The translations under genes were made by a program, and so were the position numbers. A stretch of DNA of 64,000 nt from an uncultured Flavobacteriales bacterium (lineage in GTDB: Bacteria; Bacteroidota; Bacteroidia; Flavobacteriales_G; Salibacteraceae), in NCBI GenBank assembly GCA_913057205.1, contig CAJXNO010000010.1, positions 1 through 64,000 on the forward strand. Direction: 5' to 3'. Shown here one piece after another: positions 1 to 64,000 of the stretch. The notes under the pieces are model-generated. The model was not told the origin of the DNA. It saw nothing but the letters and a program-made list of their open reading frames with translations, and searched no databases. Numbering within the stretch: the stretch's first letter is position 1; each line of letters begins with the position of its first letter.

Positions 1-728
1 TCAAGAAATACCATGAGACCGGTGAGTTCGATGAAAAGGAAATCTACAGCTACATCACCGAAGGTATCGGTGAAGACATCCTCCCGAAGAATGTTGATTT
101 CGGACTGATCGATTACTTTGAGAAGGTTACCGACCGAGATGGAGCACTGGCAACACGTGAACTCGCTAAGAGAGAGGGCCTTTTCTTGGGGTATTCCTGT
201 GGGTCTGCCTTTCAAGCCATCCGACAAATGAAAGATAAGCTCACCAAAGATGACGTTGTGGTAGTGCTCTTCCATGACCATGGCTCACGTTATGTGGGTA
301 AGGTTTACAACGATGAGTGGATGCAAGAACGAGGTTTCTTGAATGAGGAGAAACAATGCGCACGCGACCTTTTTAAGCGACATGAAGACAAGCCATTGGT
401 ATCCGTTGGAGCCAACGAGCCTGTACACAATGCCATTGCACTGCTTCGAAAATTCGGAATCTCGCAATTACCAGTTTCCGAAGGAGGACAGTTCGTAGGA
501 TCGATCGATGACAGTACGCTCTTGCATGAACTCACTGAAGACCCGACTGCACGCGACAAACCAATTAAAAATTACATGACCGAATCCTTCCCCATAGTGC
601 AAGCGAGCGATCCGATCTCGGCAGTGACCAAACACATCACACCGAGCAATGGAGCGGTGCTAGTTGAGTTAGGTCAAGGTAGGTATCAGATCATCACACG
701 ACACGACATCGTAGCGTCGCTTAGCTAA
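1..728 (+). CDS. Cystathionine beta-synthase-like PLP enzyme with CBS pair, C-terminal part
   Basis: The 5' end lies outside the window; the open frame enters at base 3 and shows about 241 residues. The first part matches the end of the fold-type II PLP domain shared by cystathionine beta-synthases and cysteine synthases, including a YSCGSAF segment where the family has a G-S/C-S-G-A loop. It is followed by two CBS repeats (about the last 125 residues, from LVSVGANEPV onward), which in this family sense adenosyl ligands or set activity. The PLP lysine is not visible. The likely role is beta-replacement on serine or O-acetylserine in transsulfuration or cysteine synthesis; the precise substrate cannot be told from this fragment. 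The stop TAA shares its last A with the ATG of the next gene, so the two are translationally coupled. Confidence 0.85.
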   Translation, partial: KKYHETGEFDEKEIYSYITEGIGEDILPKNVDFGLIDYFEKVTDRDGALATRELAKREGLFLGYSCGSAFQAIRQMKDKLTKDDVVVVLFHDHGSRYVGKVYNDEWMQERGFLNEEKQCARDLFKRHEDKPLVSVGANEPVHNAIALLRKFGISQLPVSEGGQFVGSIDDSTLLHELTEDPTARDKPIKNYMTESFPIVQASDPISAVTKHITPSNGAVLVELGQGRYQIITRHDIVASLS

Positions 729-1540
729 TGCCTGCGATCTCAGTCATAGATCAACTTGGAGTAAACATTGAACTTACGGGTCAGCCGAAGCGGATTGTTA
801 GTATCGTGCCTTCGCAAACGGAGTTACTGCACTACCTGGGGCTTGAAGAAGAAGTAGTTGGCCTCACCAAGTTCTGTATTAACCCGGAGCATTGGTACCG
901 AAACAAGCCTCGTGTTGGCGGAACCAAGAAGGTAGACATCAAGAAGGTAGCAGCCTTAAAACCCGACCTCGTCATTGCGAACAAGGAGGAAAACACGCGT
1001 GAAGATGTTGCAGCATTGCAGCACATAGCTCCGGTTTACGTAAGTGATATCAAAGACCTGAAGGATGCCCAAGAAATGATTGAGTCGATTGGAGTACTCT
1101 GTGGAAAAGAGGAAAAGTCCAAAGAACTCAATGACACCATCTCATCAAGCTTCGAGCACCTTGAATCAAGCATCAGTCAGACCCAGGAACTGCGTGTGCT
1201 CTATTTGATTTGGAAAGACCCGATCATGGCCGCAGGAAAAGACACCTTCATCCAAGCGATGCTCGATCAAGCGCGCTTCGTGAATGCGCTTGATACGGAT
1301 GATCAGCGCTATCCCAGCTTGAATAAGGAGCAGATCCTATCAATGAAACCGGACGTACTCTTCTTATCCAGTGAGCCCTTCCCCTTCAAGGGAAAGCACA
1401 GTGAAGAGATCCGCCAGATGTTCCCAGAGCAGCACGTGGTGGAAGTGGACGGTGAAGCGTTCAGTTGGTATGGATCACGTTTGCTGAAAACGGCTGATTA
1501 CCTGTTGAAACTGCGCCAAGAACTACGGGTTCTACCGTAG
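728..1540 (+). CDS. BtuF/TroA-like helical-backbone metal or cobalamin binding protein
   Basis: This 270-residue protein has the layout of periplasmic-binding proteins of the helical-backbone class (COG0614, BtuF/FhuD type). An N-terminal lobe starts RIVSIVPSQTELLHYLG, a long linking helix covers about residues 110-150, and a C-terminal lobe contains LSMKPDVLFLSSEP. No signal peptide is visible: the N-terminus MPAISVIDQLG is polar. It may therefore be cytoplasmic, which is odd for a transport receptor, although such leaderless relatives are common in Bacteroidota. No ABC permease or ATPase is nearby. It overlaps the upstream CBS-domain gene by one base (TAATG), so the pair is probably one operon. 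Its ligand (cobalamin, haem or metal chelate) cannot be decided from sequence. Confidence 0.8.
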   Translation: MPAISVIDQLGVNIELTGQPKRIVSIVPSQTELLHYLGLEEEVVGLTKFCINPEHWYRNKPRVGGTKKVDIKKVAALKPDLVIANKEENTREDVAALQHIAPVYVSDIKDLKDAQEMIESIGVLCGKEEKSKELNDTISSSFEHLESSISQTQELRVLYLIWKDPIMAAGKDTFIQAMLDQARFVNALDTDDQRYPSLNKEQILSMKPDVLFLSSEPFPFKGKHSEEIRQMFPEQHVVEVDGEAFSWYGSRLLKTADYLLKLRQELRVLP

Positions 1541-1561
1541 CTGTCCAGACCTTTTCTTTCA

Positions 1562-1569
1562 TAGCTTTG
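1562..1569 (+). promoter_or_regulatory. -7 box TAGCTTTG close to the patatin start codon
   Basis: A perfect match to the Bacteroidota -7 consensus TANNTTTG ends only 5 bases before the ATG at 1575. Transcription would start at or within a base or two of the start codon, giving a leaderless mRNA. No TTG is found at the standard 19-base spacing, so the match is based on the -7 box alone. Confidence 0.4.
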
Positions 1570-1574
1570 GCAAC

Positions 1575-3908
1575 ATGTCCAACCGCCTGCTTTCATTGCT
1601 CTGTGCTGCGCTTGTAAGCGTCGTCACCCTGCAAGGTACCGCCCAAACGGTAGGATTGGTATTAAGTGGTGGCGGATCTTCGGGTATGGCGCATGTTGGC
1701 GTTTTGAAGGCATTGGAAGAGAATGCCATCCCCATCGACTACATAACGGGTACATCCATTGGTGCCTTGGTTGGGGGCATGTATGCCGCAGGTTACAGTC
1801 CTAAACAGATCGAAGAGGTACTCACAAGTGACGAGTTCAAACAAGTAGCCTTGGGGGAAATCGAGGATCGTTACGTTTACTACTTCCGGAAGCCCATGCC
1901 GAACGCAAGTTGGGTTACCATCAAATTCTCTTCTTTATCCAACTTTTTGGAGACCAGTATTCCAACAAGTTTCATCAATCCTGCTGCGTTAGATCTAGAA
2001 CTCATGCAACTCTTGGATGAAGCGAGCGCAGCGAGCAATTACACCTTCGACAGCCTTTTCATTCCTTTTCGCTGCGTGGCATCAGACATCGTTGAGAAAC
2101 AAACTGTGGTCTTCGATACTGGTAACCTGAATGTGGCAGTACGAGCCAGCATGACCTATCCGGCCTATTTGAAGCCCATTACCGTTGATAAGAAGCTGCT
2201 GTATGATGGCGGGCTGTACAATAACTTCCCCACGGATGTCATGCGGGATAATTTCCAACCAGACATCATCATCGGTAGTAATGTTTCCTCCAACGAAGAC
2301 CCTCCCAAGGAAGATGACTTCCTTTCTCAATTGAGGAACATGGTAGTGAGCAAGACCGACTATGAGTTGAATGGAGACTCAACGGTTCTCATCGAGCCCA
2401 AGGTGCTGTACGGAACCTTCAATTTCAATCATCTACAAGAGAACATCGACTCAGGCTATGCTGCGGCTTTGCGAAGCATTCCCGAAATCAAACAAAAGGT
2501 TCACCGTAGGATCCACAGCAAGCAAGTGGACGCTCGACGTCAGTCTTTCAATGAAAGTAAGGTGCCCTTCACCTTCAACGAGTTCAAATATGAAGGCCTC
2601 AATCGCGCACAAAGCAGATATGTGAACCTGATCATCAAGCCGAAGAAGAAAGAACGGATCGGGTTTGAAGAACTCAAAAAAGGCTATTATCGGGTTTATG
2701 AGAATGAAAAGATCGCACGTCTCTTCCCCTATTCTCGTTATCACGAAGCTGACAGCGCTTATCGACTTTCGATAAAGGTCAAGAAAGAAAAAGACCTCCA
2801 ACTCGAGTTCGGCGGAAATGTGTCTTCGCGTCCGATCAATACAGGATACATTGGTATCGGGTATAACACCATCAACAATACCGGAATGAGCTTCATGGCG
2901 AACGCCTACTTTGGTAAGTTGTACGCATCACTGCTGGGTAAGGCACGCATTGATGTTCCCGTAAGATTGCCCATCTATATCGAACCGGTGGTTGCCATCA
3001 ACCGATGGAACTACTTCAACAGTCGAGCTACCTTTTTTGAAGACAACAACTCCTTGTTCTTGATCCAAAATGAGCAGTATGCCTTGATGCAGACCTCCTT
3101 TGCGTTGAGCAACAAAACAAAGACGAGCCTCTCTGGTGGATTGATCTCCTTGCGCGATGATTATTATCAAAGTCAGACGTTCGGTCAGGATGACATCACC
3201 GATAAGACCCTCTTCTTTGGATCTACGTTCAATACGTCCATTGAAAAAAGCCGTTTGAACGATAAACTCTACCCGAATGAGGGTTCCTTCCTGCGTCTAT
3301 CCGCGCGGTACACCTCGGGTATAGAAACCTACACTCCCGGGACCACTTCGCCAGAGCAAGCAATCCTGAGGAATGAGCACCAATGGTTCGACATCAAAGC
3401 CCTCTATGACGTTTACTACAAGTCGAAAGGTATGATAAGACTCGGACTCACTGCCGAGGCCGTGTACAGCGATCAAGACCTCTTCACCAACTACACCGCG
3501 AGCTCTTTGCGGTCACCTTCCTTTCAGCCTACGCCGGAAAGTAAAACCCTGTTCTTGGAGTCGTTCCGTGCCTACCAATATGTTGCGGTTGGACATAAGT
3601 TCATCATCAATGTAGTGAAGGGAATCGATGTACGCTTGGAAGGTTATGTATTTCAACCCTATCGTTTCGTTGTGAACAGGAACGACATCGGTCTACCTCC
3701 ACAAGACAGAAGAAGCTTAGCTAGACGATACACCATTGCAACAGCTAATGCCGTCTACCGAAGTCCACTTGGACCGATCAGCTTTGCATTGAACTACTAC
3801 TTCAATGTTCCGGAGATCAGCTCGGATAACCTATCCGACCAGCGTCTTCCTGTAACCTTCCTCTTTCATTTTGGTTACATCCTCTTCAACGATAGGGCGC
3901 TTAAATAG
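1575..3908 (+). CDS. Patatin-like phospholipase fused to BamA-type outer-membrane barrel
   Basis: The 777-residue protein begins with a signal peptide ending near TAQ (residues 22-24). The patatin domain follows: the oxyanion-hole motif SGGGSSG (31-37), the nucleophile motif GTSIG with Ser61, and the second catalytic element DGG with Asp211. The Ser-Asp dyad is therefore intact and hydrolase activity on lipids is expected. After a POTRA-like linker (about 330-400) comes a long beta-rich region to the C-terminus resembling the Omp85/BamA surface-antigen barrel. This PlpD-like design (secreted patatin with its own barrel, a type V-like arrangement) is common in Bacteroidota. The protein probably sits in the outer membrane with the patatin domain in the periplasm or displayed outside. 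It starts 34 bases after the binding-protein gene and has its own -7 box. Confidence 0.9.
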   Translation: MSNRLLSLLCAALVSVVTLQGTAQTVGLVLSGGGSSGMAHVGVLKALEENAIPIDYITGTSIGALVGGMYAAGYSPKQIEEVLTSDEFKQVALGEIEDRYVYYFRKPMPNASWVTIKFSSLSNFLETSIPTSFINPAALDLELMQLLDEASAASNYTFDSLFIPFRCVASDIVEKQTVVFDTGNLNVAVRASMTYPAYLKPITVDKKLLYDGGLYNNFPTDVMRDNFQPDIIIGSNVSSNEDPPKEDDFLSQLRNMVVSKTDYELNGDSTVLIEPKVLYGTFNFNHLQENIDSGYAAALRSIPEIKQKVHRRIHSKQVDARRQSFNESKVPFTFNEFKYEGLNRAQSRYVNLIIKPKKKERIGFEELKKGYYRVYENEKIARLFPYSRYHEADSAYRLSIKVKKEKDLQLEFGGNVSSRPINTGYIGIGYNTINNTGMSFMANAYFGKLYASLLGKARIDVPVRLPIYIEPVVAINRWNYFNSRATFFEDNNSLFLIQNEQYALMQTSFALSNKTKTSLSGGLISLRDDYYQSQTFGQDDITDKTLFFGSTFNTSIEKSRLNDKLYPNEGSFLRLSARYTSGIETYTPGTTSPEQAILRNEHQWFDIKALYDVYYKSKGMIRLGLTAEAVYSDQDLFTNYTASSLRSPSFQPTPESKTLFLESFRAYQYVAVGHKFIINVVKGIDVRLEGYVFQPYRFVVNRNDIGLPPQDRRSLARRYTIATANAVYRSPLGPISFALNYYFNVPEISSDNLSDQRLPVTFLFHFGYILFNDRALK

Positions 3909-3925
3909 GTTATTGACTTTTCGCC

Positions 3926-3968
3926 GTCATGCTGAGGGTCCCGAGTCATCGGGACGTCTCGAAGCATG
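3926..3968. repeat. Short palindromic intergenic element (REP-like)
   Basis: The 43-base element has a perfect inner hairpin GTCCCGA-GTCA-TCGGGAC (3938-3955), flanked by outer arms CATGCT (3928-3933) and AGCATG (3963-3968). It resembles dispersed GTCATGCTGAG...GAAGCATG elements found between genes in many Bacteroidota. It lies between the convergent patatin and DUF3467 genes. No second copy was noticed in this window. Confidence 0.5.
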
Positions 3969-3991
3969 GAGGCAGGGGCTGCGCAAACAAA

Positions 3992-4018
3992 AAGCCCCAC
4001 CACAATGTGGAAGGGCTT
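3992..4018 (-). terminator. Rho-independent terminator after the DUF3467/rpoBC operon
   Basis: On the minus strand, outer arms AAGCCC/GGGCTT enclose an inner CCAC/GTGG stem and are followed by a run of five T. It lies 24 bases beyond the DUF3467 stop codon and closes the ribosomal protein-RNA polymerase transcription unit. Confidence 0.8.
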
Positions 4019-4041
4019 GAATTATTTCTAGAACGTGACTG

Positions 4042-4377
4042 TTAAGCCTCTCCTGCAGGTCCTCCGAAATTCATCGGGAAGGGTGCAGTTGTGCTTCCAC
4101 CTCCTTGCTCCGGCTCCGAGATCTCACCGTACTGCGCTTCAAACTTGCGAATATTATCGCTGAGCGCACGCATGAGTCGCTTTGCATGTTGAGGAGCGAG
4201 GATGACCCGAGACTTTACTTTCGCTTTCGGTGTATTCGGCATCATGTTCACAAAGTCTACAACAAACTCTGCGGTTGAGTGTGTGATGATCGCTAAGTTG
4301 GAGTATTCCCCCTGAGCTACTTCTTCACTCAACTCGATGTTGATTTTACCTGTTACGTTTTCTTTCTCGTCAGCCAT
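4042..4377 (-). CDS. DUF3467 domain protein
   Basis: This 111-residue soluble protein matches the small DUF3467 family. The conserved core runs from INIELSEEVAQG through ANNLAIITHS-type sequence (here YSNLAIITHST), then FVNMMP and SRVILAPQHAKRLMRALSDNI. It ends in a low-complexity Gly/Pro tail with no membrane segment. The start lies 10 bases beyond the rpoC stop, so it is the last gene of the rpoBC operon and is probably co-expressed with RNA polymerase; this linkage is common in Bacteroidota. The molecular function is unknown, and nothing in the sequence suggests an enzyme. Confidence 0.85.
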   Translation of the reverse strand: MADEKENVTGKINIELSEEVAQGEYSNLAIITHSTAEFVVDFVNMMPNTPKAKVKSRVILAPQHAKRLMRALSDNIRKFEAQYGEISEPEQGGGSTTAPFPMNFGGPAGEA

Positions 4378-4387
4378 TGTTCTCTGA

Positions 4388-7300
4388 TTAATTGTCTACT
4401 TCTTCGATCACGTCGGCGGTCACTGTGCCTACCATTTGATCGTACTCTTCTTGGCTTCCTACTACAGTAGAACGGTACTTCTTCAAACCGGTACCTGCAG
4501 GAATTAAGTGACCAACGATCACGTTCTCCTTCAGACCCATCAAGAAGTCTTGCTTTCCACTGACTGCAGCCTCGTTCAGCACCTTAGTCGTTTCCTGGAA
4601 GGATGCTGCTGAGATGAAGCTGTCCGTTTGAAGCGATGCGCGCGTGATACCTTGAAGGATCGGCTTACTGGTTGCCGGCACTGCCTCACGGTATTCAACT
4701 TGCTTCGCATCCTTACGCTTCAATACAGAGTTCTCGTCACGCAACTTACGTGCCGATACGATCTGTCCGGCCTTCATCGTTTCAGAATCACCTGGATCCG
4801 TTACCACCATCATGCCGAACATCTCGTCATTCTCCTGAATGAACTCGATCTTGTTCACGATCTGGTTTTCCAAGAAGCGCGTATCTCCCGGATCAAGGAT
4901 GGTCACCTTACGCATCATCTGGCGAACAATCACCTCGAAGTGCTTATCGTTGATCTTCACACCTTGCAGACGGTATACTTCCTGGATCTCATTCACCAAG
5001 TACTCTTGTACGGCGGTTGGACCTTTAATCGACAGAATATCTGCTGGAGTAATGGCTCCATCTGAAAGTGGTTGACCAGCCTTCACGAAGTCGTTCTCTT
5101 GAACGAGAATGTGACGTGAAAGAGGTACGAGGTACTTCGACTTATCGCCTAAGCGAGATTCTACGATGATCTCTCGGTTGCCACGCTTGATCTTACCGAA
5201 GGATACGATACCATCGATCTCAGAAACGATTGCTGGGTTGGAAGGGTTACGTGCTTCGAAAAGTTCCGTCACACGTGGCAGACCACCGGTGATATCACCT
5301 GAAGACTTACCGCCAGTACGTGGAATCTTCACAAGGATGTGTCCAGGACCAACCTTATCACCCGCGTCTACCATGATGTGGGCTCCAACTGGAATACTGT
5401 ACGTACGTACGCGCTCTCCTTTGTTGTCCAATACATGGATCGATGGGTTCTTCGTCTTATCTCGGTTATCGATGATCACCTTCTCACGGAATCCGGTCTG
5501 TTCATCAGACTCTTCCTTGTAGGTCACACCTTCCTCGATCGATTCAAACTCTAGCTTACCGCCGAATTCAGAGAGGATCACAGCGTTGTATGGATCCCAT
5601 GCACAGATCTCATCTCCTTTTTCTACTTCATCGCCTGGCTTCTTGAAGATCTCAGAACCGTAAGGAATGTTGTTCGTCATTACGGTCAAACCAGTCTTCT
5701 TGTCGATCAAGCGCATTTCAGCTGAACGTCCAACTACAACAGTCTGCTTCGAACCGTCCTTTGCTTTGCGCTCAACGGTACGTAACTCGTCGATCTCCAA
5801 TAGACCAGCTTGTTTAGCGATCACCTTCGATTCAGATGCGATACTCGATGCAGTACCCCCCACGTGGAAAGTACGAAGGGTCAACTGGGTACCCGGTTCA
5901 CCGATGGACTGTGCAGCGATAACACCTACCGCTTCACCGTCTTTCACATCCTTACCATTTGAGAGGTTCTTACCATAACACTTGGCACAAATACCACGCG
6001 TCATCTCGCAAGTAAGCGCTGATCTGATCTCGACTTCATCAATACCGGCAGCTTCAATTTCAGCCGCAAGTTCTTCAGAAATTCGTTCTCCAGATTCAAC
6101 GATGATTTCATCCGTTTCCGGGTGAGATACATCGTGTACAGAAGTACGTCCTTCAATGCGCTCGCTTAAAGACTCAACGATTTCTTCGTTCTTCTTGAGG
6201 GCCGTCATGGTCAATCCACGAAGGGTACCACAATCATCTCCCGTGATGATCACGTCTTGTGCTACGTCAACAAGTCGACGTGTCAAGTATCCTGCATCGG
6301 CAGTTTTCAATGCCGTATCCGCAAGACCTTTACGTGCACCGTGGGTAGAGATAAAGTATTCAAGGATTGACAGACCTTCACGGAAATTAGAAAGGATCGG
6401 GTTCTCGATGATCTCCCCTCCTTGTGCTCCAGACTTACGTGGTTTCGCCATCAGACCTCGCATACCGCTCAACTGACGAATCTGCTCTTTAGAACCACGA
6501 GCTCCAGAGTCAAACATCATGTAGATGGAGTTGAAGCCTTGGTTATCATTCTTCAGACGATTCATCAAGACGTGGGTCAACTTCGAGTTCGTGTGTGTCC
6601 AGATATCGATGATCTGGTTGTAACGCTCGTTGTTGGTGATGAGACCCATGTTATAGTTCATCATCACTTCATCCACTTCTTGTTGTGCTTTCTCAAGTAG
6701 ATCGGTCTTCTCTTCCGGAATAAGTACATCCGATAGGTTGAAGGACAAACCTCCTTTGAATGCCATGTAGAATCCAAGTGCCTTGATATCATCCAAGAAC
6801 TTGGCAGCAGCCGCCATACCACAGGTCTTCATCACTCGACCGATGATATCACGCAGCGACTTCTTGGTCAATACATCGTTGATGTAGCCTGCGTCTGCTG
6901 GTACCATTTGGTTAAAGAGGATTCTACCACATGTAGTATCGATGATCTTCTTCTCACCACGATCATTCACACGCACTTTGATCTGAGCGTGAAGGCTCAA
7001 CTTACCTTCGTTGTGTGCAATGATCACTTCTTCTGGTGAATAGAAGGTCTTGCCTTCTCCGATCATTGGAAGCTCCTTGGTTCCCTCTCGCGCCTTGGTG
7101 ATGTAATACAGACCCAAGACCATATCCTGAGATGGAACCGCTACTGGCGCACCATTCGCAGGGTTCAATACGTTGTGAGAGGCCAACATCAAAAGCTGTG
7201 CTTCCAAAATAGCCGCATGTCCGAGTGGAACGTGTACCGCCATCTGGTCACCATCGAAGTCGGCGTTGAAGGCCGTACATACCAATGGGTGAAGTTGGAT

Positions 7301-8689
7301 CGCCTTACCTTCGATCAGCTTTGGCTGGAAGGCTTGGATACCCAAACGGTGCAGAGTTGGAGCTCGGTTCAATAGTACAGGGTGTCCTTTCAATACATTC
7401 TCAAGGATATCCCATACAACTGGCTCTTTCTTATCTACGATCTTCTTAGCAGACTTGACCGTCTTCACGATACCACGCTCGATGAGCTTACGGATGATGA
7501 ACGGCTTGAACAGCTCAGCTGCCATGTCTTTTGGAAGACCACACTCGTGTAATTTCAATTCAGGACCTACAACAATCACCGAACGTGCAGAGTAATCCAC
7601 ACGCTTACCGAGCAAGTTCTGACGGAAACGTCCTTGCTTACCCTTCAAACTGTCTGAAAGCGACTTCAGCGCGCGGTTGGATTCCGTTTTTACTGCTGAT
7701 GACTTACGTGAGTTATCGAACAATGAATCCACCGCTTCTTGAAGCATACGCTTCTCGTTACGCAAGATCACCTCTGGTGCCTTGATTTCCAAGAGACGCT
7801 TCAAACGGTTGTTACGGATGATCACTCGACGATAGAGGTCGTTCAAGTCAGAAGTTGCGAATCGTCCGCCATCCAGTGGAACCAATGGACGCAATTCTGG
7901 TGGAATTACAGGTACCACCTTAACGATCATCCACTCCGGACGGTTAACGATGTGTTCGTTAGCTGAACGGAAGGCCTCCACTACTTGCAGACGCTTCAAT
8001 GCCTCGTTCTTACGTTGCTGAGATGTTTCTGTATTCGCCTTGTGACGAAGGTCGTATGACAATTCATCCAGATCCAAGCGCTGCAACAATGCATACAATG
8101 CTTCCGCACCCATCATCGCGATGAACTTGTTGGGATCATCATCATCCAAATACTGGTTCTCTCTTGGCATGGTATCCAAGATGTCCAGGTATTCTTCTTC
8201 GGTCAAGAAATCCAAGTACTGCAATGGTTCGCCTTCCTTGTTCTTAGCCTCTCCTGGATTGATCACTACGTAACGCTCGTAGTAAATGATCGTATCCAGC
8301 TTCTTGCTAGGAAGACCAAGCAAATAACCGATCTTGTTCGGAAGCGACTTGAAGTACCAGATGTGCGCTACTGGAACAACCAATGAGATGTGTCCCATAC
8401 GCTCACGACGTACTTTCTTTTCTGTCACCTCAACTCCACAACGGTCGCACACAATACCCTTGTATCGGATACGCTTGTACTTACCACAGTGACATTCGTA
8501 ATCCTTGACCGGACCAAAGATCCGCTCGCAGAATAGACCGTCACGCTCTGGCTTGTACGTACGATAGTTGATCGTTTCTGGCTTGAGTACTTCACCATGA
8601 GAACGCTCCAGGATCATCTCCGGAGAAGCGAGACTGATGGTGATTTTGTTGAAGCTACTACTTGGCTTCGCGTCTTTTCTTAATGCCAT
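4388..8689 (-). CDS. rpoC: DNA-directed RNA polymerase subunit beta'
   Basis: The 1433-residue protein forms the clamp and half of the active centre of RNA polymerase. The N-terminal zinc ribbon has Cys66, Cys68, Cys81 and Cys84. The universal Mg2+ site NADFDGD spans residues 475-481, with Asp477, Asp479 and Asp481. The second zinc site (C-x-G around [11 protein letters not shown], then [11 protein letters not shown]) is also present. It lies 32 bases after rpoB and 10 bases before the DUF3467 gene, in the usual rpoB-rpoC order. Length and domain order are normal for Bacteroidota, with no sign of a split or frameshift. Confidence 0.99.
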
Positions 8690-8721
8690 TTTATCTATCT
8701 AAATGGTTATTGATAAGCTTC

Positions 8722-11700
8722 TTAATCTAGGGTGATGTTAAGTCCAAGCCCTCGCATCTCATGGAGCAATACGTTGAAGGATTCTGGAATACCAGGTTCT
8801 GGCATCGGTTCTCCTTTAACGATGGCTTCGTAAGCCTTAGCTCGTCCGAGTACGTCATCTGACTTCACCGTGAGGATCTCACGCAGGATGTTCGCAGCAC
8901 CGAATGCCTCGAGTGCCCAAACCTCCATCTCACCAAATCGCTGTCCACCAAACTGAGCCTTACCTCCGAGTGGTTGCTGCGTGATGAGAGAGTATGGACC
9001 AATAGAACGTGCGTGCATCTTATTGTCTACCAAGTGGTGCAGTTTGAGCATGTAGATCACACCTACCGTTGCTGGTTGGTGGAAACGCTCTCCTGTTCCT
9101 CCATCGTAGAGGTAAGCACGACCATTCTCAGGTACTCCTGCCTTCTCTGTCCATTCATTCACATCGTCCATGGTTGCACCATCGAAGATTGGCGTAGCGA
9201 ACTTCACACCTAGGTTCTTACCTGCCCAACCAAGCACGGTCTCATAGATCTGTCCGAGGTTCATACGAGAAGGTACACCCAGCGGGTTCAACACGATGTC
9301 TACCGGAGTTCCATCTTCCAAGAATGGCATATCCTCTTGACGCACGATCTTAGCAACGATACCCTTGTTACCGTGACGACCCGCCATCTTATCACCCACC
9401 TTCAGCTTGCGCTTGTTAGCGAGGTAAACCTTCGCCAACTGGATGATACCTGATGGTAGCTCATCACCAACAGTGATCGCGAACTTCTTACGCTTCATCA
9501 CACCCAAAGCATCGTTTGCCTTGATGTTGTAATTGTTAAGAAGGCGCTTTATCAGAACGTTCTTCTGGTCATCTGTGGTCCATCCGCTTGGATTCAAGTT
9601 CGTGTAATCCAAACCGGTCAAGCTCTTCTGGGTGAACTTGGTTCCTTTCTTGATGATCTCTTCGTTGAAGTTGTTGAATACACCTTGAGAGGTCTTTCCG
9701 CTCACGATGGTAAAGAGCTTCTCTACCAAGCGAGACTGAAGATCTTGGATCTCCTTTTCGTATTCCTTATCGATCTCTTCCAGGATGTGCTTCTCTTGAG
9801 CTTTCGCCTTACGATCCTTGATGGCACGTGAGAACAACTTCTTGTTGATCACCACACCTGATCCACTTGGCGGAACCTTCAAAGAAGCATCCTTCACGTC
9901 ACCGGCCTTATCACCGAAGATCGCACGAAGCAGTTTCTCTTCTGGAGTAGGATCCGTTTCTCCTTTTGGAGTGATCTTACCGATAAGGATGTCCCCTTCC
10001 TTCACCTCCGTTCCGATTCGGATCAAACCATTCTCGTCGAGGTTCTTGGTAGCTTCCTCACTTACGTTTGGAATATCAGCGGTCAATTCTTCCAGACCAC
10101 GCTTCGTATCACGTACCTCAAGTACGTACTCGTCTACGTGAACACTGGTGAAGATATCATCGCGAACCACTTTTTCAGAGATCACGATCGCATCCTCGAA
10201 GTTGTATCCTTTCCAAGGCATGAAGGCTACCATCAAGTTACGTCCCAAGGCCAATTCACCTTGTTGGGTAGCGTAACCTTCACAGAGTACATCACCTTTA
10301 TTCACTTTCTGACCCTTCAATACGATCGGCTTAATGCTCATCGTAGTGCTTTGGTTGGTCTTGGTGAACTTGGTCAGATGATAGGTCTTGTATTCATTGT
10401 CGAAGCTCACCAACTCATCTTCCTCATCACGATCATACTTCACGGTGATCGAGTTAGCGTCTACTTCATGGATCACACCATTGCCTTCTGCGTGGATCAA
10501 TACACGTGAGTCACGCGCAACCAAACGCTCCAATCCTGTACCTACGATAGGTGATTCTGGACGAAGCAATGGAACTGCCTGACGGCTCATGTTCGATCCC
10601 ATCAATGCCCGGTTCGCATCATCGTGCTCCAAGAATGGGATCAGGGATGCAGCAATAGAAGCAATCTGGTTCGGAGCAACGTCCATCAGGGTAAGCTCAT
10701 TTGGCTCTACCACAGGGAAGTCACCTTCAAAACGCGCCTTCACACGCTCGGTTTCGAACTGACCTTTCTTATTGATGATCGCATTTGCCTGTGCGATGGT
10801 TTGTTCATCTTCCTCTTCTGCGCTCAGGTAAACGATGTCGTCAGACTTCACCTTTCCTCCCTCAACCTTGCGGTAGGGTGTTTCGATGAATCCAAGCTTA
10901 TTCACTTTAGCGTAAACACACAAACTGGAGATCAAACCGATGTTTGGACCTTCCGGTGTTTCGATCGTACACAAACGACCGTAGTGTGTGTAGTGGACGT
11001 CACGTACCTCAAAACCAGCACGCTCACGAGAAAGACCACCTGGTCCGAGTGCCGAGAGGCGACGCTTGTGGGTGATCTCAGAGAGTGGGTTCGTTTGGTC
11101 CATGAACTGAGACAGCTGGTTCGTACCAAAGAACGAATTGATCACAGAAGACAGTGTCTTTGCATTGATCAGGTCGATCGGTGTGAATACCTCGTTGTCT
11201 CGAACGTTCATACGCTCGCGGATGGTTCTGGCCATACGAGCCAAACCAACACCAAATTGGTTGTAAAGCTGCTCACCAACCGTACGAACGCGTCGGTTAC
11301 TCAAGTGATCGATGTCATCCACATCGGTCTTAGAGTTGATCAGCTCGATCAAATACTTGATGATCTCGATGATATCCACCTTGGTCAACACGCGGTTTTC
11401 CATGTCGATATCCAGACCCAATTTCTTATTGATTCGATAGCGCCCTACCTCACCCAAGTCATATCGTTTGTCTGAGAAGAACAACTTATCGATGATACCA
11501 CGTGCAGTTTCCTCATCTGGTGGCTCAGCGTTACGAAGGATTCGATAGATGTGCTCTACCGCTTCGATCTCAGAGTTAGATGGATCTTTCTGAAGGGTAT
11601 TGTAAATGATCGCATGATCTGCAGCGTTGATGTTCTCTTTGTGCAAGAGGATGGTCTTCACTTCAGCGTCAAGGATCACTTCGATGTGCTCCTCTTCGAT

Positions 11701-12528
11701 CAAGGTCTCCCGATCCAATACTACTTCATTACGCTCGATGGATACCACTTCACCGGTATCTTCATCCACGAAGTCTTCAAACCAAGTCTTCAGCACCCTA
11801 GCAGCCAAGCGGCGACCGAGTACCTTCTTCAAACCTGTCTTACTCACCTTCACTTCGTCTGCGAGGTCAAAGATCTCAAGGATCTCCTTATCGCTTTCGT
11901 ACCCAATAGAGCGAAGTAATGTGGTAACAGGAAGCTTCTTTTTACGATCGATGTATGCGTACATGACACTGTTAATGTCTGTAGCGAATTCGATCCAAGA
12001 TCCCTTGAATGGGATAATTCTCGCAGAATAGAGTTTCGTACCGTTGGCGTGGAAGCTCTGACCAAAGAATACACCAGGAGAACGGTGCAATTGAGATACC
12101 ACTACACGCTCTGCTCCATTGATCACAAATGATCCACGAGGCGTCATGTACGGAATGGTCCCGAGATACACGTCCTGAACGATGGTTTCAAAATCTTCGT
12201 GCTCAGGGTCGGTACAATAAAGTTTTAGTTTGGCCTTCAGCGGAACACTGTAGGTCAACCCACGCTCGATGCACTCATCAATGGAGTACCGTGGGGGATC
12301 CACGAAGTAATCCAAGAACTCCAACACAAAGTTGTTGCGGGAGTCAGTGATCGGGAAGTTTTCACTGAATACGTTGAAGAGACCTTCATTCTCTCGATCC
12401 TCTGGCGAGGTTTCCAATTGGAAAAAGTCTTGAAAAGACTTGATCTGAATATCGAGAAAATCCGGGTATTCAAGTTGATTGTGGGCTCGTGAGAAATTTA
12501 CTCTTTCCGGAATATTCGACTTGGTCAT
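8722..12528 (-). CDS. rpoB: DNA-directed RNA polymerase subunit beta
   Basis: The beta subunit is 1268 residues from the ATG at 12528 ([12 protein letters not shown]). A longer frame upstream (to 12567) has no conserved residues and lies close to the intergenic hairpin, so the shorter start was chosen. The rifampicin-binding region reads [20 protein letters not shown] and [13 protein letters not shown], a wild-type, sensitive-looking form. The C-terminus contains [14 protein letters not shown] and the switch-region [19 protein letters not shown] motif. The gene follows rplL after a 115-base gap that contains a strong hairpin, and precedes rpoC. Confidence 0.98.
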
Positions 12529-12567
12529 GAATGATATGAATGTGTTAAACCAACAAGTAGAAAGCAC

Positions 12568-12622
12568 GAAGGGTTTAACCCCATCCCGACCCTGAAAACA
12601 AGGTCGGGAGGATTAAACCTTC
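12568..12622 (-). promoter_or_regulatory. Long stem-loop between rplL and rpoB (attenuation or processing site)
   Basis: On the minus strand the RNA would pair TCCCGACC with GGTCGGGA (inner stem, 10-base loop). The stem is then extended by GAAGG-TTTAA pairing with TTAAACCCTTC around a small internal loop. No U-run follows, so it is not a simple terminator. The position matches where the E. coli rplL-rpoB space holds an attenuator and an RNase III site, both of which lower rpoBC expression relative to L7/L12. The function here is inferred from position. Confidence 0.5.
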
Positions 12623-12643
12623 TTAATGTGATAGTAGCGAGAT

Positions 12644-13024
12644 TTACTTAACCTCAACCTCAGCGCCAGCTTCTTCAAGCTGCTTTTTAAGTGCTTCAGC
12701 TTCGTCTTTAGCTACACCTTCTTTCAAAGGCTTAGGAGCTCCATCAACAAGTTCCTTCGCTTCTTTCAAGCCAAGACCTGTCATCTCCTTCACTAATTTT
12801 ACGACTGCTAGTTTAGAAGCACCAGCGCTGGTAAGAATCACGTCAAATTCGCTCTTCTCATCAGCACCACCACCTTCACCGCCACCAGCAGCAGGTCCAG
12901 CAACAGCTACTGCAGCAGCAGCTGGCTCGATACCATATTCGTCTTTAAGGATGTCAGCAAGTTCATTTACCTCCTTTACAGTAAGGTTTACGAGTTGCTC
13001 TGCAAAAGCTTTCAAATCAGCCAT
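12644..13024 (-). CDS. rplL: 50S ribosomal protein L7/L12 (bL12)
   Basis: The 126-residue acidic stalk protein has an N-terminal dimerisation helix (about 1-35), an Ala/Gly-rich hinge (about 36-55), and a C-terminal globular domain with KTSEFDVIL-type sequence ([13 protein letters not shown]) and [16 protein letters not shown]. It binds elongation factors on the ribosome and is present in several copies through L10. It follows rplJ by 43 bases. The C-terminal factor-binding helix is complete. Confidence 0.98.
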
Positions 13025-13067
13025 TTTGTCTATTTATTAAATGTTTAACCTAAGTTCTAATTGATAA

Positions 13068-13592
13068 TTAAGATTCTCTTTCTTGAAGAGTCTTGACAAT
13101 ACCTGCAAGCTTGCCACCACCAGACTGAAGTCCAGAGATAACGTTCTTCGCAGGAGATTGAAGTAAAGTGATGATCTCACCGATAAGTTCATCCTTCGAT
13201 TTCAAATTAGCCAACATCTCGAGGCTCTCATCTCCGAGGTACACGCCCTCTTGAATGTAAGCTCCTTTCAGAATCGGCTTCTTTGATTTCTTGCGGAATT
13301 CTTGGATCAATTTCGCAGGTGCATTACCTGTTTCAGAGATCATCAAACCAGTGTTACCTTTCAATACAGTCGCCAAATCGCCGTATTCCTTGTCTTCAAC
13401 GCGCTCCATCGCCATGCGAAGCAGCGTGTTCTTGACAACTTTCAATTGAACCTCCCGCTGGAAGCACAGGCGGCGCAATTTGCTAGAATCTTCAGCGTTG
13501 AGTCCGGCGATGTCTGTTAGGTAGACCACCTCACTTTTACTCAATCTTTCAGCAAGATCACTGATTAGATTATCTTTTTCCTGTCTTGTCAT
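13068..13592 (-). CDS. rplJ: 50S ribosomal protein L10 (uL10)
   Basis: The 174-residue protein anchors the L7/L12 stalk to 23S rRNA. The N-terminal half has the usual LSKSEVVYLTDIAGL and KVVKNTLLRMAM elements, and the C-terminal helix that binds L12 dimers is present. Only 20 bases separate it from rplA, so the long L10-binding leader known from E. coli has no room here. Autogenous control, if any, must use another site. Confidence 0.98.
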   Translation of the reverse strand: MTRQEKDNLISDLAERLSKSEVVYLTDIAGLNAEDSSKLRRLCFQREVQLKVVKNTLLRMAMERVEDKEYGDLATVLKGNTGLMISETGNAPAKLIQEFRKKSKKPILKGAYIQEGVYLGDESLEMLANLKSKDELIGEIITLLQSPAKNVISGLQSGGGKLAGIVKTLQERES

Positions 13593-13612
13593 CTTACTTT
13601 ACGATTAAGTGA

Positions 13613-14308
13613 TTACAAGCTAACTGACTTAGCGTCAACTGCGATGCTCGGGCTCATTGTGCTCGACATAAAGATCGATTTCACATAGGTGCCTTTTGCC
13701 GCCGCAGGCTTTAGCTTGATGATTGTTTGTAACAGCTCACTCGCGTTCTCCGCGATTTTTTGTGCATCGAAAGAAACCTTTCCAATGGAAGCATGCACAA
13801 TGCCGTACTTATCGACACGGAAGTCAATCTTACCGCCCTTTACATCAGTTACCGCTTTACCGACTTCTATGGTAACGGTACCTGTTTTTGGGTTTGGCAT
13901 CAATCCACGTGGACCGAGTACTCGACCCAAAGGACCAACCTTACCCATCACGCTTGGGGTAGTAATGATCACATCCACATCGGTCCAACCACCTTTGATC
14001 TTTTCGATGTACTCGTCAAGTCCAACGTGATCTGCACCGGCGTCTTTCGCTTCTTGTTCTTTATCAGGAGTACACAGAACCAAGACACGCACTTCCTTAC
14101 CAGTACCGTGAGGAAGGGTAACAACGCCTCTAACCATTTGGTTAGATTTTCTTGGATCCACTCCTAAACGAACACTCACATCAACGGAAGCGTCGAACTT
14201 AGTGGAGGTAATTTCTTTGATCAAAGCACTAGCGTCGCTCAACGAATACGTTGCATCGCGATCGATCTTCTCTAGCGCTGCTTTTCTTTTCTTAGAGATA
14301 GTTGCCAT
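13613..14308 (-). CDS. rplA: 50S ribosomal protein L1 (uL1)
   Basis: The 231-residue protein contains the L1 signature region [18 protein letters not shown] and the RNA-binding segment near the termini. L1 binds the mobile L1 stalk of 23S rRNA and in many bacteria represses its own rplK-rplA message. It begins 9 bases after rplK, as expected for a coupled pair. Length is standard. Confidence 0.98.
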
Positions 14309-14317
14309 GGCTTCTGC

Positions 14318-14740
14318 TTATTTTACGTTTACACCCATGCTGCGGGCAGTTCCCTCAACCATTCTAATGGCTGATTCAACGGTGAAACAATTGAGGTCAA
14401 CCATCTTATCCTCAGCGATCGTACGAACCTGATCTTTGGTGATGGTACCTACTTTAACTCGGTTCGATTCAGCAGAACCTGTCTTCAACTTGATTGCTTC
14501 CTTAATTTGGATTGCAACCGGTGGCGTCTTCACGATAAAGTCAAAAGACTTATCGCCATAGACCGTGATGATCACAGGAAGAACCTTCCCTGCTTTATCC
14601 TGCGTACGCGCATTGAACTGCTTGCAGAATTCCATGATATTGACCCCTTTCGCACCAAGTGCTGGACCAACGGGAGGAGATGGGTTAGCCGCGCCTCCTC
14701 TTACTTGCAATTTGATTATTGCATCTACTTCTTTTGCCAT
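14318..14740 (-). CDS. rplK: 50S ribosomal protein L11 (uL11)
   Basis: The 140-residue protein has the Pro-rich N-terminal domain ([17 protein letters not shown]) that controls factor binding and stringent-response signalling, and a C-terminal rRNA-binding domain ending [11 protein letters not shown]. It is the first gene after nusG, with a 71-base gap holding a stem-loop. Confidence 0.98.
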
Positions 14741-14765
14741 TGTATACTCAAGTTTTAGTTCAAGC

Positions 14766-14798
14766 GTTACGCTACCCTGATGGCTGTCAGGACGTAAC
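14766..14798 (-). promoter_or_regulatory. Stem-loop in the rplK leader (candidate L1 autoregulation site)
   Basis: Two stems, GTTACG/CGTAAC (outer) and CCTGA/TCAGG (inner), are separated by an asymmetric internal loop and capped by a six-base loop. The structure lies 25 bases before rplK and lacks a U-run. L1 targets in other bacteria are two short helices joined by an asymmetric loop in the rplK leader, which fits the general shape. Sequence identity to a known L1 site was not established. Confidence 0.35.
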
Positions 14799-14811
14799 TC
14801 CTAATGATTAA

Positions 14812-15366
14812 TTACTCTTTCTCTACCTGCATGTAGCTCAACTCCAATGGTGTCTTTCGTCCAAAGATCTTCACCATCACCTTGAGCTTCTTCTTCTCTT
14901 CGTTGATCTCCTCGATCACGCCAGAGAAGCTATTGAACGGACCGTCGATCACCTTCACGCTCTCGCCTACTACAAACGGTATATTCAATTCTGCTTCGCT
15001 TTCTGCTAACTCGTCTACTTTACCAAGCATACGGTTCACTTCATTCTGACGAAGCGGGGTAGGATCACCTCCCTTCTTGTCGGTCAAAAAGCCGATAACA
15101 TTCGGGATTGCTTTGATAATATGCGGAACCTCACCAACCAAGTTCGCCTCGATAAACACGTATCCAGGATACAGATTCCTCTCTTTTGAGACCTTCTTAC
15201 CATTTCGAATCTGATACACCTTCTCGATCGGCAAAAGGATCTGTGTGATGAACTCCTTCATACCGAGACGATCGATCTCCATCTCCAGGTGTTCCTTCAC
15301 TTTACGTTCCTTGCCGCTGATCGCGCGAACGACATACCACTTATTCTTGGTCGCTGTTTCCGACAT
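14812..15366 (-). CDS. nusG: Transcription termination/antitermination factor NusG
   Basis: The product is 184 residues from the ATG at 15366 (MSETATKNKWYVVRAISG). A TTG three codons upstream is unlikely because it would overlap secE. The NGN domain (about 8-110) has the NLYPGYVFIEANL element, and the C-terminal KOW domain has VKVIDGPFNSFSGVIEEI. NusG binds RNA polymerase beta', links it to Rho or to ribosomal S10, and modulates pausing. The start ATG comes one base after the secE stop, so the two genes are coupled. Confidence 0.97.
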   Translation of the reverse strand: MSETATKNKWYVVRAISGKERKVKEHLEMEIDRLGMKEFITQILLPIEKVYQIRNGKKVSKERNLYPGYVFIEANLVGEVPHIIKAIPNVIGFLTDKKGGDPTPLRQNEVNRMLGKVDELAESEAELNIPFVVGESVKVIDGPFNSFSGVIEEINEEKKKLKVMVKIFGRKTPLELSYMQVEKE

Positions 15367-15367
15367 A

Positions 15368-15565
15368 CTATCCAAATATTTTCAAGTAGATCACATCCAT
15401 TACCTGACCGAAAGCAAAATCCATCAGGTAAATCAAACCTGCAATGATGAATGTAGCGATCAACACTACGATTCCACTGCTTTGAAGCTCAGACCAAGTA
15501 GGCCAACTTACTTTGTTGGACAACTCGTCAACTGCTTCTTCCAGATATGCGCGAACTCCTGCCAT
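15368..15565 (-). CDS. secE: Preprotein translocase subunit SecE
   Basis: This 65-residue single-span SecE starts at the ATG at 15565 (MAGVRAYLEEAVDEL). Longer frames run into the tRNA-Trp gene. The conserved amphipathic stretch ELSNKVSWPTWSEL precedes one membrane helix (about residues 31-52). It stabilises SecY in the SecYEG channel. The neighbours tRNA-Trp upstream and nusG directly downstream are the standard bacterial arrangement. Confidence 0.96.
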   Translation of the reverse strand: MAGVRAYLEEAVDELSNKVSWPTWSELQSSGIVVLIATFIIAGLIYLMDFAFGQVMDVIYLKIFG

Positions 15566-15577
15566 TTCTTCAATTTG

Positions 15578-15650
15578 CACGGGTGGTAGCAATCGAACCC
15601 CCAGCCCCTGGTTTTGGAGACCAGTGCTCTAACAATTGAGCTCCACCCGT
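15578..15650 (-). tRNA. tRNA-Trp (CCA)
   Basis: The 73-base cloverleaf has acceptor arms ACGGGTG/CACCCGT, T-loop GGTTCGATT and anticodon loop with CCA. The 3' CCA is not encoded. It lies 12 bases before secE and is probably co-transcribed with it. Confidence 0.95.
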
Positions 15651-15759
15651 TTATTCAATTCGTCGGTACCCGACTCCTCTCCCTTATTTCAACGCCTCTT
15701 GCATTCTGCCAGAGACAACATTTGGCGACCCATCAGATCACCATCATATAAAACAACAG

Positions 15760-15794
15760 AAAGTGTGAGGCTAAAAACTTAGCCCCACACTTCT
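15760..15794 (-). terminator. Rho-independent terminator after tuf
   Basis: Arms AAGTGTG.GGCTAA and TTAGCC.CACACTT, with one mismatch and a short loop, are followed on the minus strand by a T-rich stretch (TTCTGTTGTTTTAT). It separates tuf from the tRNA-Trp-secE-nusG-ribosomal unit, which should therefore have its own promoter. No clear TANNTTTG was found for that unit. Confidence 0.85.
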
Positions 15795-15811
15795 GAATAA
15801 TTAAACTATTC

Positions 15812-16996
15812 TTACTCGATGATCTCAGTCACCTGACCAGCACCTACAGTGCGTCCACCCTCGCGGATAGCGAACTTAAGGCCTTGGTTGATGGCAACAG
15901 GAGCGATCAAGTTAACCTCGATGGTCAAGTTATCACCAGGCATAACCATTTCACGTCCTTCACCTAGGATGATCTCACCAGTCACGTCTGTCGTTCTCAA
16001 GTAGAACTGTGGACGGTACTTGTTGTGGAATGGAGTGTGACGTCCACCTTCTTCCTTTTTAAGGATGTACACCTCAGCTTTGAACTTGGTGTGTGGGGTG
16101 ATGGAACCTGGCTTACAGATTACCATACCACGACGGATGTCAGACTTTTCAATACCACGAAGCAAAAGACCTACGTTATCACCAGCTTCACCGCGATCGA
16201 GGATCTTACGGAACATCTCAACACCAGTGATGGTAGAAGTCATTTTCTCTTCGAAACCGATGATCTCAACAGGATCTCCAGTGTTGATCACCCCAGACTC
16301 GATACGACCAGTAGCAACAGTACCACGACCTGTGATCGAGAATACGTCTTCAACTGGCATCAAGAAATCCTTATCTACGTCACGTGGAGGAAGTGGAATG
16401 TACTCATCAACTGCCTTCATCAACTCAAGGATCTTCTCTTCCCACTGAGCTTCTCCGTTCAAACCACCCAAAGCAGAACCTTGGATAACAGGAGCGTTAT
16501 CGCCATCGTACTCGTAGAAAGAAAGCAATTCACGGATCTCCATTTCTACCAACTCAAGCAATTCTTCGTCATCAACAAGGTCAACCTTGTTCATGAACAC
16601 AACGATTTGTGGAACACCTACCTGACGTGCAAGAAGGATGTGCTCACGTGTCTGTGGCATAGGACCATCTGTAGCAGCAACTACCAAGATAGCACCGTCC
16701 ATCTGAGCAGCACCGGTAACCATGTTCTTAACGTAGTCAGCGTGACCAGGACAGTCAACGTGTGCATAGTGACGTCCTTCTGTTTGGTATTCTACGTGTG
16801 AAGTATTGATGGTAATACCTCTTTCTTTTTCTTCTGGTGCGTTGTCGATAGAATCGAATGAACGCAATTCAGAGAAACCAGCCTTTGCCAATACGGTTGT
16901 AATCGCAGCGGTCAAAGTGGTCTTTCCGTGGTCAACGTGACCGATGGTACCGATGTTTAAGTGCGGTTTGGAACGGTCAAAATTTTCCTTTGCCAT
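15812..16996 (-). CDS. tuf: Elongation factor Tu
   Basis: The 394-residue GTPase delivers aminoacyl-tRNA to the ribosome. The P-loop [10 protein letters not shown] is near residues 19-28, DCPGH is the G3 motif, and NKVD is the G4 motif. Domains 2 and 3 are complete up to the final [11 protein letters not shown]. It is the last gene of a tRNA-Thr-Tyr-Gly-Thr-tuf unit, the same order as the E. coli thrU-tyrU-glyT-thrT-tufB operon. Confidence 0.99.
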
Positions 16997-17070
16997 GACT
17001 TAATTACTATTTAGTTTAATTATTAATTTACTTACTAATGGTGCAAATATCTGCTGAAAACAAAAAACAC

Positions 17071-17092
17071 AGATGAAACTTTTGTATCATCT
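17071..17092 (-). terminator. Weak A/T-rich stem-loop between tRNA-Thr(GGT) and tuf
   Basis: On the minus strand, AGATGA.AC and GT.TCATCT pair around an AAAA loop, and GTGTTTTTTGTTTT follows. The stem is poor in G/C, so at most it would act as a partial terminator or attenuator that adjusts tuf relative to the tRNAs, or as a processing boundary. Confidence 0.35.
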
Positions 17093-17109
17093 ATTTAAAA
17101 GAACAATCG

Positions 17110-17181
<72 letters not shown>

Positions 17182-17283
17182 TTTTGCGCAGCGAATTGCT
17201 TCACTCCGCTTCAATAACCCCGAGCAGATTTTTCCTTTCAGAAAAGGCCACTCAACTCAGTCCGCCAAAAGCGAACTGAAAAG

Positions 17284-17356
17284 AGCGGGAGACGAGACTC
17301 GAACCCGCGACCCTCAGCTTGGAAGGCTGATGCTCTACCAACTGAGCTACTCCCGC
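17284..17356 (-). tRNA. tRNA-Gly (TCC)
   Basis: The 73-base cloverleaf has acceptor arms GCGGGAG/CTCCCGC, anticodon loop CTTCCAA with anticodon TCC, and T-arm GCGGGTTCGAGTCTCGT. It is third in the tRNA-tuf unit. Confidence 0.95.
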
Positions 17357-17476
17357 TTAATATTATCCGATAAATCGAATTATTTCAAATAACGTTAAGT
17401 GTTGCTATCGCAGCCACTTAAATCAAAAAGGAAGAAGCGCAACATCACTCCTTTCCCGTTCAAAGAACTTTTTTTG

Positions 17477-17559
17477 TGGGGAGAGCAGGATTCGAACCTG
17501 CGAAGGTAAAAACCAACAGATTTACAGTCTGTCCTCGTTGGCCGCTTGAGTATCTCCCC
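17477..17559 (-). tRNA. tRNA-Tyr (GTA)
   Basis: This class II tRNA of 83 bases has a long variable arm, as expected for bacterial tRNA-Tyr. Acceptor arms are GGGGAGA/TCTCCCC, and the anticodon loop CTGTAAA gives GTA. It is second in the tRNA-tuf unit. Confidence 0.95.
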
Positions 17560-17603
17560 CCTCCTTTCTGTTGAGTCAAACTGTTAGACCCACCTCAAAG
17601 GTG

Positions 17604-17677
17604 AGCCGGTGGAGGGATTCGAACCCCCGACCCGCTGATTACAAATCAGCTGCTCTGGCCAACTGAGCTACACCGGC
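17604..17677 (-). tRNA. tRNA-Thr (TGT)
   Basis: The 74-base cloverleaf has acceptor arms GCCGGTG/CACCGGC and anticodon loop TTTGTAA giving TGT (reads ACA and others). It is the first gene of the tRNA-tuf unit, about 55 bases after the predicted transcription start. Confidence 0.95.
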
Positions 17678-17714
17678 ACTTTTCTTTGTTATTTCAATGA
17701 ACTACATAAAAAAT

Positions 17715-17738
17715 GCAGACCCTTCGAAAAAGGTCTGC
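17715..17738 (-). terminator. Terminator after hpf, overlapping the tRNA-tuf promoter
   Basis: Arms GCAGACC/GGTCTGC with a short loop are followed on the minus strand by TTTTTTAT. The hairpin's 5' arm begins at the last base of the -7 box of the next promoter (17738), so a transcript starting from that promoter would lack most of this arm and could pass the terminator. Confidence 0.8.
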
Positions 17739-17767
17739 AAATTTATACATAGTTTCAATTGAAACAA
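17738..17767 (-). promoter_or_regulatory. Promoter of the tRNA-Thr-Tyr-Gly-Thr-tuf operon
   Basis: The minus strand reads TTG (17767-17765), 19 bases, then TAAATTTG (17745-17738), an exact match to the Bacteroidota housekeeping promoter TTG-N19-TANNTTTG. The predicted start is near 17732, about 55 bases before tRNA-Thr(TGT). The spacer is almost filled by the 14-base palindrome GTTTCAATTGAAAC. Confidence 0.75.
17752..17765. promoter_or_regulatory. Perfect 14-base palindrome in the tRNA-tuf promoter spacer
   Basis: GTTTCAATTGAAAC is its own reverse complement and lies between the -33 and -7 boxes, overlapping the -33 box by one base. A dimeric DNA-binding protein placed there would compete with RNA polymerase. 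It could also be chance in an A/T-rich spacer; no protein is assigned. Confidence 0.4.
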
Positions 17768-17811
17768 TAGTTACCGGCTTTTTTTCCGGAGTAGCAGCAA
17801 ATGCTTGTTAT

Positions 17812-18120
17812 TCAAGCGATATGCGCCTGCTGCAACTTGCCTTTTTTGCGTCGAACTTGACGTCGTAAAGCTTCAGCTGCCAAAACAGTCGCTTCTTCAA
17901 AGCTCTTACACTGTTTTTTGGCAAACATTTCCTTACCTGGTGTATTCAATCGAATCTCTGCCACTTTGTTCCCATCTACGGTATTCTTATCGAGTCTCAA
18001 ATAGACCTCACCACTGATGATGTTGTCATAGATCAGGCCAAGCTTACTGACCTTCTCATGAATGTAGTTGATCAACTTCTGATCAGCATCGAAATGAATT
18101 GAATGCACTTTGATATCCAT
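17812..18120 (-). CDS. hpf: Ribosome hibernation promoting factor (HPF/RaiA family, short form)
   Basis: The 102-residue protein has the beta-alpha-beta-beta-beta-alpha layout of the S30AE/HPF family. It opens with MDIKVHSIHFDADQKLINYI and includes the VYLRLD strand and the AAEALRRQVRRKKGKL helix, whose basic residues contact 16S rRNA. It lacks the extra C-terminal dimerisation domain of long HPF, so it is the short type. These proteins occupy the decoding centre of idle ribosomes. It lies one base after the Xer recombinase stop and just upstream of the tRNA-tuf promoter. Confidence 0.9.
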   Translation of the reverse strand: MDIKVHSIHFDADQKLINYIHEKVSKLGLIYDNIISGEVYLRLDKNTVDGNKVAEIRLNTPGKEMFAKKQCKSFEEATVLAAEALRRQVRRKKGKLQQAHIA

Positions 18121-18121
18121 A

Positions 18122-19018
18122 CTAGTTTGGTTTTTTGCTCCTTGGATGAGCGTTCTTATAGATGTCTTTCAGCTTCTCTAGCGAAGTGTGGGTATACACT
18201 TGGGTCGTCGCTAAACTCTCATGCCCCAGTAGTTCTTTAATCGATTGCAAATTCGCCCCTTCATTCAACAAATGGGTAGCGAATGTGTGGCGCAACACGT
18301 GCGGACTCTTCTTATCCATCGTTGTCACCTTCGAAAGGTAATTTTTTACAATTTTATAGACAAGAGATGGGTAGAGTTTTTCGCCCTTCCTGGTAACGAA
18401 AAGATGTTCATCTGCCCCCCCCTCCTCTTCCCTCCAATCGATGTAGTCTTTGAGGATCACCATCAGTTCCTCCGCTACTGGAACGATCCGTTCCTTGTTT
18501 CGCTTACCCAACACCTTAATCTGATGAGATGTCCAAGAGATGTCCTTCAAGCGTAAACCGATGAGCTCCTCCCTACGAAGACCACATGCATAAAATACAC
18601 TCAACAAGGCACGATCCCTCAGACCTTCGAAATCATCACTAAACGACGCTTTGGCAAGCAGCTGCTCTACCTGTTCACTCCGCATGATGCTCGGAAGGCG
18701 CTTCGGGGTTTTCGGTCGTTGGATGTGCTTCACCGGACTTTGATCGATCTCCCCTCTCTTCACGAAATGGTTGAAGAACGACTGCACGGCGCTGAGCTTC
18801 CGATTGATGGTGCGTGATGATAAACCTTGCTCAGCCAAGTCGGCTACGAAAGAGCTTACCATTCGCCTTGAAACGTGGTCCAATTTATCCACTTCATAGA
18901 ACACCGCCAAGTAATCGACAAAGGCGAGCAGATCGGAGCGGTAAGCTGTCAGCGTGTGTTTACTGTACTGCTTTTGATGTTCTAAGTGGTCAAGGAAATC
19001 ATCTAGCTTGTCTTTCAT
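18122..19018 (-). CDS. xerC: Tyrosine recombinase, XerC/XerD family
   Basis: This is 298 residues from the ATG at 19018 (MKDKLDDFLDHLEHQ). The in-frame ATG at 19054 lies inside the rpsU terminator and was rejected. The N-terminal core-binding (SAM-like) domain covers about 1-90. The catalytic domain carries the active-site set: Arg in CGLRREE, the beta-turn Lys in LGKRNKERI, HxxR in HVLRH, His in GHESL, and nucleophile Tyr275 in QVYTHT. Size and the absence of phage genes point to the chromosome dimer-resolution Xer role, although XerC and XerD cannot be told apart safely. A 10-base inverted repeat straddles its start codon. It ends one base before hpf, so the two are co-transcribed. Confidence 0.88.
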   Translation of the reverse strand: MKDKLDDFLDHLEHQKQYSKHTLTAYRSDLLAFVDYLAVFYEVDKLDHVSRRMVSSFVADLAEQGLSSRTINRKLSAVQSFFNHFVKRGEIDQSPVKHIQRPKTPKRLPSIMRSEQVEQLLAKASFSDDFEGLRDRALLSVFYACGLRREELIGLRLKDISWTSHQIKVLGKRNKERIVPVAEELMVILKDYIDWREEEGGADEHLFVTRKGEKLYPSLVYKIVKNYLSKVTTMDKKSPHVLRHTFATHLLNEGANLQSIKELLGHESLATTQVYTHTSLEKLKDIYKNAHPRSKKPN

Positions 19019-19041
19019 CCAACGCGTGTGATTGGATGAAA
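19013..19041 (-). repeat. 10-base inverted repeat spanning the xerC start codon
   Basis: TTTCATCCAA (19013-19022) and TTGGATGAAA (19032-19041) form a perfect stem with a 9-base loop. The start codon ATG (19018-19016) lies inside one arm. In RNA this would hide the start codon; in DNA it could be an operator. Confidence 0.55.
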
Positions 19042-19048
19042 ATAAAAA

Positions 19049-19076
19049 ATCCATCCCAGCAATTGCCGAGATGGAT
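19049..19076 (-). terminator. Rho-independent terminator after rpsU
   Basis: On the minus strand, ATCCATCTCGGC pairs with GCTGGGATGGAT (12 pairs including G-U) around an AATT loop, followed by TTTTTTATTTT. It lies 43 bases after the rpsU stop and only 30 bases before the xerC start codon. Confidence 0.9.
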
Positions 19077-19118
19077 CAATATTGTAAAGCATGCTCCGTT
19101 TATGGTAAATACAATGTC

Positions 19119-19310
19119 TTAGTCTTCAGACCCGTACTTCTTGTTCTTGTAAATCGCCTTGAGTTTTTGCTCACGGTTTTCCACTGAAGGCTTGGTGAAC
19201 TTTTGACGATTACGGAGTTCCTTCATCGTACCAGTTCGTTCAAACTTCTTCTTGTACTTCTTTAGCGCCTTTTCAATAGACTCGCCTTCTTTTACTGGAA
19301 TAACTAACAT
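19119..19310 (-). CDS. rpsU: 30S ribosomal protein S21 (bS21)
   Basis: The 63-residue, very basic protein has the bS21 pattern MLVIPVKEGESIEKALKKYK, KFERTG and ELRNRQKFTKPS. S21 helps initiation by acting near the anti-Shine-Dalgarno end of 16S rRNA. That is notable in Bacteroidota, where Shine-Dalgarno use is suppressed. It has its own promoter and terminator, so it is a single-gene unit. Confidence 0.96.
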   Translation of the reverse strand: MLVIPVKEGESIEKALKKYKKKFERTGTMKELRNRQKFTKPSVENREQKLKAIYKNKKYGSED

Positions 19311-19332
19311 ATACTCTTTCTGAATTGGGGCG

Positions 19333-19362
19333 CGAATTTAGACAATAATTCATAATACCCAA
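19333..19362 (-). promoter_or_regulatory. rpsU promoter
   Basis: On the minus strand, TTG (in TTTTTTG, ending at 19360) is separated by 19 bases from TAAATTCG (19340-19333). This is one mismatch from TTG-N19-TANNTTTG. The predicted start is near 19327, about 17 bases before the rpsU ATG. Confidence 0.6.
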
Positions 19363-19367
19363 AAAAT

Positions 19368-20507
19368 CTACTTTATTAATTCTCTTGATATCACCAACTT
19401 CTGGATCTCACTTGTTCCTTCTCCGATGGTACAAAGCTTTGCGTCGCGATAGTATTTCTCTGCTGGGAACTCTTTGGTAAAGCCGTAACCTCCAAAAATC
19501 TGCACAGCTTCGTTACCACAGCGCACGGCTACTTCAGAAGCATAGTACTTCGCGAAAGCAGATTCTTTGGTCACTTTTTTACCTCGGTTCTTTAAGTCAG
19601 CCGCTTGCAAGGTTAGGAGTTCGGCTGCCGCGATTTCGGTTGCCATGTCAGCTAATTTGAACCCAATCGCTTGAAAATGGGCGATCGGCTTACCGAACTG
19701 TTCACGCTCCTTGCTGTACTTCACCGATGCCTCCAACGCTCCTTTAGCAATGCCAACAGAAAGGGCAGCAATACTGATCCGCCCTCCGTCTAAGATCTTC
19801 ATCGCCTGAATGAACCCATCGCCTTCTTCTCCCAACATATTTTCATGCGGTATGCGGCAATTGTCAAAAAAGAGTCCGGCCGTTTCCGATGCACGCATAC
19901 CCAGCTTATCTTCCTTTTTTCCACCGCTGAAGCCCGGAGTACCTTTCTCTACCACGAAGGCGGTAATGCCATGTGAATCTCCTTTCTCACCTGTTCGAAC
20001 AATCACTACGGCCACATCACCACTGATTCCGTGAGTGATGAAGTTCTTACTTCCATTCAACACCCAATGATCGCCATCACGTACTGCCGTGGTATTCATA
20101 CCTCCTGCGTCAGAGCCTGTACCTGTTTCTGTAAGTCCCCAAGCACCGATCCATTCGCCCGTTGCTAGCTTCGGCAACCACTTTTGCTTCTGCTCTTCAT
20201 TCCCAAACATTAAAATGTGGTTGGTACAAAGCGAATTATGTGCTGCCACACTCAAACCGATGGAACCACACACTTTCGCGATCTCTGTAATGATGGTATA
20301 GTACTCGAAGTAGCCTAGACCTGCACCTCCGTATTCCATCGGTACAAGAACGCCAAGCATACCCAGTTCGCCCATCTTCTTCATGACGTCTGCTGGAAAG
20401 TACTGCTTCTCATCCCATTCCATGACGTGTGGGCGGATTTCCTTTTCCGCGAAATCACGCGCCATTTGAGTGATCATCTCCTGGTTCTCGTATCCTTCGA
20501 AATTCAT
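19368..20507 (-). CDS. Acyl-CoA dehydrogenase
   Basis: The 379-residue flavoenzyme has the full acyl-CoA dehydrogenase layout. There is an N-terminal helical domain (1-115), a central beta domain with the FAD/substrate motif [15 protein letters not shown], and a C-terminal helical domain ending with [21 protein letters not shown]. The glutamate in the IGEGTSEI segment is at the usual catalytic-base position of short/medium-chain members. It oxidises an acyl-CoA to the 2-enoyl-CoA and passes electrons to ETF. The chain-length preference (short/branched or butyryl-type) cannot be fixed from sequence. It is the last gene of the long purM-to-acyl-CoA dehydrogenase run, four bases after apt. Confidence 0.93.
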
Positions 20508-20511
20508 ATAC

Positions 20512-21042
20512 CTAATATTTTACGATTGAAACAATGTTATCTGAATAAGGTTGGAGTCGATCTTGTCCGTTCAAGCCTGACAGCGCTACCACGAAATTAA
20601 ATCCGGCAACCTTACCGCCTACTTTCTCGATCAATTCGGCCGTTGCCTTTGCGGTGCCGCCTGTGGCTAAAAGGTCGTCATGTATCAATACACGCTGCCC
20701 TTCCGAGATCGCATCGATATGCATCTCAATGCTGGCTGACCCATACTCAAGGTCATAGGTCTGCGCAACGGTCTTATACGGAAGCTTACCGCTCTTTCTG
20801 ATCATGGTGAAAGGACAGTCCAATTCATAAGCGATCAAGACTCCGAAAAGGAAGCCCCTACTTTCCACTCCAGCCACAACATCCACTCCTCGCTCTTTGA
20901 ACGGTTCTGCCAATGCTTTCGCTGTTTGTGCACATAGCCTCGTATCACTCAGTAAGGGTGTGATGTCCTTGAACTGAATACCAGGTTCTGGGAAATCTGG
21001 AATATTCCTAATGGTTGCTTTGAGCTTCTCTTCGAGTGTCAT
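20512..21042 (-). CDS. apt: Adenine phosphoribosyltransferase
   Basis: The 176-residue enzyme salvages adenine to AMP using PRPP. Visible features are the N-terminal [18 protein letters not shown] segment typical of APT, the [10 protein letters not shown] loop, and the PRPP-binding motif [16 protein letters not shown]. Length matches the family. Its ATG overlaps the stop of the upstream HhH gene by four bases (ATGA), so translation is coupled. Confidence 0.97.
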
Positions 21043-21992
21043 TCCGTGGTTAAGTAGGGTGCAATTTTAAGGTAAACTGAATCGGGAATCACATCTGTTT
21101 CCATTATTCCGCTTGTTCTTCGATAAAGACCGTGTTGTTTTCGATAATTTACAACGGCACGCGCCTGCTGCCAACTCAAGTAAGGATGCATGCCGAGTGC
21201 TTTGACATCGCTGGTATTGATGTTGATACGCTGAACATAATTGGTGTCAATGAAAGTATAGCGCGCAATCGCATCCAAGGTTTTGTCCCTCATTTTGTAG
21301 ACAGACAGCAACTGCTCGAAGCTTCTAAAGCCTCCCAGTTGTGTTCTTAGCTTAACAATGCTCTTAGCATAGAACGATCCAACGCCGGGAATCAGCATCA
21401 AAGCATTGGTATCCGCCTGGTTGAGGGAAATGGACCCTTCTTTTGGCAAGGACTTCCGCTTTTTAGTACCGAGCGAGGTATCGGGCTTCGACAAGTAGGA
21501 CACTTTCGTTGGTTCCGGCTCAACCTTTGCTTTTTGAAACGCTGCATCGATCTCGATGTACGGCAACACCATTTCCCACCACTGGGTATCCATATCGTAA
21601 ACAACCAACAGGTCTTCAGGAGATTGAAAAGGTTTGACTTTTTCTCGGTACTTCACCACACGTTGTGCAAGCCAAGCCGGGAGACCAAAGTCAAAGAGTT
21701 CATCTACACTGACCGTATTCGGATCGAAAGTGCTGAAGACTGGACCGTCTATCGCTAACTTCTCGGTTGCGTTCCCATCGTCTTCGGGAGCCGGCTTTGA
21801 TAGCTTTGCTCGGATGGCAAGCAATTCCTCTTCTTGTGCTTTCGTCAATGGCTGATCTTCTTGCTCTAAAACGTGAGGTAAAAAAATGCGAACAGCAATG
21901 ACCACGAGCAGCACACCAGAGAGCAGTATTATGCCCCGCCGCTCTCGTTTATTGAAGATGAAGTATGAACGTAGGGATGACCTCCACCCCAT
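21039..21992 (-). CDS. Membrane-anchored helix-hairpin-helix (ComEA-like) protein
   Basis: The 317-residue protein has a short basic N-terminus, one membrane helix (about 20-38, RGIILLSGVLLVVIAVRIF), a polar linker, and then three helix-hairpin-helix units. These are around LFDFGLPAWLAQRVVKYR, around MLIPGVGSFYAKSIVKLR, and around LGMHPYLSWQQARAVVNYR. The PGVG hairpin is the canonical DNA-backbone binding form. ComEA-type proteins bind incoming DNA on the outer face of the inner membrane during transformation. The family in Bacteroidota is larger than ComEA, and its role is not proven. It sits between the AGCS symporter (7 bases) and apt (4-base overlap). Confidence 0.85.
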   Translation of the reverse strand: MGWRSSLRSYFIFNKRERRGIILLSGVLLVVIAVRIFLPHVLEQEDQPLTKAQEEELLAIRAKLSKPAPEDDGNATEKLAIDGPVFSTFDPNTVSVDELFDFGLPAWLAQRVVKYREKVKPFQSPEDLLVVYDMDTQWWEMVLPYIEIDAAFQKAKVEPEPTKVSYLSKPDTSLGTKKRKSLPKEGSISLNQADTNALMLIPGVGSFYAKSIVKLRTQLGGFRSFEQLLSVYKMRDKTLDAIARYTFIDTNYVQRININTSDVKALGMHPYLSWQQARAVVNYRKQHGLYRRTSGIMETDVIPDSVYLKIAPYLTTE

Positions 21993-21999
21993 GGCATTG

Positions 22000-23634
22000 C
22001 TACTTATACGCCTTGATCTCCCCCGTTTTCAAGGCGTGGAAATATGCGTTCAGGTCTTTCCTTACTTCACCAGACAAGAAATAAAGTCCGAGGATGTTAG
22101 GGAATGCCATACCCAAGATCATCATATCACTGAATGCGATTACGTTGCCCAAGCTGGATGCCGAACCAACAATGATGATGATCAAGAAGATCACTTTGTA
22201 AGAAGTGATCGCAGCCTTAGAGTTGCCAAACAAAAAGGTCCAACTCTTCAACCCGTAATAGCTCCATGAAATCATGGTAGAAAATGCAAAAAGAATGATG
22301 GCGATCAGAAGTACCCAATCAAACCAAGAGAAGACATTACTGAATGCTGCTGAGGTTAGGGCAGCTCCCTGAAGGCCACTGGTGTCACTGGCATATCCCG
22401 TGAAGATCAACACCAATGCTGTCATCGTACAAACCACTACCGTATCAATGAATGGCTCCATCAAGGCTACGAGTCCTTCGGAGATCGGACGCTTGGTCTT
22501 GGATGCAGAGTGAGCGATGGATGCAGATCCTACACCTGCCTCGTTGGAGAAGGCGGCACGCTGGAACCCCGTGATAAGTACACCGATGAAACCTCCCTTC
22601 AAGGCATCTGCGTCGAATGCTCCGTAGAAAATCTCGCCGAACGCGTTACCAATGTTATCGATGTGTAGTCCGATGATGATTAACGCGAACAACACATAGG
22701 TACCTACCATTAGCGGAACAATCTTATCGGTCACCTTAGCAATACTCTTGATACCACCAATGATGACCAAGCCAACCAAAACGGCAAGCACTATCCCAAA
22801 CCATACGGGTCCATCGAAACCCATAATACTAAACGCTCCTACACTTGGAAATTTGGTAGTCACTTGCTCCAAGGCTTGATTTGCTTGGAACATATTGCCA
22901 CCACCGAAAGACCCACCAATGCAAAGGACAGCGAACACAGCTGCAAGAACTTTTCCAAGGGTGCCATAGCCTTTGTTATCCAGGGCCTTGCTCAAATAGT
23001 ACATCGGTCCACCCGAAACACGACCTTCCGCGTCAATTTCTCGGTACTTCACACCCAGCGTACACTCAACGAACTTACTCGACATACCGAGCAGGCCTGC
23101 TACGATCATCCAGAACGTAGCGCCAGGACCGCCCAGCGCAATCGCAACCGCTACACCTGCAATGTTCCCTAGACCAACCGTTCCTGAAAGGGCCGTGGCC
23201 AAAGCTTGGAAGTGGCTCACCTCACCATCGTCATTGGGATTATCATATTTACCCCTGACAAGATCGAGGGCATGCTTGATACCACGCACATTGATGAAGC
23301 CCATTTTCAGAGTGAAGAAGATGGCACCAACCACCAGCCAAATGACCACGATGGGAATTTTCTTCTCCATGGGCACACCAAGATCATTGATCACTGGATT
23401 ACCGTCTGCATCATAGACCACGGGGTCATATATTCCTAAAGCCGTAAACGGATCCCAAAACAATACCGCATCCAAGAAATTGACGATGGGCTCAAAGGCA
23501 GCATCGATCATTTCACTTGCAGATAGGCCTTCCTCTTCTGGAGTTGGAGGAACATGCTCATCTTGAGCCATAACCGGCGTTAGCAATGAGAAAAAGGAAA
23601 GGGTTAGAGCTAAAAAAAGGTTCGTGTACTTCAT
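22000..23634 (-). CDS. Alanine/glycine:cation symporter (AGCS family) with signal peptide
   Basis: The product is 544 residues from the ATG at 23634 ([15 protein letters not shown]). The core has the many membrane helices and signatures of the sodium:alanine symporter family, for example [24 protein letters not shown] and the [15 protein letters not shown] segment. Unusually, the N-terminus is a cleavable-looking signal peptide ending PVMAQ, followed by about 40 polar residues before the first transport helix. This suggests an extra periplasmic N-terminal segment. It is the likely importer of alanine or glycine with Na+. It lies 7 bases before the HhH gene and 47 bases after the SDR gene. Confidence 0.93.
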
Positions 23635-23681
23635 GGAGTTTTTTGGATGGAGCCTCAAATATAGAAATCTGTTGGAATGCG

Positions 23682-24575
23682 CTAATCCATCAAGGTTTCG
23701 CGCATTTTTACTAGCGCATCTCTCGGTGCTGTTGGTCTGTAGCCGATGGTGCTTTGAGCGAGCGACAGATCAAATCCGCTTTTCATTGGTCGTTGGCCTG
23801 TTTGATGCGCCTGATTCGTTTGAATGGGCTCCAGCAACTCATCGTCCAGCCCAAATACATCTGCTGTTAACAATGAAAAAGCGTGTACATCGATGGTCTC
23901 TGGACCACTCAAGTGAAGTCTTCCCTTGAAAGGATGGTTCAACAGTTGATGTACTGCCCATGCTACGTCATCTACGTAGGTTGGCATACGCACCTGATCT
24001 TTTGTAATCCTCATGCCTTGTTGGGCACTCAGTTTTGCCAAGACCAACAATGGAAGGTTCAATCGGCGTGCTTGGGCAGCGGTGCCATACACCAAGATAG
24101 GACGGATGATCACGTGATCTTCTAAAAGGCTTTGAACCTTTTGTTCACTCATGACCTTCGTCTTACCATACCAACTCAATGGAGCCACCTCGTCGGTTTC
24201 CTTCCAATCCAATCGTGTTCCATCGAAGACAAAATCGCTTGAGAAGTGAATCATGCGAGCTTTATTTATTCTGCACCAACTGGCGATGGATTCTACTGCC
24301 TGAACATTGAGTCGAAGTGCATCTTCCTGATGCATTTCTGCTTGATCAACGGAACCGATGGCGGCGGTATGCACGATGACATCTGGTTGAAGCCGATCCA
24401 AAAACCCTGGAATCTCATCTAATTGACTCAGGTCAAAAGAATGGTAAGGAAGTGCAGAATGAAAGTCCTTAGAGCGAGCGGTCAATACCACATTATCACC
24501 TGATTCAAAACGATCTGTAAGCGCTGAACCAATGAGTCCTGTTGCTCCAGTTATGAGAATGCGTTTAGTCGTCAA
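23682..24575 (-). CDS. RmlD-like NAD(P)-dependent sugar reductase/epimerase (SDR)
   Basis: This extended short-chain dehydrogenase of about 297 residues begins at the TTG at 24575 ([15 protein letters not shown]). That start overlaps the preceding channel gene by 11 bases. Longer frames exist (TTG at 24620) but add no conserved residues, so the start is uncertain. The glycine-rich NAD(P) motif GATGLIG and the catalytic Tyr-xxx-Lys in [10 protein letters not shown] are present, as is the substrate-side Ser region [12 protein letters not shown]. It resembles dTDP-4-dehydrorhamnose reductases, which act in nucleotide-sugar synthesis, but no other rhamnose genes are nearby and its substrate is open. 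Confidence 0.8.
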
Positions 24576-25596
24576 TATGCAAAGCTTCCTTGAGACGTAC
24601 GATCTGTTGGGTATTGCCAAGTACGAAAAGCTTCGACTTTGGAACCAGCTCTGTATCCGGAGAGGGATTCACGATGATCTGATTATCGGGCGTCTTAAAG
24701 CCAATGATCCTAGCCCCTGTCTTGTAGCGTGTTTCCAACTCCAGAATTGACTTATGCTCGAAATCAGATGGAAGGTATTTGAACTGGATCTCAACCAAGG
24801 TGGATTCGTCTGCTCCCATGATGGATATATGATCAAGAAAATCCATAAGATCGGGAGTGGTCACCAGTGATGCCATGTGCGAACCGCCCACTTTGTCAGG
24901 AAGGATAACATTGTTAGCTCCAGCAATGCGGAGCTTACGTTCACTTCGGTCGTCTGATGCCCGGGAAATGATATTCAAGTTCTTGTTCAAATCCCTGGCC
25001 GTCAGCACCACGAAGAGGTTATCAGCGTCTTTAGGGAGGGTAGTGATCAAGGCCTTAGCACGTTCAATACCCGCCTGACAGATGATTTCATCATCGGTGG
25101 CATTTCCCTCCAGTACCGTTATGTCTTCTGATTCCAGACTCAGCTTTTGAATGATGTCTTTATTGGACTCAACCACCACGAAGCGCTCGTTATGTGCACG
25201 AAGGGTCTTAACGGCTTGTCGTCCATTGCGGCCGTATCCACAAATGATGACGTGACCAGAGAGTTTATCCAATTGACTCATGGTTTGAAAGTTTCTCAAG
25301 TAAATCCGATAATCACCACTGATCAGGTATCGGGTAATTGAACTCACTACATAAGCGAATGTACCAAAGGTTGTGATGATCAAGAATGAGGTGAAAACTT
25401 TTCCTTCTGGGTGGAGTGGACGTACTTCACCGAATCCAACAGTAGAAACGGTGATGACGGTCATATAAAAGGCATCCATCCAACCATAATCCTCCAAATA
25501 CATATACCCGATGGTGCCTACCAATAGAACCGCAAGCAGAAAGCCTATCGCATAGTATATCTCTCGGAAGTACTTAAAACTGAGGATGAATTTCAC
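24565..25596 (-). CDS. Two-helix potassium channel with RCK/TrkA regulatory domain
   Basis: The 343-residue protein begins with TM1 (about 14-33), a pore loop with the selectivity filter TVGFGE (52-57), and TM2 (about 65-88). An RCK N domain follows from about 110, with the Rossmann motif VIICGYGRNGRQAV, then an RCK C (TrkA-C) domain ending near LGNTQQIVRLKEAL. The architecture is that of MthK/Kch ligand-gated K+ channels, with nucleotide or Ca2+ control through the RCK ring. The filter GFG instead of GYG is a common variant. It lies 27 bases after the PspC gene. Confidence 0.93.
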   Translation of the reverse strand: MKFILSFKYFREIYYAIGFLLAVLLVGTIGYMYLEDYGWMDAFYMTVITVSTVGFGEVRPLHPEGKVFTSFLIITTFGTFAYVVSSITRYLISGDYRIYLRNFQTMSQLDKLSGHVIICGYGRNGRQAVKTLRAHNERFVVVESNKDIIQKLSLESEDITVLEGNATDDEIICQAGIERAKALITTLPKDADNLFVVLTARDLNKNLNIISRASDDRSERKLRIAGANNVILPDKVGGSHMASLVTTPDLMDFLDHISIMGADESTLVEIQFKYLPSDFEHKSILELETRYKTGARIIGFKTPDNQIIVNPSPDTELVPKSKLFVLGNTQQIVRLKEALHIDD

Positions 25597-25623
25597 GCTC
25601 CTTGACTTGACAATATTGCTGCC

Positions 25624-25845
25624 TTAGAAGTCCCAGATGGTTGGACGCTTACTACGAAGGAAATCGCGGTGTTCCATCCAAAAGAGCAAAATGAAGTAGA
25701 TGATGATCGGAGAACCGAAGGTGAAGAATGAAACGTAAATGAAGTACATCCGGATCCGCGAGGACTTGATGCCCCACTTCTCTCCTAGCCATTCGCAAAC
25801 ACCGAATGCCTGCTTCTCCAAAAACGACTGAATCTCATTTTTCAT
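25624..25845 (-). CDS. PspC-domain small membrane protein
   Basis: The product is 73 residues from the ATG at 25845 (MKNEIQSFLEKQAFG), which overlaps the DUF2851 stop by four bases (ATGA). A cytoplasmic PspC-like motif (VCEWLGEKWGIKSSRIRMYF) runs into one membrane helix rich in Phe/Ile (about 30-52). The tail ends HRDFLRSKRPTIWDF. PspC proteins take part in envelope-stress sensing in other bacteria, but there are no other psp genes here. Its position between DUF2851 and a K+ channel gives no further clue. Confidence 0.85.
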   Translation of the reverse strand: MKNEIQSFLEKQAFGVCEWLGEKWGIKSSRIRMYFIYVSFFTFGSPIIIYFILLFWMEHRDFLRSKRPTIWDF

Positions 25846-27122
25846 GCTTTGGCAATTATCGTTCGACCAATGTTGCAAAGTACGCATTTTTTATGATTGC
25901 AGTAGTTGGTTCTCAGTTGAAGCAAAGCTTGCGAATGCGCTGCGCTTGTGCAATGAACACCGTGCTCTGAAAAGTAGCGCGTGGTTTCATTCTCTTCAGG
26001 TACAATGGCATGCATGGAAGATATGGCACGTTCCTTTAACCGCTCGTTTCCTGATTCTTGTGCATAGAAAAAGAGCAAGGGCGCTGTAAGGTTGATGTTC
26101 AATAGGTCTGTCATTGTTGCCGAAAAGTTCGTCTTCAGTGGCCACTTAGATGAGGTTTGCAAGCTGTAATGTCTTACCCAAAAAGGATCCATATCTAATT
26201 CAAGTGCACTCCAATCTGGTAGATCTCCTTGAATGATCTTCTGGTATAAATCAGGCAATAGCACACTCACGGCGGCTAATTGCGCAACCCTTCTAGCGGG
26301 GTGATTCGTAGGCCTAACACGTCCTGTCATCCAGTTTTGCTCCAAGCATCCTAAATCTGAATACTTCAATCGAAGGAAGGCATAGCGCTCCATGAGTTCA
26401 ACCCTGTATGTTTCGCTTGAATCAAAGGCAATCTGCTGATCTAAGAACCCACCAACACCAAGTAATAGGGCTGCTCTATCCAATGATGATGCGAAACGCG
26501 TTAAGCGTTTCATCGGAACCAATCGAGCCAATTCCTCCATTGGTGCGCGGTTGTATTGAGTGCCAATGTAACGCGCTAGGAGCTGATAGAACACTTCGAT
26601 CCAATCAGATGTACCGGCGCGGTGGCTGGTGCGGATCGATGCGGTTTTTTGCTCCCACCGTTCAGCCAACATACGATCTAGCCAAGCGTTTATCTTAATC
26701 GGTTCTACTTGTGCAATGAAGTTGGAACAAGGCAACCTGCTGCTACCTGTGTAGAGCTGCTCGTAGCGTTGATGCAGTCGCTTTTGAATTCTTCCTTTAA
26801 GCTCAAGGGTAGGTAGCTCCTCACCATGTTGATTATACACTGGACGATCATGTTCATATACCACATGCAGAATGACATTCTCATAGGCTGGGTCTCCTTG
26901 GTGACCATGGGCATACCAATCACTAGAACGCCAATGGATCTCCACCTGCCCCACCCACTTGGTGGTTCCGATTTTTAGCCTGGCCTCTAAGAAGTCTGGA
27001 CCGGAGCTATGGTTATGCTTTCCCGTGTGAATCAGCTCCACTGGGACACCCTCTGTCGTAGTTAAGGTGGCCACATCCATCCAGCGATGTAGCCACACCA
27101 TGTGCAAGAAATCCTCTTTCAT
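25842..27122 (-). CDS. DUF2851 family protein
   Basis: This 426-residue soluble protein of the DUF2851 family is typical of Bacteroidota. Recognisable features are the opening MKEDFLHMVWLHRWMD and the segment HNHSSGPDFLEARLKIG, followed by WVGQVEIHWRSSDWYAHGH. The C-terminus has a small cysteine group (CNHKKCVLCNIG) that looks like a metal-binding or redox site. The His/Asp-rich GPDF and VEIH regions could form an active site, but no activity is known to me. It sits between pyrF (16 bases) and the PspC gene (overlap). Confidence 0.88.
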   Translation of the reverse strand: MKEDFLHMVWLHRWMDVATLTTTEGVPVELIHTGKHNHSSGPDFLEARLKIGTTKWVGQVEIHWRSSDWYAHGHQGDPAYENVILHVVYEHDRPVYNQHGEELPTLELKGRIQKRLHQRYEQLYTGSSRLPCSNFIAQVEPIKINAWLDRMLAERWEQKTASIRTSHRAGTSDWIEVFYQLLARYIGTQYNRAPMEELARLVPMKRLTRFASSLDRAALLLGVGGFLDQQIAFDSSETYRVELMERYAFLRLKYSDLGCLEQNWMTGRVRPTNHPARRVAQLAAVSVLLPDLYQKIIQGDLPDWSALELDMDPFWVRHYSLQTSSKWPLKTNFSATMTDLLNINLTAPLLFFYAQESGNERLKERAISSMHAIVPEENETTRYFSEHGVHCTSAAHSQALLQLRTNYCNHKKCVLCNIGRTIIAKA

Positions 27123-27138
27123 CCGTACTCAATCACAA

Positions 27139-27942
27139 CTAGAGCATGGCCGCCATGTCTTGTTGCAATCGAGCTGCTTCATCACGAGCGGCTGAGGCAA
27201 AATCCTCGCTCTGTGAAGCATAGATAATCATTCGTGATGAATTTACCAAGACCCCGATGTCATCCGTAAGCAAAGTTTGTAGGTCTTTGAGCTGTCCTCC
27301 TTGAGCCCCAACACCCGGAATGAGCAAGAAGTGCCTCGGAGCTACCTCGCGGATGCGTTCAAAGAATGCGGGTTGCGTGGCACCCACCACGAACATGAGG
27401 TTTTCATCGCTTCCAAGTTCAGCCATGCGCGCAATGGCCGCTTCAAAAACGTACTGTCCGTTTTTCAGTTCTAGCAATTCAATGTCTTGAGCGCCTTTAT
27501 TGGATGTGAGGCCCAGTGCGATGGCCCATTTGCCTTGATCGTTCAGAAATGGAGTAAGGGAATCTTCTCCCATGTAGGGATTCACCGTGACCGCATCACA
27601 ACCAAAAGTGTGGTAGAAAGCCTTTGCATACTGAGCGGCCGTATTGCCAATGTCCCCCCTTTTTGCATCAGCAATGATGAATGCTTCTCCTTCTGGAATC
27701 AAAGCAAGGGTCTGTTCCAATATTTGCCAACCTTCTACTCCCATCGCTTCGTAGAAGGCAATGTTGAGCTTGTAAGAAACCGTATATGGTAAGGTGGCTT
27801 CGATGATGGCTTTGTTGAACTTCAAAACACCTTGAGGATCACCTACTAGGTGGTCTGGAAGCTTGTTAGGATCGGTATCTAGACCAACACACAAAAAGGA
27901 TTGCTTGGCTCTGATCAGTGCATGTAGTTCACTTCGCGTCAT
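27139..27942 (-). CDS. pyrF: Orotidine-5'-phosphate decarboxylase, type 2
   Basis: The 267-residue enzyme carries out the last step of UMP synthesis. The active-site segment FIIADAKRGDIGNTAAQYA carries the Asp-x-Lys-x-x-Asp catalytic arrangement, and the opening FLCVGLDTDPNKLP is typical of the longer type 2 family. Length matches. It lies 12 bases after prfA in the same operon. Confidence 0.96.
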   Translation of the reverse strand: MTRSELHALIRAKQSFLCVGLDTDPNKLPDHLVGDPQGVLKFNKAIIEATLPYTVSYKLNIAFYEAMGVEGWQILEQTLALIPEGEAFIIADAKRGDIGNTAAQYAKAFYHTFGCDAVTVNPYMGEDSLTPFLNDQGKWAIALGLTSNKGAQDIELLELKNGQYVFEAAIARMAELGSDENLMFVVGATQPAFFERIREVAPRHFLLIPGVGAQGGQLKDLQTLLTDDIGVLVNSSRMIIYASQSEDFASAARDEAARLQQDMAAML

Positions 27943-27954
27943 CTTCTCTCTTCC

Positions 27955-29037
27955 TTAATTCTGTTCGCCTTCTTGGAGTTTTTCCGCATTCTCCGCCATC
28001 TTCAATTCGTCGATGATCTTCTGAATATCGCCATTCATGACCGCATCCAAGTTGTAGAGGGTCAAGTTGATCCGATGGTCGGTCACCCGACCTTGCGGAA
28101 AGTTATAGGTTCGGATCTTCGCGCTTCGATCACCTGATGAAACCATGGTCTTTCGTTGGGAGGCCACTTCGGCATTCCGCTTTGATAGTTCCATTTCATA
28201 CAAACGGGAACGAAGCATCTCAAGGGCCATCTCACGGTTTGCAAGCTGCGAACGGGAAACCTGGCATTGGATCATGATACCAGTAGGCTTGTGGGTCAAT
28301 TGCACCTTTGTTTCCACCTTGTTTACGTTCTGGCCACCTGCACCCGATGATCGAGCGGTTTGAAACTCGAGGTCGGCTGGATTGATCTCCACATCCACTT
28401 CATCCGCCTCTGGCAAAACGGCCACCGTGGCGGCAGAAGTATGCACACGACCTTGCGTTTCTGTGTCAGGAACACGCTGCACCCGATGGACTCCCCCTTC
28501 ATATTTCATTGTTCCGTACACATCGGCTCCTTCTACCTTTAAGATCACTTCTTTGTACCCGCCAACGGTTCCTTCGGTTACATCAACCACTTCGGTCTTC
28601 CACCCCTGCTTCTCAAAGTAGCGGGTATACATGCGGTAAAGATCTCCAGCGAATAGGCTAGCCTCATCACCACCGGTACCAGCACGAATCTCAACGATCA
28701 CATTCTTTTCATCTTCGGGATCCTTCGGGATGAGCATGAACTTGATCTGTTCTTCCAATTCTGGAAGCTGGTCTTCTATGCTGGAAAGCTCCTCTTTCGC
28801 TAGGGCACGCATCTCATCGTCCGTTTCCGTCTGGAGCATCTCCTTGGTGGATACACGGTTATCAAGGAGGTCTTTATACACCTTGTATACCTTCACGATC
28901 TCACCCAATTCGCTGTACTCCTTGTTGAGTTTCACAAAGCGCTTCATGTCGCCCGTAACTTCTGGATCAGAGAGTTTTAGTTCTACTTCGCTCCAGCGCT
29001 CTTTGATGGCTTCTAACTTTCCAAGTAGGTCGCTCAT
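27955..29037 (-). CDS. prfA: Peptide chain release factor 1
   Basis: The 360-residue factor terminates translation at UAA and UAG. The stop-codon recognition P-x-T tripeptide lies in [17 protein letters not shown], and the peptidyl-tRNA hydrolysis motif GGQ lies in [18 protein letters not shown]. The protein has no internal frameshift. It begins 3 bases after purM and precedes pyrF by 12 bases. RF1 embedded in a nucleotide-synthesis run is a typical housekeeping mix in this phylum. Confidence 0.98.
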
Positions 29038-29040
29038 GGA

Positions 29041-30216
29041 TTATTTGGTATAAGAAAGTTTCTCGCCTTGGTGGTGGATCTCCAAACTGGCGGTGGCATC
29101 TTCCTCCACCCTTCCAACCACTTGGGCTTTTACATTGAAACCGGCAGCGATATCAATTACTGTTTGAGCGTGCTGCTCCGAGAGGTACAATTCTAATCGG
29201 TGTCCCATATTGAACACTTGGTACATCTCTTTCCAAGCAGTTTCAGAGTGCTGCTGAATCAGTTTGAAGAGGATCGGAAGCTCCATGAGGTTATCCTTGA
29301 TCACTTTGTTCTTCTGCATGAAATGGAGCACCTTGGTTTGCCCACCTCCAGAACAATGGACCATTCCATGGATCTGCCCTTTTAGCTCATCAAACACACG
29401 CGTCATGACCGGCGCATAGGTTCTGGTGGGTGATAAAACCATGCGGCCTGCATCGATAGGAACCCCTTCGATCTTATCCGTTAAACCGTAAGGTCCGACG
29501 TACGCTAAACCATCTCCCATACTGGCGTCAAAGCTCTCTGGGTATTTTTTTGCCACTTCCTTTGAAAAGAGATCATGGCGCGCTGAGGTCAATCCATTCG
29601 ACCCCATTCCAGCATTCCAAACATCTTCATAGCTCGCTTGACCGTCAGAAGCGAGTGCAACGATGAGGTCTCCTGACTGAATATTGCTGTTATCGATCAC
29701 ATCGGCTCTATTCATTATAGCTGTAACCGTACTGTCTACGATAATGGAGCGCACCAAGTCACCGACATCCGCCGTTTCACCGCCCGTAGAGTAGATCAGA
29801 AAACCGTGATCCCGAAGATTCGCTAAAAGTGATTCGGTTCCTTCGATAATCGCCTTGATCACTTCTCCGGGTATTTCATTCTTGTTCCTGCCAATCGTAG
29901 AAGAGAGGGCAATAGGACCTCTAGCGCCTACACAAAGCAGATCGTCTGTATTCATCACAACCGCATCTTGTGCGATGCCTTTCCAAACGTCGAGGTTTCC
30001 GGTTTCCTTCCAGTAGGCGTAAGCCAATGATGACTTTGTTCCTGCGCCATCGGCATGCATGATAACGCACTTATTATCATCTCCTGTGAGGACATCTGGA
30101 ATCACCTTACAGAATGCCCCGGGAAAGAGTCCTTTGTCAATGTTCTTAATGGCGTCGTGCACATCTGCTTTCCCTGCAGAAACACCTCTTGCGCTGTACT
30201 TATTACTTACGTCCAT
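29041..30216 (-). CDS. purM: Phosphoribosylformylglycinamidine cyclo-ligase (AIR synthase)
   Basis: The product is 391 residues from the ATG at 30216 (MDVSNKYSARGVSAGKADV). Upstream in-frame codons lie in the terminator U-run of the previous gene. It has the PurM/AIR-synthase fold with MHADGAGTKSSLAYAY, the ATP-binding ISTGGETADV-like region (YSTGGETADVGDLV), and the HCSGGGQTKVLHF element in the C-terminal half. It is about 45 residues longer than the E. coli enzyme, as in other Bacteroidota. It makes 5-aminoimidazole ribotide in purine synthesis. It appears to lead the long operon running to the acyl-CoA dehydrogenase. Confidence 0.94.
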   Translation of the reverse strand: MDVSNKYSARGVSAGKADVHDAIKNIDKGLFPGAFCKVIPDVLTGDDNKCVIMHADGAGTKSSLAYAYWKETGNLDVWKGIAQDAVVMNTDDLLCVGARGPIALSSTIGRNKNEIPGEVIKAIIEGTESLLANLRDHGFLIYSTGGETADVGDLVRSIIVDSTVTAIMNRADVIDNSNIQSGDLIVALASDGQASYEDVWNAGMGSNGLTSARHDLFSKEVAKKYPESFDASMGDGLAYVGPYGLTDKIEGVPIDAGRMVLSPTRTYAPVMTRVFDELKGQIHGMVHCSGGGQTKVLHFMQKNKVIKDNLMELPILFKLIQQHSETAWKEMYQVFNMGHRLELYLSEQHAQTVIDIAAGFNVKAQVVGRVEEDATASLEIHHQGEKLSYTK

Positions 30217-30230
30217 ATTGGTACAAAAAA

Positions 30231-30259
30231 ACCGCATGAACAACATGTGTTCATGCGGT
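30231..30259 (-). terminator. Terminator after the PorE-like gene, overlapping the purM start region
   Basis: A perfect 12-base stem ACCGCATGAACA/TGTTCATGCGGT with a 5-base loop is followed on the minus strand by seven T. The purM ATG lies only 8 bases beyond the T-run. The -7 box of the likely purM promoter abuts the 5' arm. Confidence 0.92.
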
Positions 30260-30267
30260 CAAATCTA
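30260..30267 (-). promoter_or_regulatory. -7 box TAGATTTG for purM, abutting a terminator
   Basis: A perfect TANNTTTG lies on the minus strand directly before the terminator's 5' arm. Transcription would start about 4-6 bases into that arm (near 30255), leaving a truncated stem. No TTG is at the exact 19-base position, so the call rests on the -7 box and on the parallel with the tRNA-tuf promoter. Confidence 0.45.
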
Positions 30268-30277
30268 TGTTTTCAAT

Positions 30278-32317
30278 CTAGTTGGCGCCTTCTTCCGGCT
30301 CTGTTTCTGGTATAAAGTCAAAGCTCAACACTCGAAATACCGTTCTACGGTTTTTCTGGTGAGCAGCTTCGCGTTCTTCTTCGGTAGGCAAGGCGGCGAT
30401 CTCTTCGTCGCTAACCAATGGACGGCTCTCACCGTATCCCACAGGAACCATACGCTCAGGATTGATACCGCGCTCGATCAGATAGTTTACACACGTTTCG
30501 GCACGCTTCTGTGCAAGAATCTGGTTCGACTTCTCAGTTCCACGCGTATCGGTGTGCGCTGCCAATTCAATAACGATCGTCGGGTTCTCCTCCAAGATGC
30601 TGTACAAGTACTCCAAGGAATCCTTGGAATTCACTTGATCCGTGACCATCAAATCCCACTTACCTAACTTGTAAAGCACCAACGGCATTTCGATGTCTTT
30701 TTCACAGTCAGCACACAACAGTGCAAAGTCTTTGATGAATGCGGTTGACTCCTCCAGTCCGACGGTAGTTTCTTGGCCTTTAGCGCTCAAGTACTTGTGC
30801 CCGTTGGATGCAGGTTCCATGATCGCATCTACCTCGATGGTGTAGGAGGTGCCTTCCAAGATGTAACGTTCTTCATTCTCGCGGGTCTCAAACTCGTAGT
30901 GACCTGTAGGATCGGTCATTACTTCACCCACGGAGCCATCTGTACCTAATAGCTTCACCTTCACGTCGCCAAGCGGCTCCTTGGTATCCACGTCGGTTAC
31001 GGTACCTTCTAACTTGAAGATCAGTGGTGGCATACTGAAACTGTAGATATCGTCACCCCCTTTTCCGCCTGGTCGGTCAGAGCTGAAGAATCCACGGTTT
31101 TTGTTCTCTTCCCAAACGATCGCATAGTCGTTTGATGAAGAGTTGATGGGTGCTCCGATGTTCTCTGGCTCTCCCCAGTTCATGGATTCAACATCCTCGC
31201 CTTTCAACTTGGCTTTAAAAATGTCCAATCCTCCCATTCCGATGTGCCCATCCGAAGCGAAGAACAGGTCGCCGTTCTCACGTACGTAGGGGAACATCTC
31301 ATTACCTGGAGTATTGATGGTCGGTCCAAGGTTCACAGCAGGTCCCCAGATCTTTGCCTTCTTATCATAACGGATGTACCAAAGGTCTTTTCCTCCTTGT
31401 CCACCGTACATGTCAGAGGCAAACAAGATCAGTTCATCATCCAGTGCCACTGGGTGACCAGCGACGGTTGTATCATCGATACCGAAATCCAAACGCTCTG
31501 GATCTGCCCAATCTCTACCTTGTGATCGTGCGGTCCAAATCTCGCAACCGTATGGTTTGTTCTTTTCAAACCTACATCGGGTAAAGTAGACCTGGCTGTA
31601 CTTGTCATCCAAGCTGGCCGCACCTTCATTCGCAGCAGAGTTGATGTTTTCACCTAATGGAACGGGTGTAGACCACTTTCCTTTATTATCTCTTTCTGAG
31701 AAGTAGATATCGCTGAAGCTCTCGCCATAGATCTCATCCACCTCATTTCCAGATGCACCTGGACGAGACGATGTAAACAGTACTGTCTCTAACTTCTTAT
31801 CTGCATAAACCAAACTGTAGTCATAAAACTTGGAGTTCAGCTGAACTTCATTGTTTACAACGTAGCGTGCTGCTTGCTTTTGGAGCTTGACGGCTTTCTC
31901 GCACGCGAGCATTCCTTTTTCAGCCAGCATCTTGGCCTCACTATTACTGGAAGCTGCAGCCTTTTTATAGCGTTCCACTGCATCGTCGTACTTGCCTTGC
32001 TGTCTTAAAATATCTCCAAGACGAACATAGAGCAGTGCGTCATCGTATTCCGCAGCCTCTGCTTTGTTGTACCAAACCTCCGCTTGTTCAAGGTCTTGGA
32101 TCAGGCGATAGCTATCGCCAATTCTGTACAGGATGCGAGCTTTCTCTGACTGCTTCTTTTCCTTTGAGTAGGCCTTTTTATAGGCATCTACTGCTCCGTA
32201 GTACGCACCGGCCTGATAAATCAGGTCCGCTTCTTTTGTCCAATCTTTTTGACCAACTGCAATGGTTGATACGATCACAAAACAAAGAGTGCCAATAGCT
32301 CCCTTCAAAAATGTCAT
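30278..32317 (-). CDS. PorE-like protein: TPR, PD40 propeller, carboxypeptidase-regulatory-like domain, OmpA
   Basis: The product is 679 residues from the ATG at 32317 (MTFLKGAIGTLCFVIV), which begins a signal peptide ending AVGQ. Domains in order: TPR repeats (about 25-150); a PD40/WD40-like beta-propeller with repeated FASDG and FSSDRPGGKGGDD motifs (about 150-430); a beta-sandwich regulatory domain (KLEGTVTDVDTKEPLGDVKV, from about 431); and an OmpA C-terminal peptidoglycan-binding domain with HTDTRG near 590 and NRRTVF near the end. This is the order described for PorE, which ties the type IX secretion machine to peptidoglycan. No lipobox cysteine is obvious, so it may be a soluble periplasmic form. 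An ATG at 32347 is a possible alternative start. Confidence 0.88.
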   Translation of the reverse strand: MTFLKGAIGTLCFVIVSTIAVGQKDWTKEADLIYQAGAYYGAVDAYKKAYSKEKKQSEKARILYRIGDSYRLIQDLEQAEVWYNKAEAAEYDDALLYVRLGDILRQQGKYDDAVERYKKAAASSNSEAKMLAEKGMLACEKAVKLQKQAARYVVNNEVQLNSKFYDYSLVYADKKLETVLFTSSRPGASGNEVDEIYGESFSDIYFSERDNKGKWSTPVPLGENINSAANEGAASLDDKYSQVYFTRCRFEKNKPYGCEIWTARSQGRDWADPERLDFGIDDTTVAGHPVALDDELILFASDMYGGQGGKDLWYIRYDKKAKIWGPAVNLGPTINTPGNEMFPYVRENGDLFFASDGHIGMGGLDIFKAKLKGEDVESMNWGEPENIGAPINSSSNDYAIVWEENKNRGFFSSDRPGGKGGDDIYSFSMPPLIFKLEGTVTDVDTKEPLGDVKVKLLGTDGSVGEVMTDPTGHYEFETRENEERYILEGTSYTIEVDAIMEPASNGHKYLSAKGQETTVGLEESTAFIKDFALLCADCEKDIEMPLVLYKLGKWDLMVTDQVNSKDSLEYLYSILEENPTIVIELAAHTDTRGTEKSNQILAQKRAETCVNYLIERGINPERMVPVGYGESRPLVSDEEIAALPTEEEREAAHQKNRRTVFRVLSFDFIPETEPEEGAN

Positions 32318-32380
32318 ACGCTTCAAGTTTCGTTCTTCAATGTACATGCACCTTCTCGTGGTAATGAGACGCAAGGTTCG

Positions 32381-32388
32381 CAAATCTA
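32381..32388 (-). promoter_or_regulatory. -7 box TAGATTTG for the PorE-like gene
   Basis: An exact TANNTTTG on the minus strand lies 63 bases before the ATG at 32317 and after the glutamine synthetase terminator. No matching TTG is found at 19 bases, so confidence is moderate. Confidence 0.45.
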
Positions 32389-32421
32389 ATGAAATTACGA
32401 ATTGAGCGCCAGCCGAAAATG

Positions 32422-32448
32422 AAACAGGCCGCACACAGCGGCCTGTTT
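32422..32448 (-). terminator. Terminator after glutamine synthetase III
   Basis: A perfect stem AAACAGGCCGC/GCGGCCTGTTT with a five-base loop lies 20 bases after the stop codon. The T-rich tail is short (TTTCATTTTC), so efficiency may be moderate. Confidence 0.8.
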
Positions 32449-32467
32449 AAGGTATATCTAAGTACAA

Positions 32468-34663
32468 CTACTTGGTAAACAGTAGTTCGCGATACTTTGG
32501 CAATGGCCACAAATCATCTTCCACCAACAATTCGAGTTTATCCACTTCATAGCGAATCTGCTCTAGGTAAGGCATGACGTGGTCGCAATAGGCCAAGGCA
32601 CAATCGCGCACAGAGCCGATGGCATTTGCCTTTTTGCGCTCTTCGATCATGTCTTTCACTAACTGCTGGATCTTAGTAATACGCTGCGAAAGCTCCTTGA
32701 TAATGGCATCATGTGGTGCAGCCAAGGACTTGAACTCAGCTGCGCTGTAGACTTCTTTCAGCGATTTCAAGGTTGCTGCTACACGGCCTTGGTAGTTCAA
32801 TGCTGCTGGAATGATATGATTCAGCGCCATGTCGCCCGCCACACGTGATTCTATTTGAATCCTCATCATGTAATCTTCCTGATAGATCTCTGTGCGTGCT
32901 TCTAGTTCTTCAGGTGATAGAACATCCAAGGACTTATACAGTTCTACCACTGATTTGTCGGCATAAGCATCCAGCGCGTGGGGAGTAGTTCGAATGTTAG
33001 ATAGGCCGCGTTTAGCAGCTTCCTTCACCCACTCTTCTCCATATCCGTTGCCTTCAAACAAGATATTCTTGCTTTGTTGGATGTACTTACGAAGTACGTT
33101 CAAGATCGCTTCGTCCTTCTTCTTCCCCTTCTTCTTCAGGGCTTCTACATCGTTCGCAAATTTGCGCAGTTGCATCGCCATGATGGAATTCATCACCACC
33201 ATTGGAGAGGAACAGTTCGCTTGTGAGCCTACTGCTCGCAGTTCAAACTTGTTACCTGTAAATGCAAAAGGAGAGGTACGGTTACGATCTGTGTTATCCA
33301 ATAAGATCTCTGGGATCTTTCCGATGTGTAACTTAAGATCGGTCTTTTCATCGGGCGACATGTCTGCGTCTTTCACGCGCTTCTCTAGATCCTGAAGCAC
33401 GCGGGTTAGCTGCGAACCAATGAAAATGGAGATGATTGCGGGTGGTGCCTCATTGGCTCCAAGTCGATGGTCATTGCCGGCTGAAGCGATGGAAGCACGC
33501 AGCAGATCTGCGTAATCATGTACGGCTTTGATGGTATTGACGAAAAAGGTAAGGAAACGAATATTGGTCTTCGGGGTATTGCCTGGGCTTAGCAGGTTCA
33601 CTCCGGTGTCTGTGCTGAGCGACCAGTTGTTGTGCTTTCCGCTGCCATTGATCCCTGCGAAAGGCTTCTCGTGCAACAAAACACGAAGCCCGTGCTTGTG
33701 TGCAACTTTCTCCATCACATCCATCAAAAGCTGGTTGTGATCCACAGCCAAGTTTGCTTCTTCAAAAATCGGGGCACATTCGAATTGATTCGGTGCTACC
33801 TCGTTGTGCCGTGTCTTGATTGGAATACCAAGTTTATGTGCCTCTTTCTCAAGATCACGCATGAATGCACTTGCACGCTCTGGAATGGAACCGAAATAAT
33901 GGTCATCTAACTGCTGGCCTTTTGAAGATGAATGTCCAAACAGTGTTCTGCCGGTTAAGGTAAGGTCTGGCCGCGCACGAAAAAGTGCATCGTCTACCAA
34001 GAAATACTCTTGTTCCCATCCTAGGGTAGCCGTGACCCGAGTAACGTTTCGATCAAACATTTGGGCTACCGGAACCGCTGCCTCGTTCAGTGCAGCCAAG
34101 GCCTTTAGTAGGGGCGCTTTGTAGTCTAAAGCCTCACCTGTATAGGCTACGAACACGGTTGGAATACAGAGCGTATCCCCCATGATGAAGGCAGGTGAAC
34201 TTGGGTCCCATGCCGTGTACCCTCTTGCTTCAAAGGTATTCCTCAATCCACCATTCGGAAAAGAGGATGCGTCTGGCTCCTGCTGAACCAACTGAGCCCC
34301 GCCAAACTCTTCGAATGACCTTCCGCCGCCGGAAGGGGTGAAGAACGCATCGTGTTTCTCTGCAGTTCTTCCTGTCAAAGGTTGAAACCAATGGGTGTAA
34401 TGGGTAACTCCCTTGCTCATAGCCCAGGCTTTCATTCCACTCGCTACTTCATCTGCAAGGTCACGCTCTAAACGCGCACCTTTTGCAATGCATTCTTGGA
34501 TGCGTCTATACACATCCTTCGAGAGGAACTGTTCCATTTCTCGCTCATGGAACACATTCGCCGCGTAGTAATCGGAAATCTTCTCTGTTTTCTCTTTTGA
34601 AAAGTCGTAGTTCATCTGACGATTCAAAATGGATTGAAGGGCATGAAAGCGTAATTGGGCCAT
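32468..34663 (-). CDS. glnN: Glutamine synthetase, type III
   Basis: The product is 731 residues from the ATG at 34663 (MAQLRFHALQSILN). GS III enzymes are about 700-730 residues and occur in Bacteroidota and cyanobacteria. Characteristic segments are GVTHYTHWFQPLTGRTAEKHD, the catalytic GWEQEYFLVDD, the RHNEVAPNQFECAPIFEE region and NGSGKHNNWSLSTDTG. It condenses glutamate and ammonia to glutamine and is the main route of ammonia assimilation. It is a single-gene unit with its own -7 box and terminator. No PII gene is adjacent. Confidence 0.97.
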   Translation of the reverse strand: MAQLRFHALQSILNRQMNYDFSKEKTEKISDYYAANVFHEREMEQFLSKDVYRRIQECIAKGARLERDLADEVASGMKAWAMSKGVTHYTHWFQPLTGRTAEKHDAFFTPSGGGRSFEEFGGAQLVQQEPDASSFPNGGLRNTFEARGYTAWDPSSPAFIMGDTLCIPTVFVAYTGEALDYKAPLLKALAALNEAAVPVAQMFDRNVTRVTATLGWEQEYFLVDDALFRARPDLTLTGRTLFGHSSSKGQQLDDHYFGSIPERASAFMRDLEKEAHKLGIPIKTRHNEVAPNQFECAPIFEEANLAVDHNQLLMDVMEKVAHKHGLRVLLHEKPFAGINGSGKHNNWSLSTDTGVNLLSPGNTPKTNIRFLTFFVNTIKAVHDYADLLRASIASAGNDHRLGANEAPPAIISIFIGSQLTRVLQDLEKRVKDADMSPDEKTDLKLHIGKIPEILLDNTDRNRTSPFAFTGNKFELRAVGSQANCSSPMVVMNSIMAMQLRKFANDVEALKKKGKKKDEAILNVLRKYIQQSKNILFEGNGYGEEWVKEAAKRGLSNIRTTPHALDAYADKSVVELYKSLDVLSPEELEARTEIYQEDYMMRIQIESRVAGDMALNHIIPAALNYQGRVAATLKSLKEVYSAAEFKSLAAPHDAIIKELSQRITKIQQLVKDMIEERKKANAIGSVRDCALAYCDHVMPYLEQIRYEVDKLELLVEDDLWPLPKYRELLFTK

Positions 34664-34678
34664 TTTTAAAATTTTGAC

Positions 34679-34686
34679 CAAAAATA
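34679..34686 (-). promoter_or_regulatory. -7 box TATTTTTG for glutamine synthetase III
   Basis: An exact TANNTTTG on the minus strand lies 15 bases before the ATG at 34663. The region at -33 reads GTT rather than TTG. A very short leader of about 10 bases is predicted. Confidence 0.45.
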
Positions 34687-34760
34687 GATAGATGAAAGGG
34701 GGTGAACTAGAAAATTATATGTTTTTTATCCACAAATCACCTTAACAGAGGGGGTGTCTT

Positions 34761-35705
34761 TCAAAAAAGCATAAAAATATAAGCAACATAGGTTGCAAAG
34801 AGGATGACTCCTTCCATTCGTGTAACGCGCATTCGGCTCAGTAAAATGGGGTAGAGTAAGAGCGGTATACCCATGACCCAGTAATAATCAAAGTGTAGGA
34901 CATCTTCTGACACGCCGATCGGTTTCACGAAAGCGGTGATGCCGAGAATGCCGAGAATATTAAAGATGTTAGAGCCGATGAGGTTTCCAATACTGATTGC
35001 AGTCTCCTTGCGGTAGACCGCGATCAAGGAGGTGGCTAATTCAGGGGCGCTGGTACCGAAGGCTATGATGGAAACTGCGATGACGCGTTCTGAAACACCA
35101 AAACCCTTGGCAACAACCACGGCGCCGTCTACCAAAAGATCCGCACCAAAAATCAATGCCGCTATACTGATGACCATAAGAATTCCTGACCGGATCATGT
35201 CGGCACTTGATCGTTTGAAGTCGGTATCAACGTCGTCCAACACCTCCTTTTTCCTTACTTTACGTGCATCTCTGATCACCCAGAAGTTATAGGCAAGGAG
35301 CAGAAAAACAAAGACGCCACCCTCCCACATTTGCAATTCTCCGTCTAAGGAAAACAAGATTAACAGCAGGGTAACAATCAGCATTGCCGGCCAATCGGTA
35401 GCAACCGTTGAACGCTTCACGGGTAAAGGGAAAAGAATGGCCGTTAAGCCGAGTACAAGCGCAAGGTTAGCCACATTCGACCCTACTACGTTACCGATGG
35501 AAATATCCGCGTAGCCATCGAGGGCAGCATTCAGACTTACCACAAGTTCAGGGAAGGAAGTTCCGAAGCTGACTACGGTGAGTCCAACCACCATTGCACT
35601 GATCCTAAGGTAAAGCGCTAGCTTAACTGCTGATCGAACCAAGAACTCCCCTCCTATGATCAGAATGGCGAGACCGCCGATTAATTGCAGCCAGCCTAGG
35701 ATCAT
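34761..35705 (-). CDS. Calcium/sodium antiporter (YrbG/CaxA family)
   Basis: The 314-residue membrane protein has about ten helices and two inverted alpha-repeats. The first repeat has VSFGTSFPELVVSL and IGNVVGSNVANLALVLG, the second IAFGTSAPELATSL and IGNLIGSNIFNILGILG. The paired GTS-PEL motifs with their acidic residues form the ion sites of the CaCA superfamily. It expels Ca2+ in exchange for Na+ at the inner membrane. Its ATG overlaps the tatA stop (ATGA), so the two are translated together, although no functional link is evident. Confidence 0.94.
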   Translation of the reverse strand: MILGWLQLIGGLAILIIGGEFLVRSAVKLALYLRISAMVVGLTVVSFGTSFPELVVSLNAALDGYADISIGNVVGSNVANLALVLGLTAILFPLPVKRSTVATDWPAMLIVTLLLILFSLDGELQMWEGGVFVFLLLAYNFWVIRDARKVRKKEVLDDVDTDFKRSSADMIRSGILMVISIAALIFGADLLVDGAVVVAKGFGVSERVIAVSIIAFGTSAPELATSLIAVYRKETAISIGNLIGSNIFNILGILGITAFVKPIGVSEDVLHFDYYWVMGIPLLLYPILLSRMRVTRMEGVILFATYVAYIFMLF

Positions 35706-35926
35706 TTATCGTTGTCTTCTTCGATTTTCTTTCGAACGTCAGATACCGAATCCGTTATGTCGCGCTGAATGTCGTCTGCAGCATCCTTGAATTGACGTAT
35801 GCCCCGTCCAAGGTTTCGCGCTACTTCTGGAATTCGCTTCGAACCAAAGAACAGCAGTACGATCATCAGAATAACGAAGATCTCTCCTCCACCGAGGTTA
35901 AAAAACAACAAAACGGGTTCCTTCAT
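35702..35926 (-). CDS. tatA: Twin-arginine translocase subunit TatA/E
   Basis: The 74-residue protein has a short N-terminal membrane helix (about 13-27, GEIFVILMIVLLFFG), the hinge GSKRIPEVARNLGRGIRQF forming the amphipathic helix, and an acidic tail. This matches TatA/TatE; TatB is usually longer. It forms the pore of the Tat system for folded proteins. tatC is not in the window. It overlaps the antiporter gene by four bases. Confidence 0.94.
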   Translation of the reverse strand: MKEPVLLFFNLGGGEIFVILMIVLLFFGSKRIPEVARNLGRGIRQFKDAADDIQRDITDSVSDVRKKIEEDNDK

Positions 35927-35951
35927 AGACCGCGAAAGTACGATACAAAAA

Positions 35952-35973
35952 AAGCCCCGCTAATGCGGAGCTT
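35952..35973 (-). terminator. Terminator after secDF
   Basis: The minus-strand stem AAGCTCCGC/GCGGGGCTT (one T-G pair) with an ATTA loop is followed by seven T. The tatA start codon is only about 25 bases further on. Confidence 0.9.
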
Positions 35974-35993
35974 CCTTTGATGAACATATTTTT

Positions 35994-38900
35994 TTACTTC
36001 TTCTTCTTTGCCAAATCAACCACTACAGGTGTGGCTACGCAAAGTGAAGAGTAGGTACCGACAATGATACCGATGATCAATGCGAATACGAATCCGCGGA
36101 TGACTTCGCCACCGAAGAAGAAGATCATCAGCAATACCACCAATGTACTCAAGGACGTATTCAATGTTCTTGACAAGGTAGAGTTCAAGGCATCGTTGAT
36201 GACACCTTCTTGATCTCGACGCTTGTGCAATCCTAGGTATTCACGAATCCGGTCAAACACAACTACGGTATCGTTGATGGAGTAACCTACTACGGTCAAG
36301 ATCGCAGCGATAAACGCTTGGTCGATCTCCAAAGAGAACGGCATAAAGCCGTACAGCAAGGAGAAGAGCGCCAACACAATCAAAACATCGTGGAACATGG
36401 CTGCAAGCGCACCTAGACCAAATTGCCACTTACGGAATCGAAGTACGATGTACAGGAAGATCACGACAAGTGAGAACAAGACCGCCCAGACAGCACCTTG
36501 ACGGATATCGTCAGAAATGGTAGGCAATACCTTCACAGAGCTCATGACCTCATAGTCTGGGGTAACATTCGCCAATCCCGTATTCAGCTTGCCTTCAACG
36601 ACCTCATCGGTATTGTCAGCGTCTGAATCGATCATGTACTTCGTGGTGATCTTGACTTGATTTGATGCACCATAGGTCTTCACTTCAGGAACGAGCTTCA
36701 ACCCTTCTTCTGTAACAAACTCGTCAGCAAGCATAGCAGCGACATCACTCACAGGGAAGGCTTCATCAAAACGAACGATGTAGCTACGACCACCCGTAAA
36801 GTCAACGCCGTAGTTCAAGCCTCTCATAGCCAATGAACCAAAGCCGATCAAAATGATCGCACCGGAGATGAGGTAGAATGTGCGTCGACGTGTAACAAAA
36901 GCAATGTTGACGTTCGTCATCATATTCTCGGTCATCTTGGTCGCAAAGGACGGAGTAGCATTGCGGTCTAACCTCCATTCAAACAACAAGCGTGTAATGA
37001 AAATCGCAGCAAACAAAGAGGTTGCGATACCAATGATCAAGGTAGTTGCGAAACCTTTGATTGGTCCAGTACCGAAGATGTAGAGAATAATACCAGTCAA
37101 TAAGGTAGTAATGTTCGCATCGATGATCGAGCTGTAGGCGTTTTTGTAACCATCAAAGATGGCAAGGCGCACACCTTTTCCTGCCCGCAACTCTTCGCGA
37201 ATACGCTCATAGATCAGCACGTTCGCATCAACCGACATACCAATCGTTAACACGATACCTGCGATACCAGGGAGGGTCAAGGTAGCTCCCAAAGAAGAAA
37301 GCACACCCATCACAAAGAAGATGTTTGCCAACAAGGCTAAGTCGGCCACGATACCCGCAGATGAATAGTAGAAAGCCATGTATGCAAGGACGATGATCAG
37401 TGCAAGGACGAAGGAGATGAATCCGGCTTGGATCGCCTCGGCACCTAAGGTTGGACCAACAACGGCTTCTTCAATGATGCGCGCAGGAGCTGGTAGCTTA
37501 CCTGCCTTCAATACGTTCGCGAGATCCTCTGCCTCTTCTAGTGTAAACTGACCTGAGATGGATGATTGTCCACCAGCGATCTCACCATCTACACGGGGTG
37601 CACTGTACACCAAATCATCCAGCACAATGGCGATGGATTTCTTCGGGTTTTGAGACGCTGCTTCCCCTGTCATGTTCTTCCATGTCTTCGCTCCTTCTGA
37701 GTTCATACTCATGGAGATTTCTGGATTACCCATAGGGTCAGACACCACGCGCGCATTTGTTACTGCGTCGCCTTCCAACGGAGCGGTACCATCCTTGCTT
37801 GCAACGTTAACGGCAAACAGCTGAAGGAATCGTCCATCATCATCATAAGGCTTAGCAGCCCAGAAGAACTTGATTCGTCGTGGGAACAGTGCCCGTACAT
37901 CTCTACGTGCAAGAAGTTCATTCACAGCGCCCGTATCGGTTACGGCTGCGTATCCGATGGTTGGACCTTTACCAGCAAAGTAGTTACCACTTTCTGGATC
38001 TTGGAAGATCGCAGGACGCAGCTTGGCGAACAGCGGGTTTTGCTTTTGAAAATCCTTCGCCATTTCAGCCATTGAAGCACTGTCTTGTCCCAGGCTATCT
38101 TCGGTAGTAGTTGACTCACCCAACAAAGCGTCTAAGCTATTGGAGTCTTGCTCAGCAACCACAGCTGTAGAATCTTCATCAGCAGCTGGTTCTTCTGCAG
38201 TGGCCACTTCGGTAGAGTCTGCTTCAGCAGCCTCGTTGTTATCATCTCTGACGCCGATCTTTTGTGAAAGCATCGCGTTCGCCTCATCGAGGTTACCGTA
38301 TACTTCACCGTTATCATAGCACTCCCAGAATTCCAGCTTGGCTGTTCCTTGAAGGAGCTTACGTACACGCTCTTTGTCTTTGATACCCGGCAACTCAACA
38401 ATGATACGTCCCGTACCTGGCTGACGCTGAATGGTAGGTTGAACAACACCCAGACCATCAATACGACGACGGATCACCTGCTCTGTTCGGCTCACTGCTG
38501 CGTCTGCCTCCTCGGAAATGGTGGAGATGATGTCTTCGTTGCTTGCTTCAAGAGGGAATTTCTCTTTATTCTCACGGTTGTGGAAAACCGCCGCAAGCTT
38601 ACCACCAGGGTTCACTTCATTCCACGACTGCTCAAAAAGCGTAACGAAATCCTCCTGACTATTGCGCTGCTTGTCTACAGCCAATCGAAGGGCTTCGTTG
38701 AAGTTAGCGTCATCACTATAGTCACTTAATGCACGGATCAATTCCTTCACCTGTACCTGTAGGGTAACGTTCATACCACCTTGAAGGTCGAGTCCAAGGT
38801 TGATCTCATTTCTCTTGCAGTACGCATAGGTGAAACCAAGGCCTGGATACACCTCTTCACCATTCATTTTGGTGAGGTATTCCTGCTCAAACTTCTGGAA

Positions 38901-39083
38901 AGCGATTTCCTGCTCCAATTGCGTCATTTCAGGCTTTGCCGCCATCAAGCTATCCAACCTGCTTTGCGCTTGCTCTTCTGCATCGCTCTCTACGCCTGAT
39001 GTTACAAAGGTGAAAGACAGCTGGTACAAACAAGCTAAAGACAACAAAATCGCGAACGTCCAGATCGCACTCTTATTCTGCAT
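35994..39083 (-). CDS. secDF: Fused protein translocase subunits SecD-SecF
   Basis: The 1029-residue membrane protein has SecD in its N-terminal two thirds and SecF in the rest, as in other Bacteroidota. The first helix is at 9-28. The SecD periplasmic P1 domain begins with LGLDLQGGMNVTLQV, and the second SecD helix bundle contains TIGMSVDANVLIYERIREEL. SecF has GVDFTGGRSYIVRF and VGYSINDTVVVFDRIRE. The complex uses the proton gradient to pull exported proteins through SecYEG. A low-complexity acidic insert of about 80 residues (about 265-345, rich in Glu, Asp, Ala, Ser and Thr) lies within the P1 region. It has its own -7 box upstream and a terminator downstream. Confidence 0.96.
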   Translation of the reverse strand: MQNKSAIWTFAILLSLACLYQLSFTFVTSGVESDAEEQAQSRLDSLMAAKPEMTQLEQEIAFQKFEQEYLTKMNGEEVYPGLGFTYAYCKRNEINLGLDLQGGMNVTLQVQVKELIRALSDYSDDANFNEALRLAVDKQRNSQEDFVTLFEQSWNEVNPGGKLAAVFHNRENKEKFPLEASNEDIISTISEEADAAVSRTEQVIRRRIDGLGVVQPTIQRQPGTGRIIVELPGIKDKERVRKLLQGTAKLEFWECYDNGEVYGNLDEANAMLSQKIGVRDDNNEAAEADSTEVATAEEPAADEDSTAVVAEQDSNSLDALLGESTTTEDSLGQDSASMAEMAKDFQKQNPLFAKLRPAIFQDPESGNYFAGKGPTIGYAAVTDTGAVNELLARRDVRALFPRRIKFFWAAKPYDDDGRFLQLFAVNVASKDGTAPLEGDAVTNARVVSDPMGNPEISMSMNSEGAKTWKNMTGEAASQNPKKSIAIVLDDLVYSAPRVDGEIAGGQSSISGQFTLEEAEDLANVLKAGKLPAPARIIEEAVVGPTLGAEAIQAGFISFVLALIIVLAYMAFYYSSAGIVADLALLANIFFVMGVLSSLGATLTLPGIAGIVLTIGMSVDANVLIYERIREELRAGKGVRLAIFDGYKNAYSSIIDANITTLLTGIILYIFGTGPIKGFATTLIIGIATSLFAAIFITRLLFEWRLDRNATPSFATKMTENMMTNVNIAFVTRRRTFYLISGAIILIGFGSLAMRGLNYGVDFTGGRSYIVRFDEAFPVSDVAAMLADEFVTEEGLKLVPEVKTYGASNQVKITTKYMIDSDADNTDEVVEGKLNTGLANVTPDYEVMSSVKVLPTISDDIRQGAVWAVLFSLVVIFLYIVLRFRKWQFGLGALAAMFHDVLIVLALFSLLYGFMPFSLEIDQAFIAAILTVVGYSINDTVVVFDRIREYLGLHKRRDQEGVINDALNSTLSRTLNTSLSTLVVLLMIFFFGGEVIRGFVFALIIGIIVGTYSSLCVATPVVVDLAKKKK

Positions 39084-39106
39084 ATCGTATACGTATTAAT
39101 AAAATA

Positions 39107-39132
39107 GCCCCAAAAAAGGGCGTGCAAATATA
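39107..39132 (-). promoter_or_regulatory. secDF promoter region with a short hairpin at the start point
   Basis: The minus strand has an exact -7 box TATATTTG (39132-39125), followed closely by GCCC-TTTTTTG-GGGC (39121-39107) and a T-rich stretch. The predicted start falls in the first arm of this small stem. The ATG is at 39083. Confidence 0.45.
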
Positions 39133-39185
39133 TAGTTTCAACTTGTTCAATAACAGCATTCGCAGCATTGTATGTAAAAACAAAA

Positions 39186-39205
39186 AAAGGCGCCGAAGCG
39201 CCTTT
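39186..39205 (-). terminator. Terminator after mdh
   Basis: A perfect stem AAAGGCGC/GCGCCTTT with a four-base loop is followed by a T-run on the minus strand. It lies 25 bases after the mdh stop codon. Confidence 0.92.
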
Positions 39206-39229
39206 CTTTATTTCGATCAGGAGAAGTAC

Positions 39230-40162
39230 TTAAATAGAACCCTCCAAAAGTCCGTTCGTCTTGCGAACTCCTTCAGCACTTTCTTGGAGCTTGGCCTTCT
39301 CAGCATCGCTCAATTCGATCTCAACAATGCGCTCAATTCCATTGGCACCAAGCACACATGGAACTCCGATGCAAAGGTCGTTCAGTCCAAACTCACCTTC
39401 CAGCAAGGCGGAACAAGGGAACATCTTCTTAGAATCATTCGCAATGGCATGCACCAAAGCAGAAACCGCGGCACCAGGAGCATACCAAGCGCTGGTTCCC
39501 AATAACTTGGTCAATGTAGCACCACCTACCTTGGTATCTTCCACCACCTGCTGCATGCGATCAGCTGACAAATATTCAGAAACAGGCACGCTGTTTCTAA
39601 CGGCTTTCTCAATCAATGGCACCATACCGGTGTCACTGTGTCCACCGATTACCATACCATCTACATCGGAAGCTGGACACTCCAATGCCTCTGCCAATCG
39701 GTACTTGAATCGCGCGCTATCCAATGCGCCACCCATACCAATGATGCGGTGCTTAGGAAGACCGCTTGTCTTATGCGCCAAGTAGGTCATCGTGTCCATT
39801 GGATTAGAAACAACAATAATAATTGCCTCAGGCGAGTGCTTGAGAATGTTGCTCGTTACCTCCTTTACGATACCTGCATTGATCCCGATCAACTCTTCAC
39901 GGGTCATACCTGGTTTACGTGGAATTCCACTTGTAATTACAGCTACATCGCTACCGGCAGTTACCGCATAGTCATTGGTTGATCCAACGATCTTCGTGTC
40001 GAACCCATTCAAAGAGGCAGTTTGCATGAGGTCCATCGCCTTTCCTTCGGCGTAGCCTTCTTTAATGTCTACCAATACAACTTCTGAAGCAAAATTCTTG
40101 ATCGCGATGTATTCTGCGCAACTCGCACCCACCGCTCCGGCACCTACTACTGTAACTTTCAT
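39230..40162 (-). CDS. mdh: Malate dehydrogenase (LDH-like type)
   Basis: The 310-residue NAD-dependent enzyme converts malate and oxaloacetate in the TCA cycle. The nucleotide motif is GAGAVGASCA (7-16). The substrate loop carries GIPRKPGMTREEL with the two substrate arginines. The catalytic His is in IGGHSDTGMVP. The sequence fits the tetrameric, lactate-dehydrogenase-like MDH group common in Bacteroidota rather than the E. coli type. It is transcribed alone from a near-perfect promoter and closed by its own terminator. Confidence 0.96.
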   Translation of the reverse strand: MKVTVVGAGAVGASCAEYIAIKNFASEVVLVDIKEGYAEGKAMDLMQTASLNGFDTKIVGSTNDYAVTAGSDVAVITSGIPRKPGMTREELIGINAGIVKEVTSNILKHSPEAIIIVVSNPMDTMTYLAHKTSGLPKHRIIGMGGALDSARFKYRLAEALECPASDVDGMVIGGHSDTGMVPLIEKAVRNSVPVSEYLSADRMQQVVEDTKVGGATLTKLLGTSAWYAPGAAVSALVHAIANDSKKMFPCSALLEGEFGLNDLCIGVPCVLGANGIERIVEIELSDAEKAKLQESAEGVRKTNGLLEGSI

Positions 40163-40194
40163 TTTGATTTTTTTGGTTTAATTTTCTTCGTGTG

Positions 40195-40224
40195 CAAAAC
40201 TAATTTATCCAAACTCGAAAGCAA
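40195..40224 (-). promoter_or_regulatory. mdh promoter
   Basis: The minus strand reads TTG (40224-40222), 19 bases, TAGTTTTG (40202-40195): an exact TTG-N19-TANNTTTG. The predicted start is near 40189, about 27 bases before the ATG at 40162. Confidence 0.75.
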
Positions 40225-40259
40225 CTGAATTTGTTCTTTACGTCCATAGCTTAGAAGAT

Positions 40260-40267
40260 TAATTTTG
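40260..40267 (+). promoter_or_regulatory. -7 box TAATTTTG, 4 bases before the type B cargo start codon
   Basis: An exact TANNTTTG ends 4 bases before the ATG at 40272, so the mRNA would start at or next to the start codon. A TTTG lies at 40230-40233, but the spacing is 26 bases, longer than usual. Confidence 0.45.
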
Positions 40268-40271
40268 TCGA

Positions 40272-43235
40272 ATGAAGAGAGGCTTCCTTTTTCTATTGAT
40301 GGTGTTGGTGATGAGTACCGTCCAACTGCACGCTCAAATCACCTATTACCCAACAAACACGATCATTGCAACGAATGATACTGGCTTCTGTCCTCCCGCA
40401 ACATTTGATCTGGTAGCCAATGGCGGCGGCGGTTGTGAATACGAGTTGGAGTCAATTCCTTACAACCAATATTCAATTGGAGGTACAACCATTTCAATGT
40501 TTGATGACCAAATTCAAGGTCCCTTCAATATTGGTTTCGACTTTGACTTCTATTGTAACACTTACACGCAATTCTACATATGTTCCAACGGATGGGTAGG
40601 GTTCACCGGTGGACAAACCCAAACCTGGGTGGTACAAGCGGTACCCAGCACAGCATTTAATGTGCCGAAAAATGTGATCATGGGTCCATGGCGCGACTGG
40701 AACCCTGGAACCGGAGGAGGCACCTATGTCTCCTATCAAGTACAAGGTACAGCGCCTAACAGAAGGCTCGTGGTTACTTGGAATGCAGTGCCAATGTTCT
40801 CGTGTACCACCACCTATGGTACGTTTCAAATTGTTTTGTTTGAAACCACAAACGAGATCGAGAATAACTTGACCAACGTACCTGTATGTCCGCAGTGGGG
40901 TAACGGTGACGGAACCAATGCCCTTCACAACCTACCTGGAACTACCGCTGATATTATTGCCGGACGAAATGACAACAACTTCACGGCTACCAATGAGTCT
41001 TGGAGGTTTTCCTTACCTAAGGTCGACTGGATCTACCAAGGAGATACCGTAGGAACAGGAAGTACGCTTGAGGTAAGTCCTGCTAATGGTGTATATCCTA
41101 CAGCTTGCGAGTATGTTTACGCGGTAATCGATTCCTTGAACGGAAGTGTCGCTATTGACAGTGTTTTGTTGTCACCGTTCTGTAAGATCCCTCAATTCAA
41201 CGTTACCGATGTGCAATGCCACGGTGACAGCTCAGGCATGGTCATCGTAGAAGACACCAATTCTCAAGCTGCCTTCCCACAAAGCTACTTTTGGTTTGAT
41301 AGCAACGGAGACACCATTCTGACTGGTGTGAACAACTCCAATTTCGATACGCTTTTCAACGTATCAGCAGGCGACTACTCGGTAACCATTAAGGATGCTT
41401 CCGGTTGTTACATCAGCAATGGAGAAGTTACCGTTGACGAGCCACCATTACTCGTTTCGAGTATTTCCAATCAAACCATGACGAGTTGTCCAGGCGGTTT
41501 AACGTGCGATGCGTCTGCCCAGGCTGCGGGTGCAGGTGGAACTCCTCCATATAGTTATGTATGGTCATCTGGAGAGCCCTTTCAAGTTGCTAATCTGCTA
41601 TGTCCAGACTCCAACTTTGTAACCGTAACCGATATCTTCGGCTGTACGTCGGTATCATCTGTAGTAATCGATGTTCCGGACACGATAGAAACCATTGGAT
41701 ATGGTGATACGTTGATTTGTATAACAAACCCTGCGACCATCGTAGCCGCATCTACCGGAGGTACTCCACCCTTCTCTTACGTTTGGACCGAAGGTTCATT
41801 GAATGGTCAGGTAGTTGCTACCACACAAAACACAGTAGTGACTCCAGAGGTGAACACCCCTTATTTCGTTAGTTCGATTGACGCGAATGGATGTCCAGGG
41901 GATACCTCCAAGGTTTTGATCAAAGTGAGACCACCACTCTCCTCAGAGATCACGTCTGTAGATACCATTTGTCCTTATGATACGATTGATATAACCATTG
42001 TAGGATTTGGCGGAGACTCTCTTTACACCTTCTCTTGGAGCAGTGGAAACTTTGGTGATGTGATCACCGTGAGTCCAGACGAATCCACTTGGTACAACGT
42101 TACCGTGAGCGATCAATGCGGTTCACCAAGCTACCGGGATAGCGTTTTTGTTCAGGTTGGCGGATACAGTAAAATCCAAGCCAACATCAACTTAGAAGAT
42201 GATTCCATCTGCGCGGGTGAAAATGTATACTTGATCGCAAACGGAACCGGCGGTTTCAGAGGTCCGGATGAGTATCGATATGCGTGGAGTGCAGCCAACA
42301 TGGACGATAAACCCATTCAGTTCGCACGTCCTACCCAAACCACTACCTACACGTTGACGATTACGGATTTGTGTCTTTCCCCAGCCGGAGTTGCTGAGAA
42401 GACCGTTTATGTGGGTAATCCTTACACGCCTCCATTCATCGCTAACCCACCGGAATCATGCAGTGGTGCTGAAGTGATTATTTCTTTCGCACAAACGCAA
42501 CGTGGTTACCGATATGATTGGGATTTCGGTGATGGAACAGTACTTGAAAATGCATTTACAGATACCGTGTTTCATGAGTATGCAAACCCTGGATGTTATG
42601 ATGTGACCTTAAGAACCGTAACAGACTTTGGGTGTGTTTCAGAACGTACTGAGGCATGCCTCATCAACATCCTGCAAGCTCCAACGGCTTCCTTCGTTCA
42701 TACCCCTGAGCATCCAAATACCTTGGATCCGTTCGTGAAATTCGAAGATCGATCTAGGGAAGCAGAAACCATCCTGTGGTACTTGAATGGAGATACGCTG
42801 TCTATGGACTCCCTTTTCGTTCATGAATTCAGTGATACCGGAGCGTATGAAGTACGCTTGGTGGCCTTCTCTCAAGATGGATGTACAGACACTGCCATGG
42901 TACCGTTGATGCATTTTGCGGAGCAAACCGTGTATATCCCAACTTCTTTCACTCCTAATGGTGATGGTCTCAACGATGTCTTTCGCATAAGTGGTGAAGG
43001 GATCAGCTACGATCGCTTTGAGTTGGTCATCTATGATCGTTGGGGTAACCGGGTCTTCAAGTCTACCAATCCCGATTACGGTTGGGATGGTCGCATGCTC
43101 CAAAATGGAGGTGAATTCGTTCCAACTGGAAGCTATCCTTACACCTTACAATATGTTGACCGTTCCGGAACGATACGTAAGCTTCGAGGACAGATCATTG
43201 TGAGTGCTTCAGGATCCAATCGAGGTTTGCGATAA
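40272..43235 (+). CDS. Large secreted protein with PKD-type repeats and T9SS type B sorting domain
   Basis: The 987-residue protein has a signal peptide ending LHAQ (residue 22). The N-terminal globular region has an aromatic FDFDFYCNTYTQFYICSNGW stretch like those of nidogen-like or surface-lectin domains. Several Ig/PKD/SprB-type repeats follow (segments such as PPYSYVWSSG, PPFSYVWTEG and YTFSWSSG), and a clear PKD unit has YDWDFGDGT. The last about 95 residues are the gliding-motility-associated C-terminal domain: VYIPTSFTPNGDGLNDVF, then YDRWGNRVFKS and GWDG. This domain directs export through the type IX system and surface attachment. Probable role: adhesin or gliding-associated surface protein. 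Downstream, 44 bases away, lie an ECF sigma factor and its membrane partner. Confidence 0.9.
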   Translation: MKRGFLFLLMVLVMSTVQLHAQITYYPTNTIIATNDTGFCPPATFDLVANGGGGCEYELESIPYNQYSIGGTTISMFDDQIQGPFNIGFDFDFYCNTYTQFYICSNGWVGFTGGQTQTWVVQAVPSTAFNVPKNVIMGPWRDWNPGTGGGTYVSYQVQGTAPNRRLVVTWNAVPMFSCTTTYGTFQIVLFETTNEIENNLTNVPVCPQWGNGDGTNALHNLPGTTADIIAGRNDNNFTATNESWRFSLPKVDWIYQGDTVGTGSTLEVSPANGVYPTACEYVYAVIDSLNGSVAIDSVLLSPFCKIPQFNVTDVQCHGDSSGMVIVEDTNSQAAFPQSYFWFDSNGDTILTGVNNSNFDTLFNVSAGDYSVTIKDASGCYISNGEVTVDEPPLLVSSISNQTMTSCPGGLTCDASAQAAGAGGTPPYSYVWSSGEPFQVANLLCPDSNFVTVTDIFGCTSVSSVVIDVPDTIETIGYGDTLICITNPATIVAASTGGTPPFSYVWTEGSLNGQVVATTQNTVVTPEVNTPYFVSSIDANGCPGDTSKVLIKVRPPLSSEITSVDTICPYDTIDITIVGFGGDSLYTFSWSSGNFGDVITVSPDESTWYNVTVSDQCGSPSYRDSVFVQVGGYSKIQANINLEDDSICAGENVYLIANGTGGFRGPDEYRYAWSAANMDDKPIQFARPTQTTTYTLTITDLCLSPAGVAEKTVYVGNPYTPPFIANPPESCSGAEVIISFAQTQRGYRYDWDFGDGTVLENAFTDTVFHEYANPGCYDVTLRTVTDFGCVSERTEACLINILQAPTASFVHTPEHPNTLDPFVKFEDRSREAETILWYLNGDTLSMDSLFVHEFSDTGAYEVRLVAFSQDGCTDTAMVPLMHFAEQTVYIPTSFTPNGDGLNDVFRISGEGISYDRFELVIYDRWGNRVFKSTNPDYGWDGRMLQNGGEFVPTGSYPYTLQYVDRSGTIRKLRGQIIVSASGSNRGLR

Positions 43236-43279
43236 TCGCAAGGCAACCTCTTCAATAAAGCGCGTCATTATTACGGTAC

Positions 43280-43861
43280 ATGGGAATTTGGCATCGACAT
43301 GAGGAATTGCAACTGATAGAGGGTTGCAAGAACGAAAGTCGAGTCTCCCAGCAAGAGGTGTTCTCTAAGATGTACGGCGTCCTTTTAGGTATTTGTATGC
43401 GCTACGCACGAGATCGAGATGAAGCAGAAGATATTCTTCAAACAGGTTTCATCAAGGTGTTCAAGGGCATCGATAACTACAAAGGAGATGGTTCTTTTGA
43501 AGGATGGATCAAACGGATCGTTGTAAATACGGCGATCGATAATTATCGGCGGAAGAAAGTACGTCCGGTAACCACCGACTCGGAGTTGGTGGATCGATCG
43601 AGTGAGACGTTAGTGGAGGGAGAAGAAGACGAAAGTGTTTACAATCTCGTACCGGTGCAGGAAGTGATGGATGCTATTCAGCAGCTCTCGCCAGCGTATC
43701 AAACCGTATTCAACCTTTATGTGATGGAAGGCTATAACCACAATGAAATCGCAGAAATGCTACACATCAGTGTGGGAACGTCTAAATCGAACCTGAGCAA
43801 GGCACGCCAGAATTTGAAACGAATACTTCAACCGACCGTAGATCGATTAAGTCAGGAATGA
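43280..43861 (+). CDS. ECF-type RNA polymerase sigma factor
   Basis: The 193-residue protein has a sigma2 region (about 30-95) including YARDRDEAEDILQTGFIKVF and WIKRIVVNTAIDNYRR. A charged linker follows, then a sigma4 region (about 130-185) with LSPAYQTVFNLYVMEGYNHNEIAEMLHISVGTSKSNLSKAR, the helix-turn-helix that reads the -35 region. This is the SigW/FecI-like extracytoplasmic group. It follows the type B cargo gene by 44 bases and overlaps the next gene by four bases (ATGA). That next gene has the layout of an anti-sigma factor, so the sigma factor is probably held at the membrane by it. Confidence 0.95.
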   Translation: MGIWHRHEELQLIEGCKNESRVSQQEVFSKMYGVLLGICMRYARDRDEAEDILQTGFIKVFKGIDNYKGDGSFEGWIKRIVVNTAIDNYRRKKVRPVTTDSELVDRSSETLVEGEEDESVYNLVPVQEVMDAIQQLSPAYQTVFNLYVMEGYNHNEIAEMLHISVGTSKSNLSKARQNLKRILQPTVDRLSQE

Positions 43862-45123
43862 CCATGAATAGTTTTGATAAGATAATCGCCGAGAAGCTGG
43901 AAGCAGCAAACCAGTACGCACCTGATCAGTCCATGTGGGCGCGTATTGAACAAGATTTAGCGGCTTCACCTTCTGCTTCATCAGCGCACTCGGGTAAAGC
44001 CGGGTTCATCGGGGGGATTGCAGCAAGCATCCTTATGGGTGTTTTAATCACCCAGCTTCCTTCCCTCGGACCGATCCAGCATAATGCATTGCAAACATCT
44101 TTTGAATTAGAGAATGTTTCAATTATTAGCAATGCATCAACTGAGCTCACTGCACCGGCGTTTGAAGCACAACAGCGTCATGAGATCAGCCTCATGGATG
44201 GGCCAGATGCTAACACCGTCAAAGAGCCGGTCATCACGAAGAAGCAAACCGTCAATAAAGCAAACGATGGTAGTGTCTCAGAAGAGGTAGAAGCAATAGA
44301 TAAAGCTGCGGAATTAGCCAATGGTACCGCACCGGATCATTCGCCATCACAGCAGCATGCGAAGAAGGTACAACCTGAATTGAATTTCAGTGCTACCGGC
44401 ATCCAATGCGCAGGAGAAGAGGTGGTGTTCGAAGTAAAGGGATCCTTTGACAAGGTTGAATGGCTTTTTGATGGGATCGACTTTGCAACACAACAAGTAG
44501 CGCATCATGCCTTCGATGAAGCAGGCACGCATCAGGTTATGTTGATCGCCTATGAAAATGACGAGCGCTATACCACCACGAAAGAGATCGAAGTGTATCC
44601 ATCTCCAGAACCACGGATCATGTCCGAAGTAACGAACAGCGAGGATTGCTTCAAAGCAACTGCAATTTGGACTGCCGACCCAGGAACCAATGCGTACAAA
44701 TGGACGATCGATGGCAATCAAATCGATGGCAATCGAGCATCCTTCCTCTTGGAAAATGGAAGGTACAACGCTAGCTTAGAAGCGATCAATGAGCACGGCT
44801 GCGTGAGTGAGCATGTGCGCAGCATTGAAGTGACCAAGGCGCGCGATCTATTCATACCAACAGCCTTTAGTCCTGACAACGATGGTACCAATGATGAGTG
44901 GTTCCCAGAAGGACTTGAAGAGGTTGAACGCTTTGATGTGAAGGTTTACGAATTGACTAGCAAACGACTGGTTTACCGCACCGTTGAGGCACGCCCTTGG
45001 AATGGTCGGGTGAACGGAACAGCCGAACAAGCGAAGCGCGGCGATAAATTCATTTACGAGGTCATTGCGACCGATCACTGTGGCAATCGCATCAAACGCG
45101 ATGGTGTTATAACGGCTTTCTAA
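43858..45123 (+). CDS. Membrane-spanning PKD protein with anti-sigma-like N-terminus and type B C-terminal domain
   Basis: The 421-residue protein has a cytoplasmic N-terminus of about 47 residues (FDKIIAEKLEAANQYAPDQS then MWARIEQDL), of the kind found in many Bacteroidota proteins encoded after ECF sigma genes. One membrane helix (about 48-67) follows, then a Ser/Thr/Glu-rich linker to about 170. Two PKD-like domains (about 172-325) come next. A final domain (about 330-421) has LFIPTAFSPDNDGTNDEWF and WNGRVNG and belongs to the gliding-motility/type B C-terminal family. No cleavable signal peptide is present. Type-B domains normally sit on secreted proteins; here one ends a protein anchored in the inner membrane. 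The likely role is a sensor that releases the sigma factor; this is inference. Confidence 0.85.
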   Translation: MTMNSFDKIIAEKLEAANQYAPDQSMWARIEQDLAASPSASSAHSGKAGFIGGIAASILMGVLITQLPSLGPIQHNALQTSFELENVSIISNASTELTAPAFEAQQRHEISLMDGPDANTVKEPVITKKQTVNKANDGSVSEEVEAIDKAAELANGTAPDHSPSQQHAKKVQPELNFSATGIQCAGEEVVFEVKGSFDKVEWLFDGIDFATQQVAHHAFDEAGTHQVMLIAYENDERYTTTKEIEVYPSPEPRIMSEVTNSEDCFKATAIWTADPGTNAYKWTIDGNQIDGNRASFLLENGRYNASLEAINEHGCVSEHVRSIEVTKARDLFIPTAFSPDNDGTNDEWFPEGLEEVERFDVKVYELTSKRLVYRTVEARPWNGRVNGTAEQAKRGDKFIYEVIATDHCGNRIKRDGVITAF

Positions 45124-45171
45124 CAGCGAAGCTCCACCGCGCAGAAAAATATACTCCCTTTTGAGCATGAA

Positions 45172-45197
45172 AAAGCCCGCTGTCACCAGCGGGCTTT
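45172..45197. terminator. Bidirectional terminator between the sigma/PKD operon and gyrB
   Basis: A perfect 11-base stem AAAGCCCGCTG/CAGCGGGCTTT with a four-base loop lies between convergent genes. The minus strand gives TTTTT after the stem, so it serves gyrB best; the plus strand has a shorter T-run. Confidence 0.9.
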
Positions 45198-45225
45198 CAA
45201 CTTAGGTATGCATTAAGCAAAAGCT

Positions 45226-47262
<2,037 letters not shown>

Positions 47263-47286
47263 TTATCAACATTGAATTAACAGAAG

Positions 47287-49095
47287 CTATTCCTTCCAGA
47301 AAAGGTAGGTCAAACCAGCCATGATGTTAAAGCGCTGCACCGGATATTGATTCCAACGTTGATAACGCTGGATCAGGACGTTATTCAGGTTTATGAAGCC
47401 TGAAAGTCGTTCTGTATAGCGGTATTCAGTCCCTATACTGGCATCGATGATCGGTTTCAATTCCGTTGAAACAACGGAAACAGGTTCTCCATTGATGAAC
47501 TCCACATCAACCGCTTCGGGATCATCTTGTACATACTCCTTGAAACCCTTTGCTCGTTGTGGTCCAAGCACATGCAGCTGCGCCTTGAAGATCAATTTGT
47601 GCTGGAGTTGATAGAAACCGGAAGCATTCACCTCAAAATTCGGACGCTGCCATGCGAAGGCTTCGTTTCTGGTGGTGAAGGATCGGAAGACTCCTGCTCC
47701 CACCACGTGAAGCTTCTCATTGATGCGATACGTCAATTCTCCGCCCAGTTCGAAGGTCGTGAGGGTATCATACTCCACCAAGAAGTAATTCTGTCCGAAT
47801 ACGCTCGTCCCCGGATTCAGGTCAGTGGCGTTGTAGTTTACAAATAAGGGCGCGTTGCGCTCTTGATACTGACCTGCATAAAGATTGTAGGTAAAGCTGT
47901 TGGAGATCGCTCCTCTAAACCCTCCAAAGGCGTGGTACTGTCGATCTGTGTTTTGAAGGTCAAGCAATGATGTCCAAACAAATGGATTCTCCCCAGTGAG
48001 GCTTCGCAGGTTGTTTCGGTTCAAACCTCCAGTCACCCCTGCGTAAGGAATCATGACTTCCTTCACCAGGTTATACTTTGCGTAAACATCTGGGTACAGT
48101 TTCAAGTCAGTGGTACCGCTGATCATGCTCAGCTGTGCGAGGATTCCGAGTTCAAGGCGCCATTTGTCTGCCTGACTCGTAAGCTTAGGGTTAAGACCGA
48201 TGATGGTGTTGCTGTACGCATCGCTTCCTGCAACGCTATCCTGCTGCGGTTGAACAAAGGCTACTTGGTTGTGGTCAACTTGCAATCCCAGACTTCCCAT
48301 GTGCAAACCAAAGAAACGCGAAGCTTCTGCGTTCAACAAAACGTTGTGCTCGGTATTCGCTTGGTTGCGATCTCCGAACCAATCGTAATGAAGATCGATG
48401 ACGTGATTGATCTTCGCAGAATCATTGTAGAAACTCTTCAAGCCCACATTAGCGTTCAAGTTGGTGTAGACTTGGCGGAATACGTCCTCATTTCCTTGAT
48501 ACTCTAAAAAGCTCGGAGCAAGGTTGGTATCGCTGTAGCTGTAACCGTAATACTGAATACGCTCGCGGTCGAAGCCGATACGTCCCGTAAGCTCATGCTT
48601 CTTCAAGAATCGCTTTCCGTAGATGGAGGTGTTCCATCGGTTGTATGGTGCCGGTGGAACTTCGTTCAATACCCCCTGGGTTCCGATGCCATGAACATCT
48701 ACACCAAAGGCTGCATCTCTCGAGCGCAATGCATTCACGTGCGCATCTAAGAAGTAGTTGATGCCGTTACCCAAGCCACCTTTCACATAACTGCGATAAA
48801 GCGGATCAAGCGGCTCACCTTTCATCTTTGCCGCCTTGATCGTATCTGGCGTGTAAGTGGTTTGAAGCTGGTAGCGTTCGAAGCCGTAAACAGGCTCTGG
48901 TCTTGGGAGTGTGGTATCAACCACAACCGGCGACTCTGAGCGCTTCTTTGCGTCGCTGATGGTTGGCTTGTAATCGAAGACCGTAACGATCCTTGTTTTC
49001 AGTGTATCCTCATCGCCAGAACGCGCTACCTGTGCACGGAGCACACTCGGTAGTGTCAAGAGCATGAGAACCGCTATGCAGTGTGCCTTATTCAT
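47287..49095 (-). CDS. Outer-membrane beta-barrel protein (TonB-receptor-like)
   Basis: The 602-residue protein has a signal peptide ending LRAQ (about residue 22). A short periplasmic segment follows (KTRIVTVFDYKPTISDAKK), then a long beta-rich region with alternating aromatic strands such as YVKGGLGNGINYFLDAHVNAL and LHVVGAGVFRSF. It ends GLTYLFWKE with aromatic residues near the C-terminus, as outer-membrane barrels do. No plug domain or TonB box is clear, so it is not a classic TonB receptor. It starts 8 bases inside the end of the 1050-residue TPR gene, showing translational coupling, and the two products probably act together in the outer membrane. Function unknown. Confidence 0.8.
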   Translation of the reverse strand: MNKAHCIAVLMLLTLPSVLRAQVARSGDEDTLKTRIVTVFDYKPTISDAKKRSESPVVVDTTLPRPEPVYGFERYQLQTTYTPDTIKAAKMKGEPLDPLYRSYVKGGLGNGINYFLDAHVNALRSRDAAFGVDVHGIGTQGVLNEVPPAPYNRWNTSIYGKRFLKKHELTGRIGFDRERIQYYGYSYSDTNLAPSFLEYQGNEDVFRQVYTNLNANVGLKSFYNDSAKINHVIDLHYDWFGDRNQANTEHNVLLNAEASRFFGLHMGSLGLQVDHNQVAFVQPQQDSVAGSDAYSNTIIGLNPKLTSQADKWRLELGILAQLSMISGTTDLKLYPDVYAKYNLVKEVMIPYAGVTGGLNRNNLRSLTGENPFVWTSLLDLQNTDRQYHAFGGFRGAISNSFTYNLYAGQYQERNAPLFVNYNATDLNPGTSVFGQNYFLVEYDTLTTFELGGELTYRINEKLHVVGAGVFRSFTTRNEAFAWQRPNFEVNASGFYQLQHKLIFKAQLHVLGPQRAKGFKEYVQDDPEAVDVEFINGEPVSVVSTELKPIIDASIGTEYRYTERLSGFINLNNVLIQRYQRWNQYPVQRFNIMAGLTYLFWKE

Positions 49096-52000
49096 TGTTC
49101 AAAGAATCATTGGTGTTGATTGGCGCAGGAGACTCTAATGGTTGTTCTTCACCATCCTTCCCATCTGGCTCCTCTTCTATCGGTTGATCGAAATCGATCT
49201 CAAAGCTTGATTCTTCGACCTCCTCCTCCTGGTTCTGTAGCGCCTCTATCTGTTCTTTTTTCTTCCGAGCAAGTTGCTTCACATCGTCTTCTTCGATGTA
49301 GTTTTCCAAGATGCTATTCACCGTGGCTGAAGCCTGGAACAGGTCGCCCCGCGTCATGTAAATCTCTGTTAGGAGCAATAAGCCCTTACCGATCCAATAT
49401 CCCTGCGACTGGTAGGATTCAACCAATTGAAAGACAATGGTCTCAGCCGAATCAAGTGAGTCGCGATTGAATTCCACCCGGGCGGTCAGATACAACGCCT
49501 CGGCCGACTGTGAAGGCGCACCTGACTTTATCACCTCTTGCAGGTGCGGGAGGGCTTCGGTTGGACTTTCCAGCTTCAGGTTAGATTTTGCAATGATCAA
49601 ATGCGCTTCGGTGGCAAGCTTCTCATCGCCTTTCTCTTCTTCCAATACGATGATTGCATTCGAAATGGCCCCCTGGTAGTTGTTTAAGAAATAGTTGCAG
49701 CGCATCTGCCCAATCTCCGCCTCACGCAGGTTGTCTTTGTAGTGTCCGACCAAGCTCAATCGCTTATAATAGGCCAGGGCTTCTGGGTAAGACTCGTTCT
49801 GGTAATTGAGTCGTGCTGCCTTCACTAAAGCAGACTCAGAGAACTTGTTCTTTGATCGATTTGCTACGAACTCGTAGTCTTCGAGTGCCGCATCTTCTTG
49901 CCCCATTTTGAACAAGCATTCAGCGCGGTAAAAACGCGCATTCAGGCTGAAGATTCCCTTCGTAAAACGGTTCAGGTATTTATCAAACGCTGCTACGGCT
50001 TCCTTGCACTGACCATTGAAGTACTGCACCTCAGCGGCCTCGTAATTGATGCTATCCAAGGCCATCTCAGAGATGTTCACATAATCCAACGAAGCGATGA
50101 GTTCCTCGTACTTCTCTACTTTGCCTTGATCCGTATAGATGTTTTGTACACCGATCAACGCTTCTCGGGTATCATCGAACGTGGTGTACTGTTCAATGAT
50201 GCTCAAGAAGGTTTTGAGCGCATTCTCATCATCTTGCCTGTTATAGTAGGTCTGACCGATGCTTACCAACGCCTTTCTGACATAACTGCTTCCCGGAAAA
50301 TCGTTGACCACCTTATTCAGGTTTTCAAGGGCTTTCCCTTCCTCGTTCATGGCAATGTACACGCGACCAATCTCATAATACGCGGCATCCAGGTAATGAG
50401 ATTCAGGGAATTCCTTCGTCAATTTCTCTAGGGAGGCCAGTTTAGCTTTCGGATTCTTCATTAAACCTTGCGTCATTCCTAGCTGGTAAAGCGCATAGTC
50501 TTGATCCGTCTTACCCCGCTTCACCGCCTTATCGTAATAATCGAAAGCAGTTGGATACTCGTTAAGCATGAAGTATGCATCACCGATCCGCAACTCAGCA
50601 TCGTTCAGCTTTACGGCATCCTTTTCCTTGCTGTAGGAGGTAAACCTGCGGAACCAACTCGTAGCTTCAGAGAATTGATCTCGCTGAAAATAAGCATAGC
50701 CGATGTTGTAGTTTGCCAAGTTGAAGTAAGGTGTGAGCACCGCACCTGGTGTGTAGATAAAGTCTTGGTATGATTGAACCGCTTCATCAAACTCACCTCT
50801 ATTGTACTGAGCTTCTGCGATCCAATAGTTAGCCTCTGCCGTGAAGCGCTTTGACTGGGGAAACTTCAAGGATTTCTCAAAGTAAGAGATGGCATCTCGA
50901 TACAATCGGTCTTGATACAGCGATACTCCCTTATTGAAAGCGATGCGCTGATAGGCTTCTTTCAGACCGATGTCTGGATCGTCATAGGATTCGATCGATG
51001 CCAACGCTGCATCATAGTTCTTTGAGGTCAAGTAAATGTTGACCAGGTAATCAAATGCTTGCTCGGTGCGATCGGTATCTGGATAGCGATCGATGTAGGC
51101 TTTGAACGCTTCAAGAGCTCCATCATACGGATCATAGCTCAATTCGTAAGAAAGCTGAGCAAACTTAAACAAGGCATCTTCCGTCAGCTTTGGATCAAAT
51201 TCCATTTGCGATGCTGATCGATAGGCATTCCGTGCGTATGACTTCTTATTCGCCTTCAGATAGCTCTCGCCGAGATGATAAGATGCATTCTGTCCTAACT
51301 CATCATCAGCGTAAGATATTTTGGAGAACTGTTCGACGGCTTCATCATACTGTCCGGCCTTGTAGTAAGCATATCCCATTACATAGTAGTCTTCCTTCTG
51401 CTTCGCCAACCTACTCTGCATGAAGGTTTCTAGAAATGGTACAGCTTCATCATACGCTTCCTCGTAGTAGAAAGCTTCACCCACCAAGCGAGCAATCTCA
51501 GCCTTGCGCTTTACGCCGTCCTTTCCGAGGAAGGGCTCCCCATAGCTCACTACATTTCCGAACTCCTCTTGGAAGTGATAGATCTGCACGATATAATACG
51601 GTACCACCTCCCCAAACTGTGGGTGCGACTCCAAGCTCTGGAAAGCCTTCAATGCAGCTGCATACTTTCCGCTGGAATAGTTGATGTGGGCCAAATAATA
51701 AACGCCTGGTGCATAGTACACCGAGGAGGCATTGTTCATCTGAAAGAACTGATCGGCAGCATCGTCAAAGCGGTCTTCTTGAAAATAAGCGTAGCCTTTC
51801 TTGAAAAGGTACTCACTGCGTTCTGGCTCACTGAGATATCGCGGACTAATGATCTCCTCGTAGTACTTGATGGCATCATCCCAATCTTTCTTCCGGTAAT
51901 TGTAGTTACCCAGTAAAAACCAAGCTTCTGGCACACGTGGAGTGGTGCTGTAGTTTCTGATAAAGTTCTTCAGAAGGAACTCCGCATCCTTGTGAAACAG

Positions 52001-52240
52001 CTGCAGCGCGCAATCAGCGACGTAGAAATGGGCATTCGCACTGATCTCTGAGTTTTGGTCTTCTACCTGATGGATCGCTTGCTCGAACTGATCTTTGGCG
52101 GCACCATAGAGTTGCTTCTCATAGAGCTCTAGCCCGCGTTCGTATTCCAATAGCGAGTGATTGAAGCTCATGGTCATTTGCGCAGACAGTTGCTGCACAA
52201 AGAGGAGCGAAAGAAACAAAACAATGGACCTGATCTTCAC
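49088..52240 (-). CDS. Large periplasmic TPR protein
   Basis: The protein is about 1050 residues. The start is placed at GTG 52240 (MKIRSIVLFLSLLF), which opens a normal signal peptide ending LSAQ; a TTG two codons upstream is equally possible. The rest is almost entirely tetratricopeptide repeats (about 20 units, e.g. AEAWFLLGNYNYRKKDWDDA-type and YYKAGQYDEAVEQF), resembling the TolA-binding YbgF/outer-membrane lipoprotein group. The last 70 residues are acidic and disordered. It probably scaffolds partners in the periplasm. The following gene, overlapping by 8 bases, encodes an outer-membrane barrel. Confidence 0.85.
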   Translation of the reverse strand: MKIRSIVLFLSLLFVQQLSAQMTMSFNHSLLEYERGLELYEKQLYGAAKDQFEQAIHQVEDQNSEISANAHFYVADCALQLFHKDAEFLLKNFIRNYSTTPRVPEAWFLLGNYNYRKKDWDDAIKYYEEIISPRYLSEPERSEYLFKKGYAYFQEDRFDDAADQFFQMNNASSVYYAPGVYYLAHINYSSGKYAAALKAFQSLESHPQFGEVVPYYIVQIYHFQEEFGNVVSYGEPFLGKDGVKRKAEIARLVGEAFYYEEAYDEAVPFLETFMQSRLAKQKEDYYVMGYAYYKAGQYDEAVEQFSKISYADDELGQNASYHLGESYLKANKKSYARNAYRSASQMEFDPKLTEDALFKFAQLSYELSYDPYDGALEAFKAYIDRYPDTDRTEQAFDYLVNIYLTSKNYDAALASIESYDDPDIGLKEAYQRIAFNKGVSLYQDRLYRDAISYFEKSLKFPQSKRFTAEANYWIAEAQYNRGEFDEAVQSYQDFIYTPGAVLTPYFNLANYNIGYAYFQRDQFSEATSWFRRFTSYSKEKDAVKLNDAELRIGDAYFMLNEYPTAFDYYDKAVKRGKTDQDYALYQLGMTQGLMKNPKAKLASLEKLTKEFPESHYLDAAYYEIGRVYIAMNEEGKALENLNKVVNDFPGSSYVRKALVSIGQTYYNRQDDENALKTFLSIIEQYTTFDDTREALIGVQNIYTDQGKVEKYEELIASLDYVNISEMALDSINYEAAEVQYFNGQCKEAVAAFDKYLNRFTKGIFSLNARFYRAECLFKMGQEDAALEDYEFVANRSKNKFSESALVKAARLNYQNESYPEALAYYKRLSLVGHYKDNLREAEIGQMRCNYFLNNYQGAISNAIIVLEEEKGDEKLATEAHLIIAKSNLKLESPTEALPHLQEVIKSGAPSQSAEALYLTARVEFNRDSLDSAETIVFQLVESYQSQGYWIGKGLLLLTEIYMTRGDLFQASATVNSILENYIEEDDVKQLARKKKEQIEALQNQEEEVEESSFEIDFDQPIEEEPDGKDGEEQPLESPAPINTNDSLNNE

Positions 52241-52246
52241 GGACAA

Positions 52247-52658
52247 AGCGTTTTAAAGGATGATGCTAAGGTATTTCTAGAGGAGGAGTAAGAGTTTCGT
52301 CCAGTCGCTAATTATCAACCCCCTACTGTTAAACGTAAATATGAGCGTTTGAGTCAGCTTGTGCTACAATAAACAAGACTGAGTCTGTTCATAATAGCTT
52401 ACCAAAAGCAATGAGCGCAAAGGACAGAAATTACTCGAAGAATCTTTAGATATCCATCTGAGCATCATCAACGAGTTTTGACTTCCATATGTTAAAATCA
52501 ATTCTAAGACCTTATCATTCGGGTTAACCATCGATCGGAATCCAACCCATATTTGAATACCTGAAAATCAAAAACATGACTACAATCATGTTTCAAGACC
52601 CATAAGAAGGGTAGATTATTGAACTACTTTAGCTCAATTAATGCACAAATCATTCCTT
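52247..52658. other. A/T-rich intergenic region upstream of the glycine-rich cargo gene
   Basis: About 410 bases separate two divergent genes, with no convincing reading frame. The longest AUG frame noticed is 12 codons (52411-52449). A perfect inverted repeat AAACATGA-N6-TCATGTTT lies at 52572-52593. Near matches to the -7 consensus on the plus strand are CATATTTG (52547-52554) and TACTTTAG (just before the coding start), each with one mismatch. The region probably carries both promoters. Confidence 0.6.
52572..52593. repeat. Inverted repeat upstream of the glycine-rich cargo gene
   Basis: AAACATGA and TCATGTTT form a perfect 8-base pair set around six bases, about 65 bases before the start codon. 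It could be an operator or an mRNA leader hairpin. There is no U-run. Confidence 0.45.
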
Positions 52659-54497
52659 ATGAAACATTTTACACTTTTCAATTCTCTATTAACATTGACA
52701 CTTACGCTGTTTGTTAGCGTAGGATTATTCGCCCAGCAGTCTTGGGACTACTCCTTTACAGGGGCTGAGCAATTTTTTGTTGTACCCAGTTCAGGCAACT
52801 ACCAACTCGAAGTTTGGGGTGCCCAAGGTGGTAACGACCCAGAAGATCCAATCCTGGATCCAGGAGGCCGCGGCGGTTACAGTACAGGTGAGGTTTCACT
52901 AACAGCGGGCGACACCATTTTTATCTATGTAGGTAGCCAAGGAACAGGATGTACTACTTCCAGCTGGTGGTCAACCGGTGGTGGTGGTGCAACAGACATG
53001 CGTCTTGTAGGTGGTCTATGGGATAACAACGCTGGGCTTTATTCGCGCATCATCGTTGCAGGTGGTGGCGGTGGACGCCATGGCAAAGGCTATGAAACCC
53101 TTCAAGGATACATCGGTAACGATGGTGGAGGTTCTTCTGCTCCTACGTTCAGCACGAACGGCACAACCATTGTTGGAGCCAACCAAACAGGTGGTGGCTC
53201 AGCGAATTACAGCTACGCGCCAGCGAATGTTCCTGGATCATTTGGTTTTGGTAACCCTTATACCGGTAGCACCAATCAGTGTTCTGAAGGTGGTTACAAC
53301 GGCGGATCCGATGGTAACGACGCTTGGGCTTGTGGAGGTTCTGGCGGCGGATGGTACGGTGGTTGTACCTCGTGGCCAACCAGTGGAGGTGGCTCAGGAT
53401 ACGTTTACACTTCAACCAGCGTAACACCAGCTGGATACACTCCAACTGCAGCTTTTCAAATGACGAACGATCTATTGATCGCAGGTAATTCGTCTATGCC
53501 TGATCCGAACGGCGGTAACATGACCGGTAGACTTGGAAATGGATTTGCTCGCATCACATCCCTATTCGGTGTTGCGATCACGGGTGACTCCAGTGTAACG
53601 TGCACTGGTGATGCAGATGCTACTTTGACCGCTGCAGGTTTTGGAGGACAGAGCCCGTACTCTTACGTTTGGTCTACTTCAGCTACAACAGCAACCATCT
53701 CTAACCTCGCACCAGGTACTTACACGGTAACCATGACAGATAACAGCGGTGCTACATCTACTGCGAGCAAAGTAGTTGATGATCGCGATTCATTGATTCT
53801 TTCTTTCGTACAACAAGCCGCGACATGTGCAAATGATACGGATGGCGTTGCTGCCGTTTCAGCTGTTGGTGGTGTTGGCCCTTACACCTTTGCTTGGAAT
53901 AACGGAGCAACAGGAAGCCCAGTAGGAGGTCTTGCCCCAGGAAACTATGTAATCACGGTTACAGATGACCTTGGTTGTACCGCCTCGGATAACTTCATGG
54001 TTGATTACACCTATGACATTCCGGTAATTAACCTAGGTGAAGATACCGTCATTTGTGTGGGCAAGCCACTTACACTTGACGCTGGTAACCCAGGTGATAC
54101 GTACGCATGGAACACGAATGAAACTACCCAAACCATCATCGTTGATAGCTCTGCGAGTTACATCGTAACCGTTACCAATCAGTATGGCTGTTCTAACTTG
54201 GATCTCATCGAGGTTACGGTTGATGAGTGCTTAGGACAAGAAGAGTTGAACGCTGGTGATTTCGTGGTTTACCCGAATCCTACCAACGGTGCATTCTCCT
54301 TGAAGTGGAACGGATCTGCTGACGGTCAAGCCCAGGTAGTATGCTATGATCTTCACGGTAAGGTGGTTGCGCAGTCTGCCATCCAATTACGTGCAGGTCA
54401 AGCCGAGTTGGTAGATTTCAACCAACCAAAAGGACACTACGTGATGAAGCTGATCACAGAAAGTAACACGTACGTGCGATCCATCATCGTGCAGTAA
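52659..54497 (+). CDS. Glycine-rich secreted protein with SprB-like repeats and T9SS type A sorting domain
   Basis: The product is 612 residues from the ATG at 52659 (MKHFTLFNSLLTLTL); an ATG six codons upstream is possible. After a signal peptide ending LFAQ, residues about 25-290 form a glycine-rich domain of the ALK/LTK-like type, with FTGAEQFFVVPSSGNYQLE at its start and many GGGGA/GGSGGG clusters and cysteines. SprB-like repeats follow (SPYSYVWSTSATTATISNL, GPYTFAWNNGATGSPVGGL), then an Ig-like unit with PGDTYAWNTNETTQTI. The last about 75 residues carry VVYPNPTNGAFSL, CYDLHGKVV and the closing SIIVQ of the type A C-terminal signal. It is probably exported through the outer membrane and attached to the surface, acting in adhesion or matrix. 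Confidence 0.9.
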   Translation: MKHFTLFNSLLTLTLTLFVSVGLFAQQSWDYSFTGAEQFFVVPSSGNYQLEVWGAQGGNDPEDPILDPGGRGGYSTGEVSLTAGDTIFIYVGSQGTGCTTSSWWSTGGGGATDMRLVGGLWDNNAGLYSRIIVAGGGGGRHGKGYETLQGYIGNDGGGSSAPTFSTNGTTIVGANQTGGGSANYSYAPANVPGSFGFGNPYTGSTNQCSEGGYNGGSDGNDAWACGGSGGGWYGGCTSWPTSGGGSGYVYTSTSVTPAGYTPTAAFQMTNDLLIAGNSSMPDPNGGNMTGRLGNGFARITSLFGVAITGDSSVTCTGDADATLTAAGFGGQSPYSYVWSTSATTATISNLAPGTYTVTMTDNSGATSTASKVVDDRDSLILSFVQQAATCANDTDGVAAVSAVGGVGPYTFAWNNGATGSPVGGLAPGNYVITVTDDLGCTASDNFMVDYTYDIPVINLGEDTVICVGKPLTLDAGNPGDTYAWNTNETTQTIIVDSSASYIVTVTNQYGCSNLDLIEVTVDECLGQEELNAGDFVVYPNPTNGAFSLKWNGSADGQAQVVCYDLHGKVVAQSAIQLRAGQAELVDFNQPKGHYVMKLITESNTYVRSIIVQ

Positions 54498-54518
54498 ACG
54501 ATCATTGACTGTAAAATG

Positions 54519-54545
54519 GGCCTCAGCGAAAGCTGGGGCCTTTTT
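54519..54545 (+). terminator. Terminator after the glycine-rich gene
   Basis: Stem GGCCTCAGC/GCTGGGGCC with a GAAA tetraloop is followed by TTTTT. The hairpin overlaps the last five codons of the convergent DinB-like gene, so one sequence serves as terminator on one strand and coding end on the other. Confidence 0.88.
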
Positions 54546-54990
54546 GTTTACCGCGCTCTCTTGCCCAGAAGATGAAATCTCCCGATGGTGGTTCTATGCC
54601 CGCCTCACTCCAACATGATGCGATCTGGGCTCGATGATGGGCGGAATGAATAATCAGGTGGGTCAGGATCTCATCCAAGGAGTTCTTGAACGCATTACCC
54701 GATGAGTTCTGATATGCGTGTACCTTCTTTAGGTTACCGGTTTCCAATAGCCGGAAGATGGTATCATGACATCTTCGGTTGAGTTCATGTAGACGCTCTG
54801 GAGCATGCTGTTCCCAGACACCTACTTCGGCTTCACGGTCTTGTACCCGAGACACCCATATCTCCAGCGCATTGAGCAAATGGCTCAACAATGACTTCAC
54901 CTTCTCTGGTGAGTCTGGATGATCATTGAGCACGTCAATGAAACGGCCAATAACTTCTTCGTTGTATTGAAACTGTCGCAGGTAGTTCAT
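54523..54990 (-). CDS. DinB-like four-helix protein
   Basis: The product is 155 residues from the ATG at 54990 (MNYLRQFQYNEEVIGRF). The pattern is the DinB/YfiT four-helix bundle: a helix with HLLNALEIW, a central region, and the late IHSAHHRAQIASCWSEAG helix. His residues in HLLN, HSAHH and the equivalent positions would bind a divalent metal. Members include thiol-S-transferases (for example bacillithiol-linked), but the substrate here is unknown. It follows menD by 39 bases. Its last codons lie in the convergent terminator. Confidence 0.8.
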   Translation of the reverse strand: MNYLRQFQYNEEVIGRFIDVLNDHPDSPEKVKSLLSHLLNALEIWVSRVQDREAEVGVWEQHAPERLHELNRRCHDTIFRLLETGNLKKVHAYQNSSGNAFKNSLDEILTHLIIHSAHHRAQIASCWSEAGIEPPSGDFIFWARERGKQKGPSFR

Positions 54991-55029
54991 TAATAGCAAA
55001 AGAATACCTTTCTATCGAGACCTACAAGC

Positions 55030-56736
55030 TCACGCAAAGCGCTCCGCTAAGAATGGGAAGTATGCCTTCAAGATCTCTGGACTCGCGATGCGTGGGGTGA
55101 AGACCTCCAGCACGGCGCAGCGTGTTCGATCCGGATCTAGCAGTTGGAAAAGTCCTTGCTCCAGGTTATCCTCGTCTTCTGCCTTGATGTAATCCACGCC
55201 GTGGTACCTTACCAGTCCTTCAATGGACCCTGGGTCATGCTTTTCAATGAAGGCATCGGTTACCTCGTGTTGCTCCGGACCATCGATGATGCGAAAGATG
55301 TTCCCTCCGCTGTTGTTGATCACGATGATGCGCAAACGATCAATGCCCTCCTTCACAGCAAGTGCGTTGGAATCGTAGCGGAATGCTTGATCTCCTGAAA
55401 TGAAGACGACGGGTTTATGAGCTGCTTGCGCCGCACCAATTGCTGTACTCGTGCATCCCTCAATGCCACTTACTCCGCGATTTCCATAACACGTCACCCG
55501 AGGCAGTGGACTGAAAAGCTGGATGTACCTTACTACACTCGAGTTTCCCATCTGAAGGATAGAATCCTCTGGAACGAAGTCCATGATCCATTGAAACGCT
55601 TTAAAATCGCTCCACTCAATCTCACGCAAGTAATCATCATGCAGCGCTTCCATCTTGAAATACCGCTGTCGCCACCGAATGCCGAACCTACTTTCTGACT
55701 TCACCTCTAGCTCAGCAAAATCATCAAGTATGGGACGAGGGTGACCATTCAAAAGGATAGTCAGTGCCTCAAACGTATCCATCACATCATCGCCGAAATG
55801 CCAGTGCGCTTTGATGTCCTCCTTGTTGCTTCTGAAGAAGGCCTTTAATTTCTTACTGATGATGTTCTCGCCGATGGTAATGAGCAGGTCAGGAACATAA
55901 GCCTTCGCCTCGTTGTCATCGGTCAATCCGGCTATGGTTCGATCGATACAGGCTACGAAGCCGAGGTGATGGATGTGGGAAGTGGTCTCTGTGATGATGG
56001 CCACGCGTGGGTCTTCATTCAACCGCTTCAAGGGCTCCAAACACGCTTCTGCCTGACTGCTTTGGGTAACCAGAATGGCAATGCGCTCCGCTTTTTTCCA
56101 TGCCTCCCTTAGTCGGAGCTTCAGCTCAGGAGCAAAAGAATGACTCCCCTGCTCTATCGTCAACTTTGGACGTTGTGCAGGAAGCCAGCTTTTGGTTCCG
56201 TACAAAGGCTCACTCAACGGCACATTGATATGGATAGGACGGCCTTTCAACCTTGCCCATTCGAATGCTTCACTGACCAATCTCCGATTGAGCCATTCAT
56301 CCTCGGCACGATGCTCCTCCACCAATTGAACCGTCTTCACTACGAAATTGTCCATGGCAGACTGCTGGCGCATGCTCTGCCCCTCTCCTTGATCTATGCG
56401 TGCACTCGGTCGATCGGCTGTGATCGCTACCAATGGAATGCGCTGATAATATGCCTCCACCATCGCTGGTGTATAGTTGAGTACCGCCGAACCGCTGGTG
56501 CAACAGATGACCACCGGCTTTCGCTTTTGCTGAGCAATTCCTAAAGCCACGAACCCCGCAGAACGCTCATCCAATACACTTTGACAGTGAACCTGGTCCA
56601 ACGCGGTAAAACTGAGTGTGAATGGGGCATTTCTACTGCCGGGCGAAAGCACCACGTCTTCGATGCCCTTACTCAAGGCAACATCCACCAAGGTTCTCAC
56701 CGAACCGATCTCCGATATCATTCGCTCATCCTTCAT
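55030..56736 (-). CDS. menD: 2-succinyl-5-enolpyruvyl-6-hydroxy-3-cyclohexene-1-carboxylate synthase
   Basis: The 568-residue thiamine-diphosphate enzyme carries out the second step of menaquinone synthesis, joining isochorismate with 2-oxoglutarate. The opening part has VDVALSKGIEDVVLSPGSRNAP and VDERSAGFVALGIAQ. The ThDP-Mg2+ motif reads GDQAFRYDSNAL through VINNSGGNIF. It overlaps menF by 11 bases, so the two steps are translated together. Menaquinone is the normal respiratory quinone of Bacteroidota. Other men genes are not in the window. Confidence 0.96.
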   Translation of the reverse strand: MKDERMISEIGSVRTLVDVALSKGIEDVVLSPGSRNAPFTLSFTALDQVHCQSVLDERSAGFVALGIAQQKRKPVVICCTSGSAVLNYTPAMVEAYYQRIPLVAITADRPSARIDQGEGQSMRQQSAMDNFVVKTVQLVEEHRAEDEWLNRRLVSEAFEWARLKGRPIHINVPLSEPLYGTKSWLPAQRPKLTIEQGSHSFAPELKLRLREAWKKAERIAILVTQSSQAEACLEPLKRLNEDPRVAIITETTSHIHHLGFVACIDRTIAGLTDDNEAKAYVPDLLITIGENIISKKLKAFFRSNKEDIKAHWHFGDDVMDTFEALTILLNGHPRPILDDFAELEVKSESRFGIRWRQRYFKMEALHDDYLREIEWSDFKAFQWIMDFVPEDSILQMGNSSVVRYIQLFSPLPRVTCYGNRGVSGIEGCTSTAIGAAQAAHKPVVFISGDQAFRYDSNALAVKEGIDRLRIIVINNSGGNIFRIIDGPEQHEVTDAFIEKHDPGSIEGLVRYHGVDYIKAEDEDNLEQGLFQLLDPDRTRCAVLEVFTPRIASPEILKAYFPFLAERFA

Positions 56737-57718
56737 ACACCAATGCGCTCAATACAGCTTTTTTCTTCTGTTCTGTTTCCTCCCACTCCCGACTCGGGTC
56801 GGATTGGGCATTGATTCCCCCACCTGAATAGTACCACAACTCTTCTTGGAACAACTGCATGCACCTCAGGTTGACAAATAACTGGCTTTTTCCGGAGCCA
56901 CTCATCACTCCCAAGTAACCCGTGTAAAGACTCCGATCATGTGGCTCCAGTTCGGCGATGACTTCTTTGGCTTTAGCTCGTGGGTAACCTGAAACTGCAG
57001 GGGTTGGATGCAATCGCTCCGCAAACACACTGATCGGCTGAAGCGACTTCCATTGAAACAACGTTCGAAGGTGCTTGATCTCTCCATACGTCAACTCGTG
57101 CACGTCGCCCACTTCAACGGGAACATCCGTGAGCTGCTCCATGATGTCCTTTGAAACCAATAATTGCTCGTCGAACTCCTTTTGGGTAAAATCTTCGTCC
57201 ACTGGCATCGTTCCCGCTAATGCCATGGTGTGAAAATCTTCATCATAGCGATTGATCAGGGTTTCTGGTGTTGCGCCCATCCACGTGCCATAAGCTGGCG
57301 AATGGATCAAGTAGACAAACGCTTGCGGAAACTTCTCTCGCAGGGCCGTTAGGCTTTCACTTAACCTCAACCCTTGCCGATCCTGTGTATCAATACGCGA
57401 AAGCACGACCTTTCCTTGCATCTCTGAAGCACGTTGTACCGCTTCCGCTACCATCCTTTCATAGCTCGACCGGTCCGTGTGATGGGCAAGAATCTGTTTG
57501 GTAAACGACACTTCAATTTCATTCAGGTGCACTTCCTCGTGCACATCCGCTCGGATGTATTGCTTTGGGCCGTGGTCTGAAAACGGACGCAGCACAAAGC
57601 AATCCAACACCGGGTCAAAGGTTTGAGCCGCCCCAAAGTCTTCTTGGTGCAGCTTCCAAAAGCTAGACGCTCCGGGCAAGGAATAAATGGCGATATGGTG
57701 GTCTCGGGCGATCTGCAC
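56726..57718 (-). CDS. menF: Isochorismate synthase
   Basis: The 330-residue chorismate-utilising enzyme converts chorismate to isochorismate for menaquinone. The start codon is GTG at 57718. The conserved C-terminal core contains YLIHSPAYGTWMGATPETL, LAGTMP, the HLRTLFQW region, LHPTPAVSGYPRAKA and YYSGGGINAQSDPSREWEE. The N-terminal domain is short, which is common for this group. It begins only 6 bases after the metalloprotease stop and overlaps menD by 11 bases. An alternative assignment, EntC for siderophores, is unlikely given menD. Confidence 0.92.
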   Translation of the reverse strand: MQIARDHHIAIYSLPGASSFWKLHQEDFGAAQTFDPVLDCFVLRPFSDHGPKQYIRADVHEEVHLNEIEVSFTKQILAHHTDRSSYERMVAEAVQRASEMQGKVVLSRIDTQDRQGLRLSESLTALREKFPQAFVYLIHSPAYGTWMGATPETLINRYDEDFHTMALAGTMPVDEDFTQKEFDEQLLVSKDIMEQLTDVPVEVGDVHELTYGEIKHLRTLFQWKSLQPISVFAERLHPTPAVSGYPRAKAKEVIAELEPHDRSLYTGYLGVMSGSGKSQLFVNLRCMQLFQEELWYYSGGGINAQSDPSREWEETEQKKKAVLSALVYEG

Positions 57719-57724
57719 GATGCA

Positions 57725-58942
57725 CTATAACATACTCAGTCTGCTTACCCCAAACGTGGTTCTTACGAAATAGAGTCCAGGCGCCAATTCATCCAAGGTA
57801 AGTTTGGCCCGTTGGCCTTCATGATAAGACCTGTGTACCAAAATGCCTTTCATATCCACCACTTCTACCCAACCAAGTGCCGTTGAGCCAAACTCGATGA
57901 ATACTTCTGATGAACTTGGATTGGGATAGACATGCAGTTGACGTTCGTTGGAAACTGTCGGTGTGCCGGTCACACCCGCACTATGGAAGAGGGTCTTTCG
58001 GTTCTTCATCAACACCAGATGCATCAAGGCTACTTGCTGTTGTGTAAAGAACAGCATGCAGGTATCGTTGCCGTAGTCCATGTAGTTCATGAACATGTCG
58101 CCAAACTCCTCGTTGCTGCAACTGAACGATGGAAAATTCTTGCAGCCAAAATTCTCTTTGAGCTGCACAGGTGTGTCGCTCACATAGTCGGTTGAGTTGC
58201 ACGATGCATCATCAGATCCCCAAAGGTGTCGCAATCCGAAGTAGTGCCCCACTTCATGCACAAAAGTTCGTCCTTGATCGTAGGGTGGATTGGTCGTTCC
58301 GATAGTTCCGAAGGCGGTAGGACTCATGACGATCCCATCCCGTTCAGAAATCTGTGCTCCGGGTAGGATGGCGAAACCCAAGGCGTCTCCTTCAAGCTCA
58401 CATACCCAAACATTGAGGTAGTGGGGCTGCGGCCAAGGTGCCACTCCCCCGCGTTCTGGTCGGTGGTAGATGGACTGGGACCCAATATTCTCCACCGCAG
58501 TTTTTGTTCGCGTTACGCCATTGGTGAAGCGACCATCGGGGTCTCGGTCTGCCAATTGAAATTGGATGTTACTCACTCCCGCGAGTCGGCGAAACGGTTC
58601 CGGAACCTTATTCAGATCAGCGTTCAGTCCAGCAAAATCCCGATTCAATACCTCGATCTGGGAATGGATCTGCTCCATGGAGATGTTTTGCTGCTCGGTT
58701 CGATAAAGTACGTGTACCACAATTGGAACCGTAAGCGTTGGAAAAGGCCAGTCGTTCCGATCAACTGCACTATCCCCTGCAGCGAAAGCTTCGGCCAGCT
58801 GTTGCAGCTTCATCACCCCGCGCGCGTACACGGTATCATTCGCCATTTCAACCTCGCTTTCACGCATGGTCATGCAGCGTTCCTGTGCCAATAAAACCTG
58901 GACAGTCATCACCAACATGAGGATGTAAAGGATGCGCTTCAT
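57725..58942 (-). CDS. Secreted zinc metalloprotease (M43, pappalysin-like) with T9SS type A sorting domain
   Basis: The product is 405 residues from the ATG at 58942 (MKRILYILMLVMTVQ); upstream in-frame starts have no signal peptide. Signal peptide ends LLAQ (20). The zinc site HEVGHYFGLRH has His229, Glu230, His233 and His239, and the Met-turn region includes MNYMDYGNDTCMLFF. This is the M43/cytophagalysin pattern, with activity expected in the extracellular space. The C-terminal about 75 residues carry LHVYPNPSSSEVFIEF, VVDMKGILV and LAPGLYFVRT, a type A signal. It lies 6 bases upstream of menF, so a secreted protease is co-transcribed with quinone synthesis genes. Confidence 0.93.
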   Translation of the reverse strand: MKRILYILMLVMTVQVLLAQERCMTMRESEVEMANDTVYARGVMKLQQLAEAFAAGDSAVDRNDWPFPTLTVPIVVHVLYRTEQQNISMEQIHSQIEVLNRDFAGLNADLNKVPEPFRRLAGVSNIQFQLADRDPDGRFTNGVTRTKTAVENIGSQSIYHRPERGGVAPWPQPHYLNVWVCELEGDALGFAILPGAQISERDGIVMSPTAFGTIGTTNPPYDQGRTFVHEVGHYFGLRHLWGSDDASCNSTDYVSDTPVQLKENFGCKNFPSFSCSNEEFGDMFMNYMDYGNDTCMLFFTQQQVALMHLVLMKNRKTLFHSAGVTGTPTVSNERQLHVYPNPSSSEVFIEFGSTALGWVEVVDMKGILVHRSYHEGQRAKLTLDELAPGLYFVRTTFGVSRLSML

Positions 58943-59042
58943 AACCGATGTGTGAATGTAACACTTCTGCCCGCAAATCTGTTTGTTCACATCCCTGTTA
59001 AGAGGATTGTCTAGCACCCATGCATACATCCACCGCAGCACG

Positions 59043-59050
59043 TAGATTTG
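59043..59050 (+). promoter_or_regulatory. -7 box TAGATTTG, 4 bases before the response-regulator start codon
   Basis: An exact TANNTTTG ends 4 bases before the ATG at 59055. A leaderless mRNA is predicted. TTG is missing at the 19-base spacing, so only the -7 box supports it. Confidence 0.45.
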
Positions 59051-59054
59051 TAGT

Positions 59055-59759
59055 ATGTCTAAGCGCATCCTTTTAGTGGAAGACGAAGAGCGATTACTCG
59101 AGGTCGTTAAGCTCAACATGGAGCTCGAAGGCTACGAGGTAATGGTGGCTCGCGACGGCAAAGAAGCGCTGGAAGTTTTTCACCAACAACGCTTCGACCT
59201 CATCCTACTCGATGTGATGTTGCCCAACATGGACGGCTTCTCTGTCTGCCGATCCATCCGCTTGGAGAACAGAAAGGTGCCCATCCTCTTCTTGACGGCT
59301 AAAAACTCTGCACAAGACCGGGTCATGGGTTTGAAGATTGGTGGAGATGACTACCTCGTGAAACCCTTCGACCTGGAAGAACTCATCCTTCGGGTGCAAC
59401 GCCTCTTGGAACGTTCTACTGCAGACACAAAGGTCGGCCCCAATGAACTGAGCTTCAACGGAAACACAATCTTCTTCGATCAGTACCGCGCCGTAAATCA
59501 CGAAGGAGAATCCATCGACCTAGGAAAGCGTGAGACCATGTTACTACGCTTACTCTCAGAACGCGATGGTGAGACGGTAAGCCGCGATGAAATGCTCGAC
59601 CTGATCTGGGGCGTCGACGTTTATCCGACCACCCGTACGATCGACAACTTCATCGTAAACTTCCGCAAGTACTTCGAAAAGGATCCGAAGAACCCCATCC
59701 ATTTCCACAGCATCAGAGGGGTAGGCTATCGCTTTGTTAGTGATCCCGTGGACCAATAA
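59055..59759 (+). CDS. OmpR/PhoB-family response regulator
   Basis: The 234-residue protein has a receiver domain (1-120) with acidic pocket Glu9-Asp10, phospho-acceptor Asp53 in LILLDVMLP, Thr in FLTAKN and Lys in YLVKPFD. The C-terminal winged-helix DNA-binding domain (about 135-230) has KRETMLLRLLSERDGETVSRDEML and SIRGVGYRF. All phosphorylation residues are present, so it should act as a normal two-component regulator. No sensor kinase is in the window, so it is an orphan at this locus. The next gene, 57 bases downstream, encodes a small sorting-domain-like protein and is probably co-transcribed. Confidence 0.96.
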   Translation: MSKRILLVEDEERLLEVVKLNMELEGYEVMVARDGKEALEVFHQQRFDLILLDVMLPNMDGFSVCRSIRLENRKVPILFLTAKNSAQDRVMGLKIGGDDYLVKPFDLEELILRVQRLLERSTADTKVGPNELSFNGNTIFFDQYRAVNHEGESIDLGKRETMLLRLLSERDGETVSRDEMLDLIWGVDVYPTTRTIDNFIVNFRKYFEKDPKNPIHFHSIRGVGYRFVSDPVDQ

Positions 59760-59816
59760 CCCCAACTTATCGCAACGGAGCGTCGTCTTTATAGCAAACG
59801 AACGAACATTCGTGCC

Positions 59817-60074
59817 ATGAAAGCATCCAATAACGAATACATCAACCTGCAGATCAAGCAAACGGATCGGTACTTACTGTATCGCGTGGTGGGCAACTAC
59901 CAACGACCGCTGCGCTTTGACTTGATCAATTTGGATGGCAAAAAGGTGCGGAGCATTGACCTGCTCTATGGCAATGAATTCGTTATCCCGATCCGGGGAC
60001 TCCAAGAGGGCGAGTACCTCTACGCATTGAACGGCGTGAAAGGACTACTCCAATCGGGTGTGATCCAGATCTAA
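59817..60074 (+). CDS. Small protein resembling a free-standing T9SS type A C-terminal domain
   Basis: The 85-residue protein has no signal peptide and no membrane helix. Its body follows the beta-sandwich pattern of the type A sorting domain: LRFDLINLDGKKVRSIDL matches the usual YDLxGK-V strand pair, NEFVIPIRGLQEGEYLYAL matches DLSGLPAGVYILR, and SGVIQI matches the final K-I-I strand. The usual leading YPNP motif is missing and no cargo domain precedes it. It lies 57 bases after a response regulator on the same strand and ends directly against the convergent AddB-like gene. The resemblance was judged by eye. Function is unknown; a regulatory decoy or signalling partner of the secretion system is a guess. 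Confidence 0.65.
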   Translation: MKASNNEYINLQIKQTDRYLLYRVVGNYQRPLRFDLINLDGKKVRSIDLLYGNEFVIPIRGLQEGEYLYALNGVKGLLQSGVIQI

Positions 60075-62810
60075 TCAGAAGGTCACGTACTTCGAATCGT
60101 CTTTGTGCGCTAGCGGCACGGTCATATCGAGCATGCTTGTAATTACCTCTTCCAGTAAATTCCTCACATCTTCTTCCACTTGATCCGTTACTAATGTCTG
60201 GTAGCCTGCCTCGAGGTTCCTGAACGAAACGATGTAGGATCCAACGTTCTCCTCTACGCGTTCATGGATCTTGCAATACATGAACTTGTACAACGCCAAC
60301 TGGATGGCCTTACTGTAGGCTTGATCCCTGGCCCACTCCTCGGTGTTGTACTTCAATTGTTTGGGCTCAACCCAACCGGTCTTGTAGTCAATGATCCGGG
60401 TATGACCGACTCGTCGATCAATGCGGTCTGCAAAGCCAAACAAGGTGATATCCACGTCTGCAACCTTCAGTTTCCATCGCATCTTCTCCTCCAAACGAAG
60501 GATCTCTACCGGACCATGCTGCCGTAGGTCTTCCGCTTCAAAGCGCATAAACGACTCCACGTAGTACTTCGCCATCTCAACGCTCAATAGGTTTCTTCCC
60601 GAATGCAGGTCAGCCTCATCAAAATACTTCATGAAGCCGGGTTCTACTTGTGCTAAGGTCTGCTCGATCATTCCTTCAACCGTATCCGCATCCAACAGTT
60701 TACCGGTAAAAGGTTCGTACGCATTCTCCAACACCTTATGAACCACCTTTCCTAAAGTGGCCAACTCGATGTCTTCTTCCACCTCATCTTGCTCCTTCAG
60801 TCCGAGAACATAGTAGTAGTAAAACTCGAGGGGAGAATTGATGAAGGTATTGATGGCAGAAGGAGAGATTTTCCTTTCCAGCACCGCTTTGAGGTCTGAG
60901 ATAATCGCTGGCGTTTTGTAGATCTCCAGCGGTGCCACGTCACTCGACTTGATGATGGTCTCATCCCCCTCTTCCTTCCAATCCAGTGCAGGATTCATTT
61001 GCTTGAGTTCTTCTTTCATCTGAAGGATATAGCGCGAGGGCTCTCCGGATGAAAGTGGATCCGTGGAGGTACTGTAGATCAGCTTCACCTCTTTGGCCCT
61101 TTGGAGCAGGCGGTAGAAATGATAGGCCATCAAGGCCTCCGTATCCTTCCGCGTGGGCAGCTTGAAATGCAATCGGTGGATGAAAGGAATGTGGGTCATC
61201 AAAGGCGGTGAGCCCGGCAAGAAATCATCTGTAGCACCCAAGATCCACACCCGATCGAAATCGATCATCCTGGTTTCTAGCATGCCCATCACTTGCAAAG
61301 CATCGTTCTTCGGTTGCTCGATGTACAGCCGGGTGTATCCTACTTGGCGGTGAACAAACTTCTTCAACCCCTTCAGGTCGTCATCCGGCAATACATCACC
61401 AAATTGCGCCAGAAGCTGCTTGAGTTTTTGAATGTAGGTCTTGATTGCATGTGCTTCAATGGCTGAAATGGCCAGTTTCTCCGTCTGCTGCTGCCACTGA
61501 CCCAAGACCTGCTCTACCTTCTCAAACACACGGTCATAGGTCGCTGGCCAATCGAACAACAGGTTGTAAGCCTCTTGAGCGAAGAGGTCGCCTTGCATTT
61601 GTTCTTTGAGCCATGAAGCGGGAACGAACTTCATGTTGCGTTTCACCAGTTTGTCTTTCACCTTCTGCCAAGGAAGCGCGCCACTCAGCCAATGCTGCAC
61701 CAGATCGTACTCCAACAACTGTTCCAGGTGCTTGTGGTAGAAGTAGCGTTCCCCTTTTCGCTCGGTACGCTTGGCATGCAGGATTAACCAGCTCATCACA
61801 AATCGATGCACCAAGGTGGCCCGCATCGGGAAACCCGAGGTGATGTTGATACGATCCTTGACATCCGAGAAGACTTCTAGAAATGGAGTAAGCATCGAAC
61901 TATCCGCAAGTATCACAGCCGTTTTTGGGTAATCAGAGGGCTCAAGTTGGTCAAACGCATTCCGAAGCTTGCTCACCTGTGCCATCTGACCGGCCACCGG
62001 ATGGATCCGCATCACCTTGGATTGCGTGCGCAAGAGGTCAACGGTCCAATCTAGTTCTTCCTTGATTGGATGGGACTTGAACAAACGACCGGCCTCATGT
62101 TCTGGAATATCCAAATAATATTGATCGATGTCGGCGTATAGCGTGAGTCGCTGCCTCTCTTTGAGCTTATCGAGCAAGCGCCGCTCACTGGGGTTTCCGG
62201 GGATGATCCCTACCCAGTGGATGGACTTGGCACCGAATACCTCATCGATGCGCGCATCATCCTGCACCACTTCTTCTGCCACGATGCGGTACATCAGTCC
62301 ACGGTAACCCAATTGCAGCGATTTCAGCGATTCGGTAAGTTTTCGATAGTACCGCGGCAAGCGCTCCCAAAAGCTGAGGTAGGCACCCTCCATCGGGCCT
62401 ACCATGTCTGGGTCAAAGGAAGCACCGGTAGCATGGTATTCATGGATGTGCTTATAGAGCTGGTCCACATCACCGAGGTGTAGATCAAGGTCGTTAAGGT
62501 CGCTCAAAAAGGTTACGGCCCAACTGGTGAATTGGTCAAAAGACTGGGGCAGCTTTTCTAATTGACGGTAAAGCTGAAAGAAGCTCACCTGAAGCTCTTC
62601 CGGATCGATCAATTGCATGCCGCTGAGCAACTGCATCAGGTCATCGATGGTCAGGCACTCGATGTGGTCTTGATCACCGAGTTGATCCTTTAAGACAAAT
62701 AGGGAGCGACGGTTTGGCAGCACTACCAAGGCTTGCTCCGCAGATGGCGCACAAAGCAACTTGTCTGCCAGTCGAACTAAAAACGCTTGTTGGTCAGGAT
62801 TTGAAGCCAT
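60075..62810 (-). CDS. PD-(D/E)XK nuclease family protein, AddB-like
   Basis: The 911-residue protein starts with a helicase-like N-terminal part (QALVVLPNRRSLFVLKDQL) without a usable Walker A motif. A large central region follows, then a C-terminal nuclease: LGKVVHKVLENAY, later GFADRIDRR and RIIDYKTGW (Asp near residue 805), giving the D-x-K signature, and QLALYKFMY. This is the order of the AddB subunit of AddAB recombination nucleases. Typical AddB proteins end with a cysteine-rich iron-sulfur patch; here the protein ends KDDSKYVTF with a single Cys nearby, so the cluster appears lost or was never present. No AddA is in the window. It overlaps the upstream TPR gene by 17 bases. Confidence 0.85.
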   Translation of the reverse strand: MASNPDQQAFLVRLADKLLCAPSAEQALVVLPNRRSLFVLKDQLGDQDHIECLTIDDLMQLLSGMQLIDPEELQVSFFQLYRQLEKLPQSFDQFTSWAVTFLSDLNDLDLHLGDVDQLYKHIHEYHATGASFDPDMVGPMEGAYLSFWERLPRYYRKLTESLKSLQLGYRGLMYRIVAEEVVQDDARIDEVFGAKSIHWVGIIPGNPSERRLLDKLKERQRLTLYADIDQYYLDIPEHEAGRLFKSHPIKEELDWTVDLLRTQSKVMRIHPVAGQMAQVSKLRNAFDQLEPSDYPKTAVILADSSMLTPFLEVFSDVKDRINITSGFPMRATLVHRFVMSWLILHAKRTERKGERYFYHKHLEQLLEYDLVQHWLSGALPWQKVKDKLVKRNMKFVPASWLKEQMQGDLFAQEAYNLLFDWPATYDRVFEKVEQVLGQWQQQTEKLAISAIEAHAIKTYIQKLKQLLAQFGDVLPDDDLKGLKKFVHRQVGYTRLYIEQPKNDALQVMGMLETRMIDFDRVWILGATDDFLPGSPPLMTHIPFIHRLHFKLPTRKDTEALMAYHFYRLLQRAKEVKLIYSTSTDPLSSGEPSRYILQMKEELKQMNPALDWKEEGDETIIKSSDVAPLEIYKTPAIISDLKAVLERKISPSAINTFINSPLEFYYYYVLGLKEQDEVEEDIELATLGKVVHKVLENAYEPFTGKLLDADTVEGMIEQTLAQVEPGFMKYFDEADLHSGRNLLSVEMAKYYVESFMRFEAEDLRQHGPVEILRLEEKMRWKLKVADVDITLFGFADRIDRRVGHTRIIDYKTGWVEPKQLKYNTEEWARDQAYSKAIQLALYKFMYCKIHERVEENVGSYIVSFRNLEAGYQTLVTDQVEEDVRNLLEEVITSMLDMTVPLAHKDDSKYVTF

Positions 62811-63414
62811 TTTGAATGAAACGAAGGTATTCCTTGAAACCCGAACGCGTAGTAAAGGTCTCCCTCAAAATTGCGAGGATCTTTCGTTCATTTCTCTTAG
62901 CATCCAAGTCTTCTTGGACGGGAACCAAGTGCTTGCTTTTGGTATTGGCTTCCATCTTGACCTCATCCTTCTGCTCCTCGCGAATTTTTTGGAGGAGTTC
63001 ATCCACATCGGCCAACTCATCGGCGCGTTTGAAGTTCTGTTGAGCTTTGGTCTTGTAACCCAGCTTTTCTTGCAAGAGTCCAAGGTTGTTGTAGGCAATG
63101 CTATCCTCCGGATCCAATTCCACAGCCTTCTCATAGTCTTGAATCGCTCCTTCAAGATCGCCCATGGCGTCTTTGATGTAAGCCCTACTGGAATAGCGGT
63201 AGGGATTCTCCGGCTCCAGGTCGGCGGCATGATCCATATCCGCCAAGCTTTTGTCTAGCTGCTTCAAGTAGAAGTACACTACACCGCGTTCACTGTACAC
63301 ATTCGGATTCTCTTCCTCTGCGATGCAGCGGTTATAGTCAGCAAGCGCACCTTCAAAGTCTTGCGCTTCAAACTTCTTTCTGCCGGCGATATAGTTTGGA
63401 TTGGATGAGATCAT
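62794..63414 (-). CDS. TPR-repeat protein
   Basis: The 206-residue soluble protein has no signal peptide. It has about three TPR units, for example YIAGRKKFEAQDFEGALADYNRC and GDLEGAIQDYEKAVELDPEDS, followed by KLGYKTKAQQNFKRADELA. The C-terminal about 60 residues are charged and helical. It begins the operon that continues with the AddB-like gene (17-base overlap). Its partner is not known. Confidence 0.85.
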   Translation of the reverse strand: MISSNPNYIAGRKKFEAQDFEGALADYNRCIAEEENPNVYSERGVVYFYLKQLDKSLADMDHAADLEPENPYRYSSRAYIKDAMGDLEGAIQDYEKAVELDPEDSIAYNNLGLLQEKLGYKTKAQQNFKRADELADVDELLQKIREEQKDEVKMEANTKSKHLVPVQEDLDAKRNERKILAILRETFTTRSGFKEYLRFIQNGFKS

Positions 63415-63465
63415 GCTCCGAAATTAGGAACAGTAATTGGGCCAGCTTGTTCTTCAGAAACAAAA

Positions 63466-63490
63466 AAGCCACACCATAACGGCGTGGCTT
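63466..63490 (-). terminator. Terminator after katG
   Basis: The minus-strand stem AAGCCACGCC/GGTGTGGCTT (one G-T pair) with a five-base loop is followed by six T. It is 23 bases beyond the katG stop. Confidence 0.9.
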
Positions 63491-63512
63491 CCTTTGTTTG
63501 GATTTAGGCTCC

Positions 63513-64000
<488 letters not shown>

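Follow-up and report, generated by a model that had tools for sequence, protein, structure and literature searches.

On the minus strand of the window (the whole stretch of DNA that was analysed, 64,000 nucleotides), the ribosome hibernation gene hpf is followed by a unit of four tRNA genes and tuf. The gap between the hpf stop (17812) and tRNA-Thr (17677) holds a TTG, a -7 box, a hairpin and a T6 tract, and the box and the hairpin run into each other. This arrangement raises the question of how one short piece of DNA might end the message of hpf and start that of the tRNA-tuf unit, and which of the two RNAs would form the hairpin.

The gene order along the minus strand is XerC-type recombinase, hpf, the tRNAs for Thr, Tyr, Gly and Thr, tuf and, further on, nusG, rplK and rplA. 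The identities of the recombinase and of nusG were confirmed with Pfam, and the names rplK and rplA were assigned by eye. The genes of the two units are the following:

17812-18120, minus strand: hpf, ribosome hibernation promoting factor, 102 aa (Pfam PF02482 Ribosomal_S30AE, E 4.2e-18)
17603-17677, minus strand: tRNA-Thr(TGT), first gene of the tRNA-tuf unit (ARAGORN, Rfam)
17476-17559, minus strand: tRNA-Tyr(GTA) (ARAGORN, Rfam)
17283-17356, minus strand: tRNA-Gly(TCC) (ARAGORN, Rfam)
17109-17181, minus strand: tRNA-Thr(GGT) (ARAGORN, Rfam)
15812-16996, minus strand: tuf (EF-Tu) (Pfam PF00009/PF03143/PF03144)

Further features were seen at the far end of the unit. A 14-bp terminator-like hairpin lies directly 3' of tuf (15761-15792, minus strand), and between tuf and secE there is a tRNA (15578-15650, minus strand; Rfam 49.9 bits) that was missed by ARAGORN. 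Its anticodon, read by eye, is CCA, which would make it a tRNA-Trp. No TAnnTTTG box occurs between the hairpin and tRNA-Trp/secE, so secE-nusG may need read-through or another promoter.

Promoter and hairpin at the hpf/tRNA-Thr junction

The elements between hpf and the first tRNA are listed here with the kind of evidence for each:

17765-17767, minus strand: -33 element TTG, N19 from the -7 box (sequence; conserved spacing)
17738-17745, minus strand: -7 box TAAATTTG (sequence; conserved before tRNA-Thr)
17732-17737, minus strand: CAGACC start region (CAnnCC), which doubles as the 5' arm of the hairpin (conserved with or without the hairpin)
17733-17734, minus strand: predicted start of tRNA-tuf transcription, C17733 or A17734 (box position in Flavobacterium psychrophilum)
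17714-17739, minus strand: terminator hairpin, 11 bp, UUCG loop (terminator scan, folding, covariation)
17708-17713, minus strand: T6 tract of the terminator (sequence, terminator scan)
17690-17702, minus strand: boxA-like GTTCATTGAAATA in the tRNA leader (sequence)

The last of these is a stretch that we take to resemble boxA; the leaders of relatives contain GTTCTTT(A/G)A variants and GTTCTTTAAAAT-like forms.

The hairpin has the hallmarks of an intrinsic terminator, a G+C-rich stem followed by a U-tract, and folds at -15.3 kcal/mol (z -5.07; none of 200 shuffled sequences was as good). The start region of the tRNA-tuf unit lies inside its 5' arm, and the first two bases of this arm, T17739 and G17738, are at the same time part of the -7 box. 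An earlier note had described a promoter and a terminator overlapping at this site, and this is confirmed: TTG-N19-TAAATTTG, the hairpin and T6 are all present, and the overlap at hpf/tRNA-tuf is real. The note had also let the box end on the first base of the arm. This detail is incorrect, as two bases are shared, and a one-base overlap is obtained only if the closing T-A pair is ignored. Calculated post hoc and from base composition only, the chance that a box ends at most 5 positions from a given hairpin start is about 0.0015, or about 2e-5 if TTG-N19 is included. Within the window's own genus, the stem has decayed in one genome (G005) and carries a mismatch in another (G004).

Downstream of hpf, the promoter TTG-N19-TAAATTTG (17738-17767) is an exact match to the Bacteroidota sigma-A consensus. 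The genome has no excess of TTG-N18-20-TANNTTTG, with 83 matches compared to 95 for the reversed control pattern, and the exact consensus string was thus discarded as evidence for a promoter. Instead, the promoter was accepted as real because of its conservation across junctions. HPF was searched in 60 relatives and in contigs of named genomes, from which the best 80 loci were used, mostly from Flavobacteriales metagenome bins; a class-wide sampling used about one genome per family. Many of the compared genomes are draft metagenome bins. The 110 loci yielded 81 distinct junctions with conserved contiguity of hpf and tRNA-Thr(TGT), after 10 duplicates and 19 loci without a tRNA-Thr start in reach had been left out; counted by family, the contiguity is seen in 33 families.

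Among the loci listed, a TAnnTTTG box precedes tRNA-Thr in all 81 distinct junctions, and TTG is found at exactly N19 in 63 of them (the next commonest spacing occurs 6 times). In the class-wide sampling, hpf and tRNA-Thr are linked in 24 of 41 new families, and the box is present in 24 of these 24. The bases after the box are conserved as well: CA..CC follows it in 26 of the 29 junctions in which a hairpin begins at the box end (nested junctions) and in 51 of the 52 non-nested ones. In the window's own genome, TANNTTTGCANNCC has 18 matches compared to 4 for the control. Several of these copies precede the genes for tRNA-Arg, -Met, -Lys and -Glu and other genes, and 17 of the 18 have no hairpin at the box end, the copy between hpf and tRNA-Thr being the only one that has. 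Since CAnnCC is kept in nearly all non-nested junctions and at other promoters of the same genome, TAAATTTG-CAGACC can be assigned to the promoter. Judged by this sequence conservation, the promoter that overlaps the hairpin is real and conserved.

The spacer between the -33 element and the -7 box also contains a perfect 14-bp palindrome, GTTTCAATTGAAAC (17752-17765, minus strand). Of the 12 closest junctions (L001-L012), read by eye, 5 have it in identical form and the others do not.

Terminator layouts and stem pairing in relatives

Two layouts were found among the junctions: either the promoter is preceded by an ordinary terminator, in most cases directly 5' of the -33 element, or a hairpin starts at the box end and an upstream terminator is usually not found. 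With terminators called by simple rules, 25 of the 81 junctions had only a nested terminator, 42 only an upstream one, 4 had both and 10 had neither (Fisher 4e-9). An energy-based caller gave 20, 41, 10 and 10 junctions, respectively (4e-5). When one genome per family was used, the nested state being read in these 33 families only, the counts were 11 nested only, 8 upstream only, 0 both and 14 neither (p 0.031), where the zero for both is that of the strict caller. In this family table, f5 is represented by G125 (G089 is listed earlier) and each other family by its first listed genome with a match; f6 and f15 have no linkage at the hpf locus (L024, L023), and the 17 of the 41 newly sampled families without linkage are excluded. 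On the HPF tree, which is poorly resolved, the nested state changes at least 11 times, and states are shared by descent. A sign test on this tree was not significant, with only 2 independent pairs on well-supported branches.

The earlier note had suggested looking for the same overlap in related genomes, and it does recur there, with a terminator that starts at the box end in 11 of the 33 families. Where the hairpin is nested, a separate terminator further upstream tends to be missing, which is what one would expect of a hairpin that ends the transcript coming from upstream. The 14 of 33 families in which the strict caller found neither terminator indicate that insulation is not required everywhere.

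In junctions whose terminator lies upstream, L065, L069 and L097 among them, the start region can often be folded, by eye, into a small CCC-N4-GGG hairpin. It would form the very 5' end of the tRNA-tuf RNA and is possibly a seed of nested terminators.

To look at the stem itself, 395 genomes from across the class were searched with a pattern in which CA..CC and GG..TG are fixed and two bases in each arm are free. The pattern matched 42 of the genomes, and the reversed control pattern gave 1 match. The 53 pattern rows correspond to 43 distinct places, as 10 rows that repeated a place at a different gap length were dropped. In 35 of the 43 places, which come from 18 families, the two free pairs both form; when the 3' arms were redealt among the places, the mean was 12.4 and none of 20,000 shuffles reached 35. 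Counting each family and type once, 18 of 25 pair, compared to a shuffle mean of 8.4 (0 of 20,000). The letters of the stem vary (GCAGACC/GGTCTGC, GCACTCCC/GGGAGTGC, GCACCCCTG/CAGGGGTG), and the pairing often extends into the box, to its last G and in the window to the preceding T as well. This covariation supports the view that the stem is selected as a stem. In three families (f18, f40 and f52), the partner of the CAnnCC arm is followed by TTCTTT, as seen by eye, instead of a U-tract; part of the pairing may thus serve a role other than termination.

Start site and fate of the two transcripts

In Flavobacterium psychrophilum, the TAnnTTTG box has been mapped at -12 to -5, according to the accessible part of PMC9723704. 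This position places +1 in the window at C17733, or at A17734 if a purine is preferred. An RNA of the tRNA-tuf unit that starts at +1 retains 5 bp of the stem (-3.0 kcal/mol), 7 nt away from the U-tract, compared to 11 bp and -15.3 kcal/mol for the read-through RNA. Over 49 nested elements, the median hairpin energy changes from -14.6 kcal/mol for the full hairpin to -4.5 kcal/mol for a start at +1, and in 42 of the 49 the truncated RNA has no stem or one that ends at least 4 nt before the U-tract. With its own RNA limited to five weak pairs, only the read-through RNA from hpf would make the terminator. The earlier note's statement that RNA started at the promoter is unable to fold the terminator is borne out by folding, with the start taken from F. 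psychrophilum. The discrimination depends on this start site, because with a start 1 nt after the box the RNA would still have a median of 9 bp, and the stem would abut the U-tract in 29 of the 49 elements. One tRNA-Met of the window's own genome has its mature 5' end only some 10 nt downstream of such a box, which indicates that starts lie close to the box.

We consider it likely that the promoter-terminator overlap joins two tandem units in such a way that read-through RNA terminates and promoter-born RNA escapes. The promoter of tRNA-Thr/Tyr/Gly/Thr-tuf would own TAAATTTG-CAGACC, and a complementary 3' arm and a U-tract would have been added just downstream of it, the promoter probably having come first and the arm later. 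A polymerase arriving from hpf would transcribe the last bases of the -7 box together with the start region, fold the 11-bp hairpin and presumably terminate in the cell. A polymerase initiating at the tRNA-tuf promoter would start inside the 5' arm, leave the base of the stem unpaired and escape, and the tRNA-tuf unit would be insulated from hpf read-through. A broader version, in which CAnnCC has repeatedly been made the 5' arm of an upstream terminator in Bacteroidia and the hibernation gene could also throttle the translation operon, appears rather doubtful to us. The throttling part would follow from the geometry, since a polymerase coming from hpf has to pass over the tuf promoter before it stops.

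The hairpin might instead serve the tRNA-tuf RNA itself, as an attenuator in its leader or as a stabiliser of its 5' end, with transcription starting a few bases earlier, at the C or A that directly follows the box. The stem of nearly full length kept by such a start would fit this role, as would the occurrence of the element before tRNA-Thr-tuf where hpf is not upstream, and the several families in which the arm, by eye, pairs with a partner beside the boxA-like stretch and has no U-tract. Yet the box position mapped in F. psychrophilum (PMC9723704, in the part available) disagrees with this start, nested hairpins tend to replace upstream terminators, and the pairs often use the last G of the box, in the window also its T, which no transcript of this promoter contains. 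We thus regard a function within the leader as unlikely.

Range of the element and known systems

To see how far the element extends beyond hpf, 36 pattern loci were read in context. Most of them (25, one at a contig end) lie between hpf and tRNA-Thr-tuf; of the others, 3 separate the genes for S14 and S8, 7 follow an HU gene and 1 precedes that for L13, with gene names taken from Pfam for one locus of each kind. Outside tuf, the pattern loci thus belong to three kinds of junction, rpsN|rpsH, rplM and HU/RNase E/G. Some tRNA-Thr-tuf units that follow an mfd-like gene (TRCF domain) or another gene than hpf have the element too, and in G089 it is found between an OmpA-like ORF and purM (names by eye, by analogy with genes of the window). 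The terminator/promoter idea is not specific to hpf.

Two of these settings may be described further. Within the spc ribosomal-protein cluster, three genomes of the same family (L186-L188, L264) have a promoter-like box and a terminator-like hairpin between rpsN and rpsH. In family f21 (L192-L198, L263), the element follows the HU gene and is itself followed by a short ORF that begins with MPSGKK (by eye), and then by the RNase E/G gene.

A second box with a hairpin is present in the window at 30230-30267 on the minus strand, in the gap that separates an OmpA/TPR gene (stop 30278) from the AIR-synthase (purM) gene. There, TAGATTTG leads directly into a hairpin of 12 bp and T7. We rejected this junction as a second conserved case: among the 30 purM loci listed, 2 of which have no upstream stretch, a hairpin ending about 7-25 nt before the purM start is kept in about 21, but a box at the hairpin start is found only in G000. 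The purM junction was therefore excluded from the evidence for nested promoters.

The possibility that terminators generally tend to carry such a box was examined in 1.264 Mb of sequence (464 kb from the genome of the window, the window included, and 800 kb from 20 other genomes) and rejected. For 345 hairpins, a box within 4 positions of the hairpin start (-4 to +4) was found 3 times, with a decoy mean of 1.32 and a maximum of 4.7, and 2 of the 3 coincidences fall in the window. The ordinary order is in excess, with the box 61-100 nt after the hairpin start (14 vs 5.4). This absence of a genome-wide association would suit a plain packing of two ordinary elements that touch in a short intergenic region and have no function for each other, and so would the shorter length of nested junctions (median 133.5 vs 174 nt). 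However, the stem starts from the last box base in at least 11 families, which share this register but differ in the letters of the stem, and junctions that lack the hairpin still have the CAnnCC arm; mere packing is therefore quite improbable in our view. A regulatory coupling, in which polymerases ending hpf stop on the tRNA-tuf core promoter and hpf transcription during starvation blocks initiation there, has the geometry on its side (the hpf 3' UTR would span the whole core promoter and end about 25 nt past the start) as well as the report, in the available text of PMC7055797, that the Salmonella tufB-secE overlap regulates expression, but the element is kept where the upstream gene is not hpf, and we judge such coupling very unlikely.

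If, as we favour, the nested hairpin ends read-through RNA and spares promoter-born RNA, neighbouring units would be separated in a compact way. The promoter would supply half of the preceding terminator, which could thus tell transcripts apart by where they began, and one short DNA stretch could end one message and start the next. At least 11 families have the element at this essential tRNA-tuf operon. Calls of starts and ends overlap at such sites, which makes the element relevant to genome annotation, and it can be examined in TSS and 3'-end maps of Flavobacterium or Bacteroides.

A literature search yielded no description of a terminator nested at a Bacteroidota -7 box. Sigma-A promoters of Bacteroidota are described with TTG/TTTG at -33 and TAnnTTTG at -7 (PMC7366714, PMC9723704, both as excerpted). 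The window has both boxes with N19 spacing and differs in the CAnnCC extension at strong promoters, which these excerpts do not describe. In yeast, bifunctional terminator-promoter elements have been engineered, according to the excerpted text of PMC10298055. They are similar in that a single short piece serves both as the end of one transcript and as the start of the following one, but they are artificial, eukaryotic and work by another mechanism.

The closest parallels come from Salmonella. According to the available portion of PMC6134099, the native tufB terminator of the thrU-tyrU-glyT-thrT-tufB operon is said to matter for the downstream operon. The order Thr, Tyr, Gly, Thr, tuf is the same as in the window, whereas here the operon follows hpf and has the overlap at its 5' end. 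At tufB-secE and in other translation operons of Salmonella, inter-operon overlaps of terminator and promoter regulate expression and matter for fitness, as stated in the accessible part of PMC7055797, which credits them to Brandis, Cao and Hughes 2019. Both cases concern tandem translation operons, including a tRNA4-tuf operon, with a terminator that overlaps the next promoter. In contrast to tufB-secE, the overlap described here is at the head of the tRNA4-tuf operon and involves a promoter of the Bacteroidota type; as far as the Salmonella geometry is given by the citing paper, a further difference is that here the promoter comes first and its start region is the 5' arm of the terminator. 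Terminator-promoter overlap is thus known from Salmonella, and what appears to be new here is its position at the head of tRNA4-tuf, the Bacteroidota promoter and the use of the start region as a 5' arm.

Follow-up and report, generated by a model that had tools for sequence, protein, structure and literature searches.

The locus pairs an ECF sigma factor gene with a gene for a membrane protein that ends in a relative of the type B sorting domain of the type IX secretion system (T9SS). It raises the question of whether a sigma factor can be held in check by a protein resembling the cargo of a secretion machine, and to what end. How T9SS cargo production is matched to the machine in Bacteroidota is largely unknown beyond the PorXY-SigP pathway. 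The window analysed here is the whole stretch of 64,000 nucleotides, and all features described below lie on its forward (+) strand.

The sigma gene (P0001, 43280..43861) is of the ECF type, with clear regions 2 and 4 in Pfam (Sigma70_r2, 4e-17; r4_2, 3e-15) and a match of 1.4e-29 to the NCBIfam ECF model. The open reading frame of its partner (P0002, 43858..45123, 421 amino acids) overlaps it by the four bases ATGA, as the earlier note had observed. The overlap itself is not conserved, since the spacing between the two genes differs between relatives, and a further in-frame ATG at 43864 (MNSFDKII) is a candidate for the true start of the partner. Five paralogous ECF sigma factors of the source genome have partners with the N-terminal tryptophan motif described below; two of these partners have CHU_C-like ends and three have barrel-like ends. 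The latter, at loci L149, L150 and L151 (G000, contigs C9, C7 and C6), thus have the appearance of the Dma proteins discussed below. The second pair with a CHU_C end, L148 (1634-3207; G000:C1:62166-63650), encodes a partner with the N-terminal motif, a span, a long tether and a type B CTD, but without PKD domains.

The partner is a predicted single-span inner-membrane protein. Hydropathy analysis gives one hydrophobic span (score 1.86; the next best segment has 0.67) at residues about 48-67 (43999..44058), and this is also found in the AlphaFold2 model. The span starts at residue about 48, after a charged cytoplasmic end of about 40-48 residues, and by hydropathy the partner does not have a Sec signal peptide. 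The model, built from an alignment of 56 related sequences, has helices at residues 5-18 and 24-35, the span, a disordered stretch, and then beta domains up to the C-terminus. From residue about 176 onwards pLDDT is 89-98, and in residues 64-88 and 137-157 of the low-complexity tether it is below 50. Two PKD-like domains (44368..44598 and 44608..44838) are indicated by PKD_4 (35.2 bits versus a cut-off of 27, with a second PKD_4 stretch) and by the model, the second also by the alignment; a PDB sequence search returned mostly PKD proteins. The type B CTD-like domain follows at 44845..45120. The short cytoplasmic N-terminus, single membrane helix and PKD-like domains first read from the sequence are thus borne out. 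Within the otherwise disordered tether, residues about 100-125 (44155..44232) are predicted to form ordered strands around a QxRHEISL motif, with pLDDT up to 97. Its general form, QxxHxIxL (columns about 185-200 of alignment A1), is kept in the window's own genus and in G030 and is a possible docking or protease-control element.

The pairing is not a product of chance, since in 30 genomes of the family the best sigma match always has such a partner downstream (30/30). It is also found in two further families of the order and in many records named as Flavobacteriales, Crocinitomicaceae and Cryomorphaceae. A survey of Bacteroidota, in which sigma genes were searched first and the downstream gene was then read, yielded 193 pairs after removal of duplicates. 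Partners with CHU_C-like ends number 120; 35 are long without CHU_C, several of them barrel-looking, and 38 are short. The pairing of ECF sigma genes with CHU_C-ended membrane partners thus recurs widely, a point that the earlier note, with PKD-CHU_C proteins in mind, had left to a neighbourhood survey. The CHU_C label changes three times over 118 rows of the sigma tree, compared with a mean of 58.5 when shuffled. With a whole-partner profile, at least 2 of 296 genomes across the phylum match at E<1e-40 among the best six candidates per genome, where CHU_C proteins crowd the matches. A minimal form, with N-terminal motif, span and CTD-like domain but no PKD, is present in a Chlorobiota MAG (L105, 4539-5189). 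A Bacteroidota-type pair with a CHU_C-type partner also appears in a complete genome titled Glaciecola amylolytica (L055, CP034120.1), whose label is probably wrong. Improbable names are also borne by several MAG records of this sort (Chryseobacterium gleum, Candidatus Kuenenia, Chitinophaga pinensis).

SprA is present in 34 of 35 family genomes, the source genome included, and in 385 of 395 genomes of the class, so that T9SS presence is uninformative as a correlate. One genome, G386 (locus L201, 95% complete), has a CHU_C-type pair without a SprA match. This is probably an assembly gap; otherwise it is a counter-example to T9SS dependence.

The N-terminus of the partner has the features expected of a sigma-binding segment. 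The putative anti-sigma segment (43867..43965) consists of two helices with the motif FDxxIxxxL..(E)xP..W..IExxL, in which W27 is invariant; the motif is found in all 193 partners. At L064, L066, L080, L103 and L208 it occurs in tandem two to three times before the span, as if there were several sigma-binding segments. For modelling, in-frame sigma/partner pairs were joined into a single chain with the stop codon read as glycine; the alignment had 31 natural in-frame pairs and 88 sigma rows, and L048 was modelled. The AlphaFold2 model of sigma with the partner N-terminus has a pLDDT of 85.5 and a pTM of 0.82, with about 77% of residues ordered; both partner helices are at pLDDT 95-97 and a 26-residue linker is at about 50. 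With this share of ordered residues, such a pTM would mean that both sigma regions (2 and 4) and the partner helices have a confident placement relative to one another. In Foldseek, the top ranks are ECF factors in anti-sigma complexes, the CnrH complex (PDB 4cxf) being among the matches. The sigma arrangement resembles that of SigW/RsiW (target-normalised TM up to 0.63) more than that of RNA polymerase-bound ECF factors (about 0.32-0.42). Long open frames in one genus had suggested natural sigma/anti-sigma fusions, but these turned out to be ordinary separate genes.

Known anti-sigma models in Pfam and NCBIfam do not match the partner. In an analysis of mutual information between sigma and partner, the N-terminus was enriched 2.5-fold in the top 50 pairs and the CTD nearly as strongly (1.95-fold), the larger set being dominated by phylogeny. 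Taken together, the confident predicted packing, the invariant motif and the conserved adjacency give good support to the proposal of the earlier note that the partner is a membrane anti-sigma factor, with the sigma factor predicted to be bound by the partner N-terminus.

What is new at the DNA level is a conserved predicted promoter, GCAACC-N14/15-CGTC, upstream of the sigma gene, with the same type upstream of T9SS cargo genes. The sigma element is a footprint across genera, and its GCAAC-CGT form is found at 95 of 115 CHU_C-type loci versus 0.35 expected from shuffles. In the window the predicted ECF-type promoter of the sigma/anti-sigma operon, GGCAACC-N14-CGTC, is at 43242..43266, is the sole exact match in the genome and would provide autoregulation. 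Directly upstream of the sigma gene is a gene (40272..43235) whose secreted product, a T9SS cargo, has PKD/SprB repeats and a complete type B CTD (CHU_C 66.1 bits, TIGR04131 49.6 bits); the gene is a predicted regulon member. Its predicted promoter, AGCAACT-N14-CGTC, is at 40220..40244. All 11 relatives (own genus and G030) have a type B-like cargo gene in this position, and in all 11 the cargo promoter is kept as AGCAACT-N14-CGT(C/T); there, as in the window, its distance to the start codon is 11-28 bp.

In the source genome GCAACYN{14,15}CGTC matches five times, and the reversed control 29 times. Three of the five matches are situated 14-40 bp before genes, namely the sigma gene and two genes for type B cargo, one adjoining it and the other on contig C8; the remaining two are inside genes. 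Of the 26 ordinary type B genes found there, only 2 carry the motif. Among 35 genomes there are 68 exact matches, 18 of them at ECF sigma genes. Of the other 50, 21 directly precede genes of secreted proteins of the T9SS cargo type, in nine genera besides that of the window. The C-terminus is readable in 17 of these, and a T9SS sorting model matches in all 17 (11 type B, 6 type A); 15 exceed the curated cut-off of NCBIfam, and L352 exceeds that of Pfam. Since the total of exact matches does not exceed that of the reversed control, placement is informative and count is not. With an assumed number of about 100 cargo genes per genome, a 60-bp zone and one orientation, about 0.1% of the genome is covered and about 0.05 of 50 matches would be expected by chance.

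The T9SS link thereby gains independent support, in that the type of promoter predicted for the sigma gene also precedes T9SS cargo genes. The motif is presumed to be recognised by the window's own sigma factor. A second group of CHU_C sigma factors has a −10 element that, judged by eye, is apparently CATC. This speaks for assigning the CGTC sites to the group of the window, but other ECF paralogs might read them. The L148 promoter looks like GGCAACT-N-CATC, a form common to L160, L161, L163 and L165. A site resembling GGCAACCATGTAAGTATAAAACCGTC is found at L326, L341, L342 and G033:C6:9873, in four genomes of one genus. There is no clear coding gene downstream of these sites, and perhaps they are promoters of a small RNA.

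The identity of the C-terminal domain was judged by profile searches. Pfam CHU_C gives 26.7 bits (E 6e-6), narrowly below its curated cut-off of 27, and TIGR04131 gives 29.7 bits (E 5e-7), below its cut-off of 35. The type B assignment of the earlier note, which it had made dependent on such a search, therefore falls short by curated cut-offs in the window protein itself, but holds by E values and by orthologs. Family orthologs match CHU_C in 30/30 cases and TIGR04131 in 26/30 (at E<0.1), so that the domain is considered real but diverged. In L148 the CTD passes both cut-offs (TIGR04131 40.8 bits, CHU_C 54.2 bits).

The observations can be brought together in one scheme, to which a probability of roughly 0.55 is assigned: an autoregulated ECF sigma/anti-sigma pair controls T9SS cargo genes, with the CTD-like domain either bound to a T9SS component of the outer membrane or in competition with cargo for that component. 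The partner N-terminus would tie sigma to the inner membrane, with span and flexible tether placing the two PKD domains and the CTD-like domain in the periplasm. Docking there would most plausibly be on a PorP/SprF-like shuttle or on the SprA translocon, and through it the CTD-like domain may sense the state of the T9SS. Altered engagement would then free the sigma factor, probably via proteolysis, to transcribe, from GCAACY-N14/15-CGTC promoters, its own operon and the cargo genes. Conjectural in this scheme are the identity of the docking partner, the sign of the signal and release by proteolysis. A more specific version can be put forward tentatively, in which the anchored domain acts as a cargo mimic, competing for access to shuttle or translocon with type B cargo proper. 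Sigma release would then report free T9SS capacity and match cargo synthesis to it, in a logic like that of FlgM/sigma28 but with the inhibitor anchored rather than exported. An anti-sigma factor with a relative of the cargo's sorting domain, together with a common promoter type, makes a possible secretion-coupled feedback loop directly testable with few genes.

The tethered CTDs differ from ordinary ones in their motifs. RWG is missing from all 120 tethered CTDs, and R[WYM]G, found in 26 of 26 ordinary type B genes of the source genome, is absent from the window partner and from L148. PNxDGxND is retained in 57 of 120, and the FxPNGDG loop is gone in several genera. Given the loss of RWG, the domain probably serves for docking or sensing and does not work as an export signal; a role of the partner as a working T9SS substrate is accordingly rated lower. 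The simplest reading would be that the domain was kept for docking or sensing and freed from export demands. The earlier note had spoken of an export domain; a relative of the type B domain is indeed present, but with RWG lost "export-domain relative" is the better term. In Flavobacterium johnsoniae five conserved type B motifs are each required for secretion, and in the portion of that report available none is equated with RWG (PMC12618676). A 195 amino acid open frame at L297 (G000:C16:22949-23173) also has a weak type B domain (26.5 bits) without RWG.

The same losses count against docking, as the shuttle contact may be gone from a domain that is below cut-off and has so few of the motifs. 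They also favour a possible, though doubtful, alternative in which cargo genes are indeed controlled by a genuine sigma/anti-sigma pair, but the partner's PKD and CTD-like domains serve only as an Ig-like scaffold for an unrelated periplasmic or surface signal, such as a ligand or envelope stress, and the export-signal likeness reflects domain origin instead of function. Foldseek matches of the partner model, merely generic Ig/FnIII/PKD folds, agree with this, as do the 38 partners with a related N-terminus whose C-termini are short and unrelated. The scaffold would, on the other hand, make a coincidence of two facts: the tethered domain persists in many families as the extreme C-terminal module, and T9SS cargo genes are the predicted targets.

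The CTD-like domain could instead be an outer-membrane anchor in trans on a PorP-like barrel, so that the partner spans both membranes and its signal concerns the spacing, integrity or vesiculation of the outer membrane, not the load on secretion. The precedent is the Dma/Das system of Bacteroides thetaiotaomicron (Dma1/Das1, Dma2/Das2), in which the anti-sigma factor is dual membrane-spanning (PMC13088901). The order of parts is that of Dma with the barrel replaced, and paralogous sigma factors of the source genome have barrel-type partners. Type B CTDs bind PorP-like barrels, which hold them at the outer membrane (PMC9143113), and a CTD could therefore replace the barrel as the outer-membrane contact; seven PorP-family genes are present in the source genome. 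This reading is nevertheless improbable, as no PorP-like gene adjoins the pair, the motif missing from tethered CTDs could be the shuttle contact itself, and the predicted regulon consists of cargo without outer-membrane repair genes. That the partner is no anti-sigma factor but an ordinary protein of the cell surface whose gene is co-transcribed with that of sigma, as the failure of known anti-sigma models would allow, is very improbable in view of its long cytoplasmic N-terminus ahead of the span, the universal tryptophan motif, the confident predicted packing with sigma, the adjacency kept though C-terminal modules are swapped, and the Dma precedent.

Parts of this design are found in several known systems. 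CnrY (CnrH/CnrY, PDB 4cxf), a class II minimal anti-sigma domain, has a cytoplasmic segment of about 45 residues before a single span. The partner has a cytoplasmic segment of like length in the same position, but there is no detectable sequence relation and the periplasmic parts are unrelated. With T9SS type B cargo such as SprB and PG1035, the partner shares an arrangement in which PKD repeats lead into a CHU_C-like end (PMC9143113; PMC12618676), and it is weakly homologous to the product of the adjoining cargo gene. It differs from such cargo in having no Sec signal peptide, an internal span after about 48 cytoplasmic residues, a CTD below cut-off without R[WYM]G, and no adjacent porP-like gene.

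The PorA-PorXY-SigP pathway of Porphyromonas gingivalis likewise has a CTD-bearing protein upstream of an ECF sigma factor that controls T9SS genes (PMC7712824; PMC4800418). In that pathway PorA stands apart as a surface protein, PorX activates the sigma factor via a two-component system, and the genes controlled are those of the T9SS machinery. In the window, the CTD-like domain belongs to the presumed anti-sigma factor itself. SigP is activated by PorX without a partner anti-sigma factor, and the adjacent partner in the window thus argues against SigP orthology. In Flavobacterium psychrophilum, the ECF promoter set SM6 places an ECF/anti-sigma pair and T9SS genes under a common promoter with CGT in the −10 region; the targets given there are the machinery genes gldN and porU, and the text consulted does not describe the type of anti-sigma factor (PMC9723704). 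The matches found here are cargo genes. The open-access literature, to which the search was confined, yielded no description of an anti-sigma factor with a T9SS sorting domain at its end.

The closest resemblance is to Dma, with which the partner shares a short N-terminal anti-sigma segment, one membrane helix, a long disordered tether, a folded C-terminal module, an adjacent ECF sigma gene and restriction to Bacteroidota (PMC13088901). Beside three paralogous sigma factors of the source genome there are relatives with a similar N-terminus and a barrel-like end. Dma ends in a beta-barrel and its targets are NigD1 or polysaccharide-utilisation genes; the window protein instead carries a pair of PKD domains with a CTD-like domain of T9SS type B, and its predicted targets are T9SS cargo genes. 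As the order of parts is the same except for the barrel, the protein is not classed as a Dma but is said to work like one. The design, which the earlier note had called unusual, is so against textbook anti-sigma factors, but less so beside the barrel-ended relatives (Dma) published in 2024-2026. The comparison suggests that the dual membrane-spanning anti-sigma design is modular, with a common short anti-sigma end and exchangeable outer modules (barrel, PKD with CTD, and others). Such modules often occur several per genome, and perhaps they are behind much of the ECF signalling in the phylum.
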